From assembly GCF_001646655.1 (NCBI RefSeq), contig NZ_LPZN01000003.1, forward strand, positions 310,001 through 374,000: a stretch of 64,000 bases of DNA. The letters run 5' to 3'. The translations under genes were made by a program, and so were the position numbers. The stretch comes from Rhodococcus gordoniae. GTDB lineage: Bacteria; Actinomycetota; Actinomycetes; Mycobacteriales; Mycobacteriaceae. Below are positions 1 to 64,000 of this stretch, one piece after another. Each line of letters opens with the position of its first letter. Position 1 is the stretch's first letter. A model generated the notes under the pieces. It was not told the DNA's origin and ran no database searches. It saw only the letters and a program-made list of their open reading frames with translations.

Positions 1-556
1 CAGGACGCTCGTTGTCGGTCGAGACCGACATTGTGTGCGACATTCGAGCAGATACCGCACACCACCTCGGTCTCACCAGCTCAGGGATGTGCGCCCGCTC
101 GGTGCAACACGCGTCGCACCCTGTCGACGACGACCTGCGGTCGTCGATACAGCAGCCCATGTCCGTGCGGACCACGAACCGCCCACCGTCGTACATCTCC
201 ATCTGCGTTTCCGGCACGGGTAGACCCGGCCGGACGATCAGCAGCCGAATGTGCGTCTCCGGTGGCGACGCGGCCCTCCGTCGAGTGCAGCTTTCCGGGT
301 CGCACGATCTCCGCCGGCAACGACGGGTCGAGCCGACGGGTCCCGTGCACAGCGGCTGCGGACGGCCCGATCAACACTCCGGTTCCTCCGGCCCACAGCC
401 GAACGGCCTTCGCACGTAACAGTGCGGTCGCGTCGACGTCGGAGCCACGTACACATTGCGGTGAAGCTTCACGACGTGATGCCGAAGTTGGTACCGCGTC
501 ACCAGTCCAGTCGCCAACGCATCAGTGGCAGCGAACGGTTCGTGGAAGTCGACCAT
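1..556 (-). pseudogene. Degraded DUF559/AbiEi-like protein gene
   Basis: Reading from an ATG at 554-556, the N-terminus (MVDFHEPFAATDALATGL...) resembles actinobacterial DUF559-type proteins with an AbiEi-like N-terminal helix-turn-helix. The reading then breaks. After NVYVAP (about 440) it must change frame to continue as ALLRAKAVRLWAGGTGVL and IGPSAAAVHGTRRLD. It changes again near 285 to give PPETHIRLLIVRPGLPVP and YDGGRFVVRTDMG, the usual start of the nuclease-like half. The expected C-terminal acidic/EYDG part is not found; what follows is unlike the family, and the window starts there. At least two frameshifts and a degenerate end make this a decayed gene. Family assignment is by motif recall only. 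Confidence 0.6.
18..77. repeat. ~60-bp imperfect palindromic repeat, copy 1
   Basis: Begins GGTCGAGACCGACATTGTG and ends with CTCGGTCTCAC. It aligns over its whole length with the segments at 644-703 and 5638-5699: shared TCGAGACCG left end, central TTCGAG-like block, and ACC-GGTCTC right end. It is the most diverged copy and lies within the decayed C-terminal part of the pseudogene. Confidence 0.45.
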
Positions 557-643
557 GAGCGCGAGCGTGCCCGGTGACCGGCCTCTTCGGTACCCCGAAT
601 TCACCGCCTGTGGACAACTTCCGCGTTATCCCCGGACGCATCG

Positions 644-703
644 GATCGAGACCGGTGTGGTTGTCGATTTCGAGTGGACCATCGACAACCAGACCGGTCT
701 CGA
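644..703. repeat. ~60-bp imperfect palindromic repeat, copy 2
   Basis: The left arm CGAGACCGGTGTGGTTGTCGA and the right arm TCGACAACCAGACCGGTCTCG are inverted complements with one or two mismatches around a ~13-nt centre. A transcript would fold into a long hairpin just after the stop of the ATPase gene (711), so it may serve as that operon's terminator. The same-orientation relative at 5638-5699 lies at the other end of the operon. Confidence 0.6.
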
Positions 704-710
704 AGAACAC

Positions 711-3700
711 TCATCCTCGAGCGAGGGCAAGCACTTCCTCTTCCGTCGGAGGGCTCTTCGGGTGGAAGGTCAGACACAACGGTGTCCGGGTCTTCTGGAA
801 TTCCCTACCGTCGATCGCCGTGTAGAACTGTCCGGCGGGCAGCCGTCCTACATCCGGAACCCGACCGCCCTTCACACGGGCCATCTCCTTGGCCGCCTCG
901 ATCTGTGCGGGGCTGTTCAACAAACCGTAGAACTGAGTGGCCGCATTACCCGGGATACGGTTGTGAAGGCCCTTGGGCGCCTGGGTCGCGAAAACCAACC
1001 CCAGACCGTACTTGCGGGCCTGCGACGCCAGAGCGAGCGTGCTCTGGGTGCATGCCGTGTTCTGATCCGACGGCGCAAAGGTCTGGGCTTCGTCCATGAC
1101 GAACAATCCCCCGAGTGGCCGATCGCCGGCCGGGTTCTTCTTGATCCATGCGAACAGAGCCATCTGGAGTTGGTTGACGAATGCCTGACGTTGCGAGTCC
1201 GACGGGAGACCCGACAGATTGACTACGGAAACGCGCGCTCGACAGCCGGGGCGGGGAGTCAGCAGAACACCGGGATCGACCGGAGTTCCCTCACCCCCGA
1301 ACATAGGATCGGTGGCCATCGCCGCCTTCAGGTTCTCCGCGAGATCCGCAGCGATCTTCACCCCGTTCTTCATGCCGCTGATGTCCTCGGGAAAATCCTC
1401 CAACAAGCTCACGAACTCCGCCACGCCGCCCCGCATGCTCTGTCCGAAATACTCGAGCGCCTCCCGCAGAACGGCCTGGGAGTGTTTCGCCTTGGCAGTC
1501 CGGCCTTCCGCAAGAGCTCGCGGCACCAGCGCTGCGACCGCTGCGTCCACAGCGGCTTCGAATTCGTCCCGGTCGTCGCGCACGCTCGCGAAGTCCGGTA
1601 GTGGTTGGAAACTCAGCGGTCGTCCGGTGGAACGGCGAGGAGTCCAGACCACCACATCCGTCCGATCGAGATACTCGGCAGCCTTGCGGTCGTCACCGAC
1701 GGGCCAGCTCCGAGCCCCCTCCGGCCATGCTGTCCCCAGCCGTGCAAGATCGTTGTTCGGATCGAGGACGATCGAGGAAACACCCTGCAGCGCGCACTCT
1801 TCCACGATCCTTCTGATCAGGACGGTCTTTCCGGAACCGGATCCGGCGAAGATCGCGGTGTGTTTCCGCAATGCTTCGAGACCGACGGACACCGGACGTT
1901 CTTCTTCCACCGACATCCCGAGTGGAATCCCGGTGACGGGGTCGTCGATACCGGAGACCGCCTCGTCCTTGTCGAGCGCCGGAGTCGGCGCGGGCACAGT
2001 GTCGGGCTCATTCGGCACCGGTACCGGATCGTCGACGCCGCCGAGAGCAGCTCGGAACACAGTGACGTCGTGTGCGGGCTTCCGAGTGAGGAGCCATTCG
2101 TCGAGATGCTCCGGGTGCTCGTCGAACAGTGCTCTCAGGGCAATCAGCGTTCGGACGTCACTTTCGGGCAGTGCCAGTGTGCAACCGCCGACAGCCTCGA
2201 ATGCTGTGAGTACCTCGCGAGTCTTCGCCCCGTTCGACCACGGGCTGTTCCGAAGGACGAACAACGACCGGTGGGGCAATCCTCCGGAGATCCCCGCTGC
2301 TGTGGATGCCTTCTGAAGCCGATTGAGCGCAGCGGTTGCGTTCGTCGACCCCACAGCCCGGAAAGTCCAGTGAATCTCCGACTCGGTTCTCGGATCGAGG
2401 ATACGACGCAAGCGGGCATGCAGTGCCGGTTTCGATCCGGGCAGCGGATCCCGTTGGAAGACTCCGTCGGGGGCACCTGTCTCACGGATCCACGCATCCA
2501 ACCCTGCAGCAAGAAGGCGCGGTATCACCTCGTCTTCCGTCGCGGTCGCGAACGCCGAGTCGACTGTCGCAAGGGCTTTCGATTCTGCAAAGCGCTGATC
2601 GAGCGCGAAGTGGGCATCGACGCGCGGAGGAGCGGCATCCTTGCTCGTGTCCGGTGCTCCGCGCTGGTCGAGGATGGTCAGCTCCTCGACCGCCCCCAGC
2701 CGCACACAACGACGAAGGTGCGCATCGACCACTTGGAGCAGCTCACGCGGCGTGAAATACGGCGCCTCGGCGAGTGCTTCTTCGGTGACCGGCCAAGTGG
2801 GATAGGGCGGTTCGAAACCTGCAGCACGGTAACGAGGTAGAAAGCGCTTCGCGAGAATGGCACGTCCGATGTCCGCCGTCGGCAGCCCGTCGAGCGGAGC
2901 GCACACCCGGAACCGGTCGACCACGGTACTGATTGCGCATTCCTCGATGGTCACCCATGCACCGGGCGTACACGAGAGTACGGAGACAGTCCGGCTGAGT
3001 GTTTCGCGCAGTGCCATCAGTCCGTGCGCGATCTCCGCAATACCGGAGTCGTCGTCCAGTGCGCTTCCGTTGCCGAGCTTCGTTCGTGTAGCCGCGATCA
3101 GCGTATCGATCTGATCGACTGCGAACACGGAGGGCCCTGTCAGCGAAAGCAAGGACGAGATCTCCTGCACGATCTCCCGCGGAGAAGGCACCACAGCACC
3201 GAGACCCCATTCCGCCCGCTCACCGGGGGTCGCCTCGTCCGTCGACTGGAGATACGCTTCACCGACGTCCTGTAAGCCCATGTCCGTTGCCGCATACAGA
3301 ACGAGTGCGATCAGTGTGCGTCGGCACCGTCTGACCTCGGCCGGGTGCCGCTTCGCCAACGCCCGGACGAAGGCGTCGATACTCTCGGGGTCGACGGGCG
3401 CGCCCCCGACGAGCGCTCGCCGGTGTGCCCTCGGCACGTGCGCGATCGTGGCGAGGCGCCACAACAAGCCCTCGAGCTGGGTGCCGTGTTCGGGCGAGGG
3501 GCGCCCCAGGTTCTCCAGCATCTGGACGAGCATGGAACGCCAGAAGTCAGAGAGTTCGGTGAGACCGACGAGAAAAAAGTAGCCGTCCTCCGCTTGTACG
3601 CGCTCGCGGACGTGGCCGAGAAGGTGTGTCTTGCCCGAACCCGCCTGTCCACGGACGACGACACCGAGCGGACTCGCGCCCGAACTCCGACGGGCATCGT

Positions 3701-3863
3701 CGAAGGCTTCCCACACTGTGTCGATCGCCGAATCGTGCAGCCCACGCACGTGAAGATCGTCTTGTGGTTCCCATACGTCCTGCGGGGTGGGTGCCCAGGT
3801 CAGACGAACCGACGAGAGCGCATGGCGCTCGACGTCGGTCATCCGGTTCTCGGTCGGCGTCAT
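711..3863 (-). CDS. Large two-P-loop ATPase (AAA N-half, HerA/DUF87-type C-half)
   Basis: A protein of 1050 aa. I place the start at the ATG at 3861-3863, whose ATGA overlaps the upstream stop; longer readings only run back inside the upstream gene. The N-half has an AAA/STAND-like P-loop RGQAGSGKTH at about residues 71-80 and a Walker B-like FAVDQIDTL. The C-half has a second P-loop FAGSGSGKT near residue 670, a Walker B MDEAQTFAP near 920 and the sensor-like FATQAPKGL, the layout of HerA/FtsK-like DUF87 translocases. Such ATPases often pair with nucleases in DNA processing or phage defence. Here it is the last gene of a three-gene coupled operon with a DUF559-like protein. Its exact family is not recognised; a role in defence is inference from context. 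Confidence 0.8.
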   Translation of the reverse strand: MTPTENRMTDVERHALSSVRLTWAPTPQDVWEPQDDLHVRGLHDSAIDTVWEAFDDARRSSGASPLGVVVRGQAGSGKTHLLGHVRERVQAEDGYFFLVGLTELSDFWRSMLVQMLENLGRPSPEHGTQLEGLLWRLATIAHVPRAHRRALVGGAPVDPESIDAFVRALAKRHPAEVRRCRRTLIALVLYAATDMGLQDVGEAYLQSTDEATPGERAEWGLGAVVPSPREIVQEISSLLSLTGPSVFAVDQIDTLIAATRTKLGNGSALDDDSGIAEIAHGLMALRETLSRTVSVLSCTPGAWVTIEECAISTVVDRFRVCAPLDGLPTADIGRAILAKRFLPRYRAAGFEPPYPTWPVTEEALAEAPYFTPRELLQVVDAHLRRCVRLGAVEELTILDQRGAPDTSKDAAPPRVDAHFALDQRFAESKALATVDSAFATATEDEVIPRLLAAGLDAWIRETGAPDGVFQRDPLPGSKPALHARLRRILDPRTESEIHWTFRAVGSTNATAALNRLQKASTAAGISGGLPHRSLFVLRNSPWSNGAKTREVLTAFEAVGGCTLALPESDVRTLIALRALFDEHPEHLDEWLLTRKPAHDVTVFRAALGGVDDPVPVPNEPDTVPAPTPALDKDEAVSGIDDPVTGIPLGMSVEEERPVSVGLEALRKHTAIFAGSGSGKTVLIRRIVEECALQGVSSIVLDPNNDLARLGTAWPEGARSWPVGDDRKAAEYLDRTDVVVWTPRRSTGRPLSFQPLPDFASVRDDRDEFEAAVDAAVAALVPRALAEGRTAKAKHSQAVLREALEYFGQSMRGGVAEFVSLLEDFPEDISGMKNGVKIAADLAENLKAAMATDPMFGGEGTPVDPGVLLTPRPGCRARVSVVNLSGLPSDSQRQAFVNQLQMALFAWIKKNPAGDRPLGGLFVMDEAQTFAPSDQNTACTQSTLALASQARKYGLGLVFATQAPKGLHNRIPGNAATQFYGLLNSPAQIEAAKEMARVKGGRVPDVGRLPAGQFYTAIDGREFQKTRTPLCLTFHPKSPPTEEEVLALARG

Positions 3864-4522
3864 GGAGCCTCGATCGCGAGCGCGTGCTTGTCCTGATTGC
3901 CGATGACCACGGCTGCGGCGCGATCCCGGTCGGTGAGCATCTTCTGGTTCTCCTCGGGTACGAGATGAATGTCCGGAAGCTTGTACATACGCACGAGGGC
4001 ACGATCGATCTCGTCCTTGGCAACGTCGGCCAGCGCCGAGCGGAGATCGGCAAGACCGATCCACGCTCCGGGGCGTGCCACGTGCCGCGCGTAGGCTGCG
4101 CGAATACGGTCTTCGAGATCCGATCCCTCGGATACGCTCCGGGCCGGTTCCGGCTCGGCCGGATCCTCGGATATCTCGGCGGTGAGGAACACGTCGGCGG
4201 GACGCAGATCATGGCGGTCGAAGTGCCTGCGTAGCGATCGGAGCATCGTGTAGAGGGTGCGGGCGGCGGGGTTCGACCGCGGTGGGACGTCGGCCGCCAA
4301 TTCCTCATAGCAGCGAGCCCATCCGCCGTCGGCCAGCTCGTGCGTGAACGGCCTTGCCCGAGTGTCGGTCTCGACGAGCTTGAGACGATTCAGTTTCTTC
4401 CTGCTGTCGGCGCGCAACTCCGGTCCGAGAGCCTTCAGTTCGGTGTTGGTGACCGGACGTGACTCGGCCATGAGAGCGAGGAGCACCAGGATCTCGGAGG
4501 GGGTCAGATCATCTGCACTCAC
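3860..4522 (-). CDS. Double winged-helix-like operon protein
   Basis: A 220-aa protein starting at GTG (4520-4522) that overlaps the upstream stop as GTGA and ends in an ATGA overlap with the ATPase start, so all three genes are probably translationally coupled. Residues ~5-60 (TPSEILVLLALMAESRPVTN...) look like a MarR-type winged helix. The C-terminal ~80 residues (IGLADLRSALADV, IDRALVRMYKLPDIHLVPE) look like a second winged helix of the kind seen in phage-defence helicase operons. A linker rich in acidic residues separates them. It may load the ATPase or nuclease onto DNA or regulate the operon. No known gene name is assigned; function is inferred from fold pattern and position. Confidence 0.7.
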   Translation of the reverse strand: MSADDLTPSEILVLLALMAESRPVTNTELKALGPELRADSRKKLNRLKLVETDTRARPFTHELADGGWARCYEELAADVPPRSNPAARTLYTMLRSLRRHFDRHDLRPADVFLTAEISEDPAEPEPARSVSEGSDLEDRIRAAYARHVARPGAWIGLADLRSALADVAKDEIDRALVRMYKLPDIHLVPEENQKMLTDRDRAAAVVIGNQDKHALAIEAP

Positions 4523-5664
4523 TGGGCCAGGCCTTTCGTTGTCGTCGCGAGGAGGGTGTTCTGCTCGCGACGTCGGTCGGTCAGAAACTGTTCGATGGCG
4601 ACGAGGACCGTCGCCACGTCATCGAGGACTTGCTCGTTGGTGAACCGTAGGACGCCGAAACCGTCGAGCTGCAACTGCACATCCCGGGTGCGGTCGGCGG
4701 CGTACTTGTGGCGCAGGCGATGATCGTCACCGTCGACTTCGACGACACAGCGAGCATCCGGCCAGATCAGATCCATCCGAATCGGGGGACGGAGGGGCGA
4801 CGTTCGGTACGGCATGTTCCATCGACGGCCGGTGGCCCACTCGCACGTTTCGAGAGCCCTTTCCAGCTTCTGTTCCGCGGCGCTGCCCGGGTGGGGCCGT
4901 CCCACCGGCGCCGGGTATCGCAGGCGGGTCCGGTCGGAAAGCAGGTCGTCGGTGGTGTGCGGGGCTTCCGGTCGAGGCAGGACGATCTCGGGGAATCGAT
5001 CGATGTCGGGGATTGCCTCACCCGCTATCCAGACGGCTGCCGGGGTGTGGTCGGACAGCCACTCGCATGCCGAGGCGAGGATCCGTTGTCGGTTCGGATC
5101 GGCGTCCGTGGGGCCCACCACGAGAAGCGCTATGCCCGGACACGGGTAGCTCTCCGCAAGAATTCGCGTCAAGCCGGCCGCCCGCGTCTCCCGTGCGAAG
5201 CGACCCGCCGTCATCCGCTTCCCGAGCAACGCCGCGACGGCCAGGTCCGAAACGAACGGACCGAAATGCCTTGTAGTGGAAGATAACTTACGGGAAAGAA
5301 CGCGCACTGCCCGAATGTCGAGGGCACTGCGCCCGGTCAGGACTTCCGCGCCCGGTAGCCACGCGGGAAACAGGCCCCGTGCTGCCGCCTCCAGTTCGTC
5401 GAGAACCGAGTCGACGATCTCGCCTACCGAGTTCCCTGCGACCTGACAGGTCGAGACGACAGGAGCAGACTCGGGTCGGGTATCGAGTGCTTCCAACAAC
5501 GTCCGGGCAGCGCGGACCGACACCACTCGGTCGGTAGGCAGCATCGACCAGATGCCGCATTGCTCGGTTACCCCACCCATAAGGAGTGAATTGTACATTC
5601 CGGGCATCGGGGCTGTTCCGGCCCGGATCAGAAGCCGGGTCGAGACCGGTGTTGTCGTCGACAT
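4519..5664 (-). CDS. DUF559-type (PD-(D/E)XK-like) nuclease-like protein
   Basis: A 381-aa protein read from the ATG at 5662-5664; the longer open frame upstream runs into the divergent permease gene and is not used. The first ~260 residues are a domain I do not recognise. The last ~110 carry the DUF559/Vsr-like endonuclease pattern: an AEQKLERAL helix, then RMDLIWPDARCVVEVDGDDH (acidic D...E-D core), then DRTRDVQLQLDGFGVLRFTN and an EQVLDD end. These match the acidic active-site region and the conserved R-D/G-RF strand of the family. It is the first gene of the coupled three-gene operon. The 5' end lies inside repeat copy 3. Nuclease activity is inferred from the motif. Confidence 0.72.
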   Translation of the reverse strand: MSTTTPVSTRLLIRAGTAPMPGMYNSLLMGGVTEQCGIWSMLPTDRVVSVRAARTLLEALDTRPESAPVVSTCQVAGNSVGEIVDSVLDELEAAARGLFPAWLPGAEVLTGRSALDIRAVRVLSRKLSSTTRHFGPFVSDLAVAALLGKRMTAGRFARETRAAGLTRILAESYPCPGIALLVVGPTDADPNRQRILASACEWLSDHTPAAVWIAGEAIPDIDRFPEIVLPRPEAPHTTDDLLSDRTRLRYPAPVGRPHPGSAAEQKLERALETCEWATGRRWNMPYRTSPLRPPIRMDLIWPDARCVVEVDGDDHRLRHKYAADRTRDVQLQLDGFGVLRFTNEQVLDDVATVLVAIEQFLTDRRREQNTLLATTTKGLAQ

Positions 5665-5699
5665 GGAGCTCCGGCATCGACAACGATGTCGGCTTCGAC
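5638..5699. repeat. ~60-bp imperfect palindromic repeat, copy 3
   Basis: GGTCGAGACCGGTGTTGTCG is followed by a centre and then GGCATCGACAACGATGTCGG. It aligns in the same orientation with copy 2 at 644-703. It overlaps the start codon of the nuclease-like gene and the likely promoter region of the divergent TSUP gene, so it may also act as an operator. Confidence 0.5.
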
Positions 5700-6492
5700 G
5701 AGACGTAGACTCGCCTCGGTGACCCCGCTCGAACTCTTCCTCGTCGCCCTTGCCGGTCTCGGAGCCGGAGCGATCAACTCTCTCGTCGGCTCCGGCACCC
5801 TCATCACGTTCCCGACGCTCGTCGCGTTCGGTGTGCCGCCGGTGACCGCGACGATGTCCAACGCGATCGGTCTGGTCGCCGGGGGCGTATCGGGCACCTG
5901 GGGCTATCGGCGCGAGCTGCGTGGGCAGTGGGAGCGGTTGCGGTGGCAGATCCCGGCGTCGTTCTGCGGGGCACTGGTCGGAGCATGGCTCCTGCTCCAC
6001 CTACCGGAGAGCGTCTTCGAGACGGTCGTGCCGATCCTGCTCGTCCTGGCACTCACGCTCGTCGTGCTGCAACCGAAGATCCAGTCCTGGGTGGCTCGTA
6101 GAACGGGTGGCGACGCCGACGGCCGTCTCGGACCGATACGGATGACGCTGCTCGTCGTCGGCACCTTCGCCGTCGGTATCTACGGCGGCTACTTCACAGC
6201 AGCGCAGGGCATTCTGCTGATGGGTCTGTTCGGCGCGTTGCTGCACGATCACATCCAGCGGCAGAACGCCGCGAAGAACCTGCTCTCACTGGTCGTGAAC
6301 GTCGTGGCCGCCTGTGCGTACATCCTGGTGGCGTTCGACCGGATCGATTGGACCGTGGCCGCACTGATCGCCGTGGGCTCCTTGATCGGCGGTTACCTCG
6401 GTTCCCACTACGGTCGGCGCCTGTCGCCGGTCGCGTTGCGGATCGTCATCGTCGTCGTCGGCCTGATCGGGCTGTACCGACTGTTGTTCTGA
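5686..6492 (+). CDS. TSUP (TauE/SafE) family membrane permease
   Basis: A 268-aa integral membrane protein with about eight hydrophobic segments in two similar halves. The first starts LGAGAINSLVGSGTLITFPT, the typical TSUP motif; the second begins at about residue 145 with VGTFAVGIYGGYFTAAQGI. TSUP proteins move sulfite, sulfonates or other small anions across the cytoplasmic membrane; the substrate here cannot be read from sequence. The ATG at 5686 is used; an in-frame GTG at 5719 would remove a basic leader and is an alternative. Divergent from the nuclease operon with only ~20 bp between starts. Confidence 0.85.
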   Translation: MSASTRRRLASVTPLELFLVALAGLGAGAINSLVGSGTLITFPTLVAFGVPPVTATMSNAIGLVAGGVSGTWGYRRELRGQWERLRWQIPASFCGALVGAWLLLHLPESVFETVVPILLVLALTLVVLQPKIQSWVARRTGGDADGRLGPIRMTLLVVGTFAVGIYGGYFTAAQGILLMGLFGALLHDHIQRQNAAKNLLSLVVNVVAACAYILVAFDRIDWTVAALIAVGSLIGGYLGSHYGRRLSPVALRIVIVVVGLIGLYRLLF

Positions 6493-6561
6493 CCCGGTCA
6501 TTTCTTCCCGACGGTAACGAAATCGTCTCCTATCGCCCCAGGGGCAACACCCGTCACAGAA

Positions 6562-6579
6562 ATACCAGATGGTTGGTAT
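6562..6579. promoter_or_regulatory. Operator-like palindrome upstream of the SipW operon
   Basis: ATACCAGATGGTTGGTAT has perfect ATACCA/TGGTAT ends around a six-base centre, a layout common for TetR-type operators. It lies ~65 bp before the first SipW-operon gene. No regulator gene is adjacent, so the binding protein is unknown. Confidence 0.4.
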
Positions 6580-6604
6580 GGAGTCGATCACAACGGGTAC
6601 CTGA

Positions 6605-6628
6605 CGAAGGTCGGGAGCACGACCTTCG
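6605..6628 (+). promoter_or_regulatory. 5'UTR hairpin next to the ribosome binding site
   Basis: CGAAGGTCG and CGACCTTCG form a perfect 9-bp stem with a six-base loop, ending one base before the AGGGGAG ribosome binding site of the gene starting at 6643. It could stabilise the mRNA or modulate translation of the operon; no ligand motif is recognised. Confidence 0.45.
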
Positions 6629-6642
6629 AGGGGAGCAATCGT

Positions 6643-7206
6643 ATGAAGAAACAGACCAAAGGGGCCATCGCCGCAGGGGCCGGAGCCATCCTGCTCCTGG
6701 GCGGGCTGGGCAGTCTCGCGTTCTGGAACGATCAGACTGACGGTGACGCCGGTACCATCACATCCGGTCAGCTGACGCTCGGGGAGTGCGCCGGCGGCGG
6801 CACGTGGACCGATGTCGGCAATGGTGGAGCGACGATCGGCGACATTTCATCGTTCCGAATCGTCCCGGGCGACACGGTGCGCTACACCTGCGCCTCCACA
6901 CTCACCGCTCAGGGCGACAATCTGGAAGCCACACTCACCGCGAATCTGGATGGCGTCACGGGAAATACCGACTTGCGAAACGCCCTGATCACCACCATCG
7001 ACGGCGAGTACGCCGGCCAGTCGTTCACCGGTGGAGCCGACGGTGTTCAGGTCGTGGCAAACGGCGGTGCGCCTCAGGATATTTCGGTCGACATCACCAT
7101 CACGTTCGATCCGGCCACATCGGGGACGACCGGACAGAACGAGACCGTCGATCTCGGCAATCTGAGCCTGAATCTGCAGCAGAACACGAACCCCGCTCCC
7201 GCGTGA
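6643..7206 (+). CDS. Alternate-type (SipW-dependent) signal peptide protein, TasA/camelysin-like
   Basis: A 187-aa exported protein. The N-terminus MKKQTKGAIAAGAGAILLLG... ends LGSLAFWNDQTDGD, the pattern of the actinobacterial alternate signal peptide cleaved by SipW-type peptidases. The mature part is a Gly/Thr-rich, acidic, beta-type sequence with two cysteines (ECAGG, YTCAS) that could pair. It is the first gene of a five-gene operon with two matching peptidases, so it is a likely major subunit of a surface fibre or matrix, by analogy with Bacillus TasA. A strong AGGGGAG ribosome binding site precedes the ATG. Confidence 0.85.
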   Translation: MKKQTKGAIAAGAGAILLLGGLGSLAFWNDQTDGDAGTITSGQLTLGECAGGGTWTDVGNGGATIGDISSFRIVPGDTVRYTCASTLTAQGDNLEATLTANLDGVTGNTDLRNALITTIDGEYAGQSFTGGADGVQVVANGGAPQDISVDITITFDPATSGTTGQNETVDLGNLSLNLQQNTNPAPA

Positions 7207-7210
7207 GGAC

Positions 7211-7756
7211 ATGAAGCGGAGATGGGCCTGGATCGCCGCAGTCGCGTCGGTTCTGCTCGTGACCCTCTGGTCCACACAGCAGACCGGCGCACTGTGGCGC
7301 GACAGCACACAACTCAGGGGCGGCACGATCATCTCGGGGAGCCTGACCATCATGGCCCAGGGCTCCCAGGACTACACATGGACGAACTTCGGCGGTACCA
7401 ACCTGGCGCAGGGATCCGTGGTGCAACAGCCGTTGACGGTCAGCATTCGGGGTGACGCCCACGCACGTTACCGATTGCAAGCGGTACGTCAGAGCTCGAC
7501 CCGGCTGCCGATCGCGGTGACAGCGTGGATCGTCGGTTCCGCCGACGCATGCCCGACGTCATCCGGTGCAGCAGTGGCTACACCGACGTCGACGATCGGC
7601 GGTCCTTGGACGGCCTTTCCGGCTCCAGGGGAAGGACGGTCGGCCGCTCCGGGCACCACGGAGGTGTGGTGTCTCCGGGCGACCGTCGGAGCCGCGGCAG
7701 AACAAGGCAGGTCGACCACCCTTGCGCTCGAATTTCGAGTGGAGCAACAGATATGA
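7211..7756 (+). CDS. Second SipW-type signal peptide surface protein
   Basis: A 181-aa protein with leader MKRRWAWIAAVASVLLVTLW followed by STQQTGALWRDSTQ, an atypical signal peptide of the same class as its upstream neighbour. The mature part is beta-rich with two cysteines (ADACPTS, EVWCLRA). It starts 4 nt after the previous stop with GAGG as ribosome binding site, and its stop overlaps the peptidase start as ATGA. Probably a minor or anchoring subunit of the same structure; that role is inferred from position. Confidence 0.78.
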   Translation: MKRRWAWIAAVASVLLVTLWSTQQTGALWRDSTQLRGGTIISGSLTIMAQGSQDYTWTNFGGTNLAQGSVVQQPLTVSIRGDAHARYRLQAVRQSSTRLPIAVTAWIVGSADACPTSSGAAVATPTSTIGGPWTAFPAPGEGRSAAPGTTEVWCLRATVGAAAEQGRSTTLALEFRVEQQI

Positions 7757-8343
7757 CCGAATCCCGGGAAGAAGACGACCGGACAGGGCCGCTCTGGTGG
7801 ATGGGCTCGATGCTCACCTGGGCCCTGCTGTTCGCCATGCTCACCCTGCTGGCAGTCACCATCCTGATCCCGGCCGTGGCCGGCGGCGAACGCTTCACCG
7901 TGCTCACCGGATCGATGGACCCCACCTACCCACCCGGCACCCTCATCGTCGTCGAACCCGTCGAACCCGACGAACTCGCGATCGGAATGCCCGTGACGTA
8001 CCAGTTGCGTTCGGGGGATCCCACTGTGGTGACGCATCGGATCATCGCGTCCGCCCAATCCGCGAAGGGGCAACGCACGTACATCACCCAGGGCGACGCC
8101 AACACTGTGCCCGACGAGAAACCGGTTCTCTACGAACAGATTCGGGGACGCGTCTGGTATTCGATCCCCTACCTGGGCTACGTGAACAACTGGCTGACGG
8201 GGCAACAGCGTTCGTGGACCGTCGGGATCATCGCGATCGCACTGTTCGGCTACGCCACCGTGCTGTTCACCAGCGGTATCCGGGATGGCAGACGTGAGCG
8301 GGACGCAGCACGAACCGGCGGAGGCAGCGATGCGCGGCGATGA
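7753..8343 (+). CDS. SipW/ER-type signal peptidase I
   Basis: A 196-aa membrane peptidase that removes the signal peptides of the neighbouring exported proteins. It has an N-terminal transmembrane segment (about residues 21-43), the catalytic serine in LTGSMDPTYP (Ser54), and histidine (His95) in VVTHRII where bacterial LepB has a lysine; Ser-His is the archaeal/ER and SipW arrangement. The ITQGDANTVPDEKPV box is the conserved Asp-containing motif. A second transmembrane segment lies at the C-end (~160-180). The start overlaps the preceding stop (ATGA). Confidence 0.9.
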   Translation: MTESREEDDRTGPLWWMGSMLTWALLFAMLTLLAVTILIPAVAGGERFTVLTGSMDPTYPPGTLIVVEPVEPDELAIGMPVTYQLRSGDPTVVTHRIIASAQSAKGQRTYITQGDANTVPDEKPVLYEQIRGRVWYSIPYLGYVNNWLTGQQRSWTVGIIAIALFGYATVLFTSGIRDGRRERDAARTGGGSDARR

Positions 8344-8962
8344 AGTCCTCGATCACCTTCGCAAGTACCTACGAAAAGCGCCTTCATTCTTCACCGTCCG
8401 GGTGCGCGCACTACTGTCGCTCGGAACGGTCCTCGCACTCGGCGCGGTGGGAACCTTCGCCGCGTGGGCGAATTCGGCGGTAGCGACGGGGACGTTCAGC
8501 ACCGGCACGGTCGATCTGCGAGCGAACGACGTGAAGTCCTATACGTTCTCCGACCTGACCTCGTCCTCCATGATGCCGGGCGAGAGTCGAGCGGCGAGTC
8601 TGCAGGTGCAGAACACACGCTCGACGATGGACGTCACGTACACGGTGAATGTCGCGACACCCGCCGGAAGTCCGGCCCTCGCGAACAACCTGCAACTCCG
8701 GGTCTTCAGCAACGGAACCCCGGCGAACCTCACTGCCGGCGGTCTCCGCAAGGGAACATGCACGGGAACACAGATCGGACAGACGAACCTGATCGCGGGA
8801 GGCGCTGCGCCGATCGTCACTTCTGCTCGCCCCTTGGCGGCCACGACCGGTAGGGAGACACTGTGCATGGTCGTCACGTTGCCCACGTCGACGCCGCTCC
8901 CCACACAGAACCAGAGCGTGTCCGCCCTCGTGTTCACCTTCACGGCGCAGACGACGGTGTGA
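8330..8962 (+). CDS. Third SipW-type signal peptide surface protein
   Basis: A 210-aa product from the ATG at 8330, preceded by GGAGG at a good distance; an in-frame ATG at 8285 would add 15 residues but lacks as good a site. The leader is long: ~25 charged residues, then LLSLGTVLALGAVGTFAAWA, followed by NSAVATGTFSTGTVDL, close to the TasA/CalY family start. The mature part has a beta-sandwich-like pattern and two cysteines. It overlaps the peptidase gene by 14 bp. Confidence 0.8.
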   Translation: MRGDEVLDHLRKYLRKAPSFFTVRVRALLSLGTVLALGAVGTFAAWANSAVATGTFSTGTVDLRANDVKSYTFSDLTSSSMMPGESRAASLQVQNTRSTMDVTYTVNVATPAGSPALANNLQLRVFSNGTPANLTAGGLRKGTCTGTQIGQTNLIAGGAAPIVTSARPLAATTGRETLCMVVTLPTSTPLPTQNQSVSALVFTFTAQTTV

Positions 8963-8969
8963 GGCGACA

Positions 8970-10919
8970 ATGACCGAACACGCACACCAGGCACGGCCCC
9001 CACGCAGAGGGCGGGACACCCTCCTGACGATCGGTGCAGTACTCGGCAGCCTGTGCATTCTCGTCGCGGCGGTATCGGCCCTGTTCGGCCTGACGCCGTT
9101 GATCTTCCGCTCGGGTTCCATGGCACCCGCGATTCCTTCGGGCTCCCTCGCGATAGCGCACACCGTCCCCGCAGCCGACCTTCGGTCCGGTGACGTGGTG
9201 AGTGTGATCAACGATCAAGGCAGTCGCATCACCCATCGGATCGTGGAAGTCCAGTCGTTCGCCGGAAACACGGCCCTCCTCCGGCTGCAAGGAGATGCGA
9301 ATCCGGAACCCGATCCCCGCAGTTACGGAGTGAGCTCGGCCGAACGGGTGCTCTTCCATGTCGACGGCCTCGGCTACCTTGCCGCCTGGCTCCGGACCGT
9401 TCCCGGCCTCGTCGTGCTGGCGATACTCGCCGCCGCCCTCATCCGGATCGCGGTGCGTCCCGACGGATCGCCCCTCCGGAACGCCCAGGCCCCCGTGACT
9501 CCTCTGGCAGTCCTCGTCGTCGTGTCTGCGGTCGGCCTCTCACACACGCCGGGGACCGATGCGACCTTCGTCGACAACGCGACCGCGCGAAGCGGAGCGT
9601 TCGCCTCGAAGAGCGAGTACGTACCACGAATTGCAGGAACGGTCGGCTGCAACAGCAAACTCATTCTCGACCAACCCGATCCTGTCACGTTGAACTGGAC
9701 GCATCTGGGGTCGCCGTATCAATACCGGATCATTCTGCGAGATATGGACGGTCGTGTCTGGCGGACCGTCGACATCACCGACATCACCGCCGCGACGGGC
9801 GGCACCATCTCGTACGACCTGTACGGCACAGGTCTTCCTCGCCGCAGCCTCATCTGGCAGTACAACGCGGAAATACACACGATGTTGCCGGGAGGCACGG
9901 TGTCGGCAGCATGGAGGGGCCGCCTCGTCTCCCAACCCGTGTCCTTGATCAGCCACAACCAGGACCTCAACTGCAGCCCGAGCGGGGAACGTGACGGGAC
10001 CCCGGCGTATGTGGCACCCCCGGCTTCCGTCGCATGCTCCACGACCGGCACAGGAAGTGCCACCGCAGCGACATTGACGTGGCCCCACGTCGGCACGGGT
10101 GTGACTTACCAGGTCACCGTTCGCAATCCGTCGGACGGAAATTTCGCTTACGTCACCACGGTGACCACCACCCCGACGGCCGCGGGGCAACCGGTGACCG
10201 CCAGGATCGCCCGGACCAACCTCGACACCGCTCTCATCACCGCGAATACCGCTGACGCCGAGATCCGCTCGATCCAAGGAGATTCGTATTCCACAGGTTT
10301 CGTCGCGTACAGGCTCGACACGACGTCGACGACGGGCGTCACCTGCTCGGCACCAGCGACAGGAGCACGCTCACTGCCGCAATCCTCTGCTTCCACCACC
10401 ACGACGTCGACGACGTCCTCCCCGACCGCAAGTCCGGGGACATCGACCTCCCTCGGTCCGACGACCACCGAGGGGAGTCCCAGCACGTCCGGGTCACCGT
10501 CTGCACCGACAGAAACGGAAATTGTCTCCGCGCTCCGCTCACCGTCCGGCCTGTACTCCGCTCGGCTCGTCCGATCCGAGGCCGGAACGTACGCCGTCAT
10601 CACTGCTGCGACGGGCAGCGAGGAGTACCGCACCGGCGCCTCGGAGGGTGATGTACTGGCCTGGGCCGCCGAGACGGACGAGCTACGCATCACCGGAAGT
10701 TCGGGGGAATGGGTGATCAGTAGGGCTTCGGGTTCGTGGGTGAGGAGCGCGGTGGTCGATCCGCTCCCGGCTCCCCCGCCTGCTCCTGCTCCTGAACCTG
10801 CACCGACCGGCGAGCCTGCTCCTTCACCGGTCCCCGAGGAGACGCCGCCCGAACCTGCGCCGACCCCGAGCGACGATGCTCCTGTGGGCGAGCCGGCCGA
10901 CGACGGATCGGAAGGCTGA
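8970..10919 (+). CDS. SipW-type signal peptidase fused to a long surface domain
   Basis: A 649-aa protein. Residues 1-~165 are a complete SipW/ER-type signal peptidase: transmembrane segment ~17-41, catalytic Ser50 in RSGSMAPAIPSG, His89 in ITHRIVEV, the LQGDANPEPDP box and a second membrane segment ~145-165. A third hydrophobic segment (TPLAVLVVVSAVGLSHTPGT, ~180-195) then leads to ~250 residues of extracellular beta-type sequence with paired cysteines, a Ser/Thr-rich linker, a further small domain (residues ~515-590) and a Pro/Ala/Glu-rich tail. The extension resembles the surface-protein part of its substrates. Last gene of the operon; ends 10 bp from the convergent cobU gene. Confidence 0.82.
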   Translation: MTEHAHQARPPRRGRDTLLTIGAVLGSLCILVAAVSALFGLTPLIFRSGSMAPAIPSGSLAIAHTVPAADLRSGDVVSVINDQGSRITHRIVEVQSFAGNTALLRLQGDANPEPDPRSYGVSSAERVLFHVDGLGYLAAWLRTVPGLVVLAILAAALIRIAVRPDGSPLRNAQAPVTPLAVLVVVSAVGLSHTPGTDATFVDNATARSGAFASKSEYVPRIAGTVGCNSKLILDQPDPVTLNWTHLGSPYQYRIILRDMDGRVWRTVDITDITAATGGTISYDLYGTGLPRRSLIWQYNAEIHTMLPGGTVSAAWRGRLVSQPVSLISHNQDLNCSPSGERDGTPAYVAPPASVACSTTGTGSATAATLTWPHVGTGVTYQVTVRNPSDGNFAYVTTVTTTPTAAGQPVTARIARTNLDTALITANTADAEIRSIQGDSYSTGFVAYRLDTTSTTGVTCSAPATGARSLPQSSASTTTTSTTSSPTASPGTSTSLGPTTTEGSPSTSGSPSAPTETEIVSALRSPSGLYSARLVRSEAGTYAVITAATGSEEYRTGASEGDVLAWAAETDELRITGSSGEWVISRASGSWVRSAVVDPLPAPPPAPAPEPAPTGEPAPSPVPEETPPEPAPTPSDDAPVGEPADDGSEG

Positions 10920-10929
10920 TGCTTCGAAA

Positions 10930-12276
10930 TCAATTCCGCTTCAACGAAACAGGAATTCCTGCCACCACGAGAGTCGCTGCTTCACTGGCCTCCGCGACCC
11001 GCGCATTGAGCCGGCCCAGCATGTCGCGGAACAATCGGCCCGAAGAGGTCGCGGGCACCACTCCGCTACCGACCTCGTTGCTCACGGCGACCACCGGCAC
11101 CGCACATTTCCGCCACGCCGCGATCAACTCGTCCACATCGGAGTGGACAGGGTCGAGGTCGCCACCATCCCAGACACCGTGGATATCGAGCCGTGCCGTC
11201 AACCACGTTCCGAGACAATCGATCAGCAGCGGTTCCGTAGCGGTGCACAGCACCTCGGCGACATCGACCGTCTCCACCGTCGACCATGAACCGGGACGTC
11301 TTTCCCTGTGCAGTGCAACACGTTCCGCCCACTCCGCGTCACCCTCTCGTGTCCCGCCGGTGGCGACGTAGGTGACGGACGGGCAGGACGCGAGCAACTC
11401 CTCGGCGTGCCGCGACTTGCCCGACCGCACTCCCCCGAGAACCAGCGTCCGATGCGGCACGACCGGAGTCCCTTCACCCACGTGGACCACCTCACCATCA
11501 CGACCGGGACGAGCATCCACCTGCTGCAGACGTTTCCGAAGTATGTCGGCGGGTGGATTGTGGTGGCCCAGATGCACTGCGACCACATCGGTGTCCGGAG
11601 TGACGGCACCGGCACCGCGCAGGCCGTCCACCAGGGTGCCGAATTCCGGAAGGCCGAGGTGGCCCTCGGACAGTTCGGAGCGGTCGCCGAAGGTCTCCTC
11701 GAGAAACACCGCGTCGAACCGCGCGTCGCGCACGGCCTCGAACCACTCGGTAGGCCACATCCCGGTGTCGCATGCCCACAGCAGCCGCGACCCGCCGGGA
11801 CCCGACAGGTCGTACAGCACTGCGTCACCGTCACGGAACACCGTGTGCCGCGCGGGGAGAACACGCACCGCGTACTCACCGACGGCAAGCGAATCCCCGG
11901 CCTCGACCGGCACGAAGCGCACCGGGTCGTCGGGGCCCACCCACGGTCTGCAGGTGTCGAGGGCGTCGGCGGGGCCGATCACGTCGAGCTCGTCGCCGCC
12001 CGCGACCCATGATCGGAACAGCAACGCCTGCGGCCCGAGATGATCGGCGTGCGCGTGTGTCAGGAGAATGTGCCGCACCGTCGCCAGCGACCTGCCGTGC
12101 CGCACCGCCGCACCGGGCGCCTCCGGACCGCAGTCGAGCAGCAGCACGTCGTCGACGAGCGCCGCGGTCTGCCCGCGTATCTCGCCGCGACGTGCGGCGT
12201 CCGCACAGGATTCACACGTGCAGAACGGATTCGGCCATCCGTCCGCCGCACCGGTCCCCAGGAGTACGACCTCCAT
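10930..12276 (-). CDS. cobU: MBL-fold hydrolase fused to CobU (cobinamide kinase/guanylyltransferase)
   Basis: A 448-aa fusion from the ATG at 12274-12276. Residues 1-~265 are a metallo-beta-lactamase-fold hydrolase of the PhnP/RNase Z type: start MEVVLLGTGAADGWPNPFC, CTCESC cysteines, metal motif THAHADHLGPQ, later ACDTGMW and AVHLGHHN. Residues ~272-448 are CobU: P-loop LVLGGVRSGKSRHAEE, TYVATG, LIDCLGTWLT and SNEVGSGVVPA, which phosphorylates adenosylcobinamide and adds GMP in the nucleotide-loop step of B12 synthesis and salvage. The start overlaps the upstream ABC ATPase stop (TGATG), placing it last in the riboswitch-controlled btu operon. The hydrolase part may act on a nucleotide-loop phosphate ester; that is inference. 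Confidence 0.88.
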   Translation of the reverse strand: MEVVLLGTGAADGWPNPFCTCESCADAARRGEIRGQTAALVDDVLLLDCGPEAPGAAVRHGRSLATVRHILLTHAHADHLGPQALLFRSWVAGGDELDVIGPADALDTCRPWVGPDDPVRFVPVEAGDSLAVGEYAVRVLPARHTVFRDGDAVLYDLSGPGGSRLLWACDTGMWPTEWFEAVRDARFDAVFLEETFGDRSELSEGHLGLPEFGTLVDGLRGAGAVTPDTDVVAVHLGHHNPPADILRKRLQQVDARPGRDGEVVHVGEGTPVVPHRTLVLGGVRSGKSRHAEELLASCPSVTYVATGGTREGDAEWAERVALHRERRPGSWSTVETVDVAEVLCTATEPLLIDCLGTWLTARLDIHGVWDGGDLDPVHSDVDELIAAWRKCAVPVVAVSNEVGSGVVPATSSGRLFRDMLGRLNARVAEASEAATLVVAGIPVSLKRN

Positions 12277-13088
12277 CAGCAGTCCTTCGAGGTGTCGCGG
12301 AGCGGGAGAACGGCACGACCCGCCGGGCGGTCGAGGATCTCGACGCGGGCGCCGTAGACCTGCGCGATGCGTTCGGCGGTGAGCACGTCGTCGGGCACTC
12401 CGTCGGCGACGACGTGCCCGCGATCGAGCAGCACGAGCCGTTCCCCGTACTGGGCGGCGGAGGTCAGGTCGTGCATCGCGGCGATGACGGTGAGGTCGCC
12501 CTCGGTGCGCATCGAGTCGACGAGTTCGAGCACCTGCTGTTGGTGCCCGATGTCGAGGGCGCTGGTGGGTTCGTCGAGGAGCAGCACCCGGGGTTGCTGG
12601 GCGAGAGCGCGCGCGAGCACGACCCGCTGCAGCTCCCCACCGGACAGTTCGGTCGCGAGTCGCGGTGCGAACGCTTCGAGCTCGAGCCGTTCGACGACCC
12701 GGTCCACCACCTCGCGGTCGTGCGCGGTCTCGGATCCGAAGCGCGGGATGTGCGGGGTGCGGCCGAGGTGGATCAGTTCCCTGACGGTGACACCTTCCGG
12801 CACCACGGGGCGTTGCGGCATCAGCGCGACCGCGCGTGCCATGTCCCGGCGTCCGGCGCGCCCCGGCACGATGTCGGCGACCTGCAGGTGACCGGTGGCC
12901 GGCACGAGCCCGGCGAGGACGTGCAGCAGGGTGGTCTTGCCCGACCCGTTGGGTCCGACCAGCGATACCCAGGAGCCGGCGGTGACGTTCAGGTCGACGC
13001 GGTGAAGCACCTCGATGCCGCCGCGTTCGGCGCCGAGCTGCCGGCACGACACCGTCACGGTCCCGGTGGGGAGAACATCGCTCTTCAT
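12276..13088 (-). CDS. btuD: ABC transporter ATPase for cobalamin import (BtuD-like)
   Basis: A 270-aa cytoplasmic ATPase of the FecE/BtuD type. Walker A is VGPNGSGKTTLLH, the signature TELSGGELQR, Walker B RVLLLDEPTSALD, and the switch histidine lies in AAMHDLTSA. It energises the permease encoded just upstream: its ATG overlaps the permease stop (ATGA). Membership of a cobalamin-riboswitch operon ending in CobU makes corrinoid import the likely function. Confidence 0.88.
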   Translation of the reverse strand: MKSDVLPTGTVTVSCRQLGAERGGIEVLHRVDLNVTAGSWVSLVGPNGSGKTTLLHVLAGLVPATGHLQVADIVPGRAGRRDMARAVALMPQRPVVPEGVTVRELIHLGRTPHIPRFGSETAHDREVVDRVVERLELEAFAPRLATELSGGELQRVVLARALAQQPRVLLLDEPTSALDIGHQQQVLELVDSMRTEGDLTVIAAMHDLTSAAQYGERLVLLDRGHVVADGVPDDVLTAERIAQVYGARVEILDRPAGRAVLPLRDTSKDC

Positions 13089-14158
13089 CGGACACCTCGG
13101 CTACGTCTGAGCACGACGAGGAAGAAGGGCGCCCCGATCGCCGCGGTCACGACACCGATCGGCAGTTCGGCGGGCGACATGACGGTACGGGCCAGGACGT
13201 CCGCGAGGACGAGGAAGGATGCGCCCACCAGTAGGGACAGCGGCAGCAGGAGTCGGTGGCCGGGTCCGGCGAGCAGCCGTACCGCGTGGGGCACGACGAT
13301 GCCGACGAAGCCGATGAGACCGCTCGCCGAGACGACGGCCGCAGTTCCGAGCGTCGCGACGCACACGAGCAACAGCCGCACGCGCGCCGGGTCGATCCCG
13401 AGGCTCGCGGCTTCGACGTCGCCGACCGCCATGACATCGAGTGTGCGCCGGTGCAGCACGATGATCGCGACGGTGACCACGACGTACGGCAGGACCACGA
13501 CGACATCGGACCATCCGTCGGTGGACAGGCGGCCGAGCATCCACGAGTACACCTGCCGCAGCGTGTCGTCGTGCAGCTGCATGAAGAACGTCTGGATCGC
13601 GTTGGCGAAGGCTGCGACGGCGACCCCGGCGAGGATGATGACGACTTCCGAGCGGCTTCCGCCGACGGTGCGGCCCAGCGAGTAGGTTGCGCCGACGGCG
13701 AGCAATCCACCCGCGAACGCTGCGACGGGGACCCCGGCGAACCCGGCCGCGCCGCCCACGACGATGGCGAGGGTTGCGCCGAGACCGGCGCCACTGGACA
13801 CCCCGAGCAGGTAGGGATCGGCGAGCGGGTTGCGGAAGACACCCTGGTAGGCCGCGCCGGCGATGGCCAGCATCGCACCGACCAGCACGCCGAGCACCAC
13901 ACGCGGCATCCGGATGTTCCACAGAATGGCCTGCTGACGCGTGCTCAGTCCCGAATCGACGTCGACGAACGGCAGGCGGTCGGCGATGTCGAGCAGCACC
14001 CCTCCCGGGGTGAGACCGGCCGGTCCGACGAGGATCCCGACCAGCATCGCGGCGAACAGGACGAGCACCGCGCCGGTCAGCACGAGCACGGTGCGCGGCA
14101 GTACCCGCGCACCACCGGGTGGCAGGGTGCGGGTACTGCGGCGCGACAGAGAGATCAA
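13085..14158 (-). CDS. btuC: FecCD-family permease for cobalamin import (BtuC-like)
   Basis: A 357-aa polytopic membrane protein with about ten hydrophobic segments. It shows family motifs RMPRVVLGVLVGAMLAIAG (coupling/first pore region), GVFRNPLADPYLLGVSSGAG and, near the C-end, GLIGFVGIVVPHAVRLLAG. Start TTG at 14156-14158 overlaps the upstream stop (TTGA). It forms the translocation channel with the neighbouring ATPase and binding protein. Confidence 0.88.
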   Translation of the reverse strand: MISLSRRSTRTLPPGGARVLPRTVLVLTGAVLVLFAAMLVGILVGPAGLTPGGVLLDIADRLPFVDVDSGLSTRQQAILWNIRMPRVVLGVLVGAMLAIAGAAYQGVFRNPLADPYLLGVSSGAGLGATLAIVVGGAAGFAGVPVAAFAGGLLAVGATYSLGRTVGGSRSEVVIILAGVAVAAFANAIQTFFMQLHDDTLRQVYSWMLGRLSTDGWSDVVVVLPYVVVTVAIIVLHRRTLDVMAVGDVEAASLGIDPARVRLLLVCVATLGTAAVVSASGLIGFVGIVVPHAVRLLAGPGHRLLLPLSLLVGASFLVLADVLARTVMSPAELPIGVVTAAIGAPFFLVVLRRSRGVR

Positions 14159-15054
14159 GGCGTGGGCTGGGCCGCGGGGATGGCGCCGACGATCCGGGCG
14201 ATCTCGCGCATCAGGTCCACGACGCGCGGACCCCAGCGACTCGCGATGTCCTCGTCGAGGACGTAGACGTGACCGTCACGGACGGCGCTGAGCTCGTTCC
14301 AACCCGCACGCTGTGCGACGACCTCGGGCGTGACGCCGCAGCACTGTCCGTCGGCCAGGAAGATCACGTCGGGGTTCTGTTCGAGGACGTACTCGGCGGA
14401 CAGCTGCGGGTAACCGTTGCCGCCGGTCGCGATCGAGGTCAGACCCAGCATCGAGTAGATATCGCCGATATAGGTGTCGTCGGTGACGGTGTAGAAGGTG
14501 TTGTCGAGCTCGTGGTAGTAGGTCAGCGGGGTCTCACGCTCCGGGAGGCCCGCGAGAATCCCGTCGATGTCCGTCTTCATCTGCGCGACGAGCTCGGCGG
14601 CGTCACCGACGTGTCCGGTGGCGGCTCCCAGCTGCTCGATCTGGGCATAGGTGTCGTCCAGCTTCCCGGCGGCGGGAAGGATCAACGTCTCGACACCGGC
14701 CTGTTCGAGTCCCGCGACGAGATCGGCGGTGTCGGCGTTGGCGACGACCAGGTCGGGTTCGTAACCGAGGATCGCCTCGACGTTCGGGGTGTAGCCCGAC
14801 AAGTCGGTGACGGGCGCGTCGGCCGGGTAGTCGGATCGGTCGTCGACCGCGACCACCTGGTCACCGGCACCGATGGCGTAGAGCATCTCGGTGCTGGTGG
14901 GGCTCAGGGAGACGATGGCCTGCGGAGCATCGGCGGAAGCGGTGCCGGTGTCACCGGCCGGCGACGAGTCGTCGCTGTTCGAGCACCCCGCGGCGAGGAG
15001 AGCGAAGGCGGTCAGTCCGGCGGCGAACAGCCGTCGGGAGTTGTCGAGGGGCAC
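14155..15054 (-). CDS. btuF: Cobalamin-binding lipoprotein (BtuF-like)
   Basis: A periplasmic-binding-type lipoprotein of ~299 aa. The lipobox is LLAAGCSN after a basic-hydrophobic leader; the mature part is a PeriBP_2 (BtuF/FecB) fold with IVSLSPTSTEMLYAIGAGDQ and VDDRSDYP near the front, and YVLDEDIASRWGPRV at the end. The ATG at 15058-15060 touches the GGAGG ribosome binding site directly, so the in-frame GTG at 15052-15054 with six bases spacing is preferred. The upstream leader holds a cobalamin riboswitch and a hairpin covering the ribosome binding site. Confidence 0.85.
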   Translation of the reverse strand: MPLDNSRRLFAAGLTAFALLAAGCSNSDDSSPAGDTGTASADAPQAIVSLSPTSTEMLYAIGAGDQVVAVDDRSDYPADAPVTDLSGYTPNVEAILGYEPDLVVANADTADLVAGLEQAGVETLILPAAGKLDDTYAQIEQLGAATGHVGDAAELVAQMKTDIDGILAGLPERETPLTYYHELDNTFYTVTDDTYIGDIYSMLGLTSIATGGNGYPQLSAEYVLEQNPDVIFLADGQCCGVTPEVVAQRAGWNELSAVRDGHVYVLDEDIASRWGPRVVDLMREIARIVGAIPAAQPTP

Positions 15055-15059
15055 AGCCA

Positions 15060-15078
15060 TCCTCCGTTGTTCGGAGGA
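15060..15078 (-). promoter_or_regulatory. Ribosome-binding-site-sequestering hairpin
   Basis: TCCTCCG and CGGAGGA form a 7-bp perfect stem around a five-base loop. The 3' arm in the mRNA is the GGAGG Shine-Dalgarno of btuF, so the stem would block initiation. Together with the upstream cobalamin aptamer it looks like a translational expression platform. Confidence 0.6.
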
Positions 15079-15154
15079 CGAAAACAGCACGGCTGCAACA
15101 GGCGGTTGCGGCACGCCACCGTCCTTCGTCCGAGGACCAGTACGTACGGACCCT

Positions 15155-15240
15155 CCGCGCCGGCCGACCTGGCTCACCCCGTATCGGGACTCACAGTTGC
15201 GGGACAGCGCCGGATTCTCACCGGCTTCACCGAAAACGCA
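15155..15240 (-). ncRNA. Cobalamin riboswitch, btuF operon
   Basis: On the minus strand the conserved core is read as GGTGAAGCCGGTGAGAATCC, GGCGCTGTCCCGCAACTGTGA and GTGAGCCAGGTCGGCC (B12 box). These are the P3-P6 landmarks of the AdoCbl/cobalamin riboswitch. It precedes btuF, btuC, btuD and the MBL-CobU gene. High B12 should repress import. Confidence 0.88.
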
Positions 15241-15273
15241 GCGGGTGCCCTACCGGATCGGCAGGACACCCGC
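15241..15273 (-). terminator. Terminator hairpin after metZ
   Basis: GCGGGTGCCCT and AGGACACCCGC form an 11-bp stem (one wobble pair in the minus-strand RNA) with an 11-base loop, 24 bp after the metZ stop and just before the riboswitch. No U-run follows, as is usual in this GC-rich group. Confidence 0.55.
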
Positions 15274-15296
15274 AGCGTAGCTCACGGCTTCGCAGG

Positions 15297-16520
15297 TCAG
15301 GACAGCGCCTGCTGGAGATCTTCGAGAAGATCCTCGGGATCCTCGAGGCCGACGGACAGTCGCACCACACCGTCGGACAGGCCGATCGCGGCCCGGCCCT
15401 CGGGTCCCATCGCCCGGTGGGTGGTGGTCGCCGGGTGGGTGACGAGCGACTTGGCGTCGCCGAGATTGTTCGAGATGTCGACGATGCGCAGTTTGTTCAG
15501 CAGCTCGAAGGCGCGTTTCTTGCCCTCGCCCTCCGGGGCGTCGAGTTCGAACGTGATGATCGTGCCGCCGCCGCTCATCTGCGACTTCGCGAGTTCGTAC
15601 TGCGGGTGCGATTCGAGATAGGGGTACTTGACCCACCGCACTGCCTCCTGCGATTCGAGGAACTGCGCGATGCGCAGCGTCGAATCGACCGAGGCCCGCA
15701 ACCGCACCGGCATGGTCTCGAGACCCTTGAGCAGCGTCCACGCGTTGAACGGGCTCAGCGACGGCCCGGTGTGGCGGATGAGCTTCTGCACCGGCCCGTC
15801 GATGTAGTCGGCGGGTCCGAGGATCGCACCGCCGAGCACACGGCCCTGGCCGTCGATGTGCTTGGTGCCGGAGTACACGACGACGTCGGCACCGAGATCG
15901 AGGCTGCGCTGCAGCAGCGGGGTGGCGAAGACGTTGTCCAGCACCACCTTCGCGCCCGCCGCATGCGCCATCTCGGAGACGCGACGCACGTCGACGAGGG
16001 TCTGCATGGGGTTCGAGGGGGTCTCGAAGAAGACCGCGGTGGTGGGCACCGACAGTGCCTTCTCCCACTGGTCGAGATCCTCGCCGTCGACGAACACCGT
16101 CTCGACGCCCCAGCGGGGCAGGATCTCGTTGCACACGACGAAGCACGAACCGAAGAGGCTGCGTGCCGCGACGAGGCGGTCGCCCTTGCCGAGCAACGCG
16201 GCGAGCGCGGTGAACACCGCGGACATGCCGGACGCGGTGGCGTACGCCCCCTCGGCACCGTCGAGCAGGCGCAGGCGCTCCTCGAACATCTTCACCGTGG
16301 GGTTGCCGTAGCGGGAGTAGACGAAATGGTCGACGTCGCCGGTGAAAGCGGCCTCGGCGGCCTCGGCCGACTCGTAGACGAACCCGGAGTTGAGGTAAAG
16401 GGCCTCGGAGGTCTCCTCGAAACCGGATCGGAGGGTGCCGCCGCGCACGCCGAGCGTGGCGGGACGAACGGTGTCGGGCAGCGATTTGCTGAACGCGCCG
16501 CCCTGGGGGATGGAACTCAC
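15297..16520 (-). CDS. metZ: O-succinylhomoserine sulfhydrylase (MetZ)
   Basis: A 407-aa PLP enzyme of the Cys/Met metabolism family that forms homocysteine from O-succinylhomoserine and sulfide. Motifs: SRYGNPTVKMFEERL, ATASGMSAVFTA, the PLP lysine in VVYSGTKHIDGQGR, and SVGLEDPEDLLEDL at the end. GTG start (16518-16520) overlaps the rhodanese stop (GTGA); longer readings only extend into the rhodanese gene. metZ beside a rhodanese gene matches Rv0391-Rv0390 of M. tuberculosis. Confidence 0.92.
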   Translation of the reverse strand: MSSIPQGGAFSKSLPDTVRPATLGVRGGTLRSGFEETSEALYLNSGFVYESAEAAEAAFTGDVDHFVYSRYGNPTVKMFEERLRLLDGAEGAYATASGMSAVFTALAALLGKGDRLVAARSLFGSCFVVCNEILPRWGVETVFVDGEDLDQWEKALSVPTTAVFFETPSNPMQTLVDVRRVSEMAHAAGAKVVLDNVFATPLLQRSLDLGADVVVYSGTKHIDGQGRVLGGAILGPADYIDGPVQKLIRHTGPSLSPFNAWTLLKGLETMPVRLRASVDSTLRIAQFLESQEAVRWVKYPYLESHPQYELAKSQMSGGGTIITFELDAPEGEGKKRAFELLNKLRIVDISNNLGDAKSLVTHPATTTHRAMGPEGRAAIGLSDGVVRLSVGLEDPEDLLEDLQQALS

Positions 16521-16927
16521 GACTGCCTCCACGGCAGGCCCGCGGCCCGCCAGCCCTCGGCACCTCGATGGCCTTCGCCGTCGAGAGCGCCTTCGAATCC
16601 TTCGAGAACGTTGTAGGCGGGGGTCAGGCCCGCGGCGGTGGCGGCTTCGGCCGCACCGATCGAGCGCTGACCCGAGCGACACAGGAAGATCACCGGCCCG
16701 CCGCCGATACCCGCTGCCCGCAGATCCTCGACGAAGGTCGGATTCGGGGCGCCGTCGGGGTAACGAACCCACTCGACGAACACGGTCCGGCGACCGAGCG
16801 ACGAGGTTTCGGGGACCCCGACGTATTTCCACTCGGCTTCGGTCCGCACATCGACGAGCACGGCATCCGGATCACCGTGCAGCAGGTCCCATGCCTGCCG
16901 CGGCGTTATATCACCTGCGTAGCTCAC
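16517..16927 (-). CDS. Rhodanese-like sulfurtransferase
   Basis: A 136-aa single rhodanese domain. AVLVDVRTEAEWKYVG is the N-terminal signature and FLCRSGQRSIGAA holds the active-site cysteine. Translationally coupled to metZ, so it may deliver or trap sulfane sulfur for homocysteine formation. Equivalent in context to Rv0390 of M. tuberculosis. Confidence 0.9.
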   Translation of the reverse strand: MSYAGDITPRQAWDLLHGDPDAVLVDVRTEAEWKYVGVPETSSLGRRTVFVEWVRYPDGAPNPTFVEDLRAAGIGGGPVIFLCRSGQRSIGAAEAATAAGLTPAYNVLEGFEGALDGEGHRGAEGWRAAGLPWRQS

Positions 16928-16998
16928 CCGGACATGTTTTCACAGTTCGCGCTGGGACGTACACGCGGGCATCGCTTCGTATACGCACGGGCACCGAT

Positions 16999-17445
16999 TC
17001 AGAATCGGCAGATCCTCCACACGTCGTCGATGCGGACGACCTGCCACGTCTCGGTCTGCGTCTGCCCGTCGAGGCCGGTCCGGACGTCCACGGTGGCCCG
17101 ATCGCCGTCCACGGAGATGTTCTGCGCGGCCTGCAGCTCGACACGCCCCTCGACGTCCGCGAGCGGCGCATCGTCGGGGGACAGTTCGCTGCACCGCAGC
17201 CGGTCGAGGATCGGTCCGTCGTTCTCGTTGTGAGCGGAGACGTAGTCGGTGACGGCGCGGCGCACCATCTCGTCCTCCGTGAGGTCGGCGCCCGGCGGGG
17301 AGAACATCTGGGCACCGAAGACGACGAGGACGAGCACCACCAGGACCGCGAGGGCTCCCAGGAAGGGCCCTGTGCTGCTACTGGTGGGACCGTCGGGATC
17401 CGGACCGGGATCGGGATCGGGTTCGGGGGCTCCGCGCTTGGCCAT
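16999..17445 (-). CDS. Single-pass membrane protein with extracytoplasmic domain
   Basis: A 148-aa protein from the ATG at 17443-17445; the longer frame upstream lacks a plausible start. A Pro/Asp/Gly-rich cytoplasmic head (EPDPDPGPDPDGP) is followed by one transmembrane segment (FLGALAVLVVLVLVVFGAQM, ~residues 28-47) and a ~95-residue outer domain with two cysteines (LRCSE, WRICRF) and an NTF2/DUF4878-like pattern ending WQVVRIDDVWRICRF. The same-strand rhodanese-metZ pair starts 72 bp downstream, so they may be cotranscribed. Function unknown. Confidence 0.75.
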   Translation of the reverse strand: MAKRGAPEPDPDPGPDPDGPTSSSTGPFLGALAVLVVLVLVVFGAQMFSPPGADLTEDEMVRRAVTDYVSAHNENDGPILDRLRCSELSPDDAPLADVEGRVELQAAQNISVDGDRATVDVRTGLDGQTQTETWQVVRIDDVWRICRF

Positions 17446-17679
17446 GCGCTCGATCCTAGTGGGAACGAGGTCGCCGCCTGTCACGACCACATTTGCCCTG
17501 AAAACCCTCTCGAGGTAGGAATTGGGGCATGGCCACCACGCAGCTCGTTCGACGCCTCGCCGTCGACCTGTGTCGTATGGGTGCCCACATGTGTTGTCGC
17601 TGAAGCGATTCGTTCGACGGCTCGATTCATCCTCTTTCGCCGTCATCCCCGCGCGACCTGCGCCCGGCCCACTGAGGGC

Positions 17680-17695
17680 AGCCTTAATTTAAGCT
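17680..17695. promoter_or_regulatory. AT-rich palindrome upstream of fprA
   Basis: AGCCTTAATTTAAGCT, a near-palindrome standing out in GC-rich DNA, 42 bp before the fprA start. It may be a promoter -10 region, an operator or both. It does not match the IdeR iron box well. Confidence 0.3.
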
Positions 17696-17737
17696 GGATA
17701 TGTCCGTCCGCACACCGAAGAGGTAGTTGATCCCCTG

Positions 17738-19135
17738 ATGACCGATCAGACTCGTCCCCTTCGCGTCGCGATCGTCGGTGCCGGTCCCGCCGGTATCTAC
17801 GCCGCCGATGCGCTCATGAAGTCCGACACTGCGCAGGATCCCGGGGTCAGCATCGACCTGTTCGAGCGCATGCCGGCACCGTTCGGTCTGATCCGTTACG
17901 GTGTCGCTCCCGATCATCCGCGCATCAAGGGCATCATCACCGCCCTGCACAAAGTGCTCGACAAGCCGCAGATCCGGTTGCTCGGCAACCTCGACTACGG
18001 CACCGACTTCACCCTCGACGACCTCCAGCGTTTCTACGATGCGGTGATCTTCTCCACCGGCGCGAACGCGGACCGCGCGCTGAACATCCCCGGCATCGAC
18101 CTCGACGGCAGCTACGGCGCCGCCGACTTCGTGTCCTGGTACGACGGTCACCCCGACGTGCCGCGCACCTGGCCGCTCGAGGCAGAGAAGGTCGCCGTCC
18201 TCGGTGTCGGCAACGTCGCTCTCGACGTCGCCCGCGTGCTCGCCAAGACCGGCGACGAGCTGCTGCCGACGGAGATCCCGCCGAACGTCTACGAGGGCCT
18301 GAAGAACAACAAGGCCGTCGAGGTGCACGTCTTCGGTCGCCGTGGCCCGGCACAGGCCAAGTTCACGCCGCTCGAGCTGCGCGAACTCGACCACTCCCCG
18401 ACCATCGAGGTCATCGTCGACCCCGAGGACATCGACTACGACGAGGCCTCCGAACAGGCCCGCCGCAACTCCAAGCAGGTCGACATGGTCGCCAACACCC
18501 TGCAGGACTGGGCGATCCGCGACGTGGGCGACCGCCCGCACAAACTGTTCCTGCACTTCTTCGAGTCCCCGCACGAGATCCTCGGTGAGGACGGCAAGGT
18601 CGTCGGGCTGCGCACCGAGCGCACCGAACTCGACGGCACCGGCAACGTCCGCGGCACCGGAAAATTCCGCGATTGGGACGTCCAGGCCGTCTACCGCGCG
18701 GTCGGCTACCTGTCGCAGAACATCGCCAAGCTGCCCTTCGACGAGCAGGCCGGCACCGTGCCCAACGAGGCCGGTCGTGTGCTCGCCGACGAGGCGACCG
18801 AGGGCCCGGACCGGTTCCTGCCGTACACCTACGTCACCGGTTGGATCAAGCGCGGCCCCGTGGGCCTGATCGGCCACACCAAGGGCGACGCGAACGAGAC
18901 CGTCGCGAACCTGCTCGAGGATCGTGCCGCCGGTCGTCTGAACGACCCGGAGGATCCGTCCGAGGACGCGATCGTGAAGTTCCTCGAGGACAAGCAGCTG
19001 CCGTACACCACCTGGCAGGGCTGGTACCGCCTCGACGCGCACGAGCGCAGCCTCGGTGAGGCCGAGGGTCGCGAGCGGGTCAAGGTCGTCGAGCGCGAGG
19101 ACATGTTCCGCGCGAGCGAGCCGCACAAGTCGTGA
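17738..19135 (+). CDS. fprA: Ferredoxin/flavodoxin-NADP+ reductase FprA
   Basis: A 465-aa adrenodoxin-reductase-type flavoenzyme that moves electrons between NADPH and ferredoxins, feeding cytochromes P450 and other Fe-S systems. FAD motif VAIVGAGPAGIYAADAL at residues ~9-25; GLIRYGVAPDHPRIK; the NADPH motif VAVLGVGNVALDVARVL at ~155-171; and C-terminal VTGWIKRGPVGLIGHTKGDA. Length fits M. tuberculosis FprA (456 aa). Start ATG at 17738. Confidence 0.93.
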   Translation: MTDQTRPLRVAIVGAGPAGIYAADALMKSDTAQDPGVSIDLFERMPAPFGLIRYGVAPDHPRIKGIITALHKVLDKPQIRLLGNLDYGTDFTLDDLQRFYDAVIFSTGANADRALNIPGIDLDGSYGAADFVSWYDGHPDVPRTWPLEAEKVAVLGVGNVALDVARVLAKTGDELLPTEIPPNVYEGLKNNKAVEVHVFGRRGPAQAKFTPLELRELDHSPTIEVIVDPEDIDYDEASEQARRNSKQVDMVANTLQDWAIRDVGDRPHKLFLHFFESPHEILGEDGKVVGLRTERTELDGTGNVRGTGKFRDWDVQAVYRAVGYLSQNIAKLPFDEQAGTVPNEAGRVLADEATEGPDRFLPYTYVTGWIKRGPVGLIGHTKGDANETVANLLEDRAAGRLNDPEDPSEDAIVKFLEDKQLPYTTWQGWYRLDAHERSLGEAEGRERVKVVEREDMFRASEPHKS

Positions 19136-19156
19136 TCTGCGCCTGAGCCCGACGAC

Positions 19157-19194
19157 CGAGGAGGGACCCGTCCGTGCGGACGGGTCCCTCCTCG
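19157..19194. terminator. Bidirectional terminator between fprA and the DUF456 gene
   Basis: CGAGGAGGGACCCGTCCG is followed by TG and its exact complement: an 18-bp perfect stem between convergent genes, 22 bp after the fprA stop and 11 bp after the stop of the opposite gene. Confidence 0.8.
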
Positions 19195-19204
19195 CATTCC
19201 GGGC

Positions 19205-19687
19205 TCAGGTGAACAGGACCGCTCCCAGCCACACCGAGGCCGCGACGAGTCCGCCGAACAACTCGACGAGGATCGACAACGCGACGGCCTTGGTGGCCGC
19301 CACGGTCGAGACCCACGCGTCGCGATGAGTGCGGTGCCGCTGCACCTCCGACAGGTACATACCGAGCAGGAAGCCCAGGAACAGGCCGACGACGGGGACG
19401 ACGAAGAACCCGACGATACCGAGCAGCCCGGCGAGGATCAGCGACCGGTTCGGCACGCCCGCCTGCTGCAGTCGCTTCCCGGGCCAGGTGTACTTCACGA
19501 TGCCGGTGACCAGCATCGCCGCCGTCGCCACGCCGAGCACGACCCACGCGGTGGTGCCTCCCGTGACGAACGCCCACACTGCGATCGCCCCGAAGATCAG
19601 CAGGACGCCGGGCAGGATCGGCAGCACGATCCCGAGCAGGCCGACGAGGATCGCCAGCCCGACGAGCAGTTCGCCCCCGGCACTCAC
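19205..19687 (-). CDS. DUF456 family membrane protein
   Basis: A 160-aa protein with four or five hydrophobic segments, Gly/Leu-rich: LGIVLPILPGVLLIFGAIAV near the N-end, then a loop YTWPGKRLQQAGVPN, and LLGIVGFFVVPVVGLFLGFL in the middle. The PILPG and VPVVGLFLG pattern is that of DUF456. Function unknown; convergent with fprA. Confidence 0.82.
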   Translation of the reverse strand: MSAGGELLVGLAILVGLLGIVLPILPGVLLIFGAIAVWAFVTGGTTAWVVLGVATAAMLVTGIVKYTWPGKRLQQAGVPNRSLILAGLLGIVGFFVVPVVGLFLGFLLGMYLSEVQRHRTHRDAWVSTVAATKAVALSILVELFGGLVAASVWLGAVLFT

Positions 19688-19795
19688 GGCGCCACCGGGT
19701 GGGCCGAGCGGGCGGAAGACAGCGGAGTACCGGGACGCGGTGGCAGCATGGTGGGACTATATGTGCCACCGGTCCACGCCCCCCGGGAGGACGCG

Positions 19796-22561
19796 ATGAG
19801 CAGTACCAGGCCTCACAGCCCGAAGAGTGCATCGGACGCCGGCTCCGCCGCGATGCGCGGCGACGTCCGGTACTTCACGACCCCCGCTGTCGATCCCGCC
19901 GAGACGGTCGAGTGGCAGCGACGCGACGCGCGGATCGTGCACCACGGCACCGGGCGCGTCGTCTTCGAGCAGACGGATGTGGAGTTCCCTGCCTTCTGGT
20001 CGCAGAACGCCACCGATATCGTCACGCAGAAGTACTTCCGCGGGCAGCTCGGGCACCCCGATCGTGAACACTCGCTGCGCGACGTGATCGCGCGCATCGT
20101 CGACACGATCACCGCCTGGGGGCACACCGACGGCCATCTCGACGACCCGGAGGCGTTCGCCGCCGAACTGACCTGTCTGCTGATCCACCAGCGGGCCTCG
20201 TTCAACAGTCCCGTCTGGTTCAACATCGGGGTGCCGAACACTCCGCAGCAGGCCAGTGCGTGTTTCATCCTGTCGGTCGACGACAGTATCGATTCGATCC
20301 TCGAGTGGTACCGCCAGGAAGCGGTGATCTTCAAGGGCGGGTCGGGAGCCGGGGTGAACCTCTCCCGGATCCGCTCGTCGGCCGAACCGCTGACCGGCGG
20401 TGGAAGCGCATCCGGTCCGGTCAGCTTCATGCGCGGCGCCGACGCGTCGGCCGGCACGATCAAGTCCGGCGGCAAGACCCGGCGGGCCGCCAAGATGGTG
20501 ATCCTCGACGTCGGCCATCCCGACGTCGAGGAGTTCGTCGACTGCAAGGCGGTCGAGGAACGCAAGGCGCGGGTGCTCGCCGAGGCCGGTTTCGACATGG
20601 ACCTCGACGGCGCCGACACCCATTCGGTGCAGTACCAGAACGCGAACAATTCGGTGCGCGTGACCGACGAGTTCATGCACGCGGTGGTGGCCGACGCCGA
20701 GTGGCCCCTGCGCGCCGTGACGACCGGTGAAACCGTCCGGACGGTGCGCGCGCGAGAGTTGTTGGAACGCATAGCATCCGCCACCTGGGAATGCGCCGAC
20801 CCCGGCATCCAGTACGACACGACGATCAATGCCTGGCACACCGCCTCCGCGACCGGACGGATCAACGCGTCGAATCCCTGCTCGGAGTACATGCATCTCG
20901 ACGATTCGGCCTGCAATCTCGCGAGCCTGAATCTGCTCACCTTCCTCCGCGAGGACGGCACCTTCGACGTCGACGGTTTCCGTCACGCCGTGGCGGTGAT
21001 GCTCACCGCGCAGGAGATCCTCGTCGGCCGCGCCGACTACCCCACCGAGCGCATCGGTGAGACGTCGCGTCGGTTCCGGCAGCTCGGACTCGGTTACGCC
21101 AATCTCGGTGCGCTGCTCATGGCTTCGGGCCTGCCCTACGACAGCGAGGGAGGCCGCGCGACCGCGGCGGCGATCACCGCGCTGATGACCGGGCACGCCT
21201 ACGCCGTCTCGGCCGATCTGGCGCGGCGCCTCGGCCCGTTCGACGGGTTCGACGAGAACCGCGCGCCGATGCTCGACGTGCTGGGCAAGCATCGAGGGGC
21301 ACTCGACGACATCGACGCCGATCTCGCCCCGGCCGACGTGCTCGAAGCCGCGCGGCAGGCGTGGGATCGCGCGGTGACCGACGGCACCGCCCACGGCGTG
21401 CGCAACAGCCAGGTCAGCGTTCTCGCCCCCACCGGCACCATCGGACTCGCGATGGACTGCGACACCACCGGTATCGAACCGGATCTGGCGTTGGTGAAGA
21501 CCAAGAAACTCGTCGGGGGTGGTAGCCTCACGATCGTCAATCGCAGTGTGCCACGCGCATTGTCGCGTCTGGGTTACGGCCCGTCGGAGGTCGCCGACAT
21601 CGTCGCGCATCTCGATCTGCATCACGATCTCGCCGGCGCGCCGCACGTTCGCGGCGAGCACGCACCGGTGTTCGCGACCTCCATGGGCGACAACGTCATC
21701 TCGCCGCGCGGCCACGTCGCGATGATGGCCGCGGTGCAGCCCTTCCTGTCGGGTGCGATCTCGAAGACGGTGAACCTGCCCGAGTCCGCGACCGTCGACG
21801 ACATCGCCGACATGTATGTCGACGCGTGGCGGCTGGGCGTGAAGGCCCTCGCGATCTACCGCGACAACTGCAAACTGGGACAACCGTTGTCGACGTCGTC
21901 GCGCCCTGCTGTCGCAGAAGCGGCGGCTTCGTCCGCGGCGCCTCGCCGCGAGCGGCTCCCGCGCACCCGCACTTCGCGGACGTTCGAGTTCCGGGTGGCG
22001 GACTGCAAGGGCTTCGTCACGATCGGTGAGTACGACGACGGGCGTCCCGGCGAGATGTTCCTGCGCGTGTCCAAACAGGGCTCGACGCTCGCCGGCATCA
22101 TGGACGCCTTCTCGATGTCGGTCAGTTACGGTCTGCAGTACGGGGTTCCGTTGCGCACCTTCGTCCGGGCCTTCACGAGTACGCGTTTCGAGCCGGCCGG
22201 GATCACCGACGATCCGGATCTGCGGATCGCCACGTCGATCCTCGACTACATCTTCCGGCGACTGGCGGTCGACTATCTCGAACCCGACGAGCGCGCCGAA
22301 CTGGGCATCCTGACCGTCGCCGAGCGTTCGGTGCCCGACACCCCCACGCTCACGCCGTACACGAGCACGCCGCCGGTGCGTGAGCCCGATCCGCCGGCGA
22401 CCGCACGGCGCAGCACGCATGCGGACTCCCCGGGTGGGTTCGCCGCGCCGTCACCGTCGAATCCGGACGCGCCGTACTGCATGCAGTGCGGGGTGAAGAT
22501 GCAACGGGCCGGATCGTGCCACGCCTGCCCGTCCTGTGGGAACACCAGCGGCTGCAGCTGA
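19796..22561 (+). CDS. nrdJ: Vitamin B12-dependent (class II) ribonucleotide reductase NrdJ
   Basis: A 921-aa enzyme that reduces ribonucleotides to deoxyribonucleotides using adenosylcobalamin to make its thiyl radical. First redox cysteine in QASACFILSV (Cys156), radical-site region NPCSEYMHLDDSACNLASL (~360-380), VLAPTGTIGLAMDCDTTGI, and a C-terminal CxxC tail MQCGVKMQRAGSCHACPSCG. Start ATG at 19796 follows a CCGGGAGG ribosome binding site. No riboswitch lies in its short leader, so it is apparently not B12-repressed, consistent with needing B12 as cofactor. Confidence 0.93.
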   Translation: MSSTRPHSPKSASDAGSAAMRGDVRYFTTPAVDPAETVEWQRRDARIVHHGTGRVVFEQTDVEFPAFWSQNATDIVTQKYFRGQLGHPDREHSLRDVIARIVDTITAWGHTDGHLDDPEAFAAELTCLLIHQRASFNSPVWFNIGVPNTPQQASACFILSVDDSIDSILEWYRQEAVIFKGGSGAGVNLSRIRSSAEPLTGGGSASGPVSFMRGADASAGTIKSGGKTRRAAKMVILDVGHPDVEEFVDCKAVEERKARVLAEAGFDMDLDGADTHSVQYQNANNSVRVTDEFMHAVVADAEWPLRAVTTGETVRTVRARELLERIASATWECADPGIQYDTTINAWHTASATGRINASNPCSEYMHLDDSACNLASLNLLTFLREDGTFDVDGFRHAVAVMLTAQEILVGRADYPTERIGETSRRFRQLGLGYANLGALLMASGLPYDSEGGRATAAAITALMTGHAYAVSADLARRLGPFDGFDENRAPMLDVLGKHRGALDDIDADLAPADVLEAARQAWDRAVTDGTAHGVRNSQVSVLAPTGTIGLAMDCDTTGIEPDLALVKTKKLVGGGSLTIVNRSVPRALSRLGYGPSEVADIVAHLDLHHDLAGAPHVRGEHAPVFATSMGDNVISPRGHVAMMAAVQPFLSGAISKTVNLPESATVDDIADMYVDAWRLGVKALAIYRDNCKLGQPLSTSSRPAVAEAAASSAAPRRERLPRTRTSRTFEFRVADCKGFVTIGEYDDGRPGEMFLRVSKQGSTLAGIMDAFSMSVSYGLQYGVPLRTFVRAFTSTRFEPAGITDDPDLRIATSILDYIFRRLAVDYLEPDERAELGILTVAERSVPDTPTLTPYTSTPPVREPDPPATARRSTHADSPGGFAAPSPSNPDAPYCMQCGVKMQRAGSCHACPSCGNTSGCS

Positions 22562-22584
22562 GGTGCTGCGTCCATACTGGCGCG

Positions 22585-23013
22585 ATGGTCCTGGGAGTCG
22601 ACACCGAACTGACATTGACGGCCGCAGGTGCGGTCTTCCTCCTCGCGCTCGCTCTCGGCGTGTGGAAGTACCGGCAGATGGCGACGTCCGACGACCACCT
22701 CGCGCACCCGTACGTCGACATCGCCCACCGATCGGCCCTGATGTACTCCTTCGCGACGCTGCTGGTCGCGGTGTTCGTCGAGCTCAGCGCGTGGCCCACC
22801 GCAGTGAACCTCGCCGCGGCCGCGGTGATCGTGGTGTTCTTCGTCGGTGCGATCGCGAGCTATGTCGTGCACGGTGCGCTGCGCGACACCACGAATCAGT
22901 TCGCGCATCCGGTGCGCGGGACGGGTCCGGCGATGGCCGCGCTGATCGTCGGTGAGATGGGTGGCTTCGCGGTGCTGTTCGCCGGCTTCCTGTGGGGTGC
23001 CTTCGCAAGCTGA
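22585..23013 (+). CDS. Four-helix membrane protein, unknown function
   Basis: A 142-aa protein with four hydrophobic segments (residues ~9-26, 52-72, 76-98, 115-140). HPYVDIAHRSALMYSFATLL holds conserved-looking histidines at a membrane border, and VVHGALRDTTNQF links helices 3 and 4. It starts 23 bp after nrdJ and may share its transcript. I do not recognise the family. Confidence 0.75.
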   Translation: MVLGVDTELTLTAAGAVFLLALALGVWKYRQMATSDDHLAHPYVDIAHRSALMYSFATLLVAVFVELSAWPTAVNLAAAAVIVVFFVGAIASYVVHGALRDTTNQFAHPVRGTGPAMAALIVGEMGGFAVLFAGFLWGAFAS

Positions 23014-23020
23014 GGCCGCG

Positions 23021-23401
23021 TCAGGTGCGGTGTTCGAGCAACGACAGGACGTTGCCGTGCGGGTCGCGGAACCACGCGACCCGCATACCGTCGGGTGCGG
23101 TCCACGCGTCGTGGTCGTCCTGATCCATGCCGTTGTACCGGATGAACTCCACGCCGTGCTCGCGCAGTCGTTCGACGGTGCCGTCCAGATCGGATACCCG
23201 CCAGCCCAGCACGGTGTAGCCGGTCTCCTCGCGCGACTGCACGAGGGTCACCCGGACCGGTGCGCCGTCGCCTCCGTCGAGGACGAGCGCGAAGGGGTCG
23301 CGGGAGAGCTTCCGGAAGCGCAGGGTGTCGACGTAGAACATCTCCGAGACGTCGAGGTCGGTGCTCGGGACGAAGCTCACGAGTTGGCCGGTGATCGTCA
23401 T
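23021..23401 (-). CDS. VOC family (glyoxalase-like) protein
   Basis: A 126-aa vicinal-oxygen-chelate fold protein with two beta-alpha-beta-beta-beta units: SFVPSTDLDVSEMFYVDTLR in the first and GWRVSDLDGTVERLREHGV in the second, ending AWFRDPHGNVLSLLEH, the typical C-terminal metal-site strand. Members are dioxygenases, lyases or resistance proteins; no substrate is indicated. Start ATG at 23399-23401; a longer reading to 23455 lacks support. Confidence 0.82.
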   Translation of the reverse strand: MTITGQLVSFVPSTDLDVSEMFYVDTLRFRKLSRDPFALVLDGGDGAPVRVTLVQSREETGYTVLGWRVSDLDGTVERLREHGVEFIRYNGMDQDDHDAWTAPDGMRVAWFRDPHGNVLSLLEHRT

Positions 23402-23493
23402 ACGTCCACTGTGCTCCGGAGCGCCCGAGTGCGACAGCGGATTCGGCGGATTCACGCCCCCACCTCGGCGATCCGGCGACTAGGCTCTCGATC

Positions 23494-23871
23494 ATGAGTA
23501 CCTCGGAGATCGCTACGGTCCTGGCCTGGCACGACGCTGTGAACAGCAACGACATCGACACGCTCGTGCAGTTGTCGAGCGACGACATCGTGCTCCCCAC
23601 CCCCGACGACGATCCCGACCAAGGACTCGACGAACTGCGCGAGTGGGCGACGACGGCAGGGGTCACGCTGCAACCGGGCCGCCTGTTCGTCCACCACGGA
23701 ATCGTGGTGGTCGAGGAGACGGCGACCTGGGCGTCCGATCCGGGGCCTCGTGAGGAGGCGATCGCCTTCCGGGTGGTCGACGACCAGGTGGTCACCGTCG
23801 TCCGCCACGCCGATCTCGGCGAGGCCTTCGAGGCGACCGGACTGAGCGAGGCCGACCTCTACGAGGAGTGA
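23494..23871 (+). CDS. SnoaL/NTF2-like small protein
   Basis: A 125-aa protein of the nuclear-transport-factor-2-like fold: N-terminal helix IATVLAWHDAVNSNDIDTLV, then SSDDIVLPTPDDD and the strand VVVEETATW. Members include polyketide cyclases and steroid-isomerase-like proteins and many of unknown role. Stand-alone gene; ATG at 23494. Confidence 0.78.
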   Translation: MSTSEIATVLAWHDAVNSNDIDTLVQLSSDDIVLPTPDDDPDQGLDELREWATTAGVTLQPGRLFVHHGIVVVEETATWASDPGPREEAIAFRVVDDQVVTVVRHADLGEAFEATGLSEADLYEE

Positions 23872-23977
23872 GCCACTCCCGACGACCGGAACCCCAGTGA
23901 CCGGAACCATATTCTGAACGCTCGCTAAGGTACTCTCCGTTGCGACAGTCCCTACACATCGGAGCGAGGTTCGTCGA

Positions 23978-25075
23978 GTGTCCGCTGAAGCTGTTGAGAA
24001 GAAGGGTCCGCTCGCGGGTGTCCGCGTCGTCGAGTTCAAGGGGCTCGGTCCCGGCCCGCACGCCGCGACCCTGCTCGCCGATCTCGGCGCCGATGTCGTC
24101 ATCGTGCAGCGCCCCGGTGAGATCCCGCCGGCGGGACAGCGCGACCCGATTCAGCGCAACCGTCGTGTCGTGGAGGCCGACCTCAAGGATCCCGCCGACA
24201 TCGAGAAGGTCCTGGGTCTGCTCGAGCGCGCCGACGTCCTCATCGAGGGTTTCCGTCCCGGCGTCACCGAACGGCTCGGCCTCGGACCGGATGTGGTCCT
24301 CGAGCGCAACCCGCGCATCGTCTACGGCCGCATGACCGGTTGGGGCCAGGAGGGCCCGCTCGCGAACGCGGCCGGCCACGACATCAACTACATCTCGCTC
24401 ACCGGTGTGCTGCACGCGATCGGCCGTAAGGGCGAGCGTCCGGTGCCGCCGCTGAACATGGTGGGCGACTTCGGCGGCGGTTCGATGTTCCTCGTCTTCG
24501 GCATCCTCTCCGCCCTCGTCGAGCGGCAGACCTCCGGCAAGGGCCAGGTCGTCGACGCGGCGATGGTCGACGGTGCCCTCGCGCTCTCGCACATGATGTG
24601 GGCGTTCCGCGGCCGCGGTGTGTGGTCGGACGAGCGCGGCGTCAACCTGCTCGACACCGGCGCACCGTTCTACGACGTCTACGAGACCAAGGACGGCAAG
24701 TACATGGCCGTCGGCTCCATCGAACCGCAGTTCTACGCACTGCTGCTGCAGGGCCTCGAGCTCGATCCGGCCGACCTGCCGCACCAGCTCGACACCTCCC
24801 GCTGGGCGGAGATGAAGAAGATCTTCACCGAGAAGTTCCTGTCGAAGACGCGCGACGAGTGGACCGAGATCTTCCTCGGCACCGATGCCTGCGTCTCCCC
24901 GGTCCTCACCTGGGCCGAGGCGGAGAAGAACGAGCATCTCGTCGCCCGCGGATCACTGATCGAGGTCGACGGCACCGTGCAGCACGCACCGGCGCCGCGC
25001 TTCTCCCGCACACCCGCCGGCGAGCCGGGGGCACCGGCGGCCGAGGCCACCGACATCGACACCCTCTGGGTCTGA
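23978..25075 (+). CDS. mcr: Alpha-methylacyl-CoA racemase, CaiB/BaiF family (Mcr-like)
   Basis: A 365-aa family III CoA-transferase-fold enzyme. By similarity to M. tuberculosis MCR (360 aa) it interconverts R and S 2-methylacyl-CoA, needed to degrade branched fatty acids and sterol side chains. AGHDINYISLTGVL contains the catalytic His-Asp pair and NMVGDFGGGSMFLV the catalytic aspartate. GTG start at 23978 after an AGCGAGG site. Confidence 0.88.
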   Translation: MSAEAVEKKGPLAGVRVVEFKGLGPGPHAATLLADLGADVVIVQRPGEIPPAGQRDPIQRNRRVVEADLKDPADIEKVLGLLERADVLIEGFRPGVTERLGLGPDVVLERNPRIVYGRMTGWGQEGPLANAAGHDINYISLTGVLHAIGRKGERPVPPLNMVGDFGGGSMFLVFGILSALVERQTSGKGQVVDAAMVDGALALSHMMWAFRGRGVWSDERGVNLLDTGAPFYDVYETKDGKYMAVGSIEPQFYALLLQGLELDPADLPHQLDTSRWAEMKKIFTEKFLSKTRDEWTEIFLGTDACVSPVLTWAEAEKNEHLVARGSLIEVDGTVQHAPAPRFSRTPAGEPGAPAAEATDIDTLWV

Positions 25076-25126
25076 TCCGGCAGCCCGGGCCCGCCGACGC
25101 TCCGACGATCGTCCTGGCGCACAGGA

Positions 25127-26608
25127 TCAGACGACGAGCCGCGCCTCGTCGGGCGTGCGTCCGGAGGCCACCTGGTCGTAGGCAGCGGCCATGGCCTCGA
25201 CGGCGTCGTCGAGGACCTCCGCGTCCTGCGTATGCGGCAGGCGTACGAAGTGCTCGAACGCGCCCTGCACGCCGAAACGCGGGCCGGCCGAGAGCAGCAC
25301 GCCGTGAGACGGTGCGGCCGCCGCCAGCGAGGTCGACACCGGCTCGGGCATCCGCGCCCACAGCGACATCCCGCCCTGGCCCGGTGTGTACTCCCAGTCG
25401 GGTAACCGCCGGTCCAGGGCGTCGCACAGCGCACGACGTCGCTCCCGCAAGCCGGCGCGTCGGCGTTCGAGCAGCTCGTCGACATCCGAGAGCAGATGTG
25501 CGGCCGCGAGCTGTTCCATCACCGGGGTGCCCAGGTCGACGGCAGTCCGGGCTCCGGCCAGCCGGACGATCGTGTCGCGGTCGGCGCGGATCCACCCCAC
25601 CCGCAGGCCGCCCCACAGCGACTTCGCCGTCGAGCCCACCGTCACCACCGACGCTCCGGCGGGCATCGCCGCGACCGGCGGCGGCGGCGGGGCGTCGAGC
25701 CACAGATCGACCATCGACTCGTCGACGACGAGCGTGGTCCGCGTGTCGCGCATGATGCGGGCCAGTTCGGCACGGCCGTCCTCGTCGAGGCACAGGCCCG
25801 TGGGGTTGTGGAAGTCGGGGACGAGGAAGGCGGTGCGGGCGGCGGTCTGCCGGACGGCGCTGGCGATACCGTCGAGATCCCAACCGCCGTGCGGGCCGTT
25901 CTCCGGGCGCACCGGAACCGGCACCGGACGGGCACCGTATCGGCGGATCGCTTCGAGCGCATTGGGATAGGTGGGGTGGTCGACGACCACCCGGTCGCCG
26001 GGATCGTCGAACACACCGAGCAGCAGGCGCATCGCGTGCTGCGCCCCGGAGGTGACCATGATCTGATCGGGCGAGGTGGGCAGTCCACGCTCGCGGTAGC
26101 GACGGGCGATGACCTCGCGCAGCACCGACACCCCGATCGGTTCCATGCCGTGCGAGTCGAGATAGGTCGACATCGACCGCAGCGCCGCCGCATACGCCGC
26201 CTCGATCTCCGTTGCCGGCGCGGGTAGCGAGGCATTGCTCAGATCGATCGCCGGACCGACCGGCATCCGGGACCCCGTGTTCTCGGGTCCCCGGCGGGCG
26301 GGCACCGCGACGGTGCTGCGGGCACCCTGCCGACTGCGCAGATAACCCTCTTCCCGTAGCGCCGCGTAGGCGGACGCGACGGTGGTGCGGCTCAGCGACA
26401 GGGCTGCGGCGAGCTCCCGCTCGCTGGGCAGGGCGACCCCGAGCGGGACACGACCGTCGTGCACGAGCAGGCGGATGCTGTCCGCGAGCGCCCGGTAGGC
26501 AGGACGAGGATCGGGGCGAGAGGAGCGACGGGAATGCGACTGCCCCGAATCCTGCCAGTTGCCGAGGTCGCGGACGAGCGAACCGGCTCCGATCGCTCGA
26601 GTGATCAT
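25127..26608 (-). CDS. MocR-type PLP-dependent regulator (GntR + aminotransferase domain)
   Basis: A 493-aa regulator. Residues ~35-105 are a GntR winged helix (LGVALPSERELAAALSLSRT, VASAYAALREEGYLRSRQG). The rest is a fold-type I aminotransferase-like effector domain with LVPDFHNPTGLCLDE, VVDESMVDLW and the PLP lysine in VGSTAKSLWGGLRVGWIRAD. Such proteins sense amino acids or PLP-linked metabolites and often control vitamin B6 or transport genes; the target is not clear here. Starts 34 bp after the phoD stop, same strand. Confidence 0.88.
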   Translation of the reverse strand: MITRAIGAGSLVRDLGNWQDSGQSHSRRSSRPDPRPAYRALADSIRLLVHDGRVPLGVALPSERELAAALSLSRTTVASAYAALREEGYLRSRQGARSTVAVPARRGPENTGSRMPVGPAIDLSNASLPAPATEIEAAYAAALRSMSTYLDSHGMEPIGVSVLREVIARRYRERGLPTSPDQIMVTSGAQHAMRLLLGVFDDPGDRVVVDHPTYPNALEAIRRYGARPVPVPVRPENGPHGGWDLDGIASAVRQTAARTAFLVPDFHNPTGLCLDEDGRAELARIMRDTRTTLVVDESMVDLWLDAPPPPPVAAMPAGASVVTVGSTAKSLWGGLRVGWIRADRDTIVRLAGARTAVDLGTPVMEQLAAAHLLSDVDELLERRRAGLRERRRALCDALDRRLPDWEYTPGQGGMSLWARMPEPVSTSLAAAAPSHGVLLSAGPRFGVQGAFEHFVRLPHTQDAEVLDDAVEAMAAAYDQVASGRTPDEARLVV

Positions 26609-26641
26609 CGATCCAGTATGCCCCGCGCCGCGCGGGCGGGA

Positions 26642-28180
26642 TCAGGCCGGTGGATCGAGCACCTGACGGAACAGGACCGTCCCTCGCGAGTCGAGCAACT
26701 CGACCCGCATCTGCCTCGTCCCTCCGTCGATGAACACCTCCCCGAAGTGCTGATATCCGTCCATCGGTGAGGTGTTCGCCGCCGGAGGCGCGTGCACGAA
26801 GACGGCCTCGGGCCCGAACGTCCCGTCCAGTTCGTCGGGTCCGAAAGCACCCGCGTTGAGCGGTCCCGAGACGAACTCCCAGAACTCGTCGAAGTCGGTG
26901 AACGATGCGCGTTCCGGCGAATAGTGATGCGCGGCCGTGTAGTGCACGTCGGCGGTCAACCACACGGTTCCGGTGATGCTGCGCGCCTTGACCGCCGACA
27001 GGATCTGCGCGATCTCCGATTCCCGGCCCGACGGAGTGCCGTTGTCCCCGTTCGCGATTCCTTCGAAGGCCGTGTCGCCGTCAGGCACGACCAGGCCGAT
27101 CGGGAGGTCGGCGGCGATGATCTTCCAGGTGGCGGTCGAGCGGGTGAGTTCGTCGATGAGCCACTGCGTCTGCGCGCTGCCGAGTACCTGCCCTGCCGCG
27201 CCGACGTTGGTGCCGTTGGCGTCCTTGTAGGTCCGCATGTCGAGTACGAAGACGTCGAGCAGCGGTCCGTACCGCACGACCCGGTGGATACGCCCGTCGA
27301 CGGCCTCCGCCGGGTCGAGCGGAAGCCACTCGTGGAACGCACGGAAAGCCCGCTTCGCCAGGATGTCCACGTTCTTCTCGGTGTACTGCTCGAGATCCAG
27401 GATCTCTCCCGCGTACCAGTTGTTGACGGTCTCGTGGTCGTCCCACTGCACGATCTGCGCGACGGAGGAGTTGAACCGCCGGTAGTTCTCGTCCATGAGG
27501 TTGTAGGCGTACTGGCCGCGGTACTCGTCGAGGGTCTGCGCCACGGCACTCTTGGCGTCGGTGACGATGTTGCGCCAGATCCGGCCGTCCGATAGTTCGA
27601 CGGTCTCCTTCAGCGGATTGTCGGCATACACGACGTCACCGGAATGTACGAACAGGTGCGGGTCGCGACGGGCCATCGTGTCGAAGATCGTCATCCCGCC
27701 GAGGTCGGGATTGATGCCGAAGCCCTGACCGGCGGTGTCGCCGGACCACTGCAGCCTGATGTCGCCCGGGGCGGCCGGCGCGGTGCGGAACAGACCCGTC
27801 ACCGGTTCGGACGTGGCACCGTCCTCACCTTCGAGGACGACACGGTAATGCACCTGTTCGCCCGCCGGCAGTCCCGTCAGCCGCAGCCGGCCGGTTCCGT
27901 CCGTCTCGGGGGTCAGCAGACCACCCACGTGCCGCACGGGGTCGGTGAAGGATTCGGTGGCTGCAGTCTCCACGACGAGCCGCGCAGGCCGATCCGAACG
28001 CGCCCACACGAGCGCCCCGTCGGCCCGCACGTCGCCGGTGGCCACACCGTGGGTGAGGATCGGCCGCTCACGGACCAGGCTCGGCGTCGCACCGGAATTT
28101 CCCGACGAGCATGCCACCGCCGGAGTCGCGAGGGCTCCGAGCGCGACGGTGCGCAACAGGGTTCGACGGGACACGTACAT
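26642..28180 (-). CDS. phoD: Alkaline phosphatase D-type phosphodiesterase (PhoD)
   Basis: A 512-aa secreted metallophosphatase. It has a Tat signal MYVSRRTLLRTVALGALATP ending VACSSG, which is also a lipobox. An N-terminal Fn3-like domain (~residues 40-130, PILTHGVATGDVRADGALVW) precedes the catalytic domain with LFVHSGDVVYADNPL, VQWDDHETVNNW and TADVHYTAAH as metal ligands. PhoD enzymes release phosphate from mono- and diesters outside the cell under phosphate starvation. Start ATG at 28178-28180. Confidence 0.9.
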   Translation of the reverse strand: MYVSRRTLLRTVALGALATPAVACSSGNSGATPSLVRERPILTHGVATGDVRADGALVWARSDRPARLVVETAATESFTDPVRHVGGLLTPETDGTGRLRLTGLPAGEQVHYRVVLEGEDGATSEPVTGLFRTAPAAPGDIRLQWSGDTAGQGFGINPDLGGMTIFDTMARRDPHLFVHSGDVVYADNPLKETVELSDGRIWRNIVTDAKSAVAQTLDEYRGQYAYNLMDENYRRFNSSVAQIVQWDDHETVNNWYAGEILDLEQYTEKNVDILAKRAFRAFHEWLPLDPAEAVDGRIHRVVRYGPLLDVFVLDMRTYKDANGTNVGAAGQVLGSAQTQWLIDELTRSTATWKIIAADLPIGLVVPDGDTAFEGIANGDNGTPSGRESEIAQILSAVKARSITGTVWLTADVHYTAAHHYSPERASFTDFDEFWEFVSGPLNAGAFGPDELDGTFGPEAVFVHAPPAANTSPMDGYQHFGEVFIDGGTRQMRVELLDSRGTVLFRQVLDPPA

Positions 28181-28310
28181 GCTTCTTCTCCAGGGTCCGA
28201 CGGATTGTGCGGGACGAGCGTGCACAATCCGTACGAACCGTCGGTGAACGGCCAGTGAGGGCCGGGCGCCCGTCCGACGACGAAATCGGAACGGGCGTGA
28301 AGCTACCCCG

Positions 28311-29612
<1,302 letters not shown>

Positions 29613-29841
29613 TCAGGCAGGTGTCTACGTGCGGGCGGTCTCGCCTGCAGGGTCCTGCCCAACCGGGCAGCAGCCGGGACCACAGTGTAGTCCACCCTCG
29701 GACGAGCGCGGATGACGGTCCGGCAGAACCGCCCGGAGCTGCGGCGCGCGGCGGCGGGTCGCCGACCCACCCGGCCACCGGCTTCCCATTACAGTGGACG
29801 CAGCCGAGAGCCCGACGAACCCGACCCCTCGAGGAGACCCG

Positions 29842-30507
29842 TTGACCCCGGTAGTGCTCAGATGCGGTGACGTGCCATTGCCGTTGGCGCTGACCCCCGT
29901 GACCGCACTTTCTGCGCCTGCCCTCCCCGAGAAGGACGACTTCGAGGACGTCTTCGCCCACCTCGAGTCGGTGGAGGACCCCCGTCTGGTCCTCGTGGGC
30001 GACGATGCGGCCTTCGCCGCGACCGTCACCCGCCTGATGCGCACCGAACGTCTCGACCTGGAGATCGCGTACGTCCCGGAGAAGCGCACCCCCGCCACCG
30101 AGGCGTACGGACTGCGGACGGGGTCCAAGGCCGCCACCGTCGCCCTCCAGGGCGTCGCGAAACCGCTGCCGCTCATCCGCGACGACGCCGGCATCGCCCT
30201 CGTCGGCCGCGCGTTGCTGTGCGGTGACGAGGACGAGGCGCTCGTCGGAGAGGCCTACGTCGACGACACCCGCCTGTTCTCCGGCACCGTGCCCGGCATC
30301 CGCGTCGAACCCACCCCGGCGATGCCCGGTCTTCGGGCCGCGATCGACCGGCCTCGCTGGTTCGGCGGATACAAGTGGCTGACGGGCCGGGCGATGCAGC
30401 TGGGTTCCCCCGCCACGGTCGTCACCCGCGACGGGGTAGCGAACCCCAGGGCCCTCAAGCGGTCGACCTTCTACCGGCACGACAAGAAGTGGAAGCTCGT
30501 CCGCTGA
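29842..30507 (+). CDS. Conserved actinobacterial protein (Rv0358-like)
   Basis: A ~221-aa soluble protein with no recognised catalytic motif, beginning VVLRCGDVPLPLALTPVTAL and ending STFYRHDKKWKLVR. VEDPRLVLVGDDAAFAATVT and the Arg-rich C-end (KWLTGRAMQLG, RPRWFGGYK) recall diacylglycerol-kinase-like or nucleotide-binding folds only loosely. The TTG at 29842 is chosen because it follows GAGGAGA; a GTG at 29853 is possible. Divergent from purA as in mycobacteria (Rv0357c/Rv0358). Confidence 0.78.
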   Translation: MTPVVLRCGDVPLPLALTPVTALSAPALPEKDDFEDVFAHLESVEDPRLVLVGDDAAFAATVTRLMRTERLDLEIAYVPEKRTPATEAYGLRTGSKAATVALQGVAKPLPLIRDDAGIALVGRALLCGDEDEALVGEAYVDDTRLFSGTVPGIRVEPTPAMPGLRAAIDRPRWFGGYKWLTGRAMQLGSPATVVTRDGVANPRALKRSTFYRHDKKWKLVR

Positions 30508-30514
30508 ACCCTTC

Positions 30515-31093
30515 TCAGCCGACGTTCACGCCGTAATCCCGCGCGATGCCCGCCAGGCCCGACGCGTAGCCCTGGCCGATGGCGCGGAACTTCCACTCCC
30601 CACCGTGGCGGTACAGCTCGCCGAAGACCATCGCGGTCTCGGTGGACGCGTCCTCGGTGAGGTCGTAGCGGGCGAGCTCCCGGTTGTCGGCACGGTCGAC
30701 GACGCGGATGAACGCGTTGCGCACCTGGCCGAACGACTGGCCGCGCGCGTCGGCATCGTGGATCGACACCGGGAAGACGATCGACTTGACCTCCGCCGGA
30801 ACGGCGACGAGGTCGACGTTCACGCTCTCGTCGTCGCCCTCACCCTCCCCGGTGAGGTTGTCGCCGGTGTGCTCGACCGAGCCGTCGGGCGAACGCAGGT
30901 TGTTGTAGAAGACGAAATGCTGGTCGGACAGGACCTTGCCGTTCTCACTCGTCAGCAACGCGCTGGCGTCGAGGTCGAAATCCACGCCGGTCGTCGCCCG
31001 CACATCCCAGCCGAGACCCACCGTCACCGCCGTCAGGTTCGGCGCCTCCTTCGACAGCGAGACGTTGCCGCCCTTGGCCAAGCTGACACCCAT
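30515..31093 (-). CDS. terD: TerD family stress/calcium-binding protein
   Basis: A 192-aa TerD-fold protein: [20 protein letters not shown] start, [20 protein letters not shown], and the acidic loops [13 protein letters not shown] and [15 protein letters not shown] that bind calcium in the family. Associated with tellurite/chemical stress resistance. It is the only ter gene here; convergent with the Rv0358-like gene 7 bp away. Confidence 0.9.
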
Positions 31094-31277
31094 ACCGAAT
31101 CCTTTCGCTCGATGGTCCTTCTGCCGCCACCCTAGTGAAGATCGGACGAGTCGGGCAGCGACGTGTGAAGGCCGCCGCCCCCGGGTATGCGCCGAGCACC
31201 GGACGACGGCCGGGGACGGCGTTCCCGGCCATTCGGTGTGTACAGCGGATGTCGCGCGAGTGAGAAGAGGGTCGGCT

Positions 31278-32348
31278 GTGGTGATTCGGGTCGCGTCGGT
31301 TCCTGCATCACACGTCTACGTCCGGCATCTCGCGTGCCCGGAGGGTGACGACGTGATCCGGTTGGCGGACCCGATTCCGGCCGACGGCCGCAAGGTGCCC
31401 GGTGGCTGGTGGCCGCCGTTGATGCTCGAACCGGGCTGGGTGAGCGACCACCACGAGGAATTCGACGTCTTCCACGTCCATTTCGGCTTCGACGCGATCG
31501 GCGCGGAACAATTGCAGGACGTCGTCGCCGAACTCGCCGAGCATCACAAGCCACTCGTGTACACAGTCCACGATCTGCGCAATCCGCACCACCCGGAGCC
31601 GGGCGAGCACCACAAGCAGCTCGACGTGCTGATTCCCGCTGCGGACGAACTGATCACCCTCACACCGGGCGCCGCCGAGCAGATCCGTCTGCGCTGGGGG
31701 CGGAAGGCGACGGTCCTGCCGCACCCGCACGTCGTCGAGCAGCCCTGGCTCGAGCGACCGCGCCGTAACGACGGACCGTTCGTCGTCGGGGTCCACGCGA
31801 AGAGCCTGCGGGCGAACATGGATCTGTTCCCCGTACTCGACACGCTCGCCGAGACGATGCGATCCCTGCCGGGCGCCGTACTGCAGATCGACGTGCACGA
31901 CGAGGTCTTCGATCCCGACAACGCGTACTGGTACAACCCGGAAGCCGGGTCGCGCATCCTGCGGTACGGCGAGCAACCCCACGTGGACGTGCGTGTCCAT
32001 CCGTACTTCTCCGACGACGAACTGTGGCAGTACCTCTCGGACCTGTCGGTGTCGGTGCTGCCCTACCGCTTCGGCACTCACTCGGGCTGGCTCGAGGCGT
32101 GCTACGACCTCGGCACCGCGGTGATCGCCCCGAGCTGCGGCTTCTACGGTGAGCAGCGCCGGTGCGGCGTGTACACCTTCGACGAGAACACCTTCGACGC
32201 CGACTCCCTCGACCGTTGCGTGCGTGACTTGTACGAGACCAGGGATTTTCCGCGAGCCGCCTGGCCGCAACGCATGGATGAGCGTCGTGCACTCGCCCGT
32301 GCGCACCGCGACATCTACCTACGCGCGACGGGAGGGCGGAACGGATGA
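31278..32348 (+). CDS. Glycosyltransferase (GT4-like), first of the GT cluster
   Basis: A ~356-aa glycosyltransferase of GT-B type. [20 protein letters not shown] and [14 protein letters not shown] (acceptor side), [18 protein letters not shown], then [18 protein letters not shown] and the donor-binding region [20 protein letters not shown] followed by [15 protein letters not shown]. Two in-frame GTGs at 31278 and 31281 follow GAGAAGAGGG. It overlaps the next gene by ATGA. Donor and acceptor sugars unknown. Confidence 0.82.
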
Positions 32349-33430
32349 CGTCGCCCTCGTTGCGTGTAGCCCTCATCGCGTCCAACAGGTATCCGATTCG
32401 CCAGCCCTTCGCGGGCGGACTCGAAGCACACGTGTGGCACCTCGCGCACGCGCTCGGCAAGGACGGGCACGAGGTGACGCTCTTCGCCGCACCGGGCTCC
32501 GACCCCACACTTCCGGCCGAGTTCCTCGAAGTGCCCTCGTTCGAGGTCGGCGAACTCGCGCGAAGCGACGTGTCGATGCCGCCGGCAGACGGTTTCCTCG
32601 GCGACCACCACGCCTACCTGTCGCTGATGCTCGATCTCGCCGGACCGTCCGCCGATGCCTTCGACGTCGTGCACAACCACAGCCTGCACTACCTGCCGAT
32701 CGCGATGGCCCGGACACTGCGTACCCCGCTGCTGTGCACCCTGCACACGCCGCCGACGCCCTGGCTCGAGTCGGCGATGGCCACACCGGGTGGATGTCCG
32801 GGCACATTCGTCGCGGTCAGCCGCCACACCGCGGCGGCGTGGGAACACGCCACCCCCGGTCCGGTCGCGGTCGTGCCCAACGGCGTCGACCTCGGGGCAT
32901 GGCCCGTCGGCCCGGGGGGTGACGACCTGATCTGGTTCGGCCGCCTCGTACCGGAGAAGGGTGCACACCTTGCGATCGAGGCCGCGCGGCGAGCCGGCTA
33001 CCGAGTGCGGATCGCCGGGCCGATCAGCAACCGCGAGTACTTCTCCCGACACGTCGAACCGTTCCTCGGCCCCGACGTGACCTACCTCGGTCACCTGTCC
33101 CAACCCGATCTCGCTGCAGCGGTCGGCAATTCGGCGGCATCTCTCATCACCCCGCAGTGGGACGAGCCGTACGGGCTCGTCGTCGCCGAGTCCCTCGCGT
33201 GCGGGACACCCGTGGTGGCCTTCGCTCGCGGCGGGATCCCGGAGGTGGTGGACGAGAGCAGCGGATGCCTCGTCGCGCCGGACGACATCGACGGCCTCGC
33301 TGCGGCGGTGCCCTGCGCGGTCGGCCTCTCCCGTTCCTCCGCCCGGGCCTGCGCGGAGGAGCGCTGTTCGGAACGCACGATGGTCGACGCGTACGTCTCG
33401 CTGTATCGGGAGCTCGCAGGAGCGGCATGA
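32345..33430 (+). CDS. Family 4 glycosyltransferase
   Basis: A 361-aa GT4 enzyme. Glycine-rich YPIRQPFAGGLEAHVWHLA near the N-end, FDVVHNHSLHYLPI, GVDLGAWPVGPGGDDLIWFG and GRLVPEKGAHLAIEAARR, then the E-x7-E region PYGLVVAESLACGTPVVAFA. Likely uses a nucleotide sugar. ATG at 32345; both ends overlap neighbours, so the cluster reads as one operon. Confidence 0.88.
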   Translation: MTSPSLRVALIASNRYPIRQPFAGGLEAHVWHLAHALGKDGHEVTLFAAPGSDPTLPAEFLEVPSFEVGELARSDVSMPPADGFLGDHHAYLSLMLDLAGPSADAFDVVHNHSLHYLPIAMARTLRTPLLCTLHTPPTPWLESAMATPGGCPGTFVAVSRHTAAAWEHATPGPVAVVPNGVDLGAWPVGPGGDDLIWFGRLVPEKGAHLAIEAARRAGYRVRIAGPISNREYFSRHVEPFLGPDVTYLGHLSQPDLAAAVGNSAASLITPQWDEPYGLVVAESLACGTPVVAFARGGIPEVVDESSGCLVAPDDIDGLAAAVPCAVGLSRSSARACAEERCSERTMVDAYVSLYRELAGAA

Positions 33431-34414
33431 TCGGCTACTACATCCATCATCACGGGCACGGGCACCGTACCCGCGCGAGCAGCATCTGCGCGCATCTGCA
33501 GGCGCCGGTGACGGCGTTGTCGTCGGCACCGCTCGGCAGCGCGTCGGATGCCTTCGACGACGTGGTGCTGCTCCCCCGCGACGACCTCGCCGTCGGACCC
33601 GACGGCCCACGACGTCCTGCACTGGGTTCCCAGCCATGACGACGGTCTCCGCGAACGCATGCACGCGCTGGGTTCGTGGATCGCCGCGACGCGGCCGAGC
33701 CTGCTGGTGGTGGACGTATCGGTGGAAGTGACGCTCCTCGCCCGGCTGTACGGCATCCCCGTGGTGGTGCTGGCGATGCCGGGCGAACGCACCGATACCG
33801 CGCACACACTCGCGTACCGCATCGCCGACCACATCGTCGCGCCGTGGGCACAGGAGATCTACGACCCGCACTGGCTGCGCCCGTATATGGACAGGACATC
33901 GTATGTCGGGGGCATCAGCCGGTTCGACGGTCGTCCGGCACCCACCCGGCCGTCCGCCGAGAAGCCGCGGGTGCTCGTGATGAGCGGCAGCGGCGGGTCG
34001 TCGATCACGGTCGACGATCTGCTCCGCTTCTCGGCCCGCTTCCCGGAGTACACGTGGGAAGGTCTCGGGGTCGCCGGGGGTCCGTGGGTCGACGACCCGT
34101 GGCCCGTCCTCGCGGGAGCCGATGTCGTGATCGGGCACGCGGGACAGAACACCGTCGCCGACATCGCGGCCGCCGCACGACCTGCAGTCGTCATCGCCGA
34201 ACCCCGTCCGTTCGACGAACAGCACTCCACCGCAAAGGCTCTCGAGAAGTCCGGCCTGGCAGTGGGACTCGACGGCTGGCCCGAGCCCGGACGTTGGCCC
34301 GAACTGATCGAATGGGCACGCGGTCTCGACCCGATCGAGTGGAAACGCTGGCAGGTCGATGGCGCTGCGGCGCGGGCCGCCGCAATCCTGGACGAGCTCG
34401 CGGGGGCGCCGTGA
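33427..34414 (+). pseudogene. Frameshifted glycosyltransferase (GT1/GT28-like)
   Basis: From the ATG at 33427 (ATGA overlap) the frame gives MIGYYIHHHGHGHRTRASSI, the start of a GT1/GT28-type enzyme, and reads to DDLAVGPD near 33600, then out of frame to a stop at 33637. The next frame continues the same protein from TAHDVLHWVPSHDDGLRERM through LVVDVSVEVTLLARLYGIP, MSGSGGSSITVDDLL and VVIGHAGQNTVADIAAAARP to a stop at 34412. One extra base in the CCC run near 33600 (GGACCCGACGGCCC) explains it. The joined product would be ~328 aa. Whether this is a true mutation or a sequence error cannot be told here. Confidence 0.75.
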
Positions 34415-35238
34415 CCGTCTCGGTCGTCACCGTCGCCGCCGGTCGCAGCACGCATCTGCGGCGGCAACTCGACGGCCTCGCGCGCAGCACCCGAACACCC
34501 GACGAGCACATCGTCGTCGCGATGGGTGATCCGGAGGTCGCCGATGTGGTCGCTGCTGCGAAATCGCCGGCGCGGGTGGTGCCGATGGATGTCGGTTCCG
34601 GGCGCCTACCGGTCGCGGAAGCGCGGAATCTCGGAGCCCGTGCGGCGTCGTCCGACCTGCTGGTCTTTCTCGACGTCGACTGCATCCCGTCCCCCGAGCT
34701 GCTCGAACGGTACATCGACGCAGCCGTGCGCCATCCCGCCGCGCTTCACTGCGGTCCCGTCACCTACCTGCCCGAGCCGGGACCCGGCGGCTACGACCTC
34801 GCCCGACTCGGTGACTCCGTCGATCCGCACCCGGCCCGCCCGTTTCCACCCGACGACGAGATCGTGCTGAACGACGCACACGAGATGTTCTGGTCGCTCT
34901 CGTTCGCAGCCCGGCCACTCGTATGGGACCGTATCGGCGGCTTCTGCACCGCGTACCGGGGGTACGGCGGGGAGGACACCGATTTCGGTCAGAAGGCCGC
35001 GCGCGCCGGAGTCCCCATGGCATGGGTCGGGGGCGCCCACGCCTTCCACCAGTACCACCCGGTGTCGAATCCGCCGGTCGAACATCTCGACGACATTCTC
35101 GTCAATGCCACACTGTTCCAGCAGCGTTGGGGCTGGTGGCCGATGCGGGGCTGGCTCGACGAATTCGAGCGGACGGGACTCGTCTCCTTCGACCCCGACA
35201 CGCAGCGGTGGACGAAGGTGCGGACGACCGGCCCGTGA
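34411..35238 (+). CDS. Family 2 glycosyltransferase with galactosyltransferase-like C-end
   Basis: A 275-aa GT-A enzyme. VTVSVVTVAAGRSTHLRRQL start, LVFLDVDCIPSPELLERYID holding the metal-binding DVD, and GGFCTAYRGYGGEDTDFGQK, the GT2/GT7-type GEDxD acidic motif. GTG start overlaps the preceding stop (GTGA). Last gene of the four-GT cluster. Confidence 0.86.
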   Translation: MTVSVVTVAAGRSTHLRRQLDGLARSTRTPDEHIVVAMGDPEVADVVAAAKSPARVVPMDVGSGRLPVAEARNLGARAASSDLLVFLDVDCIPSPELLERYIDAAVRHPAALHCGPVTYLPEPGPGGYDLARLGDSVDPHPARPFPPDDEIVLNDAHEMFWSLSFAARPLVWDRIGGFCTAYRGYGGEDTDFGQKAARAGVPMAWVGGAHAFHQYHPVSNPPVEHLDDILVNATLFQQRWGWWPMRGWLDEFERTGLVSFDPDTQRWTKVRTTGP

Positions 35239-35269
35239 AGACTTCTCGTGCCGTGTGCTAATTTCGGCA

Positions 35270-35380
35270 CCGTCATTGCGACGACGCACGAGGAAGCCGG
35301 TGTGATTCCGGCGCGGTCCCGCCACTGTGACCGGTAGAGCGATCTCCGGGAGCCAGATACTCACGTCGCCGTACCTCCTT
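35270..35380 (+). ncRNA. Cobalamin riboswitch, second btu operon
   Basis: GAGGAAGCCGGTGTGATTCC, GGCGCGGTCCCGCCACTGTGA and GGGAGCCAGATACTC are the P3-P6 core and B12 box. It ends ~40 bp before the binding-protein gene at 35419. The next stretch can fold into a GGGG/CCCC hairpin, CCCGGGGCGGACTTCCCCGA (about 35392-35411), next to the GAGAGGG ribosome binding site. Confidence 0.9.
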
Positions 35381-35418
35381 GCCCGGGGCGGACTTCCCCG
35401 AGAGAGGGTGTCATCGCC

Positions 35419-36618
35419 ATGCGTGTACGCGCAGCCTTTCCGACGCTCCTTGTCGCGCTGACCTCCGCAAGTCTTCTGCTCGCCGGATGTTCGACGGCGC
35501 CGTCCGATGCCGAGAACGCTGCCCCGGACGGGTGTATCACCGACTTCGACCCCTCGGTCGACTATTTTCCCGACAAGTCCGAGATCGTCGACGCCGAGAA
35601 CTTCTCGATCACCTACGAGAAGAGCTACCAGGTGCTTACCGTCGACGAGCCGTTCACGGGTGCACAGCCGGAGTCGTACGTGCTGGTCAAGTGCGGTGCA
35701 CCTGCCCCGGAGCTGTCGGGCGATCTGGCCACGGCCCAGCAGATCCAGGTGCCGATCACGAGCCTGTACTCCGGCTCGACCACCCACCTACCACTGGTGA
35801 CCGAACTCGACGAGCTCGATGTGCTCACCGGCGTCTCGAACGGTTCGTATGTCTCCGACACCACCGTGATCGAACGCATCGAGTCCGGTGACATCGCCGA
35901 ATACGCAGCGGGCGGCACGATCGACACCGAAGCCGTCGTGCTGGCCATGCCCGACGTGGTGATGACCGGTGGCACCGACGACCCCGCCTACACGCAGCTG
36001 CGCGAGGCCGGGATCGGCGTGGTCGCCAACGCCGAATGGCTCGAGGCATCGCCGTTGGGGCGGGCCGAGTGGATCAAGGTCGTGGCTGCACTCACCGGCA
36101 AGGAGGCCCGGGCCGCCGAGGTCTACGACGGCATCCGCGACCGGTATCTCGACGTCGCGGCGAAGGCCGCGGGCGTCGAGACCGTGCCCGTGCTGCCCGG
36201 CGGGATGTCGCAGGGCACCTGGTACATGTCCTCCGGCGGCAGTTACATGGGCCGGTTGTTCAGCGATGCCGGTGCCCGCTGGCCGTGGCAGGACGTAACG
36301 ACCACCGGCTCGCTTCCCCTCGACTTCGAAGCCGTGGTCGCGCAGGCCGCCGACGCTCCGACCTGGCTCGTGGTCGACAACAACTGGACCTCCATCGGTG
36401 ATGCCCTCGCCGATGACGAGCGCTACGGATCGCTCGCCGCGGTCGACACCGGCCGGGTCTGGAACGCGAACAAGGCACTCGGACCGAACGGCGGCAACGA
36501 CTTCTACGAGCGCGGCGTACTGCGTCCCGATCTGATCCTGGCGGATCTCGTCGCGATCCTGCATCCCGATCTTCTACCCGACCACGAGTTCACGTTCTAT
36601 CGGCAACTGCCGGCATGA
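35419..36618 (+). CDS. btuF: Corrinoid-binding lipoprotein (BtuF-like)
   Basis: A 399-aa binding protein with lipobox SLLLAGCSTAP. VDAENFSITYEKSYQVLTV starts the first domain and SSGGSYMGRLFSDAGARWPW, TWLVVDNNWTSIGDALADD lie in the second lobe. Longer than typical BtuF (~270 aa); it resembles actinobacterial Fe3+-siderophore/corrinoid binding proteins. The cobalamin riboswitch directly upstream points to corrinoid import. Confidence 0.86.
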   Translation: MRVRAAFPTLLVALTSASLLLAGCSTAPSDAENAAPDGCITDFDPSVDYFPDKSEIVDAENFSITYEKSYQVLTVDEPFTGAQPESYVLVKCGAPAPELSGDLATAQQIQVPITSLYSGSTTHLPLVTELDELDVLTGVSNGSYVSDTTVIERIESGDIAEYAAGGTIDTEAVVLAMPDVVMTGGTDDPAYTQLREAGIGVVANAEWLEASPLGRAEWIKVVAALTGKEARAAEVYDGIRDRYLDVAAKAAGVETVPVLPGGMSQGTWYMSSGGSYMGRLFSDAGARWPWQDVTTTGSLPLDFEAVVAQAADAPTWLVVDNNWTSIGDALADDERYGSLAAVDTGRVWNANKALGPNGGNDFYERGVLRPDLILADLVAILHPDLLPDHEFTFYRQLPA

Positions 36619-37718
36619 CCGCAGTGCTGAGGACACCCGAGCCGACGGTCGGTCGACGGCTGGAAGTACCCCCTCGGGTAGGTCGTGTCACCGTCGTGTT
36701 CGTGACTCTCGCGGTCGCAGTCGCCGTCGCGACGGTGCTGTCGGTGACCCTGGGGTCGGTGACGGTACCGCTCGACGAGACCGTGCGGGTGTTGGTCGGC
36801 GGTTCCGCGACGGATGACCGCTGGGACATGGTGGTTCGCGACCTGCGTCTGCCGCGCACCGTCACCGCGATCGCGGTCGGCGCCGCCCTGGGCATCGCGG
36901 GTCTGCAGATGCAGACGTTGTTCCGCAACGCTCTCGCCGACCCGTTCGTTCTCGGTGCGAGTTCCGGCGCCGGTCTCGGTGTCGCCGTCGTGGTGGTGGC
37001 CGGGGGTGGCGGCGCCGGCGGGTTCACCGCGGGGCTGGCCGGCCTCGGCCGTGCCGGTGTGGTGGTCGCCGCGGCGCTCGGGGCGGCCGCAGTGCTCCTA
37101 CTGATCGTGGTGCTGGCGCGATGGGTGACATCCGCGGTGACGCTGCTGCTGATCGGGGTGATGCTGGGGTCGGCGACCACCGCGGTGGTTTCCGTCCTCC
37201 TGGTCTACGCGGATCCGCAACGGAGCCAGCAGTTCCTGGTGTGGGGGCTGGGCAGTTTCACGGCGACGACCTGGTCCGACCTGAAATTGCTCGTACCCGT
37301 GGTACTCGGGGGAATCGCCGTCGCCCTGGTGACGGTGCGTGCCTTGAACGCTCTGCTCCTCGGCGAGGGTTATGCCCGTTCGATGGGCATCGACATCCGC
37401 ACCGTCCGGTTGACGACGGTGGTCTCGGCAGCATTGCTGGCCGGAGCCACCACGGCCTTCTGCGGCCCCATCGGGTTTCTCGGCCTCATCGTTCCCCACC
37501 TGGCGCGCATGGCGTTCGGCACCTCGGACCACCGGGTTCTTCTGCCGGGTGTGGCGCTGCTCGGCGGGGTACTGGCACTGATCTGCGGGATAGTGAGCCA
37601 GATGCCGGGCACCGATACCGTCCTCCCACTCAACGCCGTCACGGCGATCGTGGGCGCGCCCGTGGTCATCGCCGTGCTGATCCGCTCACGTCGTGGAGCA
37701 CTGGGGGCGGCGCTGTGA
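36615..37718 (+). CDS. btuC: FecCD-family permease (BtuC-like)
   Basis: A 367-aa permease: RDLRLPRTVTAIAVGAALGI, QTLFRNALADPFVLGASSGA, MGIDIRTVRL, FCGPIGFLGLIVPHLARMAF. About ten transmembrane segments. Overlaps the binding protein by ATGA and the ATPase by GTGA, so it forms the channel of the second B12-regulated importer. Confidence 0.88.
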   Translation: MTAVLRTPEPTVGRRLEVPPRVGRVTVVFVTLAVAVAVATVLSVTLGSVTVPLDETVRVLVGGSATDDRWDMVVRDLRLPRTVTAIAVGAALGIAGLQMQTLFRNALADPFVLGASSGAGLGVAVVVVAGGGGAGGFTAGLAGLGRAGVVVAAALGAAAVLLLIVVLARWVTSAVTLLLIGVMLGSATTAVVSVLLVYADPQRSQQFLVWGLGSFTATTWSDLKLLVPVVLGGIAVALVTVRALNALLLGEGYARSMGIDIRTVRLTTVVSAALLAGATTAFCGPIGFLGLIVPHLARMAFGTSDHRVLLPGVALLGGVLALICGIVSQMPGTDTVLPLNAVTAIVGAPVVIAVLIRSRRGALGAAL

Positions 37719-38527
37719 CCCCCGGCGTAGAACTGCGTGATCTGACCGTCGGCTACACCCATCGCCGTGCCTTCCGTAAGAGGACGGTCACGGAGATCGC
37801 GGCGAAGGTGAACGCCGTTGCTCGACGGGGTGAACTGACCGCGCTCGTCGGACCGAACGGCGCGGGCAAATCGACTCTGTTGCGCACACTGTGCGGACTG
37901 CAACCCCCGTTGCACGGCCGGGTACTCGTCGACGGTGAGGACCTCGCCACGGTACGCCCCGCCGATCTCGCGACCCGCATCTCCGTGGTCCTCACCGACC
38001 GCATCGACCCGGGCCTGCTGACCGTGCGCGAACTCGTCGCCCTGGGCCGGACTCCCCACCTGCCGACCGGCGCCCGGTTGTCCTCCGAGGACCGGGCTGC
38101 GGTGGACCGGGCCCTCGACGCTGTGGGAGCTGCGTTGCTGGCGTCCCGGCAGTTCGGCGAATTGTCCGACGGCCAGCGCCAGCGGAGTCTCACCGCCCGG
38201 GCGCTCGCCCAGGATCCGTCGTTGCTGGTGCTCGACGAACCCACCTCGTTCCTCGACGTTCCGTCCCGGGTCGAGCTCGTCGACGTGCTGGGACGCCTGG
38301 CGCGCGAGCAGAATCTGGCGGTCGTGATGTCCACCCACGAACTCGAACTCGCACTACGGGTGTCCGACCGGATGTGGCTGCTCGACGCAGACCGCACACT
38401 GACATGCGGCACCCCCGTTGCCCTGGCCGAATCCGGCCGTATCGGAGCGGCGTTCGATCGCGGACGCATGCGGTTCGATCCTCGTAGGATGGTGTTCGAC
38501 CTGGAAGCGGAGGACAGCCGTGTCTGA
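37715..38527 (+). CDS. btuD: ABC transporter ATPase (BtuD/FecE-like)
   Basis: A 270-aa ATPase: Walker A LVGPNGAGKSTLLRTL, a signature of FGELSDGQRQRSLTARALA with Asp in place of the usual Gly in LSGGQ, Walker B LLVLDEPTSFLD, and switch STHELELALRVSD. GTG start at 37715. Overlaps the FhuF-like gene by 8 bp. Confidence 0.88.
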   Translation: MTPGVELRDLTVGYTHRRAFRKRTVTEIAAKVNAVARRGELTALVGPNGAGKSTLLRTLCGLQPPLHGRVLVDGEDLATVRPADLATRISVVLTDRIDPGLLTVRELVALGRTPHLPTGARLSSEDRAAVDRALDAVGAALLASRQFGELSDGQRQRSLTARALAQDPSLLVLDEPTSFLDVPSRVELVDVLGRLAREQNLAVVMSTHELELALRVSDRMWLLDADRTLTCGTPVALAESGRIGAAFDRGRMRFDPRRMVFDLEAEDSRV

Positions 38528-39167
38528 TGCGATCGGGGTTCTCGAGCGAATCGCCGTATGGAGCCCGTACTTCCGCGTGAGTACCGGACCTGCCGACGAC
38601 AGATGGCGTCCCACCGCAGATCTGGCCGACCCCGCGACCCGCGACGCTCTGGTGGCCGATACTGCCGCGCGGATGGGCACCGACGAACCGCGCGTGGCGG
38701 CATCGACCCTCTTCTTCGGATACGTCGCACGCGTGTGGTCGGTGGCGATCGGTTCCGTCGTCGACTCCGGACGATGCATCCGGCTCGATCCCGGGCAACT
38801 CCTGTGGCGCAACGACGCCGGACTGCACCTGCACATCACAGAACCCGGATTCGGCGACGACGTCGTGACGGAAGTCCTCGACCGCCAGATCGAACCCCTC
38901 GTCCATGCGTGGCGCGACGTGGTGGCAGGCGGCCTGTTGTGGGGCAACACGGCATCCGCCCTGATCGGCGCCGGGCGGATGATCGGTTCGGCTGCACAAC
39001 CTCTCGTCGGTGCTGCACTGTCCGATCCGCGTCTCGCCGAAGCCCTCGACCCGGCGACCGGCCGACGTCGCAGCTGCTGCCTGTACTACCGCACACCCAC
39101 CGGCGGGGTGTGTGGCGACTGCGTCTTTCCCACCCCGCCGAAGGACCGCTCGAAGGAGATTCCGTGA
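38520..39167 (+). CDS. FhuF-like (2Fe-2S) reductase-type protein
   Basis: A 215-aa protein of the FhuF type. Its C-terminal cysteine cluster RRSCCLYYRTPTGGVCGDC has the CC-x10-C-x2-C spacing of the FhuF iron-sulfur site. N-terminal part VWSPYFRVSTGP and WSVAIGSVVDSGRCIRLDP fit the family. FhuF reduces ferric hydroxamate siderophores to release iron. Here it sits inside a B12-riboswitch operon with an ABC importer, so a role in reducing an imported corrinoid is possible but unproven. GTG start at 38520. Confidence 0.8.
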   Translation: MSDAIGVLERIAVWSPYFRVSTGPADDRWRPTADLADPATRDALVADTAARMGTDEPRVAASTLFFGYVARVWSVAIGSVVDSGRCIRLDPGQLLWRNDAGLHLHITEPGFGDDVVTEVLDRQIEPLVHAWRDVVAGGLLWGNTASALIGAGRMIGSAAQPLVGAALSDPRLAEALDPATGRRRSCCLYYRTPTGGVCGDCVFPTPPKDRSKEIP

Positions 39168-39724
39168 CAGTCGTTTTCGATCCCGAGATCATCGATACCG
39201 AGGACGGCGGGCGCGAACAGCGCTGGCCCCTGCCGACCGACGAGGACAGCCTGCTGCGCCTGATCCGGCTGTTGTTCGAGAACTACTGGAACGACATGTG
39301 GTTCGGTCTGCTCATCGAAGGTTCGGCACTGGAGGTCGCGGCCCCCGACGCGCCGAAGAAGATCGGCATGTACGACGGGTACGTCACCGTCGATTTCGGC
39401 CGGTGGCATTTCCATCTGTGCATCGGCGAACACACCGCGAGTGGGCCGGAACTCGGCCGGATCCGCCGCTGCGGCCGCGCCGAGCTGTACCGCAGGATCG
39501 GCAAAGACGACACCGTCACCTCCTGGGGTCTGCGCATGTTCAACGGCCGGGACGAGCAGATGCTCACGATCATGCTGCCCACCCCGTTTCTCACCAACAC
39601 CCAGCAACTGACGGAGGAACCGGTCTGGGAGCACCTCGAGGCGTGGGACCGCATCCGCGCGGAGTTTCTGGGATTGGACCCCGATCCGCGCGACCGCACA
39701 GGCAGGGGGTTCCGGCACACATGA
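39164..39724 (+). CDS. Unrecognised protein in the second btu operon
   Basis: A 186-aa soluble protein. A mid-region DFGRWHFHLCIGEHTASGP has His and Cys able to bind a metal, followed by a basic stretch LGRIRRCGRAELYRRIG and an acidic N-terminus. LIRLLFENYWNDMWFGLLIE is amphipathic. GTG start overlaps the previous stop. No family name assigned; coupling with the FhuF-like gene suggests a common pathway in corrinoid or metal handling. Confidence 0.72.
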   Translation: MTVVFDPEIIDTEDGGREQRWPLPTDEDSLLRLIRLLFENYWNDMWFGLLIEGSALEVAAPDAPKKIGMYDGYVTVDFGRWHFHLCIGEHTASGPELGRIRRCGRAELYRRIGKDDTVTSWGLRMFNGRDEQMLTIMLPTPFLTNTQQLTEEPVWEHLEAWDRIRAEFLGLDPDPRDRTGRGFRHT

Positions 39725-39809
39725 GAGGCACGCCCGCTCCTGCTGCGGCGGCCTCCAGCTCCCCGCAGGCATCGACCTCGCGGATACATGCCGGCCGGAA
39801 CACACCCGG

Positions 39810-40640
39810 TCACCGGGCGGCCTCGATGCCGACCGAGCGGTGGGGCAGGACCAGCGGAGTGCCTGCGACGGGATCGGTGATCACGGTGGCCTCCACACCG
39901 AAGACCTCGCGCACCATCTCGGGAGTGATGACGTCGCTGGGAGGTCCGGCGGTCACCAGCGTCCCCGCTCGCATCGCCACAAGGTGATGGGCGTAGCGAC
40001 TGGCCATGTTGAGGTCGTGCAACACCAGCACGATGGTGCGCCCGAGGCGGTGGTTCAGGGAAGCGAGCAGGTCGAGCACCTCGATCTGATGGGCCAGGTC
40101 GAGGAAGGTCGTGGGCTCGTCGAGCAGCATGATCTCGGGATCCTGGGCCAACGCCAGCGCGATCCACACGCGCTGGCGTTGGCCACCCGACAATTCGTCG
40201 ATCGGGCTCTCGGCCAGATGGTCGACGCCGGTCGCCGCCAGTGCGACAGCCACCGCCCGGTCGTCTTCGGCACTCCACTGACGGAACCACCGTTGATGGG
40301 GATGCCGGCCCCGGCCGACGAGATCGGCGACGGTGATGCCGTCCGGGGCGAGGGGCTGCTGCGGCAGCAGACCGAGGGTGCGGGCCAGCGTGCGCGCCGG
40401 CATCTCGGTGAGCTCGGTACCGTCCAGAAGGACTCTGCCGTGCTGCGGCGACAGCAGACGGGCCAGGCCCCGCAACAGCGTCGATTTGCCGCACCCGTTG
40501 GGTCCGACGATCGCTGTGATACGGCCGGCAGGCAGGCTCGTGGTCACCTGGTCGACGATCAGCGAGGAGCCGTAGCCAAGGCTGAGCTGCTCGGTCGTCA
40601 ACGAGACCGACCGGGTCGTGTGTGCCGGCTGCGGTGTCAT
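39810..40640 (-). CDS. ABC transporter ATPase of the third importer (FepC/BtuD-like)
   Basis: A 276-aa ATPase: Walker A AIVGPNGCGKSTLLRGLA, signature DELSGGQRQRVWIALALAQ, Walker B IMLLDEPTTFLDLA, switch VLVLHDLNMASRYA. Standard FepC-type. ATG at 40638-40640 overlaps the permease stop. The operon begins at a cobalamin riboswitch (44120-44228), so corrinoid import is favoured over siderophore import, although FecCD/FepC proteins alone cannot separate the two. Confidence 0.85.
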   Translation of the reverse strand: MTPQPAHTTRSVSLTTEQLSLGYGSSLIVDQVTTSLPAGRITAIVGPNGCGKSTLLRGLARLLSPQHGRVLLDGTELTEMPARTLARTLGLLPQQPLAPDGITVADLVGRGRHPHQRWFRQWSAEDDRAVAVALAATGVDHLAESPIDELSGGQRQRVWIALALAQDPEIMLLDEPTTFLDLAHQIEVLDLLASLNHRLGRTIVLVLHDLNMASRYAHHLVAMRAGTLVTAGPPSDVITPEMVREVFGVEATVITDPVAGTPLVLPHRSVGIEAAR

Positions 40641-41707
40641 CCGGCGGCTCCGATGCGGTGGGCGCGGGCGAGGAGGTAGAGCAGGACCGGCGCTCCGAGG
40701 ATCGCCGTGAGGACTCCGACGGGCATCTCCGACGGCGCGAAGATCGAGCGGCCGGCCAGATCGGCGCCGACCACCAGGAGGGCGCCGACGGCAGCAGAGG
40801 GCGCAAGGCCGACCTGCCGCTCGGCGAGGATGCGGCGGGTGATCTGCGGCGCCACCAGGGCGACGAATCCGATGGGGCCGGCAGCTGCGGTCGCCATCGC
40901 GGCGAGAACTACTGCAATCAGCAGCAACAGCACCTTGCGGCCTCGACCTGCTCCGCTCAGGGTACGGGTGAGGTCGTCGCCGAGCTCGAGCAGCCGCAGG
41001 TGCCGCGACCCCACGATCAGGGCCGGGACCGTCGCCGCCAGCGCGATGACGATGATGGTCACGTGCAGCCCGCTGCGATCGGCCAGGCTGCCGGTCAGCC
41101 AGGCGGCGGCACTCATGGCTCGGTGGATGTCGGAACGGGTGAGCAGATAGGAGACAGCCGAGGAGAGCATCGCTGCGACACCGATGCCGACCAGCACCAG
41201 CCGGAAGCCGTGCAGACCGCGACGGTAGGCGATGAGCACGATCATCAACGCAGCCAGAAGCGCGCCGGCCAGCGCACCGAACACGAGCTGCAGACCGCTG
41301 CCTCCCACGACGAGCAGCACGGTCAGTGCGCCCATCGCGGCCCCGGAGTTGATGCCGATGATGTCGGGGCTGACGAGCGGATTGGCGGCAATGCGCTGCA
41401 ATATGGCCCCCGAGAGCGCAAAAGCCGCGCCGACACCGAGCCCGGTCGATGCCCGGGGCAGGCGGTCGCCCAGCACGACATCGCGCTCGATGAGGGTGCC
41501 TCCGCCGCCCACGATGGTGATGGCGTCGGAAACCGAGATCGGGTACACGCCGAGGACCAAGGAAGCCGTGGCGACCGCAACGGCAGCCACGCCGGCGAGG
41601 ACGGTGAGCAGCACCGAGGAGCGGCTGACCCGAAAGGAGACCGAGGTACCTCGCGGGGTCACCGAGAGCGTGTCGCGGGTCGGACCGCGGCGCACCAGCG
41701 AACTCAT
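40637..41707 (-). CDS. FecCD-family permease (FepG-like)
   Basis: A 356-aa permease from the ATG at 41705-41707. QRIAANPLVSPDIIGINSGA, AAAGPIGFVALVAPQITRRI and FAPSEMPVGVLTAILGAPV are family motifs, with about ten membrane segments. The N-terminal ~20 residues are polar. Pairs with the next permease as a heterodimeric channel. Confidence 0.87.
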   Translation of the reverse strand: MSSLVRRGPTRDTLSVTPRGTSVSFRVSRSSVLLTVLAGVAAVAVATASLVLGVYPISVSDAITIVGGGGTLIERDVVLGDRLPRASTGLGVGAAFALSGAILQRIAANPLVSPDIIGINSGAAMGALTVLLVVGGSGLQLVFGALAGALLAALMIVLIAYRRGLHGFRLVLVGIGVAAMLSSAVSYLLTRSDIHRAMSAAAWLTGSLADRSGLHVTIIVIALAATVPALIVGSRHLRLLELGDDLTRTLSGAGRGRKVLLLLIAVVLAAMATAAAGPIGFVALVAPQITRRILAERQVGLAPSAAVGALLVVGADLAGRSIFAPSEMPVGVLTAILGAPVLLYLLARAHRIGAAG

Positions 41708-42789
41708 GTGCCGACCACCTTGCGGTTGCGGACCAGGTAGAGGAAGAACGGGGCGCCGACCAGGCCGGTGATGATTCCGACCTGCAGCTGTTCGGGCCGG
41801 ACCAGGACACGTCCGAGGATGTCGGCGATCAGCAGCAGCATGGGCGCGAGCACGATGGTCCAGGCGAGCACCCAGCGGTAGTCCGGGCCCGTGATCATCC
41901 GTGCGATGTGGGGTACCACGAGCCCGATGAACCCGACCGGACCCGCGATAGCGGTGGCGCCGCCCGCAAGCAGGACTACGGCGAGAGCACCTGCGGTGCG
42001 GTCGATCCACATACGGGCACCGAGGCTGCGGGCGAGATCGTCACCCAGAGCCAGAGCATTCAGCGCGCGGGTCAGGCCCACGGCAAGGACGACGCCGGCA
42101 GCGATGAACGGCGCCACCGCGGCCAGAGTTTCACTGTCCGAACGGGTCAACGATCCCACGACCCAATAACGGAAGTCCTCCATCGTGGAGGCGTCCTGGA
42201 GCGTGATCATCGTGGTGACCGCGCCCAGGAGCGCGGTGAACGCCGACCCGGCCAGCGCGAGCTTCACCGGTGTGGCACCACCCGGCCCGAGCGAGCCGAG
42301 CAGGTAGACGAAAACGGCGGCCACCGCGGCTCCTGCGAAGGCGAACCACACGTAACCGGCAGCGCTCATGATGCCGAGACCGACCATCGCCGAGACCACC
42401 GCCAGTGCCGCACCGGCGTTGATGCCCAACAGGCCGGGACCCGCCAAGGGGTTGCGGGTCAGACCTTGCATCACCGCGCCGGCGACACCGAGCGCCATCC
42501 CGGCCAGCAGCCCGGTCACGGTCCGCGGGATGCGGATATATCGCACCACACGCTCGACGTCACTGTCCGCTGATCCTGTCACGGCCCCGGCCACGTCGGA
42601 GAGACCGACCGGCAGGGTGCCGAACAGGACCGAGCCGAGGGTCGCGGCCACCAGGACAATCGTGGCCACCGCGAGGCCGAGCAGACGAGTACGGTTGCCG
42701 CTCAGCAGGCCGGAACGCACGACAGGCGCGCCGGCAGCCGTGGCCGGACCGTCCGCAGATCGCTCTGGGGTGGTTGCCGCCGTCGTCAC
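41704..42789 (-). CDS. FecCD-family permease (FepD-like)
   Basis: A 361-aa permease: IRIPRTVTGLLAGMALGVAG, MQGLTRNPLAGPGLLGINAG, IAGPVGFIGLVVPHIARMIT, GVLVRPEQLQVGIITGLVGAP-type end. GTG start at 42787-42789, nine bp after the binding-protein stop. Together with the neighbour it makes a two-permease importer, unlike the single-permease btu operons of this window. Confidence 0.86.
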   Translation of the reverse strand: MTTAATTPERSADGPATAAGAPVVRSGLLSGNRTRLLGLAVATIVLVAATLGSVLFGTLPVGLSDVAGAVTGSADSDVERVVRYIRIPRTVTGLLAGMALGVAGAVMQGLTRNPLAGPGLLGINAGAALAVVSAMVGLGIMSAAGYVWFAFAGAAVAAVFVYLLGSLGPGGATPVKLALAGSAFTALLGAVTTMITLQDASTMEDFRYWVVGSLTRSDSETLAAVAPFIAAGVVLAVGLTRALNALALGDDLARSLGARMWIDRTAGALAVVLLAGGATAIAGPVGFIGLVVPHIARMITGPDYRWVLAWTIVLAPMLLLIADILGRVLVRPEQLQVGIITGLVGAPFFLYLVRNRKVVGT

Positions 42790-42797
42790 CGCCTACC

Positions 42798-43874
42798 TCA
42801 CTCGCCCCCGTCTTGTCCGGTCTCGTCCGGGACGGCCGGGAACAGGTCGGGGTGCAGCAGCGAGGCCAGCAGCTCGATTGCATGGGCGATCCGGACTCCG
42901 GCGGCGCGGTCCGCGAACAGGAACGGATGCACGGCACCGTTCCGCACGGCCGACAGGCCCGCGAGCGCCGGGTTCTGCATGATCGTCTGCGCCTCCTCGG
43001 CGCCGTCCTGGCGGGTATAGGAGGCATCGCAGCAGGTGCTGGTCACGATGACATCGGGGTCGCGACGGATCAGCTCTTCGAGGTCGATCGCGACGTGGCG
43101 TCGCTCGACAAGGTCGGCAAAGGCGTTCACACCCCCGGCCTGCGCGATGATCCGGTTACCGAAGTCGATGCCACCGGCGACGCGGATGCCACCGCCCTCG
43201 TCGAGCAGGACGATCGCGACGCTCGGGCGGTCCGCCCCCGCCAGCACCTGGTCGACCGCCGCGATGCGCTGCTGTTGGTCGGCAATGACCTCCTCGGCGC
43301 GCTCCTCGACGTCGAACAGGGCCCCGAGGTCGCGCAGGTCGTCATAGATCGTCTCGACGCTCACGGTGGCGGGGTCGATCGCCTCGTCGGACAGTCCGTC
43401 CGCGCTGGGGCACAGCGGGCTGAGGATCCAGCTCCGAATGCCGAGCCGGGCCAGACTTGCCCGCGTGCCGAAGCTCTCGTCGCCGGCGCCGTCCTCGGTG
43501 AACACGTTGTTGTAGCCCGACAGGACGAAGTCGGGCCCGGTGGCCAGAAGCGCCTCACGGCTGGGGAGCTTCTCGACGTACGGCACCTGCTCCTGGGCAT
43601 CTGCGTACTCGGGCAGCACCTGAGCGTCGAGGAAGGCGGTCTCGATCAGACGATCGCTGATCCCCAGCGCATGCGCGATCTCGATGGCCGGCTGGTAGGC
43701 GGCATACACGCGCTCCGGTGGCGCTTCCACGGTGACGTCGATCCCGCAGTTCTCGACGGTCCTGGAGTCGGCCGACGCGGCGATCTCCTTCTCGTCTGCG
43801 CTACATGCGCTCACGCTGATCAGTGTCAGACATGCGGCGGCGACGGTCAGTGTCCGACAGTTCAGCGAAGTCAC
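42798..43874 (-). CDS. Binding lipoprotein of the third importer
   Basis: A 358-aa binding protein with lipobox LISVSACSAD. The first domain contains AAYQPAIEIAHALGISDRLI and the second PLCPSADGLSDEA and GGVNAFADLVERRHVAIDLEE. GTG start at 43872-43874. The upstream leader holds a cobalamin riboswitch, so the ligand is probably a corrinoid; a metallophore is the alternative. Confidence 0.82.
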   Translation of the reverse strand: MTSLNCRTLTVAAACLTLISVSACSADEKEIAASADSRTVENCGIDVTVEAPPERVYAAYQPAIEIAHALGISDRLIETAFLDAQVLPEYADAQEQVPYVEKLPSREALLATGPDFVLSGYNNVFTEDGAGDESFGTRASLARLGIRSWILSPLCPSADGLSDEAIDPATVSVETIYDDLRDLGALFDVEERAEEVIADQQQRIAAVDQVLAGADRPSVAIVLLDEGGGIRVAGGIDFGNRIIAQAGGVNAFADLVERRHVAIDLEELIRRDPDVIVTSTCCDASYTRQDGAEEAQTIMQNPALAGLSAVRNGAVHPFLFADRAAGVRIAHAIELLASLLHPDLFPAVPDETGQDGGE

Positions 43875-43979
43875 GCGACGGCCTCCCTCTCGATGTGCTG
43901 GGGGATTCGGCACTCGGGCAGCATCGAGGCAGGGAGGGCGCGGGTCGCAGCGACCCGATCACTGATTTCCGGTGCGTGG

Positions 43980-44000
43980 GCGATAGCGATAGCGATAGCG
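43980..44000. repeat. Short GCGATA tandem repeat
   Basis: Three GCGATA units plus GCG in the leader of the third importer. Too short to mean much; it lies in the mRNA leader between riboswitch and start. Confidence 0.5.
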
Positions 44001-44080
44001 CGCCCTCCGGGAGGAGCCGGACGCCGAGGAGGCACAGCGGAGACAGAATGAGAGAGAGATGGGTGCACGGCTTCGCGCAG

Positions 44081-44114
44081 CCTTTCTCGGGGTATGCCGC
44101 CCCGATGCCGAAAG
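44081..44114 (-). promoter_or_regulatory. Possible riboswitch expression-platform hairpin
   Basis: CCTTTCTCGGGG and CCCCGATGCCGAAAGG pair imperfectly just downstream of the third riboswitch on the minus strand. It could act as a terminator-like stem under B12; pairing is only by inspection. Confidence 0.4.
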
Positions 44115-44119
44115 GTACG

Positions 44120-44228
44120 AATGGGGTGAGTATCTGGCTCGCAGACGCTTGTCGAAGCGCCGCTCACAGTGGCGGTACCGCGCCGGATTCACACCGGCTT
44201 CCTCGAATCCCATTGCGATGGACGCACC
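44120..44228 (-). ncRNA. Cobalamin riboswitch, third importer
   Basis: Minus-strand core: GAGGAAGCCGGTGTGAATCC, GGCGCGGTACCGCCACTGTGA and GCGAGCCAGATACTC (B12 box). It is very close in sequence to the riboswitch at 35270-35380 and lies ~250 bp upstream of the binding-lipoprotein gene, leading a leader of that length. Confidence 0.88.
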
Positions 44229-44446
44229 GAGGCTAGCAGGAGCCGGCCATGCCCGATCTTCCGGCTCGTCCGAAGCGGGAGCCGGGCGCGGCGCAGGTCG
44301 GTGGTGGTGCAACGCCACTCGAACGGCGTAGCGGTCGTGTCCTGTTCGTCGTCGGTACCACCGCGGTGCGGGAGACCGACATCATCGCCATGCCCTGTCC
44401 GGAACCGGAGAACAGACCCGAGGGGCATCACCGTTATCCTCGCGGG

Positions 44447-44977
44447 GTGGACTCACGGATGCCGGTGCTTGCGCAGGTGCGCGGTGCTGCCGTGGCGTCG
44501 GTGTCGGGAGCGGTGAGTATCGCTGCCCACGGCATGGCCGGTGGCGGCATGCCGCCGAGCCAATCAGCAGTGGTGCTGCTGCTGGCCGCGTGCGCGGGTG
44601 TCGGTGCCGCGGTCGCCGCCTTCGACGTGCGCGACCGGAACCGGACGTTTCTCCTCGCGGCGCTGACCGCCGGACAGGTGGTCGGGCACACCACCCTCAC
44701 GGTGGTCGACGACCACGCGCACGATCTGGGACTGTCGTCCGCGATGTTCGCCACCCACCTTGCCGCTGTTGCGGTTTCCGCGGCTCTGGTGCGCGCCGTC
44801 GAAGGTGCGTGCCTGCACGTACTGGCGGCCTTCACCCGCGTGCTGCTGGTGCTCGTTTCTGTCCCGCCGGTGCAGACCGTCGTGTGGTCGGCGACGCCGA
44901 TCCATCGGGCGACGCTGTCGCTGTGGTTGTCGGCCGGCACCGCCGCCGGTACGCGCGGACCGCCGACCGCGGCGTAG
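44447..44977 (+). CDS. Membrane protein, unknown function
   Basis: A 176-aa protein with about five hydrophobic segments, Ala/Val-rich: VRGAAVASVSGAVSIAAHGMA first, a Met/His patch HGMAGGGMPPSQ, and VVGHTTLTVVDDHAHDLGLS with histidines. Met and His in membrane loops can bind copper or another metal, but no family is recognised. GTG at 44447 is chosen; an ATG at 44459 is possible. Diverges from the third importer and precedes the PepSY gene. Confidence 0.68.
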   Translation: MDSRMPVLAQVRGAAVASVSGAVSIAAHGMAGGGMPPSQSAVVLLLAACAGVGAAVAAFDVRDRNRTFLLAALTAGQVVGHTTLTVVDDHAHDLGLSSAMFATHLAAVAVSAALVRAVEGACLHVLAAFTRVLLVLVSVPPVQTVVWSATPIHRATLSLWLSAGTAAGTRGPPTAA

Positions 44978-45286
44978 TCGGTTTCCCTCCCGATCACTCT
45001 GCTGCGCCCGTCACCGGCGCGGGAGAACACGCGATCGCCGGCGGCAGGGCCGACCTCCCTCTCTTTCCGCCGTCCCGCCTCCGCCCTCCACCGGAGGGTC
45101 GAACGCAGGGCGTGCGTGCCCTCAGCGGCATCGACCGGATTCGATCTGCCCGAGTCCCCTGATGCCCGCTTTCCTGACGGCGGCTTCGTCGACCGCATCT
45201 CCCGTGGCACACGTACTTCCACGTGAACCCACACGGGAAACGCGCAGACGGCGACCGCCCTACGACAACCGAATCGAGACACACTC
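44978..45286. other. 309-bp gap before the PepSY gene
   Basis: No plausible gene or structured RNA was seen. It contains short inverted pieces (for example CACACGTACTTCCACGTG) and presumably the promoter and leader of the PepSY gene. Confidence 0.5.
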
Positions 45287-46789
45287 ATGTCCGTTCCCGA
45301 ACTCGACCGCGGTACAGACGCCGCGGACGACACCGCCGCGGCACACGCCCGGCCTACAACGAAGAACCCTCCGCCGCTTCGCAGCATGCGGCCGCTGATC
45401 ATGCGACTCCACTTCTATGCCGGGGTTCTGATCGCCCCGTTCCTGCTCATCGCGACGATCAGCGGTGGCCTCTATGCGATCGCTCCGACTCTCGAACAGG
45501 TGCTCTACCGCGACCTTCTGCACGCGGACACCTCCGGTCCGGCATTGCCGGTCGCCGATCAGGTACGGGCAGCTCGACAACTACGGCCGGATCTGACCGT
45601 CTCGGCGGTGCGCCCGGCCTCCGAAGCCGGTGAGACCACCCGGGTGCTGTTCACCGACCCGTCGTTGGGGGAATCCGAACGCACCGCGGTGTTCATCGAT
45701 CCGGTGACCGCATCGTCGACGGGCGAATCGGTGGTCTACGGCAGCAGCAGTGCACTGCCGGTACGCACCTGGATCTCCCAGCTGCACCGGCATCTCCATC
45801 TGGGAGAGCCCGGCCGGCTCTACAGCGAACTCGCCGCATCCTGGCTCTGGGTGGTTGCCCTCGGCGGGATGTATCTGTGGGTGCAGCGCTATCGGACACA
45901 GCGCATGCGGGACATGGAATCTGCCCGTCTGCTGACCGTCGACCGCAACGCGCAAGGACGGAAGCGCACTCTCGGTCGGCACGGTGCTACCGGCATGTGG
46001 ATCGTCATCGGATTGATCTTCCTCTCCGCCACCGGGTTGACCTGGTCGAAGTACGCCGGTGAGAACATCGGTGAGCTGCGCACCACGTTGAGTTGGACCA
46101 CCCCGTCCACAGATGCCGCACTCGGTGCCTCCGCTGCCGCCGGGTCGGGGGGACACGACGATCATGGTGGACACGGCGTCGCGTCCGCCGACCCTCGGAC
46201 ACTCGACCGCACCATCGACTTCCTCGACGCGGCGCTCATTCTCGCGGCCGAGAACGAATTCGGCGGCCGAGTCGAGATGAGCATCCCGGCCGATGAGCAC
46301 ACCGCCGTCACCGTCACCGAGACACGCCAGCCCTGGCAGTTCGTCACCGATGCCGTTGCCGTGGACCCCGCCACCGGCGCGGTGACCGACGTGAACCGGT
46401 TCGCCGACTGGCCCCTGGCGGCCAAACTCACCGCCTGGGGTATCGGACTGCACATGGGCATTCTGTTCGGCCTGCTCAATCAGGTGGTGCTGCTCGGTCT
46501 CGCGATCGCCTTGGCCACGGTCATCGTGTACGGCTACCTGATGTGGTGGGAGCGCCGCCCTGCGCGCGGATCGCGCCGGATCCCCCGTCCCCCGCTGCGC
46601 GGTGCGTGGAGGCGTGTCCCTCCGGCCGCGGCAATCGCAGTGGTGGCTGCGACAGTAGTCGTCGGCTGGTTCGTCCCGCTGCTCGGTCTGAGCCTGCTCG
46701 CCTTCCTCGTCGTCGACGTCGTCGTCGGCCTCCTGCAGCGCCGACGCTCGCCCGAGTCCTCCCACGAGGCGACCTCCGCGACCGGCTGA
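45287..46789 (+). CDS. PepSY-associated transmembrane protein
   Basis: A 500-aa inner-membrane protein of the PepSY_TM family with four main transmembrane segments: FYAGVLIAPFLLIATISGGL, ASWLWVVALGGMYLWVQ, TGMWIVIGLIFLSATGLTWS and NQVVLLGLAIALATVIVYGY. A His/Asp-rich loop GGHDDHGGHG (~residues 290-299) and conserved QLHRHLHLG suggest metal or heme contact. Family members are linked to siderophore reduction, copper or heme use. ATG at 45287. Confidence 0.83.
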   Translation: MSVPELDRGTDAADDTAAAHARPTTKNPPPLRSMRPLIMRLHFYAGVLIAPFLLIATISGGLYAIAPTLEQVLYRDLLHADTSGPALPVADQVRAARQLRPDLTVSAVRPASEAGETTRVLFTDPSLGESERTAVFIDPVTASSTGESVVYGSSSALPVRTWISQLHRHLHLGEPGRLYSELAASWLWVVALGGMYLWVQRYRTQRMRDMESARLLTVDRNAQGRKRTLGRHGATGMWIVIGLIFLSATGLTWSKYAGENIGELRTTLSWTTPSTDAALGASAAAGSGGHDDHGGHGVASADPRTLDRTIDFLDAALILAAENEFGGRVEMSIPADEHTAVTVTETRQPWQFVTDAVAVDPATGAVTDVNRFADWPLAAKLTAWGIGLHMGILFGLLNQVVLLGLAIALATVIVYGYLMWWERRPARGSRRIPRPPLRGAWRRVPPAAAIAVVAATVVVGWFVPLLGLSLLAFLVVDVVVGLLQRRRSPESSHEATSATG

Positions 46790-46807
46790 GTCTCGTCGTC
46801 CCGGCTC

Positions 46808-46842
46808 GTCGGCTCGGACCCTGCCACGGGGTCCGAGCCGAC
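46808..46842. terminator. Terminator hairpin after the PepSY gene
   Basis: GTCGGCTCGGACCC and GGGTCCGAGCCGAC make a 14-bp perfect stem with a seven-base loop, 18 bp after the stop codon. It separates the PepSY unit from the riboswitch-led metE. Confidence 0.75.
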
Positions 46843-46984
46843 CCGGCGGTCCGACTCTTCCGAATTCGTTCACGGAAGACTGCATTCCGGTCTCGGAGGT
46901 CGTCGTCGAGTCCACACGTCCCGACAGTGGGGACGATCCTTGTATAGTCGGCGCTGCGATCGGTTCGCCGCATGTCGTCGTGAG

Positions 46985-47215
46985 GAGCCCCGAAGACCTC
47001 GTGTGCGCGCCGAAGCACCCGATGCCGACAGGTACCGGGTGTGAGAGGGAACCCGGTGGGAATCCGGGACTGTCCCGCAGCGGTATGCAGGAACGACCGC
47101 CGTCACCCAGCACTGGACACCGAGTCCGGGAAGCGACGGCCACTAGGTCCATCTCGACGGAATCGGGATGGGTGCCTGCAAGTCCGAAGACCTGCCGATC
47201 GTGTCGGGCACGCCG
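46985..47215 (+). ncRNA. Cobalamin riboswitch of metE
   Basis: Landmarks: ACCGGGTGTGAGAGGGAACC, GGTGGGAATCCGGGACTGTC, CCGCAGCGGTATGCAGGAAC, CACTGGACACCG, and GCCTGCAAGTCCGAAGACCTGCC-type B12 box near 47172-47194. This layout is seen upstream of actinobacterial metE. It should switch metE off when cobalamin is available. Confidence 0.85.
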
Positions 47216-47358
47216 TGCCCGGCGGTATGCCGCCTCGTGGAATGGGCGCGTGCACCGATCGGCAACACCTCGACCACGGGTCGAGATCACGGGGCTCGTT
47301 TCGGGATGCGCGTACGTCGGGCGGTAGACCACCAACGACGAACACCGGAGAAAACCTG

Positions 47359-49641
47359 ATGTCTGCTCCGACAGCATCCCCGTTCACCGCCACCGTGCTC
47401 GGATCCGCGCGAATCGGACCGAACCGCGAACTGAAGAAGGCCACCGAGGCCTACTGGGCCGGGCGCCTCGACCGCGGCGGCCTGGAATCGGTTGCCGCGC
47501 AACTCCGCGCCGATACGTGGTCCCGTCAGCACACGGCCGGGCTGGACTCGATCCCGGTCGGGACGTTCTCGTACTACGACCACGTCCTCGACACAGCAAT
47601 CATGCTCGGGGCGTTGCCTCCCCGGGTCGCGGGTATCGCCGACGACCTCGACCGCTGTTTCGCCGCAGCGCGCGGGACCGACGATATCGCCCCGCTCGAG
47701 ATGACCAAGTGGTTCGACACCAACTACCACTACCTCGTCCCCGAGATCGGACCCGGCACAGTCTTCGAACTCGACGCCACAAAGATCCTGGGTGAGATTG
47801 CGGAGGCACGCGAGCTCGGTGTGCCGGCCCGCCCCGTCGTCCTGGGCCCACTGACCTTCCTGCTGTTGTCGAAGCCCGTCGACGGGCAAGGACCGCTGCT
47901 CGATCGGGTCGACGAGCTCGTTCCCCACTATCTGGACCTGTTGGCGCAGATCGCCGACACAGGGGTCGACTGGGTGCAGCTCGACGAACCGGCGTTGGTC
48001 CGCGACCTCGACAGACCCGCTCTCGATGCGATCGGACGGGTGTACGACGCCCTGGCGCAAGCACAGAAGCGGCCGGCGATTCTCGTCGCGTCGTACTTCG
48101 GCAGCCTCGGTCCGGCGCTGGAGCGACTCGCACACACCGGAGTCGAAGGCCTCGCCGTCGACCTGGTCGCCGGTACCACCACCGGAATCGCAGGTCTGCC
48201 CGAGCTCGCCGACAAGCTCGTGGTCGCCGGTGTCGTCGACGGCAGGAACGTATGGCGCACCGACCTCGAACAGGCCTTGTCGACGCTGGCCACACTGCTC
48301 GGTTCCGCAGCGGCCGTTGCGGTGTCGTCGTCGTGCTCACTACTGCACGTGCCGTACACGATCGATACGGAACCGGATCTCGACGAGTCGCTGCGCACGT
48401 GGTTGGCCTTCGGCAACGAGAAGGTCTCGGAGATCGTCACTCTCGCCACCGCTCTGCGTACGGGACGCGACGCCGTCACCGACGAACTCGACGCTGCCCG
48501 TACCGCCGCACAGGTGCGGGCCTCGGATCCGCGCCTGCGCAACGATCGGGTGCGCGGTGTCCTCGCATCGATCTCCACCGATCGCACCCGCACACCCGCC
48601 GACCGTCGGCGCGAGATCCAGCGTCGCCATCTCGATCTGCCGTTGTTGCCGACGACCACGATCGGCTCGTACCCGCAGACGACCCGCATCCGGGTGACCC
48701 GCGCAGCGCTGCGCGCAGGCGAGATCGACCACGGCGAGTATGTGCGGCGGATGCGGGACGAGATTTCCGAAGTGGTTGCGCTGCAGGAGGAACTGGGACT
48801 CGACGTTGTGGTGCACGGCGAACCGGAGCGCAACGACATGGTGCAGTACTTCGCCGAGCAGCTCGACGGGTTCTTCGCCACCGCCAACGGCTGGGTGCAG
48901 TCCTACGGCACGCGGTGTGTGCGGCCGCCGATCCTCTACGGTGACGTCGCACGCCGCGCGCCGATGACCGTCGAGTGGATCGTCTACGCCCAATCCCTCA
49001 CCGACAAGCCGGTCAAAGGCATGCTCACGGGCCCCGTCACGATCCTGGCGTGGTCGTTCGTCCGCGACGATCAGCCGCTCGCCGAGACCGCCGACCAGAT
49101 CGCGCTCGCCATCCGCGACGAGACCGTGGACCTGCAGGCCGCCGGGGTGCGCATCATCCAGGTCGACGAACCTGCACTTCGTGAACTCCTGCCGCTGCGC
49201 GCGTCGGAACAGCCCGACTACCTGAAGTGGGCGGTCGGTGCATTCCGGTTGGCGACATCCGGTGTCGCCGACTCCACGCAGATCCACACCCACCTGTGCT
49301 ATTCGGAGTTCGGAGAGGTGATCGAGGCGATCGCCGGACTCGACGCCGATGTCACGTCCATCGAGGCGGCCCGCTCGCACATGGAGGTCCTCGACGATCT
49401 CGACGCCGCCGGGTTCGACCTCGGTGTGGGCCCCGGCGTGTACGACATCCATTCGCCGCGGGTACCGAGCGAGGACGAGATCACAGCACTGCTGCGCACG
49501 GCTCTGCAGGCAGTGCCCGCCGACCGACTGTGGGTCAACCCGGACTGTGGGCTCAAGACCCGCGGTACGACGGAGGTCACGGCCTCACTGGCGAATCTCG
49601 TCGCCGCTGCCGCCACCGTGCGTGCCGAGCTGAACAGATAG
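47359..49641 (+). CDS. metE: Cobalamin-independent methionine synthase (MetE)
   Basis: A 760-aa enzyme transferring a methyl group from methyl-tetrahydrofolate (polyglutamate) to homocysteine with zinc. Two related halves; catalytic half with [18 protein letters not shown] (zinc His/Cys ligands) and [11 protein letters not shown] (Cys ligand), and [16 protein letters not shown] at the start of the second half. ATG at 47359 after CCGGAG. Controlled by the upstream riboswitch, consistent with an alternative B12-dependent MetH elsewhere. Confidence 0.95.
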
Positions 49642-49855
49642 CTACCGCACCAGAAGGAGGTCCTCGACGATGTCCGCCCATCGCACACTCGAATCCCTTG
49701 ACCAGGGAGCAGAACTGGCGGGTACACACTGCGGATGACATGACCACGAACGACCACGGTCCGCAGCTGTCGTGAACGTGCCGCCGAGCCTCCGTTGTGA
49801 TCGCGGTGCTCGTCGTCGCCCGAACTGCTCGACATGCAGTCCTTGTGAACTCGGA

Positions 49856-49911
49856 AGCGCGAAATGGTCATCGGTGCGCGCTGTTACGCGCTCCGATGAC
49901 CGTTTCGCGCT
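49856..49911. terminator. Bidirectional terminator between metE and the SDR gene
   Basis: AGCGCGAAATGGTCATCGG and CCGATGACCGTTTCGCGCT are inverted copies (one unpaired base) around an inner GCGCG-rich loop, lying between convergent genes. Confidence 0.7.
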
Positions 49912-49918
49912 CCGACCC

Positions 49919-50821
49919 TCAGGTGAACGGAACACCCCCGGTGACGGCGACGGTCTCGCCGGTGATGTAACTCGACTCCTGGGAGGCGAGGAAGACGTAG
50001 GCGGGCGCGAGTTCGGCGGGCTGGCCGGGACGTCCGAGCGGGGTGTCCTTGCCGAACTGCCCGTAGGCGTCCTTCGGCATCGTCGCAGGGATGAGGGGGG
50101 TCCAGATCGGTCCGGGTGCAACGGCATTGACACGGATGCCCTTGCTCGCCACGTCCGAGGCGAGGCCCTTGGTGAAGTCGACGATGCCGGCCTTCGTGGT
50201 CGCGTAGTCGAGCAGTCCGGGCGACGGGCTCACCGCCTGGATGGACGTGGTGTTGACGATCGTCGAACCCGGCTGCATCGCGGCGACCGCGAACTTCGAC
50301 AACCAGAACAGAGCGTAGAGGTTCGTCTTCATCACGCGGTCGAACTGCTCGGTGGAGATGTCGCCGATGCCGCCGGGTTCGAGATGCTGGTAGGCCGCGT
50401 TGTTGACGAGGATGTCGATGCCGCCGAGTTCGGACACCGTCGTGTCCACGAGCCGCCGGCAGAATTCCTCCTCCCGGATGTCCCCGGGCATACGCACCGC
50501 CCGTCGGCCGGCGCGCTCGACGAGTTCGGCGGTCCGCCGCCCGTCCGCGTCCTCGTCGTCGAGGTAGGCCAGCACGACGTCGGCGCCCTCCCGGGCGAAG
50601 GCGATCGCGACCGCCCGACCGATACCGGAATCGCCTCCGGTGATCAGTGCGCGCCGACCTTCGAGTCGTTTGCTCCCCCGGTACGTCTCCTCACCGTGGT
50701 CGGGAGCGGAGACGAGATCGGCGGTCGCCCCGGGGTAGGCGATCTCCGGTTGTTCCTCGAGCGGTGGGACGGGATGCTGCTCTCCCGGGTGCTGCATGCT
50801 GTATTGGTCCTTCTCCGGCAT
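49919..50821 (-). CDS. SDR family oxidoreductase (YghA/YhdF-like)
   Basis: A 300-aa NAD(P)-dependent short-chain dehydrogenase with an N-terminal ~45-residue arm (EKDQYSMQHPGEQHP...) typical of the YghA/YhdF group. Cofactor motif ALITGGDSGIGRAVAIAFAR, VNNAAYQHLEP, and the active-site Ser/Tyr/Lys in NTTSIQAVSPSPGLLDYATTKAG. ATG at 50819-50821. Substrate unknown. Confidence 0.9.
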   Translation of the reverse strand: MPEKDQYSMQHPGEQHPVPPLEEQPEIAYPGATADLVSAPDHGEETYRGSKRLEGRRALITGGDSGIGRAVAIAFAREGADVVLAYLDDEDADGRRTAELVERAGRRAVRMPGDIREEEFCRRLVDTTVSELGGIDILVNNAAYQHLEPGGIGDISTEQFDRVMKTNLYALFWLSKFAVAAMQPGSTIVNTTSIQAVSPSPGLLDYATTKAGIVDFTKGLASDVASKGIRVNAVAPGPIWTPLIPATMPKDAYGQFGKDTPLGRPGQPAELAPAYVFLASQESSYITGETVAVTGGVPFT

Positions 50822-50999
50822 TCTCGCCCTCCCTCGATCGAGTTCGTGAACGGCAATACCCGGTCCTCGACGGCATCACACCGGAGCCGGCCCCGACGGG
50901 GTGCGTCGGGATCCGATTGCAGGTGAACGGCATGAGCGAGGTCACATCGGCGTCCGGCGCATAATGGCCACTCATGTGTCGGAACGGAGAGGCTGAGGC

Positions 51000-51518
51000 A
51001 TGAGCGCGGACCTGTCGGCTTATCGGAACGACTTCGCCCGAATCGAGAACAAGGTCGCCGGTGAGTTCGACGCCGGTCGCCATGGCCGGGTCCTGGCGGG
51101 CTGCGTCGTCGTCCTGACGGTGTGCCTGTTGCTGCCGCAGACGTCGTCGGCGTGGTCGTGGACGGTCTTCGGCAGCTGGTTCGGCGACACCGCCCCCGTG
51201 GCTGTGCCGCTGCGGATCTTCGCGGTACTGGCCCTGGTGTTCGGTGTGGTGATCTCCACGCTGGCGTTGTGGTTGCGGCGGTGGAAGCTGGCGTCGCTCG
51301 CGATGCTCGGCTCCGGCCTGTCGTCGTTCTTCGGGTTGCTCGCCTACTGGTCGCAGGCAGGGATGATCACGAACGCACCGCATCATCCGACCGTCGCGTT
51401 GATCGCCGAATGGCTGGTGATGATCGTGATGACGTGCCAGTGGCTGCCGGTCGTGCTGAGCCGGTCGCCCACGGACGTGCCGCCGCGACCGCATCCACTC
51501 CAGGCCGGTCGGCGGTAG
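51000..51518 (+). CDS. Actinobacterial four-helix membrane protein
   Basis: A 172-aa protein with a short soluble head (SADLSAYRNDFARIENKVAG) and four hydrophobic segments (VLAGCVVVLTVCLLLP, VPLRIFAVLALVFGVVIS, KLASLAMLGSGLSSFFGLLA, EWLVMIVMTCQWLPVVL). Typical of conserved mycolate-group membrane proteins of unknown function. ATG at 51000; convergent with the following SDR. Confidence 0.78.
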   Translation: MSADLSAYRNDFARIENKVAGEFDAGRHGRVLAGCVVVLTVCLLLPQTSSAWSWTVFGSWFGDTAPVAVPLRIFAVLALVFGVVISTLALWLRRWKLASLAMLGSGLSSFFGLLAYWSQAGMITNAPHHPTVALIAEWLVMIVMTCQWLPVVLSRSPTDVPPRPHPLQAGRR

Positions 51519-51519
51519 G

Positions 51520-52320
51520 TCAGCGGTCGACGAGCGAACCCATCTTCTTCGCCAGGAACTCGATGCTGCGGCGCGGCATGAATCTGGCAAGCAGGTCGAG
51601 CATCGTCGCGTCCTTGCCGATACACACGCGGAAAGCGCCCTTCTCGATCGCATCGGCGATCCGGCGGGCGGCTTCGGCGGACGACGTGATCTTGACGGAC
51701 GCATCGGTGCTGCGTCCCGGGATCGCGGCGCCGGAGTTCTCGGCGATCCCCGTGCGGACGGCTCCGGGGAACACGAGCGTCACCGCGACCTTCGTGGTGC
51801 GGAGTTCGGCGTAGAGACCTTCGGTGAGAAGTTTGACGGCGGCCTTGCTCGCGCCGTAGACCGACTGGCCCGGCACGGGCACGAAGGCTCCCATGCTCGA
51901 GACATTGAGCAGGCTCGCTTCGGGCCGGGTGAGCAGTGCGGGCAGGAACGCCTTGCACATGTGCACGACACCCCAGTAGTTGACGTCGAGGACCTTGTTC
52001 ATCTCGTCGTACGGCAGCTCCGCGAACGGGACGAACTTCTGGATGATGCCGGCGACGTTGGCGACGCCGTCGACCCGTCCGTGCGCAGTGGTCACCTCGG
52101 TCACCAGCGCTTCGACGGCAGCGCGGTCGGAGACGTCGACCGTATGGGTGGTGAGACGGTCGTCGTACGCAACCGCCAATGCACGGGTGCCGTCGAGCGC
52201 CTCGGTGCGGAGATCGACCGCCGCGACCCGCGCACCACGCACGAGTAGTTCGAGGACGACGTCGCGTCCGATCCCGTTGCCTCCCCCGGTGACGACGAAA
52301 ACCTTGTCACGGATCTGCAT
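51520..52320 (-). CDS. SDR family oxidoreductase
   Basis: A 266-aa classical short-chain dehydrogenase: VFVVTGGGNGIGRDVVLELL, NVAGIIQKFVPF, active site SSMGAFVPVPGQSVYGASKAA (Ser, Tyr, Lys). C-end has a KxxD-like basic tail. Likely lipid- or sterol-alcohol dehydrogenase by type; substrate not shown. ATG at 52318-52320; reading beyond it lacks support. Confidence 0.9.
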   Translation of the reverse strand: MQIRDKVFVVTGGGNGIGRDVVLELLVRGARVAAVDLRTEALDGTRALAVAYDDRLTTHTVDVSDRAAVEALVTEVTTAHGRVDGVANVAGIIQKFVPFAELPYDEMNKVLDVNYWGVVHMCKAFLPALLTRPEASLLNVSSMGAFVPVPGQSVYGASKAAVKLLTEGLYAELRTTKVAVTLVFPGAVRTGIAENSGAAIPGRSTDASVKITSSAEAARRIADAIEKGAFRVCIGKDATMLDLLARFMPRRSIEFLAKKMGSLVDR

Positions 52321-52445
52321 GCTGCCTCCTCGTGTCGTTGGATCCAGTCGATCCGGCCCGTCGCACCGTCGCCACCCGAGGTGTGCGGGCCGATATCTGC
52401 GGGTACCCCTTCGGACACGAGTCTGCCCAGCGTACGGAGGTGGAA

Positions 52446-52604
52446 ATGACGACGTCGAAGAAGAAGGACGACGAGGTGCTCGAGGACCCGCCGGGTCCGG
52501 TCGATCACGGCCGCGACGGCGGCATGGCGACCCGGGAGAACGCTCCGGATGTGGTGGAACGCTCGGACGAGAAGGACGACCGCCCGACACCCGATACGAC
52601 GTGA
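52446..52604 (+). CDS. Small charged, disordered protein
   Basis: 52 aa: MTTSKKKDDEVLEDPPGPVD then RDGGMATRENAPDVVERSDE, ending DRPTPDTT. Lys/Asp/Glu/Pro-rich, no hydrophobic core. A GGAGG ribosome binding site lies a few bases before the ATG at 52446, supporting translation. Function unknown. Confidence 0.6.
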   Translation: MTTSKKKDDEVLEDPPGPVDHGRDGGMATRENAPDVVERSDEKDDRPTPDTT

Positions 52605-52644
52605 ACGGCCACGAGGACGCCGTTCGGACCGATAGGTTGGGTAC

Positions 52645-53430
52645 ATGCAGTTCGCCGCACCTGCAGATCAGTACGACCGATTCATGGGCAGGTACGCCCC
52701 GACGCTCGCGCCGGCGTTGGCGGATGCCGCCGGGGTGACGGCGGGACGGCGGGTCTGCGATGTGGGCTGCGGGCCGGGTGGACTCGCCCGGGAACTCGTC
52801 GCGCGGGTCGGTGCCGCGAACGTCGCAGCGATCGACCCTGCACCTCAGTTCGCGGCCGCATGCCGGGACATCGCACCGGAGATCGACGTACGTGTCGGTG
52901 TGGCCGAACACCTTCCCTGGACGGAAGGAGAGTTCGACTCCACGATGGCCTGTCTGGTCCTCGGGTTCATGAGCGATCCCGAGGAAGGTGTGCGGGAGAT
53001 GGCGCGGGTGACACGCCCCGGGGGCACCGTGGCCGCATGTATGTGGGACACCACGGCGGGCGGAATGACGATGCTTCGTATCTTCTGGACCGCGGTGGGA
53101 ACGGTCGATCCCCACGCTCCCGGTGAGACGACGATGGCCGGAACTGCCGAGGGCGACATAGCCGAGCGATTTCGCCGGGCAGGCCTGACCGAGACGGTCG
53201 ACGGCGCGCTCTCTGCACGCGCCGAGTACGCCGACTTCGACGACTTCTGGGAGCCGTTCACGTTCGGCATCGGACCGGCAGGCCGATATCTGGCGACGCT
53301 TCCCGACCGGCAACGCCTCGCGGTCCGTGACGCGTGCCGGGCAGCCCTTCCTTCCGGCTCCTTCTCGCTCGACGCCCGAGCCTGGTATGCACGGGCCACG
53401 GTCCCGGAAAGCCCTTCTACTGCGGTCTGA
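52645..53430 (+). CDS. Class I SAM-dependent methyltransferase
   Basis: A 261-aa methyltransferase: VCDVGCGPGGLARELVARVG is the SAM motif I, followed by VAAIDPAPQF, VAEHLPWTEGEFDSTMACLV and RVTRPGGTVAACMWD. Methyltransf_11/25 type. ATG at 52645. Acceptor unknown. Confidence 0.88.
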   Translation: MQFAAPADQYDRFMGRYAPTLAPALADAAGVTAGRRVCDVGCGPGGLARELVARVGAANVAAIDPAPQFAAACRDIAPEIDVRVGVAEHLPWTEGEFDSTMACLVLGFMSDPEEGVREMARVTRPGGTVAACMWDTTAGGMTMLRIFWTAVGTVDPHAPGETTMAGTAEGDIAERFRRAGLTETVDGALSARAEYADFDDFWEPFTFGIGPAGRYLATLPDRQRLAVRDACRAALPSGSFSLDARAWYARATVPESPSTAV

Positions 53431-53475
53431 TCCCGTCCGTTCGGGCGAGCCGACGGCCACCACGAGAGGAAGTGC

Positions 53476-54045
53476 ATGGGACGCATCCGGAAACGCCGGT
53501 TCGCAGCACTCACACTGGTCGGTCTCGTTCCTACGACTCTGCTCGGTGCGGGCATCGCACGCGGCGACCTGCCGATGAATCTGGCCATCTCCGGTCAGGA
53601 CATCTCCGGGACCATCGGACTGGTCGAAGCCGAAGGGATCCAGGTGTTTCCCCGTCGCGTCAGCAGTTCGGCAGGCGACCTTCCCACAGCTGCGCTCCGG
53701 GTCGAGTCGTCGGTGCTGTCCGACGTCTGCCTGGCCACCATCGCTCACGGCGTGCCGGTCCTGGGTGACGTGACGATGACGATCCGCGTTCCGGGACCCA
53801 ACACCACCGCGAGGAGCGTGGTGCTCGACGCCGTCTCCGTCGGCGGGTCGATAGATGCCGCCGACGTCCGTCTGGGTGTCGACGTCTCGAATCTCGCCGA
53901 GGTGGAGACCTCCCTGACGCCGGGCATGGCGATGGGCGGCTCGGTGATGACCGAGGCGCGAGTCCGCGCGGTATCCATGACCGCGACCTCCATGAGCGTG
54001 CAGGGCCTGCAGATGGACGTCCGGACCGGAGCCCACGAGTGCTGA
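53476..54045 (+). CDS. DUF6230 family exported protein
   Basis: A 189-aa protein with a signal-like N-end (RRFAALTLVGLVPTTLLGAG) and a beta-rich mature part (NLAISGQDISGTIGLVEAEG, DVCLATIAHGVPVLGDVTMT). It fits DUF6230, usually found with a DUF6114 membrane partner; here it overlaps it by 7 bp. Function unknown, likely cell-envelope. Confidence 0.8.
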   Translation: MGRIRKRRFAALTLVGLVPTTLLGAGIARGDLPMNLAISGQDISGTIGLVEAEGIQVFPRRVSSSAGDLPTAALRVESSVLSDVCLATIAHGVPVLGDVTMTIRVPGPNTTARSVVLDAVSVGGSIDAADVRLGVDVSNLAEVETSLTPGMAMGGSVMTEARVRAVSMTATSMSVQGLQMDVRTGAHEC

Positions 54046-54428
54046 CGACCGCTACCGGCACTCGGCGGGAACGGTTCCGCGAGTGGCGACACGAACGCCC
54101 CTTCACCGGCGCGACGCTGCTGTGTGTCTCGGCGGTGCTCCTGCTGTTGCCCGCCTACACCACCTTCCGCGTCGGAGACGTCCTGGTGTCGATCAGCACC
54201 ATCTCGGGCGTCTCCACCCTGTTCCTCGGAGCGCTCATGGCGTTGTGCGGCGTGGGAGTGCTGGTGCGGCCGGGCCTCCGTGTTCCCGCAGGCGTCATCG
54301 CGATGCTGGTCGCGCTCGTGGCGCTACCCGCGGCCAATTTCGGAGGGTTCCTGCTGGGCACCCTGTTCGGAGTGGTGGGAAGCAGTGCGGTCCTGGCGTG
54401 GACCGCTCAATCCCGGCGCAGCAGGTAG
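54039..54428 (+). CDS. DUF6114 family membrane protein
   Basis: A 129-aa protein with a polar N-terminal RERFREWRHERPFTGATLL head and three or four transmembrane segments (LLCVSAVLLLLPAYT, VSTLFLGALMALCGVGVLV, VIAMLVALVALPAANFGGFL). GTG at 54039. Pair partner of DUF6230. The last 22 bp overlap the 3' end of the opposite-strand cobF. Confidence 0.8.
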   Translation: MLTTATGTRRERFREWRHERPFTGATLLCVSAVLLLLPAYTTFRVGDVLVSISTISGVSTLFLGALMALCGVGVLVRPGLRVPAGVIAMLVALVALPAANFGGFLLGTLFGVVGSSAVLAWTAQSRRSR

Positions 54429-55153
54429 GTGTCCATCACCCATCCGCGCGCCCGTTTCGCGCGGATGCGGGCCTCACGAATGACGGGGAGTGTCTCGGCG
54501 AGCGGACCGTCGACGAGTTCTTCGTCGCTCGTCCCGAGATTCGCACCCCACCAGATGTTCCACCGGCCTTCGAGGTCTGCACAGGCAAGGCCGCCGTCGA
54601 GCATCACCACGACGTTCGCGGCACCCCCTGCGACATCCCGCATCAGCCTGCGTCCGGTGGTGACGGTGATCGGCCCGCCGATGGTGTTGAGCACCAGACG
54701 ATGCCGGGCCGCCAGCAGTTGCACACTGCTGACTCCGGGAACGACGTCGTAATCGAACCGCACGTTCCCTCGCCCGAGGATGCGGTCGACGACACGAATC
54801 GTGCTGTCGTACAGGCTCGGGTCTCCCCATACGAGGAATCCGACGGTTTCGTCGTCCCGAACCTGTTCGAGCAGAACGGATTCGTAGGCTGCGGCGCGGG
54901 CGGCGTGCCAGTCGCGCACCTCGTCGCCGTACCGGTCCGGATTCCGGTCGCGGGGCGGGTCGGCCACCACGATCACCCGATGCGCACCGGAGGTGTGGCG
55001 GCGCAGGATGTCCTCGCGTACCTCGACGAGATCGTCCACGCCCCGGTTCTTGTCGGCCACCAGGAAGACGTCGACGCTTTCGAGGGCGCGCACCGCCGCC
55101 ACCGTGAGATCGTCCGGTCCTCCGGGTCCGATACCGATGAGCCGAACTCTCAA
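54407..55153 (-). CDS. cobF: Precorrin-6A synthase (deacetylating) CobF
   Basis: A 248-aa tetrapyrrole methyltransferase that methylates C-1 and removes acetate from precorrin-5 in the aerobic B12 pathway. VRLIGIGPGGPDDLTVAAVR at the N-end, VFLVADKNRGVDDLV, FLVWGDPSLYDSTIRVVDRI and DVVPGVSSVQLLAARH. TTG at 55151-55153 overlaps the cobN stop (TTGA). Confidence 0.9.
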   Translation of the reverse strand: MRVRLIGIGPGGPDDLTVAAVRALESVDVFLVADKNRGVDDLVEVREDILRRHTSGAHRVIVVADPPRDRNPDRYGDEVRDWHAARAAAYESVLLEQVRDDETVGFLVWGDPSLYDSTIRVVDRILGRGNVRFDYDVVPGVSSVQLLAARHRLVLNTIGGPITVTTGRRLMRDVAGGAANVVVMLDGGLACADLEGRWNIWWGANLGTSDEELVDGPLAETLPVIREARIRAKRARGWVMDTYLLRRD

Positions 55154-58100
55154 GCGCGGTCCTCGAGATCACCTTCGACGTCGAGATAGGCCTGCTGCAG
55201 GCTGTTCACCGTCTCGGGGTCCGGTTCGGCCCACAACCCTCGATCGGCTGCCTCGGTGAGGCGTTCGATGATGCCGCGCAACGCCCACGGATTCGCTTCG
55301 CGGAGGAACTCCTGGTTCTCCGGGTCGAGTGCATAGTTCTGTGCGAGCGATTCGTACATCCAGTCCTCGACCACGCCGGCGGTGGCGTCGTAACCGAACA
55401 GGTAGTCGACGGTGGCGGCGAGTTCGAACGCGCCCTTGTAGCCGTGCCGGCGCATCGCGCCGATCCACCTCGGGTTGACGACCCGCGCCCGGAAGACCCG
55501 CGCGGTCTCCTCCGCCAGTGAGCGTGTCCGCACCGCGTCGGGTGTGGTGGAGTCGCCGATGTACGCCTTCGGGTCGGTGCCCGTCAGTGCCCGCACCGTC
55601 GCGACCATGCCGCCGTGGTACTGGAAGTAATCGTCCGAGTCGGCGATGTCGTGTTCACGGGTATCGGTGTTCTTGGCCGCCACCGCGATCCGGCGGTAGT
55701 TCGTGCGCATGTCGTCGGCGGCCGCAACTCCGTGCACACCGCGCCCGTAGGCGAATCCGCCCCACGCCGTGTAGACCTCGGCGAGATCGGCGTCGGTGCG
55801 CCAGTTGCCGGAGTCGATGAGCTGCAGGATGCCCGCACCGTACGAGCCGGGCTTCGACCCGAAGATGCGGCGCACCGCACGATCGGCGTCGCCGTGCTCG
55901 GCTTCGTCGCGCCGGGCATGCGCTCGCACATAGTTCTGTTCGTCGGGTTCGTCGAGGGCGGCGACCATGCGGATCGCGTCGTCGAGCATGCCGATGACGT
56001 GCGGGAACGCATCGCGGAAGAAACCGGAGATACGGACGGTCACGTCGATGCGCGGCCGGTCGAGTTCCTCGAGCGGAATCACGGTCAGTTCACGGACCCG
56101 GCGCGACTCGGCGTCCCATTCGGGACGCACTCCGATCAGTGCGAGCACCTCGGCGATGTCGTCGCCGGCGGTGCGCATCGCGGATGTCCCCCACACCGAC
56201 AGGCCCACCGACTGCGGGTACTCCCCCGTATCGGCGAGATACCGCTCGATCAGGTTGTTCGCGAGTGCGACGCCGGTGTCGTACGCGAGCCGGCTCGGCA
56301 CGGCCTTCGGGTCGACGGTGTAGAAGTTGCGGCCCGTCGGCAGCACGTTGACCAGGCCACGGAGCGGCGAGCCGGACGGTCCGGCAGGGACGTACCCGCC
56401 GTCGAGGGCGTGCAGGACGGCGTCGAGTTCGGCGGTCGTGCCCGCGAGGCGAGGCACCACCTCCTCGGTGGCGAAGGCGAGTACGCGAGCGACCTCGGTA
56501 TCAGGATGGCCGAGGACGGATTCGACGATGCGCGAAGCGGACTCGGTACGCCAGTCGTCGTCCTCCATGGCCTGCACGAGCGACCGCGCAACGCCTTCGA
56601 TTCCGTCGACCTCGGCCAGTGGGGCCTCGGGCTTCAGTCCGAGTGCCGTGCGCAGACCGGGCACGGCGTTGCTCTTACCGCCCCATACCTGCGCGGCACG
56701 CAGGATCGACAGCACCAGATTCACCCGCGCCTCCCCGACCGGCGCGGCGCCCAGGACGTGCAGGCCGTCGCGGATCTGGGCGTCCTTGACCTCGCACAGC
56801 CAGCCGTCGACGTGCAGCAGGAAGTCGTCGAACTCGGCGTCGTGCGGGCGGTCGTCGAGCCCGAGATCGTGATCGAGTTTCGCGGCCTGGATCAGCGTCC
56901 AGATCTGAGCCCGGATCGCGGGCAGCTTGGCCGGGTCCATCGCCGCGATATTGGAGTACTCGTCGAGCAGTTGCTCCAAACGCGCGATGTCACCGTACGA
57001 TTCGGCGCGCGCCATCGGCGGGATCAGGTGATCGACGATGATCGCGTGGGCACGGCGCTTCGCCTGTGCGCCTTCGCCGGGATCGTTGACGAGGAACGGA
57101 TAGATCAGCGGCAGATTGCCGATGGCCGCGTCGGTCGCGCACGCCGCGGACAGGCCCGCGTTCTTCCCGGGCAACCATTCCATCGAACCGTGTTTGCCCA
57201 GGTGAACCACGGCATCGGCACCGAAGCCGTGCTCGACCCACTTGTACGCGGCGAGGTAATGATGCGACGGCGCCATGTCGGGATCGTGGTAGATCGCCAC
57301 CGGGTTCTCGCCGAAACCGCGCGGCGGCTGGATCATCAGCACCACGTTGCCGGCCTGCAGGGTCGCCAGCACGATTGCCTGGTCGTCACCGCTGCCGTCG
57401 ACGAACAGCGACCCGGGGGCCGGCCCCCACGTCTCGGCGATGGCGTCGGTGAGCTCGGCCGGAAGATCGCCGGTCCACGCGAGATAGTCGGACGTGGTCA
57501 CGCGCACCGGGTTTCCGGCCAGCTGGTCGGCGGTGAGCCATTCCTCGTCCTGTCCACCGGCATCGATCAGGGCGTGGATGAGGGTGTTGCCGGCCTCGGT
57601 GTCGTCCTCGAGGTCCATGCCGGGAAATCCGTCGCCGAGGTCGTATCCGGCATCGCGTAGAGCGCGCAGCATGTGGATCGCCGACACCGGGGTGTCGAGA
57701 CCGACGGCGTTGCCGACCCGGGAATGTTTGGTCGGGTAGGCGGACAGCATGATGGCTATCCGGCGCTGCGGCGGCGGTACGTGTCGCAGTCGTGCGTGCG
57801 CCACCGCGATACCGGCGACGCGACGGCACCGTTCCGGGTCGGTGACGTAGCGGGGCAGTCCGTCGGCGTCGAGTTCCTTGAACGAGAACGGCACCGTGAT
57901 GATGCGGCCGTCGAACTCGGGGACCGCGATCTGCGTGGCCGAATCCAGCGGCGACACACCGTCGTCCGACTCCGCCCAATCCTCGCGACTCCAGGTCAGG
58001 CACAGGGCCTGCAGGATCGGGATGTCGAGCGCGGCGAGCGCCCCGACGTCCCATGCCTCGTCCTCACCGCCGGCACTCACCGTGGCGGGTTTGGTTCCAC

Positions 58101-58761
58101 CGGCTGCCAGCACCGTCACGACGAGCGCGTCGAGGGTACCGAGTTCGGCGAGGAGATCGGTGGGTGCTCCGCGCAGCGACGCGCAGTGGATCACGACGCC
58201 GCGGGCCGTGCCGGTGGCGTCGATGGCGTCGGCGAGATCGTGCGCGAACTGGACGTTTCCGCTGGTGTGGTGGGCGCGGTAGAACAACACGCCCACGCGG
58301 GGCAACTCTTCGCCCGCCGGCCTCGCAGGCCGGTCGAGCACGCCCCATTCGGGCAGTTCGGCAGGCGGTTCGAAGCCTTCACCGCCGAGCAGCACGGTGT
58401 CGGTCAGGAAGGCGTGCAACTGATCGAGATTGGTGGGTCCGCCGTGCGCGAGATAGCGATGTGCCTCGGCCGCAACGCCGATCGGAACCGTCGAATACTC
58501 CATGAGTTCGGCGTCGGGTGTTTGTTCACCGCCCAGGACGACGACCGGCACCCCGGTTGCCAGCACGGTGTCGAGTCCGTCCCGCCAGCTGCGTGCGGAA
58601 CCCAGTATCCGCACGACGACCAGGCCCGAACCGTCGAGCAGCGCGGGAAGTTCGGTGGGCACGTCGAGGCGCGACGGGTTGCCGAGCACCCAGTCGGCAC
58701 CGCTCGACCGGGCCGACAGCAGGTCGGTGTCGGACGTCGACAACAAAGTCAGGCGCGTCAC
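55150..58761 (-). CDS. cobN: Aerobic cobaltochelatase subunit CobN
   Basis: A 1203-aa large subunit that inserts cobalt into hydrogenobyrinic acid a,c-diamide with ATP, together with CobS and CobT which are not in this window. Motifs: MLSAYPTKHSRVGNAVGLDT, LHHYLAAYKWVEHGF-like region, VHLGKHGSMEWLPGKNAGL and AWGGFAYGRGVHGVAAADDM. GTG at 58759-58761 is chosen because it follows the riboswitch; longer readings would run into it. Upstream riboswitch means repression by B12. Confidence 0.93.
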   Translation of the reverse strand: MTRLTLLSTSDTDLLSARSSGADWVLGNPSRLDVPTELPALLDGSGLVVVRILGSARSWRDGLDTVLATGVPVVVLGGEQTPDAELMEYSTVPIGVAAEAHRYLAHGGPTNLDQLHAFLTDTVLLGGEGFEPPAELPEWGVLDRPARPAGEELPRVGVLFYRAHHTSGNVQFAHDLADAIDATGTARGVVIHCASLRGAPTDLLAELGTLDALVVTVLAAGGTKPATVSAGGEDEAWDVGALAALDIPILQALCLTWSREDWAESDDGVSPLDSATQIAVPEFDGRIITVPFSFKELDADGLPRYVTDPERCRRVAGIAVAHARLRHVPPPQRRIAIMLSAYPTKHSRVGNAVGLDTPVSAIHMLRALRDAGYDLGDGFPGMDLEDDTEAGNTLIHALIDAGGQDEEWLTADQLAGNPVRVTTSDYLAWTGDLPAELTDAIAETWGPAPGSLFVDGSGDDQAIVLATLQAGNVVLMIQPPRGFGENPVAIYHDPDMAPSHHYLAAYKWVEHGFGADAVVHLGKHGSMEWLPGKNAGLSAACATDAAIGNLPLIYPFLVNDPGEGAQAKRRAHAIIVDHLIPPMARAESYGDIARLEQLLDEYSNIAAMDPAKLPAIRAQIWTLIQAAKLDHDLGLDDRPHDAEFDDFLLHVDGWLCEVKDAQIRDGLHVLGAAPVGEARVNLVLSILRAAQVWGGKSNAVPGLRTALGLKPEAPLAEVDGIEGVARSLVQAMEDDDWRTESASRIVESVLGHPDTEVARVLAFATEEVVPRLAGTTAELDAVLHALDGGYVPAGPSGSPLRGLVNVLPTGRNFYTVDPKAVPSRLAYDTGVALANNLIERYLADTGEYPQSVGLSVWGTSAMRTAGDDIAEVLALIGVRPEWDAESRRVRELTVIPLEELDRPRIDVTVRISGFFRDAFPHVIGMLDDAIRMVAALDEPDEQNYVRAHARRDEAEHGDADRAVRRIFGSKPGSYGAGILQLIDSGNWRTDADLAEVYTAWGGFAYGRGVHGVAAADDMRTNYRRIAVAAKNTDTREHDIADSDDYFQYHGGMVATVRALTGTDPKAYIGDSTTPDAVRTRSLAEETARVFRARVVNPRWIGAMRRHGYKGAFELAATVDYLFGYDATAGVVEDWMYESLAQNYALDPENQEFLREANPWALRGIIERLTEAADRGLWAEPDPETVNSLQQAYLDVEGDLEDRA

Positions 58762-58821
58762 GACGCAACCCGAAAACACAGGCGTACAGCCATGTTCAGT
58801 CTCCAAAACCCTCGTGGACCT

Positions 58822-58997
58822 CACGTGCCGTGGCCGGTCTCCTGGCTGACGGGTCGTCGCTGCTGCGCCGACCTTCCCGGACCGAGATCCAGTGGCCTCC
58901 GTACCGGCGGACCGGTACGGACGAGGGCGAGCAACTATCCGCTCACAGTGGCGAGGGCCGCGCCGGTTTCTCACCGGCTTCCCGAGCACCACGGCAA
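58822..58997 (-). ncRNA. Cobalamin riboswitch of cobN-cobF
   Basis: Minus-strand core: CTCGGGAAGCCGGTGAGAAA, CGGCGCGGCCCTCGCCACTG and GTCAGCCAGGAGACCGGCC (canonical B12 box), with a long variable stem CGTACCGGTCCGCCGGTACG between. It ends ~60 bp before the cobN GTG. Confidence 0.92.
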
Positions 58998-59045
58998 ACC
59001 GAGAGTAGCGCACGTTGCCGGGAAGGTGTGCAAGCATGTGCGTCC

Positions 59046-60116
59046 GTGGATGCTCTCCCACCCTCTCTTCCTCCCGATCGGTGTCCCGGAATCCTCCGCC
59101 CGCACGTCGCTGCGGACGGGGCGCTGGTGCGCCTGCGTGTGCCCGGAGGACAACTCCCCGACGGCGCGCTTCGGGCATTGTCCGCGGTCTCGGTTGCCTG
59201 TGCGGACGGCGACGTGCACCTGACGTCGCGTGGAAACCTGCAGATCAGAGGTATCGAACTCGACGAGTGCGGAGGCGTGCCGTCGGCCCTGTCCGAGGCT
59301 GTGACCGCGACGGGTCTGTTGCCCTCGGCGAGTCACGAACGGGTGCGCAACATCGTCGCGTCTCCCCTCACGGGGCTCTGCGGAGGACTCGCGGATGTAC
59401 GTCCGCTCGTCCGTGAACTCGATGCCGGGTTGTGTGCCGATCCGGCGCTCGCCGACCTGCCGGGACGGTTCCTGTTCGGCATCGACGACGGTCGCGGGGA
59501 TATCGCCGCGATGCGCTGCGATCTGACCGCAATCCTCCGCGACCCCGCCGTGTCGACGATCGTGATCGGCGACCTCCGAGGACCGACGGTGCCGCTCGCG
59601 CAGGTGCCGGCGACACTGATCCGGCTGGCCCGGCACTTCGCCGGGATCCGGGATTCGGTGTGGCATGTGCGCCAACTCCCGCGTGCCGGAGCCGAGATCG
59701 GGGGCCGGGATCCAGCGCCCCGTCCACCGGCCTGCACGATGCCGTACGGCACACTCGGCGGCGCGGTATCGGTGCTGGTCCCGCTCGGAATTCTCACCCC
59801 GGGCATGGTGGCCGCCCTGCCGGATCGGGGTGTCGTCGTCACACCCTGGCGAGGACTGGTTCTTCCGGCGGAATCGAATCCTGTTGCGCTACGGGAAGCC
59901 GGCTTCGAGACCGCTGCCGAATCGTCGTGGCAGCGGGTGACCGCATGCACGGGAGCACCCGGGTGTAGCCTCGCCGAGGGTGACACCCGAGCGCTGGCTC
60001 GCCGGCTCGTCGCCGGAAACACAATCGATTCCCGAATTCATGTCGTCGGCTGCGAACGCGCCTGCGGCGCGCCGCACTCGCCTCATCGCCTTGCCTTCGC
60101 CAGGAGCACACCGTGA
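59046..60116 (+). CDS. cobG: Precorrin-3B synthase CobG
   Basis: A ~356-aa Fe-S/oxygen-dependent enzyme of the sulfite-reductase-like family that makes precorrin-3B. VHLTSRGNLQIRGIELDECG in the N-half and the cluster motif TACTGAPGCSLAEGDTRALA plus GCERACGAP in the C-half. The GTG at 59046 is used; a GTG at 59028 also in frame has its purine tract only a base or two away. Shares the intergenic region with cobN's riboswitch but is read the other way, so it needs its own promoter. Confidence 0.87.
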   Translation: MDALPPSLPPDRCPGILRPHVAADGALVRLRVPGGQLPDGALRALSAVSVACADGDVHLTSRGNLQIRGIELDECGGVPSALSEAVTATGLLPSASHERVRNIVASPLTGLCGGLADVRPLVRELDAGLCADPALADLPGRFLFGIDDGRGDIAAMRCDLTAILRDPAVSTIVIGDLRGPTVPLAQVPATLIRLARHFAGIRDSVWHVRQLPRAGAEIGGRDPAPRPPACTMPYGTLGGAVSVLVPLGILTPGMVAALPDRGVVVTPWRGLVLPAESNPVALREAGFETAAESSWQRVTACTGAPGCSLAEGDTRALARRLVAGNTIDSRIHVVGCERACGAPHSPHRLAFARSTP

Positions 60117-60787
60117 CTCTTCCACCGCCGCACCCTGCCCACGCGTCCGCGCCGCCTCGCCGGTACGACTACATCACCGACGGTGCCGAGATCTACGTCC
60201 GGTCGTTCGCGACGATCCGCGCCGAATCGGATCTGACCGCGATCCCCGCGACGGCGGAGAAGGTCGCGGTCCGGATGATCCACGCGAGCGGACAGACCGA
60301 TCTGGCACGGGATCTCGTGATCCATCCCGATCTTGTTCCGGCCGCACGCGCTGCGCTGAACGCGGGCGCTCCGATCCTCACCGACGCGAACATGGTGGCG
60401 TCGGGAGTCACCCGCACACGACTGCCCGCCGGCAACGACGTGGTGTGTCTGCTCGCCGATCCGCGTGTCCCCGAACTCGCCGAGCGCTGGGGCACGACCC
60501 GCTCCGCTGCGGCGGTGTCCCTGTGGGCCGACCGCCTCGAGGGTGCAGTCGTCGCGATCGGTAATGCCCCGACGGCCTTGTTCCATCTCCTCGAGATGCT
60601 CGACGCCGGCGCCCCCCGGCCGGCCGCGATCGTCGGGGTGCCCGTCGGGTTCATCGGCGCCGCCGAATCCAAGGAAGCGCTGCTCGACCATCGGCTGCAG
60701 ATACCCCATCTGGTGGTGCGGGGCCGCCGCGGCGGGTCGGCGATGGCGTCGTCCGCGATCAATGCACTCGCGCAGGAGAAGGAATGA
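60113..60787 (+). CDS. cobH: Precorrin-8X methylmutase CobH
   Basis: A 224-aa enzyme moving the C-11 methyl to C-12, giving hydrogenobyrinic acid. YVRSFATIRAESDLTAIPAT, EKVAVRMIHASGQTDLARDL with the catalytic histidine, ILTDANMVASGVTRTRLPAG, VVAIGNAPTALFHLLEML. GTG at 60113 overlaps the cobG stop. Confidence 0.93.
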   Translation: MTLPPPHPAHASAPPRRYDYITDGAEIYVRSFATIRAESDLTAIPATAEKVAVRMIHASGQTDLARDLVIHPDLVPAARAALNAGAPILTDANMVASGVTRTRLPAGNDVVCLLADPRVPELAERWGTTRSAAAVSLWADRLEGAVVAIGNAPTALFHLLEMLDAGAPRPAAIVGVPVGFIGAAESKEALLDHRLQIPHLVVRGRRGGSAMASSAINALAQEKE

Positions 60788-62340
60788 ACGACACGGTGTC
60801 CGGCAGGTTCTACGGAGTGGGCCTCGGCCCCGGCGATCCCGAACTCATCACGCGTAAGGCCGCGCGGTTGATCGCCGAGGCGGACGTCCTCGCCTACTAT
60901 TCCGGCACGCACGGCCGGTCCATCGCCCGGTCGATCGCCGCCGACCTCATCCCGGACGGGATGATCGAGGAACTGCTGGTGTACCCGGTGACGACGGGCA
61001 CCACCGATCACCCGGGCGGGTACGACGGCGCGATCGCCGATTTCTACGACGAGTCCGCCGCCCGGCTGGCCGCCCATCTCGACGCGGGACGCACCGTGGT
61101 GGTGCTGTGCGAGGGCGACCCGTTGTTCTACGGCTCGTACATGTATCTGCACGACCGCCTCGCGCCGCGATACCCGACGGAGGTGGTACCGGGTGTGACG
61201 TCGGTGTCCGCTGCTGCGGCTGCCGCAGCCGAGCCGATGGTCCGCCGCACCGACGTGCTCACCATCCTGCCGGGCACGCTTCCCACTCCGGAGCTGGCAC
61301 GTCGGCTCGCCGACACCGACGGTGCGGCGATCATGAAGCTGGGCAGGACGTTCCCCGCCGTCCGGGAGGCGCTCGCCCAGTCCGGTCGACTCGACGACGC
61401 GGTCTACATCGAACGCGCATCGATGGACCGGCAACGCATCCTGCCGGTCGCCGAGGTCGACGCGGACGCGGTGCCGTACTTCTCGGTGATCCTCACCGCC
61501 GGTGACCGTGCGCCGAAGAACCGCGAGATCGGCGACCGGTCCCGGCCGGTCGCCGTGGAGTCGCCGGAAGCGGATGTGACGAACGAGTTGCTCGTCGTCG
61601 GGCTGGGACCGGCCGACGAGAAGTGGCTGACACCCGAAGCGGCGGACGCGCTCGCGCAGGTCGATCACGTCGTCGGTTACGGACCGTACGTCGACCGCGT
61701 TCCGGTTCGCACCGGGCTGCACCGTCATTCGAGTGGCAACACCGTGGAGGTGGACCGCGCGCGATTCGCGCTCGATCTCGCCCTGTCCGGCGAGAAGGTC
61801 GCCGTGGTCTCCGGTGGTGACGCCGGGGTCTTCGGCATGGCGTCGGCGGTCTTCGAGGCCGCGCAGGACGAGAAGTACGCGTCCGTACCGATTCGCGTCC
61901 TGCCGGGTGTCTCCGCGGTGCAGGCCGTGGCAGCGCGCGCCGGCGCCCCGATCGGTGGTGACTTCGCGGTGATGAGCCTGTCGGATCGCCTCAAGCCGTG
62001 GAACGTGATCGAGAAACGACTGGCGGCGGTCGCCGAGGCCGATCTCGTCCTGGGTATCTACAACCCGGCGTCGCGCTCGCGCACCACGCAGGTCGCCGAT
62101 GCGAAAGCGGTACTGCTGAAACATCGTCCGGCCGATACCGTCGTCGTGATCGGGTGCGATGTGGGACGGCCCGGCGAGTCGCTCGAGGTCACGACGCTCG
62201 AGAAACTGGATCCGGCGAGCGTCGACATGAAGTGCCTGCTCATCGTCGGCGCGGCGGGTACGTCGGTGACGTCGACCGGTGCCGTGTGGACGAAACGGTC
62301 GGTCGACGTTCGGATTCCGGAATCGTCCACCACCGCGTGA
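60784..62340 (+). CDS. cobIJ: Bifunctional CobI-CobJ (precorrin-2 C20- and precorrin-3B C17-methyltransferase)
   Basis: A 518-aa fusion. Residues ~1-245 are CobI (FYGVGLGPGDPELITRKAAR, VVVLCEGDPLFYGSYMYLHD, VVPGVTSVSAAAAAAAEPMV). Residues ~260-510 are CobJ (LLVVGLGPADEKWLTPEAAD, VAVVSGGDAGVFGMASAVFE, VLPGVSAVQAVAARAGAPIG). The same fusion occurs in mycobacteria. ATG at 60784 overlaps the cobH stop. Confidence 0.94.
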   Translation: MNDTVSGRFYGVGLGPGDPELITRKAARLIAEADVLAYYSGTHGRSIARSIAADLIPDGMIEELLVYPVTTGTTDHPGGYDGAIADFYDESAARLAAHLDAGRTVVVLCEGDPLFYGSYMYLHDRLAPRYPTEVVPGVTSVSAAAAAAAEPMVRRTDVLTILPGTLPTPELARRLADTDGAAIMKLGRTFPAVREALAQSGRLDDAVYIERASMDRQRILPVAEVDADAVPYFSVILTAGDRAPKNREIGDRSRPVAVESPEADVTNELLVVGLGPADEKWLTPEAADALAQVDHVVGYGPYVDRVPVRTGLHRHSSGNTVEVDRARFALDLALSGEKVAVVSGGDAGVFGMASAVFEAAQDEKYASVPIRVLPGVSAVQAVAARAGAPIGGDFAVMSLSDRLKPWNVIEKRLAAVAEADLVLGIYNPASRSRTTQVADAKAVLLKHRPADTVVVIGCDVGRPGESLEVTTLEKLDPASVDMKCLLIVGAAGTSVTSTGAVWTKRSVDVRIPESSTTA

Positions 62341-62380
62341 CGTGCGGTGTCCACCCCGGATCGTCGACAGGTTCGCTCTC

Positions 62381-62426
62381 CGAAACGGGGTTCGCCCCTG
62401 CTGCGACCGTGGCGAACCCCGCTTCG
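62381..62426. terminator. Bidirectional terminator between cobIJ and cobM
   Basis: CGAAACGGGGTTCGCC and GGCGAACCCCGCTTCG form a 16-bp stem (one mismatch) with a 14-base loop between convergent genes. Confidence 0.72.
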
Positions 62427-62444
62427 GTGCGCGCGGATGAAACG

Positions 62445-63206
62445 CTATCCGAGTCCGTGGCGTTCGCGGGCGGGGTCGTAGAGGTGCGAGCAGGCGACGT
62501 CGGGTTGCTCCCGTACCCCGAGTGCCCGTCCGACGACGATCACCGCGGTGTGCTTCAGCCCCGCTGCCTCGACGCTGTCGGCGATGTCCGCGAGGGTGCC
62601 GCGCAGCACGATCTGGTTCGGGCGTGATGCGAACGCGACCACCGCGACGGGGCAGTCGGCACCGTACTCCACCGTGAGTTCCTCGGCTAGGACGCGGATG
62701 CGCGTGATCGCCAGGTGCAGGACGAGACTTGCCCGGAGCCCGGCGACCCGCGCGAGCGCCTCGGTGTCGGGCATGGCGGTGGAGCGGGCCTGGGTGCGGG
62801 TCAGCACGACCGTCTGTACGAGTTCGGGGACGGTCAGTTCGGTACCGAGCGCCGCGGCCGCCGCGGCGTAGGCCGGAACACCGGGCGTGACGTTCCAGGG
62901 CACACCTGCGGCGTCGAGTCGTCGCGTCTGTTCGGTGAGCGCGGAGTACAGTGACGGGTCGCCGGAGCACAGCCGCACCGCATCGAGCCCGCGCCGGTGT
63001 GCGTCGACGAGGTGGGCGGTGATCTCGTCGAGGTCCAGATGTTGCGTGTCGATCAGTTCGGCGTCGTCACGGCAGTGCGAGAGGGTCTCGGCATCGAGAT
63101 AGGTACCGGCGTACAGAACGACCGGGACCTCGCGGAGCAGGTTCACCGCTCGTAGCGTGAGCAGGTCTGCCGCTCCCGGTCCGGAGCCTACGAAATGGAC
63201 TGTCAT
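62445..63206 (-). CDS. cobM: Precorrin-4 C11-methyltransferase CobM
   Basis: A 253-aa tetrapyrrole methylase: MTVHFVGSGPGAADLLTLRA start, VVLYAGTYLDAETL, AVRLCSGDPSLYSALTEQTR, VTPGVPAYAAAAAALGTELT, ELVQTVVLTRTQARS. ATG at 63204-63206 overlaps the cobL stop, so cobL-cobM is one unit on the minus strand. Confidence 0.92.
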   Translation of the reverse strand: MTVHFVGSGPGAADLLTLRAVNLLREVPVVLYAGTYLDAETLSHCRDDAELIDTQHLDLDEITAHLVDAHRRGLDAVRLCSGDPSLYSALTEQTRRLDAAGVPWNVTPGVPAYAAAAAALGTELTVPELVQTVVLTRTQARSTAMPDTEALARVAGLRASLVLHLAITRIRVLAEELTVEYGADCPVAVVAFASRPNQIVLRGTLADIADSVEAAGLKHTAVIVVGRALGVREQPDVACSHLYDPARERHGLG

Positions 63207-64000
63207 CGTTCACCTTTCACTGCACTCCATTGCACCACGGGCCGTTGCGCGCGCCAGCCGGTGAATGTTCCGATCGGATCGGCGTGTTCGACGGACAGGC
63301 GCACGAGTTCACCGCCGTGCACCTTCCACCACCGCACCAGGACGGCCTCGGTCTCCAGGGTCACCGCGTGCGCGACGAGCCGTCCGCCGGGAGTCAGTGC
63401 GTCCCAGCACGCGTCGAGCACGCCGTCGCGGCTTCCTCCCCCGCCGACGAAGATCGCGTCGGGTGCTTCGAGACCGGCGAGCGCAGCAGGGGCGGGCCCG
63501 CGGACGACGCGGACGGCGGACGGCACACCCAACGCGGCGGCATTGCGTTCGATCGCGTCGGCGCGACCCGCATTGCTCTCCACCGAGATCGTGTGGCAAC
63601 GGGGATCGGTGCGTGCCCATTCGATTCCGACGGAACCGGCACCGGCACCGACGTCCCACAGCAGCTCCCCCGGACGCGGCGCGAGAGCACACACGGCGGC
63701 GAGACGCACGGTCCGCTTGCTGAGCTGGCCGTCGTGTTCGAACAGCTCGTCGGCGAGACCGGGCGCTGCCGACAGCCCTGCGGAACCGTCGGCCTCGATG
63801 CACAGCAGACTCAACGACGGAACCGATGCGTTCACGAGATCGTCTGCTGTCGAATCGATCCGGGATTCTGCATCCGCTCCGAGATTCGACAGCACCGAGA
63901 CACGGGAGTTGCCGAACCCGCCGTCGGACAGCAGCGCCGCGACGTCCGGCACCCGCGCTCCGTCGACGAGAACCACGAGCCGCCGGCCGCGGGTGAGAAA
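63203..64000 (-). CDS. cobL: Precorrin-6Y methyltransferase CobL, N-terminus beyond the window
   Basis: The visible ~265 residues are the end of the CobE-like methylase domain (FLTRGRRLVVLVDGA...) and the whole CobT-like decarboxylating C15-methyltransferase: DELFEHDGQLSKRTVRLAAV, PRPGELLWDVGAGAGSVGIE, CHTISVESNAGRADAIERNA, APDAIFVGGGGSRDGVLDAC. CobL methylates C5 and C15 and decarboxylates precorrin-6B. The frame is open to the right edge, so the gene is partial. Internal GTG at 63974-63976 is not taken as the start. Confidence 0.9.
   Translation of the reverse strand, partial: FLTRGRRLVVLVDGARVPDVAALLSDGGFGNSRVSVLSNLGADAESRIDSTADDLVNASVPSLSLLCIEADGSAGLSAAPGLADELFEHDGQLSKRTVRLAAVCALAPRPGELLWDVGAGAGSVGIEWARTDPRCHTISVESNAGRADAIERNAAALGVPSAVRVVRGPAPAALAGLEAPDAIFVGGGGSRDGVLDACWDALTPGGRLVAHAVTLETEAVLVRWWKVHGGELVRLSVEHADPIGTFTGWRAQRPVVQWSAVKGER

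Follow-up and report, generated by a model that had tools for sequence, protein, structure and literature searches.

A three-gene operon of Rhodococcus gordoniae encoding an ORC/Cdc6-HerA ATPase, a wHTH-type protein and an exchangeable DUF559 nuclease, a candidate anti-invader DNA-capture system

The operon and its insertion site

The window analysed here, 64,000 nucleotides of the Rhodococcus gordoniae genome, carries on its minus strand three overlapping genes for a DUF559 nuclease, a wHTH-type protein and an ATPase (Table 1). The ORF calls agree with the initial annotation, which had described three reading frames joined by stop-start overlaps: 4 nt are shared by the nuclease and wHTH genes, and again by the wHTH and ATPase genes. 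This coupling is not due to chance, since among 114 non-redundant relatives (ATPase called at >900 aa, window left out) the wHTH gene adjoins the ATPase gene in all 114 and overlaps it in 98, while an adjacent nuclease gene overlaps that of the wHTH protein in 77 of 84 cases. The true nuclease start probably lies nearer 5607 than 5664, one of the grounds being that residues 1-21 of the AF2 model have a pLDDT below 50.

Table 1. Coordinates of the operon, its domains and its surroundings in the window
Feature	Position	Strand	Description and basis
Nuclease gene	4519..5664	-	381 aa as read from 5664; ORF, Pfam, AF2 model
Nuclease N-terminal domain	4954..5565	-	Residues 34-237; P-loop-like alpha/beta fold without Walker A motif
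DUF559 / Vsr-like PD-(D/E)XK nuclease domain	4567..4890	-	Residues 259-366
wHTH protein gene	3860..4522	-	220 aa; ORF, overlap at each end, consensus of 42 relatives
ATPase gene	711..3863	-	1050 aa; ORF, Pfam, 24-row alignment, AF2 of residues 1-630
ORC/Cdc6-type AAA+ domain	2658..3839	-	Residues 9-402; Walker A GQAGSGKT
ATPase middle domain	2034..2573	-	Residues 431-610; AF2 secondary structure, by-eye comparison with DUF559 domain order, column counts
HerA/DUF87 translocase core	714..1946	-	Residues 640-1050; Walker A GSGSGKT, Walker B DE intact
Inserted segment	709..5638		No match in relatives aligning on both flanks (BLASTN)
Left bracketing repeat	642..706		Palindrome with arms at 646-668 and 681-703, directly beyond the stop codon of the ATPase gene
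Right bracketing repeat	5636..5701		Palindrome related to the left one, at the start of the nuclease gene / ahead of TauE
AbiEi-like/DUF559-type gene remnant	1..577 (ends approximate)	-	Piecewise alignment to L217 and L220, gene calls

The trio is inserted at a variable site in the R. gordoniae genome. In a comparison with stretches from nine relatives, the alignment reached the insert from either side in three (L217, L219 and L220). The BLASTN alignment to L217 and L219 breaks at window position 708 and restarts at 5639; that to L220 breaks at 703 and restarts at 5675, its ends meeting with a 24-nt overlap, as at an empty site. L218 also aligns on both sides but has another gene in place of the remnant; for L206 and L221-L224, alignment is limited to the TauE side. 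An intact AbiEi-like/DUF559-type counterpart of 285-286 aa in L220 and L217 (AbiEi models to 3.4e-7; DUF559 at 1.7e-5 in L217) confirms the decayed gene that had been suspected left of the trio; the remnant stretch gives only a fragmented alignment to L217, of which roughly 133 and 235 bases are lacking from the window. The GC3 of the trio is 0.72-0.76, compared with a mean of 0.83 for the other genes of the window (sd 0.05, lowest 0.74).

Repeats at the trio had likewise been noted, and the 4.82-Mb genome contains three mismatch-free copies of a 22-nt pattern derived from them, each at an end of the trio. With 1-3 mismatches the pattern was found at 45 other places, and its reversed control nowhere in the genome. 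The second arm of the right repeat (5677-5698) is degenerate, with 4 mismatches. Bracketing repeats do not seem to be a general trait of the relatives: among 128 loci, flanks matching above the null maximum of 24 were present only in the window and in one Williamsia muralis genome (L041/L131).

Domain make-up of the three proteins

The ATPase comprises an ORC/Cdc6-type AAA+ domain, an REase-like middle domain and a HerA core, in that order. Pfam supports the AAA-type P-loop and HerA-like core first read from the two termini, with matches to AAA_16 (3.5e-9) and AAA_22 (2.6e-8) at the N-terminus and to DUF87 (2.6e-12) at the C-terminus; HerA chains matched the core by profile down to 1.7e-11 (4d2i). 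In all 24 rows of the alignment the AAA Walker A motif is invariant, Walker B of the AAA+ domain is DQ and not DE, and the catalytic residues of HerA are conserved. The AF2 model of residues 1-630 (pLDDT 86.6) gave 0 rows at E <= 0.001 against viral structures, and profile searches of the PDB returned nothing usable for the AAA part (only two mei-1 matches, 0.0015-0.0016) or the middle domain (best 0.022). From its modelled structure, the middle domain is a candidate iREase: it has the alpha-beta-beta-beta-alpha-beta order of an REase core, the D..(D/E)xK catalytic set is not conserved, and the REase-like part is followed by a helical segment with no clear wing.

The wHTH protein has no match in Pfam, nor among the PADLOC models at E <= 1. 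By eye, the consensus pattern of 42 relatives contains two winged-helix-like segments, at approximately residues 6-75 and 138-220, which we read as two putative wHTH units. Its profile retrieved 188 sequences at E <= 1 (best 6.3e-6), nearly all calmodulin among the 60 of 188 listed; this likeness was judged spurious, as it represents one redundant acidic EF-hand family spanning a low-complexity linker.

The PD-(D/E)XK-like motif recognised earlier in the third protein belongs to a DUF559 domain (Pfam, 7.7e-11). Residues E264, D298, E309, D311, H315, D324, R327 and D328 are invariant in all 38 aligned rows, so that the nuclease looks active as judged by its residues. Its N-terminal domain weakly resembles a dead STAND/ORC module; a Foldseek search with the AF2 model (pLDDT 86.2) gave 0 rows at E <= 0.001, and among the weak rows ABC-ATPases predominated (3hrl at 0.021). 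Mean column identity, calculated over differing numbers of rows, was 67% for HerA (24 rows), 52% for AAA (24), 40% for the wHTH protein (42), 38% for the middle domain (24) and 31% for the nuclease (38). This gradient fits the expectation of a motor that stays constant while its recognition parts evolve fast.

Distribution, genomic residence and effector exchange

Relatives were first collected by means of six peptide patterns taken from the protein in the window, which biased this sample (at least 80 stretches, 5 non-relatives among them), and their genes were called by a simple script with approximate starts. The 128 loci considered contain ATPases called at 900 aa or more (shorter calls such as L071 were left out); removal of near-duplicates gave 115.

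In its own genus the operon is present in 5 of 18 genomes and its site is otherwise empty or differently filled, and here the proposal of an accessory module combining a nuclease with a HerA-type ATPase holds. Outside the genus it gives way in part to conserved syntenic presence: the ATPase occurs in 36/37 and 15/16 genomes of two related genera (g6 and g30), located in the rplN-rpsQ gap in 7/9 and 4/4 of those in which the main copy was viewed. In all, 48 of the 115 compared copies occupy gaps of the S10-spc ribosomal cluster in opposite orientation, a location assigned when a fitting ribosomal gene was the closest on one side. Identity of the HerA part tracks that of RpsC (Spearman 0.81, 325 non-independent pairs from 26 of the 40 rplN-rpsQ loci), which indicates vertical inheritance in these loci. 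A full-length match was found in 6 of 396 genomes sampled across the phylum, the window's own included, and the gene order recurs in Actinobacteria, Desulfobacterium, Paludisphaera and Methylobacterium (on a megaplasmid). The trio is mostly chromosomal: 50,697 phage records contained no match, viral contigs four distant HerA matches (25-30% identity), and 3 of 72,556 plasmid records a match. A FastTree phylogeny, in which long branches were flagged, requires a minimum of 4 changes of location and 11 of effector.

The wHTH protein and the ATPase form a constant pair with which the nuclease is exchangeable. The DUF559 nuclease is kept in 85 of 115 loci and replaced in 8, by a P-loop protein with weak TPR similarity in 6 (one clade) and by a DUF4365 protein in 2 (L181 by Pfam, L180 by resemblance). 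No partner was recognised in the remaining 22, where BLAST detected neither a DUF559 nor a P-loop partner up to two genes away and a diverged effector could be hidden; this class includes L126, which was not counted as DUF4365, as well as L016, a second copy in tandem, and L138, in which the ATPase is split. A full-length nuclease elsewhere in the genome was absent from all 12 nuclease-less genomes tested.

The initial annotation suggested looking for co-occurrence with defence islands; few of the neighbours are defence-like by PADLOC. In raw counts, a first set yielded matches for 14 families, each with 1-3 of 110 members, and a second for 45, of which the 25 listed have 1 of 111 each; 2 of 10 neighbour proteins scanned singly matched. 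The scan covered up to four genes per side at loci L002-L075, without genes <90 aa, ribosomal genes and the trio, and used 221 of 234 cluster representatives (13 of >700 aa dropped).

Comparison with known systems and interpretation

The module was at first thought to be possibly undescribed, yet its domain set was predicted in 2024 as an anti-invader class, 'Orc/CDC6 + iREase + REase + HerA/FtsK capture', by Rakesh, Aravind and Krishnan (PMC10853773). As outlined in its text, the class is proposed to capture and translocate invader DNA, lies in mobile neighbourhoods, consists of single or multiple polypeptides, and combines an active REase from one of two families with an iREase that follows the AAA core and precedes a C-terminal wHTH. 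There it is a prediction from genome comparison, and we found no experiment on it. The Orc/CDC6-family AAA+ ATPase and the HerA/FtsK domain are both present in our operon. Its active-looking DUF559 nuclease, its putative wHTH units and the candidate iREase after the AAA+ domain may correspond to the remaining components of the class; some class members have a multi-wHTH protein (PMC10853773). The neighbourhood is mobile in the genome studied here, and the site is stable in other genera. Compared with the class as described there, the AAA, middle and HerA domains form one polypeptide here, the nuclease is a DUF559 domain behind a Walker-less P-loop-like domain and is absent or replaced in some loci, and some copies reside in the ribosomal cluster. 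New here are the insertion-site evidence with the bracketing palindromes, the ribosomal-gap residence and near-fixation, and the constant pair with a variable effector.

Other systems are less similar. BREX-related capture (BRC) shares an ORC/Cdc6 ATPase, a wHTH protein, HerA and a nuclease, but has seven components with PglZ, DUF6079, STAND-NTPase, DUF4007, HerA/FtsK, GNAT and TGT (PMC12839542), as opposed to three genes here. In PADLOC, none of the three products matched a BREX model (PglZ, BrxC/DUF6079) at E <= 1. DndFGH, as summarised in PMC10853773, also unites a HerA/FtsK domain, an REase and a multi-wHTH subunit. Its architecture is different, and of DndF, DndG and DndH only DndH matched in PADLOC at E <= 1, marginally and with the ATPase (0.034). 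The best PADLOC match of the ATPase was mad8 of MADS (1.1e-18), limited to residues 646-978 and a 314-position model. MADS has eight genes, and no other mad model matched our three products at E <= 1. Stand-alone HerA systems with nuclease or Sir2 partners (NurA, DUF4297) similarly combine a HerA motor with an effector, but to our knowledge have no ORC-type AAA domain fused to HerA.

We favour, with moderate confidence, the explanation that the trio is a member of the Orc/CDC6-HerA class, an anti-invader DNA-capture system with an exchangeable effector. From the domain content we infer a sequence in which the fast-evolving wHTH protein would bind invading DNA and recruit the ATPase. Its ORC/Cdc6-type AAA+ domain, holding ATP and with probably slow hydrolysis (Walker B DQ), would then load the HerA ring, serving as a clamp or switch, and the HerA core, with its full catalytic set, would pump double-stranded DNA. 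The DUF559 nuclease, docked via its Walker-less STAND/ORC-like N-terminal domain, would cut the pumped DNA; the wHTH-ATPase pair would be the constant sensing and translocating unit and the nuclease its exchangeable effector. This reading is supported by the domains and structures, the agreement of the domain list with the published class (as far as PMC10853773 sets it out), the invariant catalytic residues of all three enzymatic domains, the gradient of column identity, the effector exchange, the accessory presence in the genus, the GC3 and the wide scatter. The near-fixation and synteny in some genera, vertical inheritance, the loci without effector, the few defence-like neighbours and the rarity in phage, viral and plasmid records argue against it. 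As the trio is compact, intact and present in many culturable actinobacteria, the capture class is testable with three genes.

The near-fixation, the few defence-like neighbours and the nuclease-free pairs leave a minor share of probability to chromosome maintenance or repair, with the wHTH protein and the ORC/HerA ATPase as a resident DNA translocase of these actinobacteria and the nuclease as an optional end-processing partner. Archaeal HerA-NurA offers a parallel, and a location in the ribosomal cluster and divergence in step with RpsC would suit such a role. We nevertheless consider it unlikely in view of the patchy presence in the own genus, with an empty site in a relative, the few matches in the phylum sample, the scatter over distant phyla and the effector exchange. 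With low confidence we also entertain that in Mycobacteriales the pair acts as a resident surveillance motor, situated in two S10-spc gaps with an exchangeable effector or none, that is, a defence motor which became near-core and effector-independent. Near-fixation in the ribosomal cluster raises the question of how a defence-like system becomes near-core, and the natural absence and exchange of effectors whether the motor is protective by itself.

It is improbable that the trio is a stand-alone abortive system, in which the nuclease would not restrict captured DNA but would act as a suicide effector released by the pair on sensing infection. The P-loop protein with weak TPR similarity as an alternative partner suggests a STAND-like design, common in abortive immunity, and the nuclease N-terminal domain is weakly consistent with this, but a HerA motor would be hard to explain by signalling alone. 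A DNA-processing module of a mobile element, with a TnsC/Orc-like loader, a HerA coupling motor and a nuclease for mobilisation, is very improbable, given that matching flanks were confined to two genomes among the 128 loci and that the trio is mostly chromosomal and vertically inherited where tested.

Gene organization and coupling

The initial annotation had described the nuclease, wHTH and ATPase genes as a stop-start-coupled three-gene operon, and this was borne out: all three genes are encoded on the minus strand, and each neighbouring pair shares four bases. Pfam searches identified DUF559 at the C-terminus of the nuclease, as well as N-terminal AAA_16/AAA_22 and C-terminal DUF87 domains in the ATPase, and gave no family match for the product of the middle gene. 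The top PADLOC match of the ATPase was mad8 (1.1e-18), restricted to the HerA core. The nuclease probably begins within the ORF given below rather than at its first codon; residues 1-21 of its model had a pLDDT below 50. In the Walker B motif (residues 250-253) of the AAA domain of the ATPase, the catalytic glutamate is replaced by glutamine in 24/24 relatives.

Coordinates of the three genes in the window
Feature	Position	Strand	Basis and remarks
Nuclease ORF	5664-4519	minus	ORF reading; 4-base overlap with wHTH ORF
wHTH (middle) ORF	4522-3860	minus	ORF reading; 4-base overlap with ATPase ORF
ATPase ORF	3863-711	minus	ORF reading

The comparison set consisted of 74 loci from a scan of named genomes, further genome stretches and two plasmid records. 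It contained 128 ATPases longer than 900 aa, including that of the window, of which 115 remained after removal of near-duplicates. The wHTH gene directly preceded the ATPase gene in all 114 non-window relatives, overlapping it in 98, and the nuclease gene overlapped the wHTH gene in 77 of the 84 cases in which they were adjacent. The nuclease-wHTH-ATPase order is kept in Desulfobacterium and Paludisphaera, and on a Methylobacterium megaplasmid. The trio is a real, coupled and conserved operon. Second or tandem diverged ATPase copies within one genome, some fragmentary, occurred at locus L016 and in genomes G262, G241, G286 and G071. The ATPase frame of Pseudonocardia humida (L071) is apparently broken, with 395 aa called, and lacks an adjacent nuclease gene.

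A constant pair and an exchangeable nuclease

The gene preceding the wHTH gene encodes a DUF559 nuclease in 85/115 loci. It is replaced in six loci of a single clade (L039, L044-L047, L057) by a gene whose product, of 587-743 aa, has a P-loop (G[GA]SS[TA]GKT) and weak TPR similarity; by eye, the proteins of L039, L045 and L057 also have an HTH-like N-terminus. Two further loci (L180, L181) carry, ahead of the wHTH gene, genes for a DUF4365 protein, assigned by Pfam in L181 and by resemblance in L180, and an unknown partner of 323-352 aa; DUF4365 is a PD-(D/E)XK-like nuclease family. No recognised effector preceded the wHTH gene in the remaining 22. Fourteen genomes were searched for a nuclease elsewhere, two of them carriers; none of the 12 with a nuclease-less pair encoded a full-length copy, as C-terminal DUF559 matches only were found in 10 and no match in two. 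Since the nuclease is kept, swapped or not recognised, and no full-length copy lies elsewhere in those 12 genomes, the wHTH-ORC/HerA pair is the constant unit and the nuclease is exchangeable. The nuclease-free pair at L124 has as neighbours, on the opposite strand, a Trypco1-family gene and a gene for a 1343-aa P-loop protein.

Genomic location and distribution

The trio is accessory in the genome of the window and near-core in some related genera. Within the genus, the ATPase is present in 5/18 genomes, in one of them as fragments. Relatives alignable across both flanks lack a counterpart of window 709-5638. The flanks of L217 and L219 align up to window 708 and resume at 5639; those of L220 meet with a 24-nt overlap, representing an empty site, with other genes further left. 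L217 has a luciferase-like monooxygenase gene and a DUF1684 gene at the insertion spot. A 22-nt repeat-derived pattern, situated in related palindromes of ~65 nt, has three mismatch-free occurrences genome-wide, each at an end of the insert, and 45 further ones that differ by 1-3 mismatches. The palindromic repeats (window 642-706 and 5636-5701) mark the insertion site between the AbiEi-like gene and TauE; the empty site of L220 carries a palindrome, and the two genes of L217 lie between related repeats. The GC3 of the trio is 0.72-0.76, whereas other window genes average 0.83 (sd 0.05, lowest 0.74). The remnant beside the trio derives from an AbiEi-like/DUF559-type gene, of which relatives have an intact version. 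Window 6643-10919 encodes a cluster of proteins that look secreted and whose matches to camelysin and signal peptidase are weak, falling below Pfam cut-offs; the first gene of this cluster is present in 2/17 genus genomes.

The ATPase was found in 36/37 and 15/16 genomes of two related genera (g6 and g30, respectively). The single g6 miss may be an assembly gap, because its ribosomal contig ends ~2 kb past rplN. Within the S10-spc ribosomal cluster, the rplN-rpsQ gap holds 40/115 ATPases and the rpsH-rpsN gap 8/115, and all 48 copies are oriented against the ribosomal genes. Nothing of the trio was found in the rpsQ-rplN gap of five genomes of the window's genus (L187-L191). Identities of the HerA part and RpsC were correlated (Spearman 0.81; 26 loci, non-independent pairs), with at least four location changes on the tree. 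In several Mycobacteriales genera the cluster is a cargo site, both gaps holding the trio and other variable genes (L007-L014, L041, L048, L182, L192, L195-L199 and others); no report of insertions in the ribosomal gap was evident by title among the papers listed. Matches occurred in 142/401 genomes of the family, counting weak HerA-only matches, and in 43/396 of a phylum sample (E <= 0.001), of which only six were full-length, the window's own included.

Predicted role and mobile elements

The text of PMC10853773 describes 'HerA/FtsK capture' neighbourhoods of Orc/CDC6 ATPase, inactive REase, active REase, HerA/FtsK and wHTH proteins, and proposes that they intercept invader DNA. The trio probably belongs to this predicted anti-invader class. 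Literature searches aimed at the trio and at experimental work with the capture class gave nothing closer among the papers listed, PMC10853773 being compared by its text. PMC12839542 describes the BRC system, with seven components; PMC10482375 is a survey of defence in Actinobacteria, and its main text does not use the word HerA. A putative role in defence is somewhat likelier than an equally putative one in maintenance. PADLOC matches among neighbours of the trio, counted as raw matches, were scattered. Phage records gave no match, and viral contigs gave four distant matches to the HerA part. Among 72,556 plasmid records three matched, one being an 11.85-Mb record and one bearing S10-spc ribosomal genes. 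The Tsukamurella 'plasmid 22' record (L120, NZ_LR134464.1), which may be chromosomal, has S10-spc ribosomal genes, with the gap occupied by the trio together with VapB/PIN genes and a helicase.
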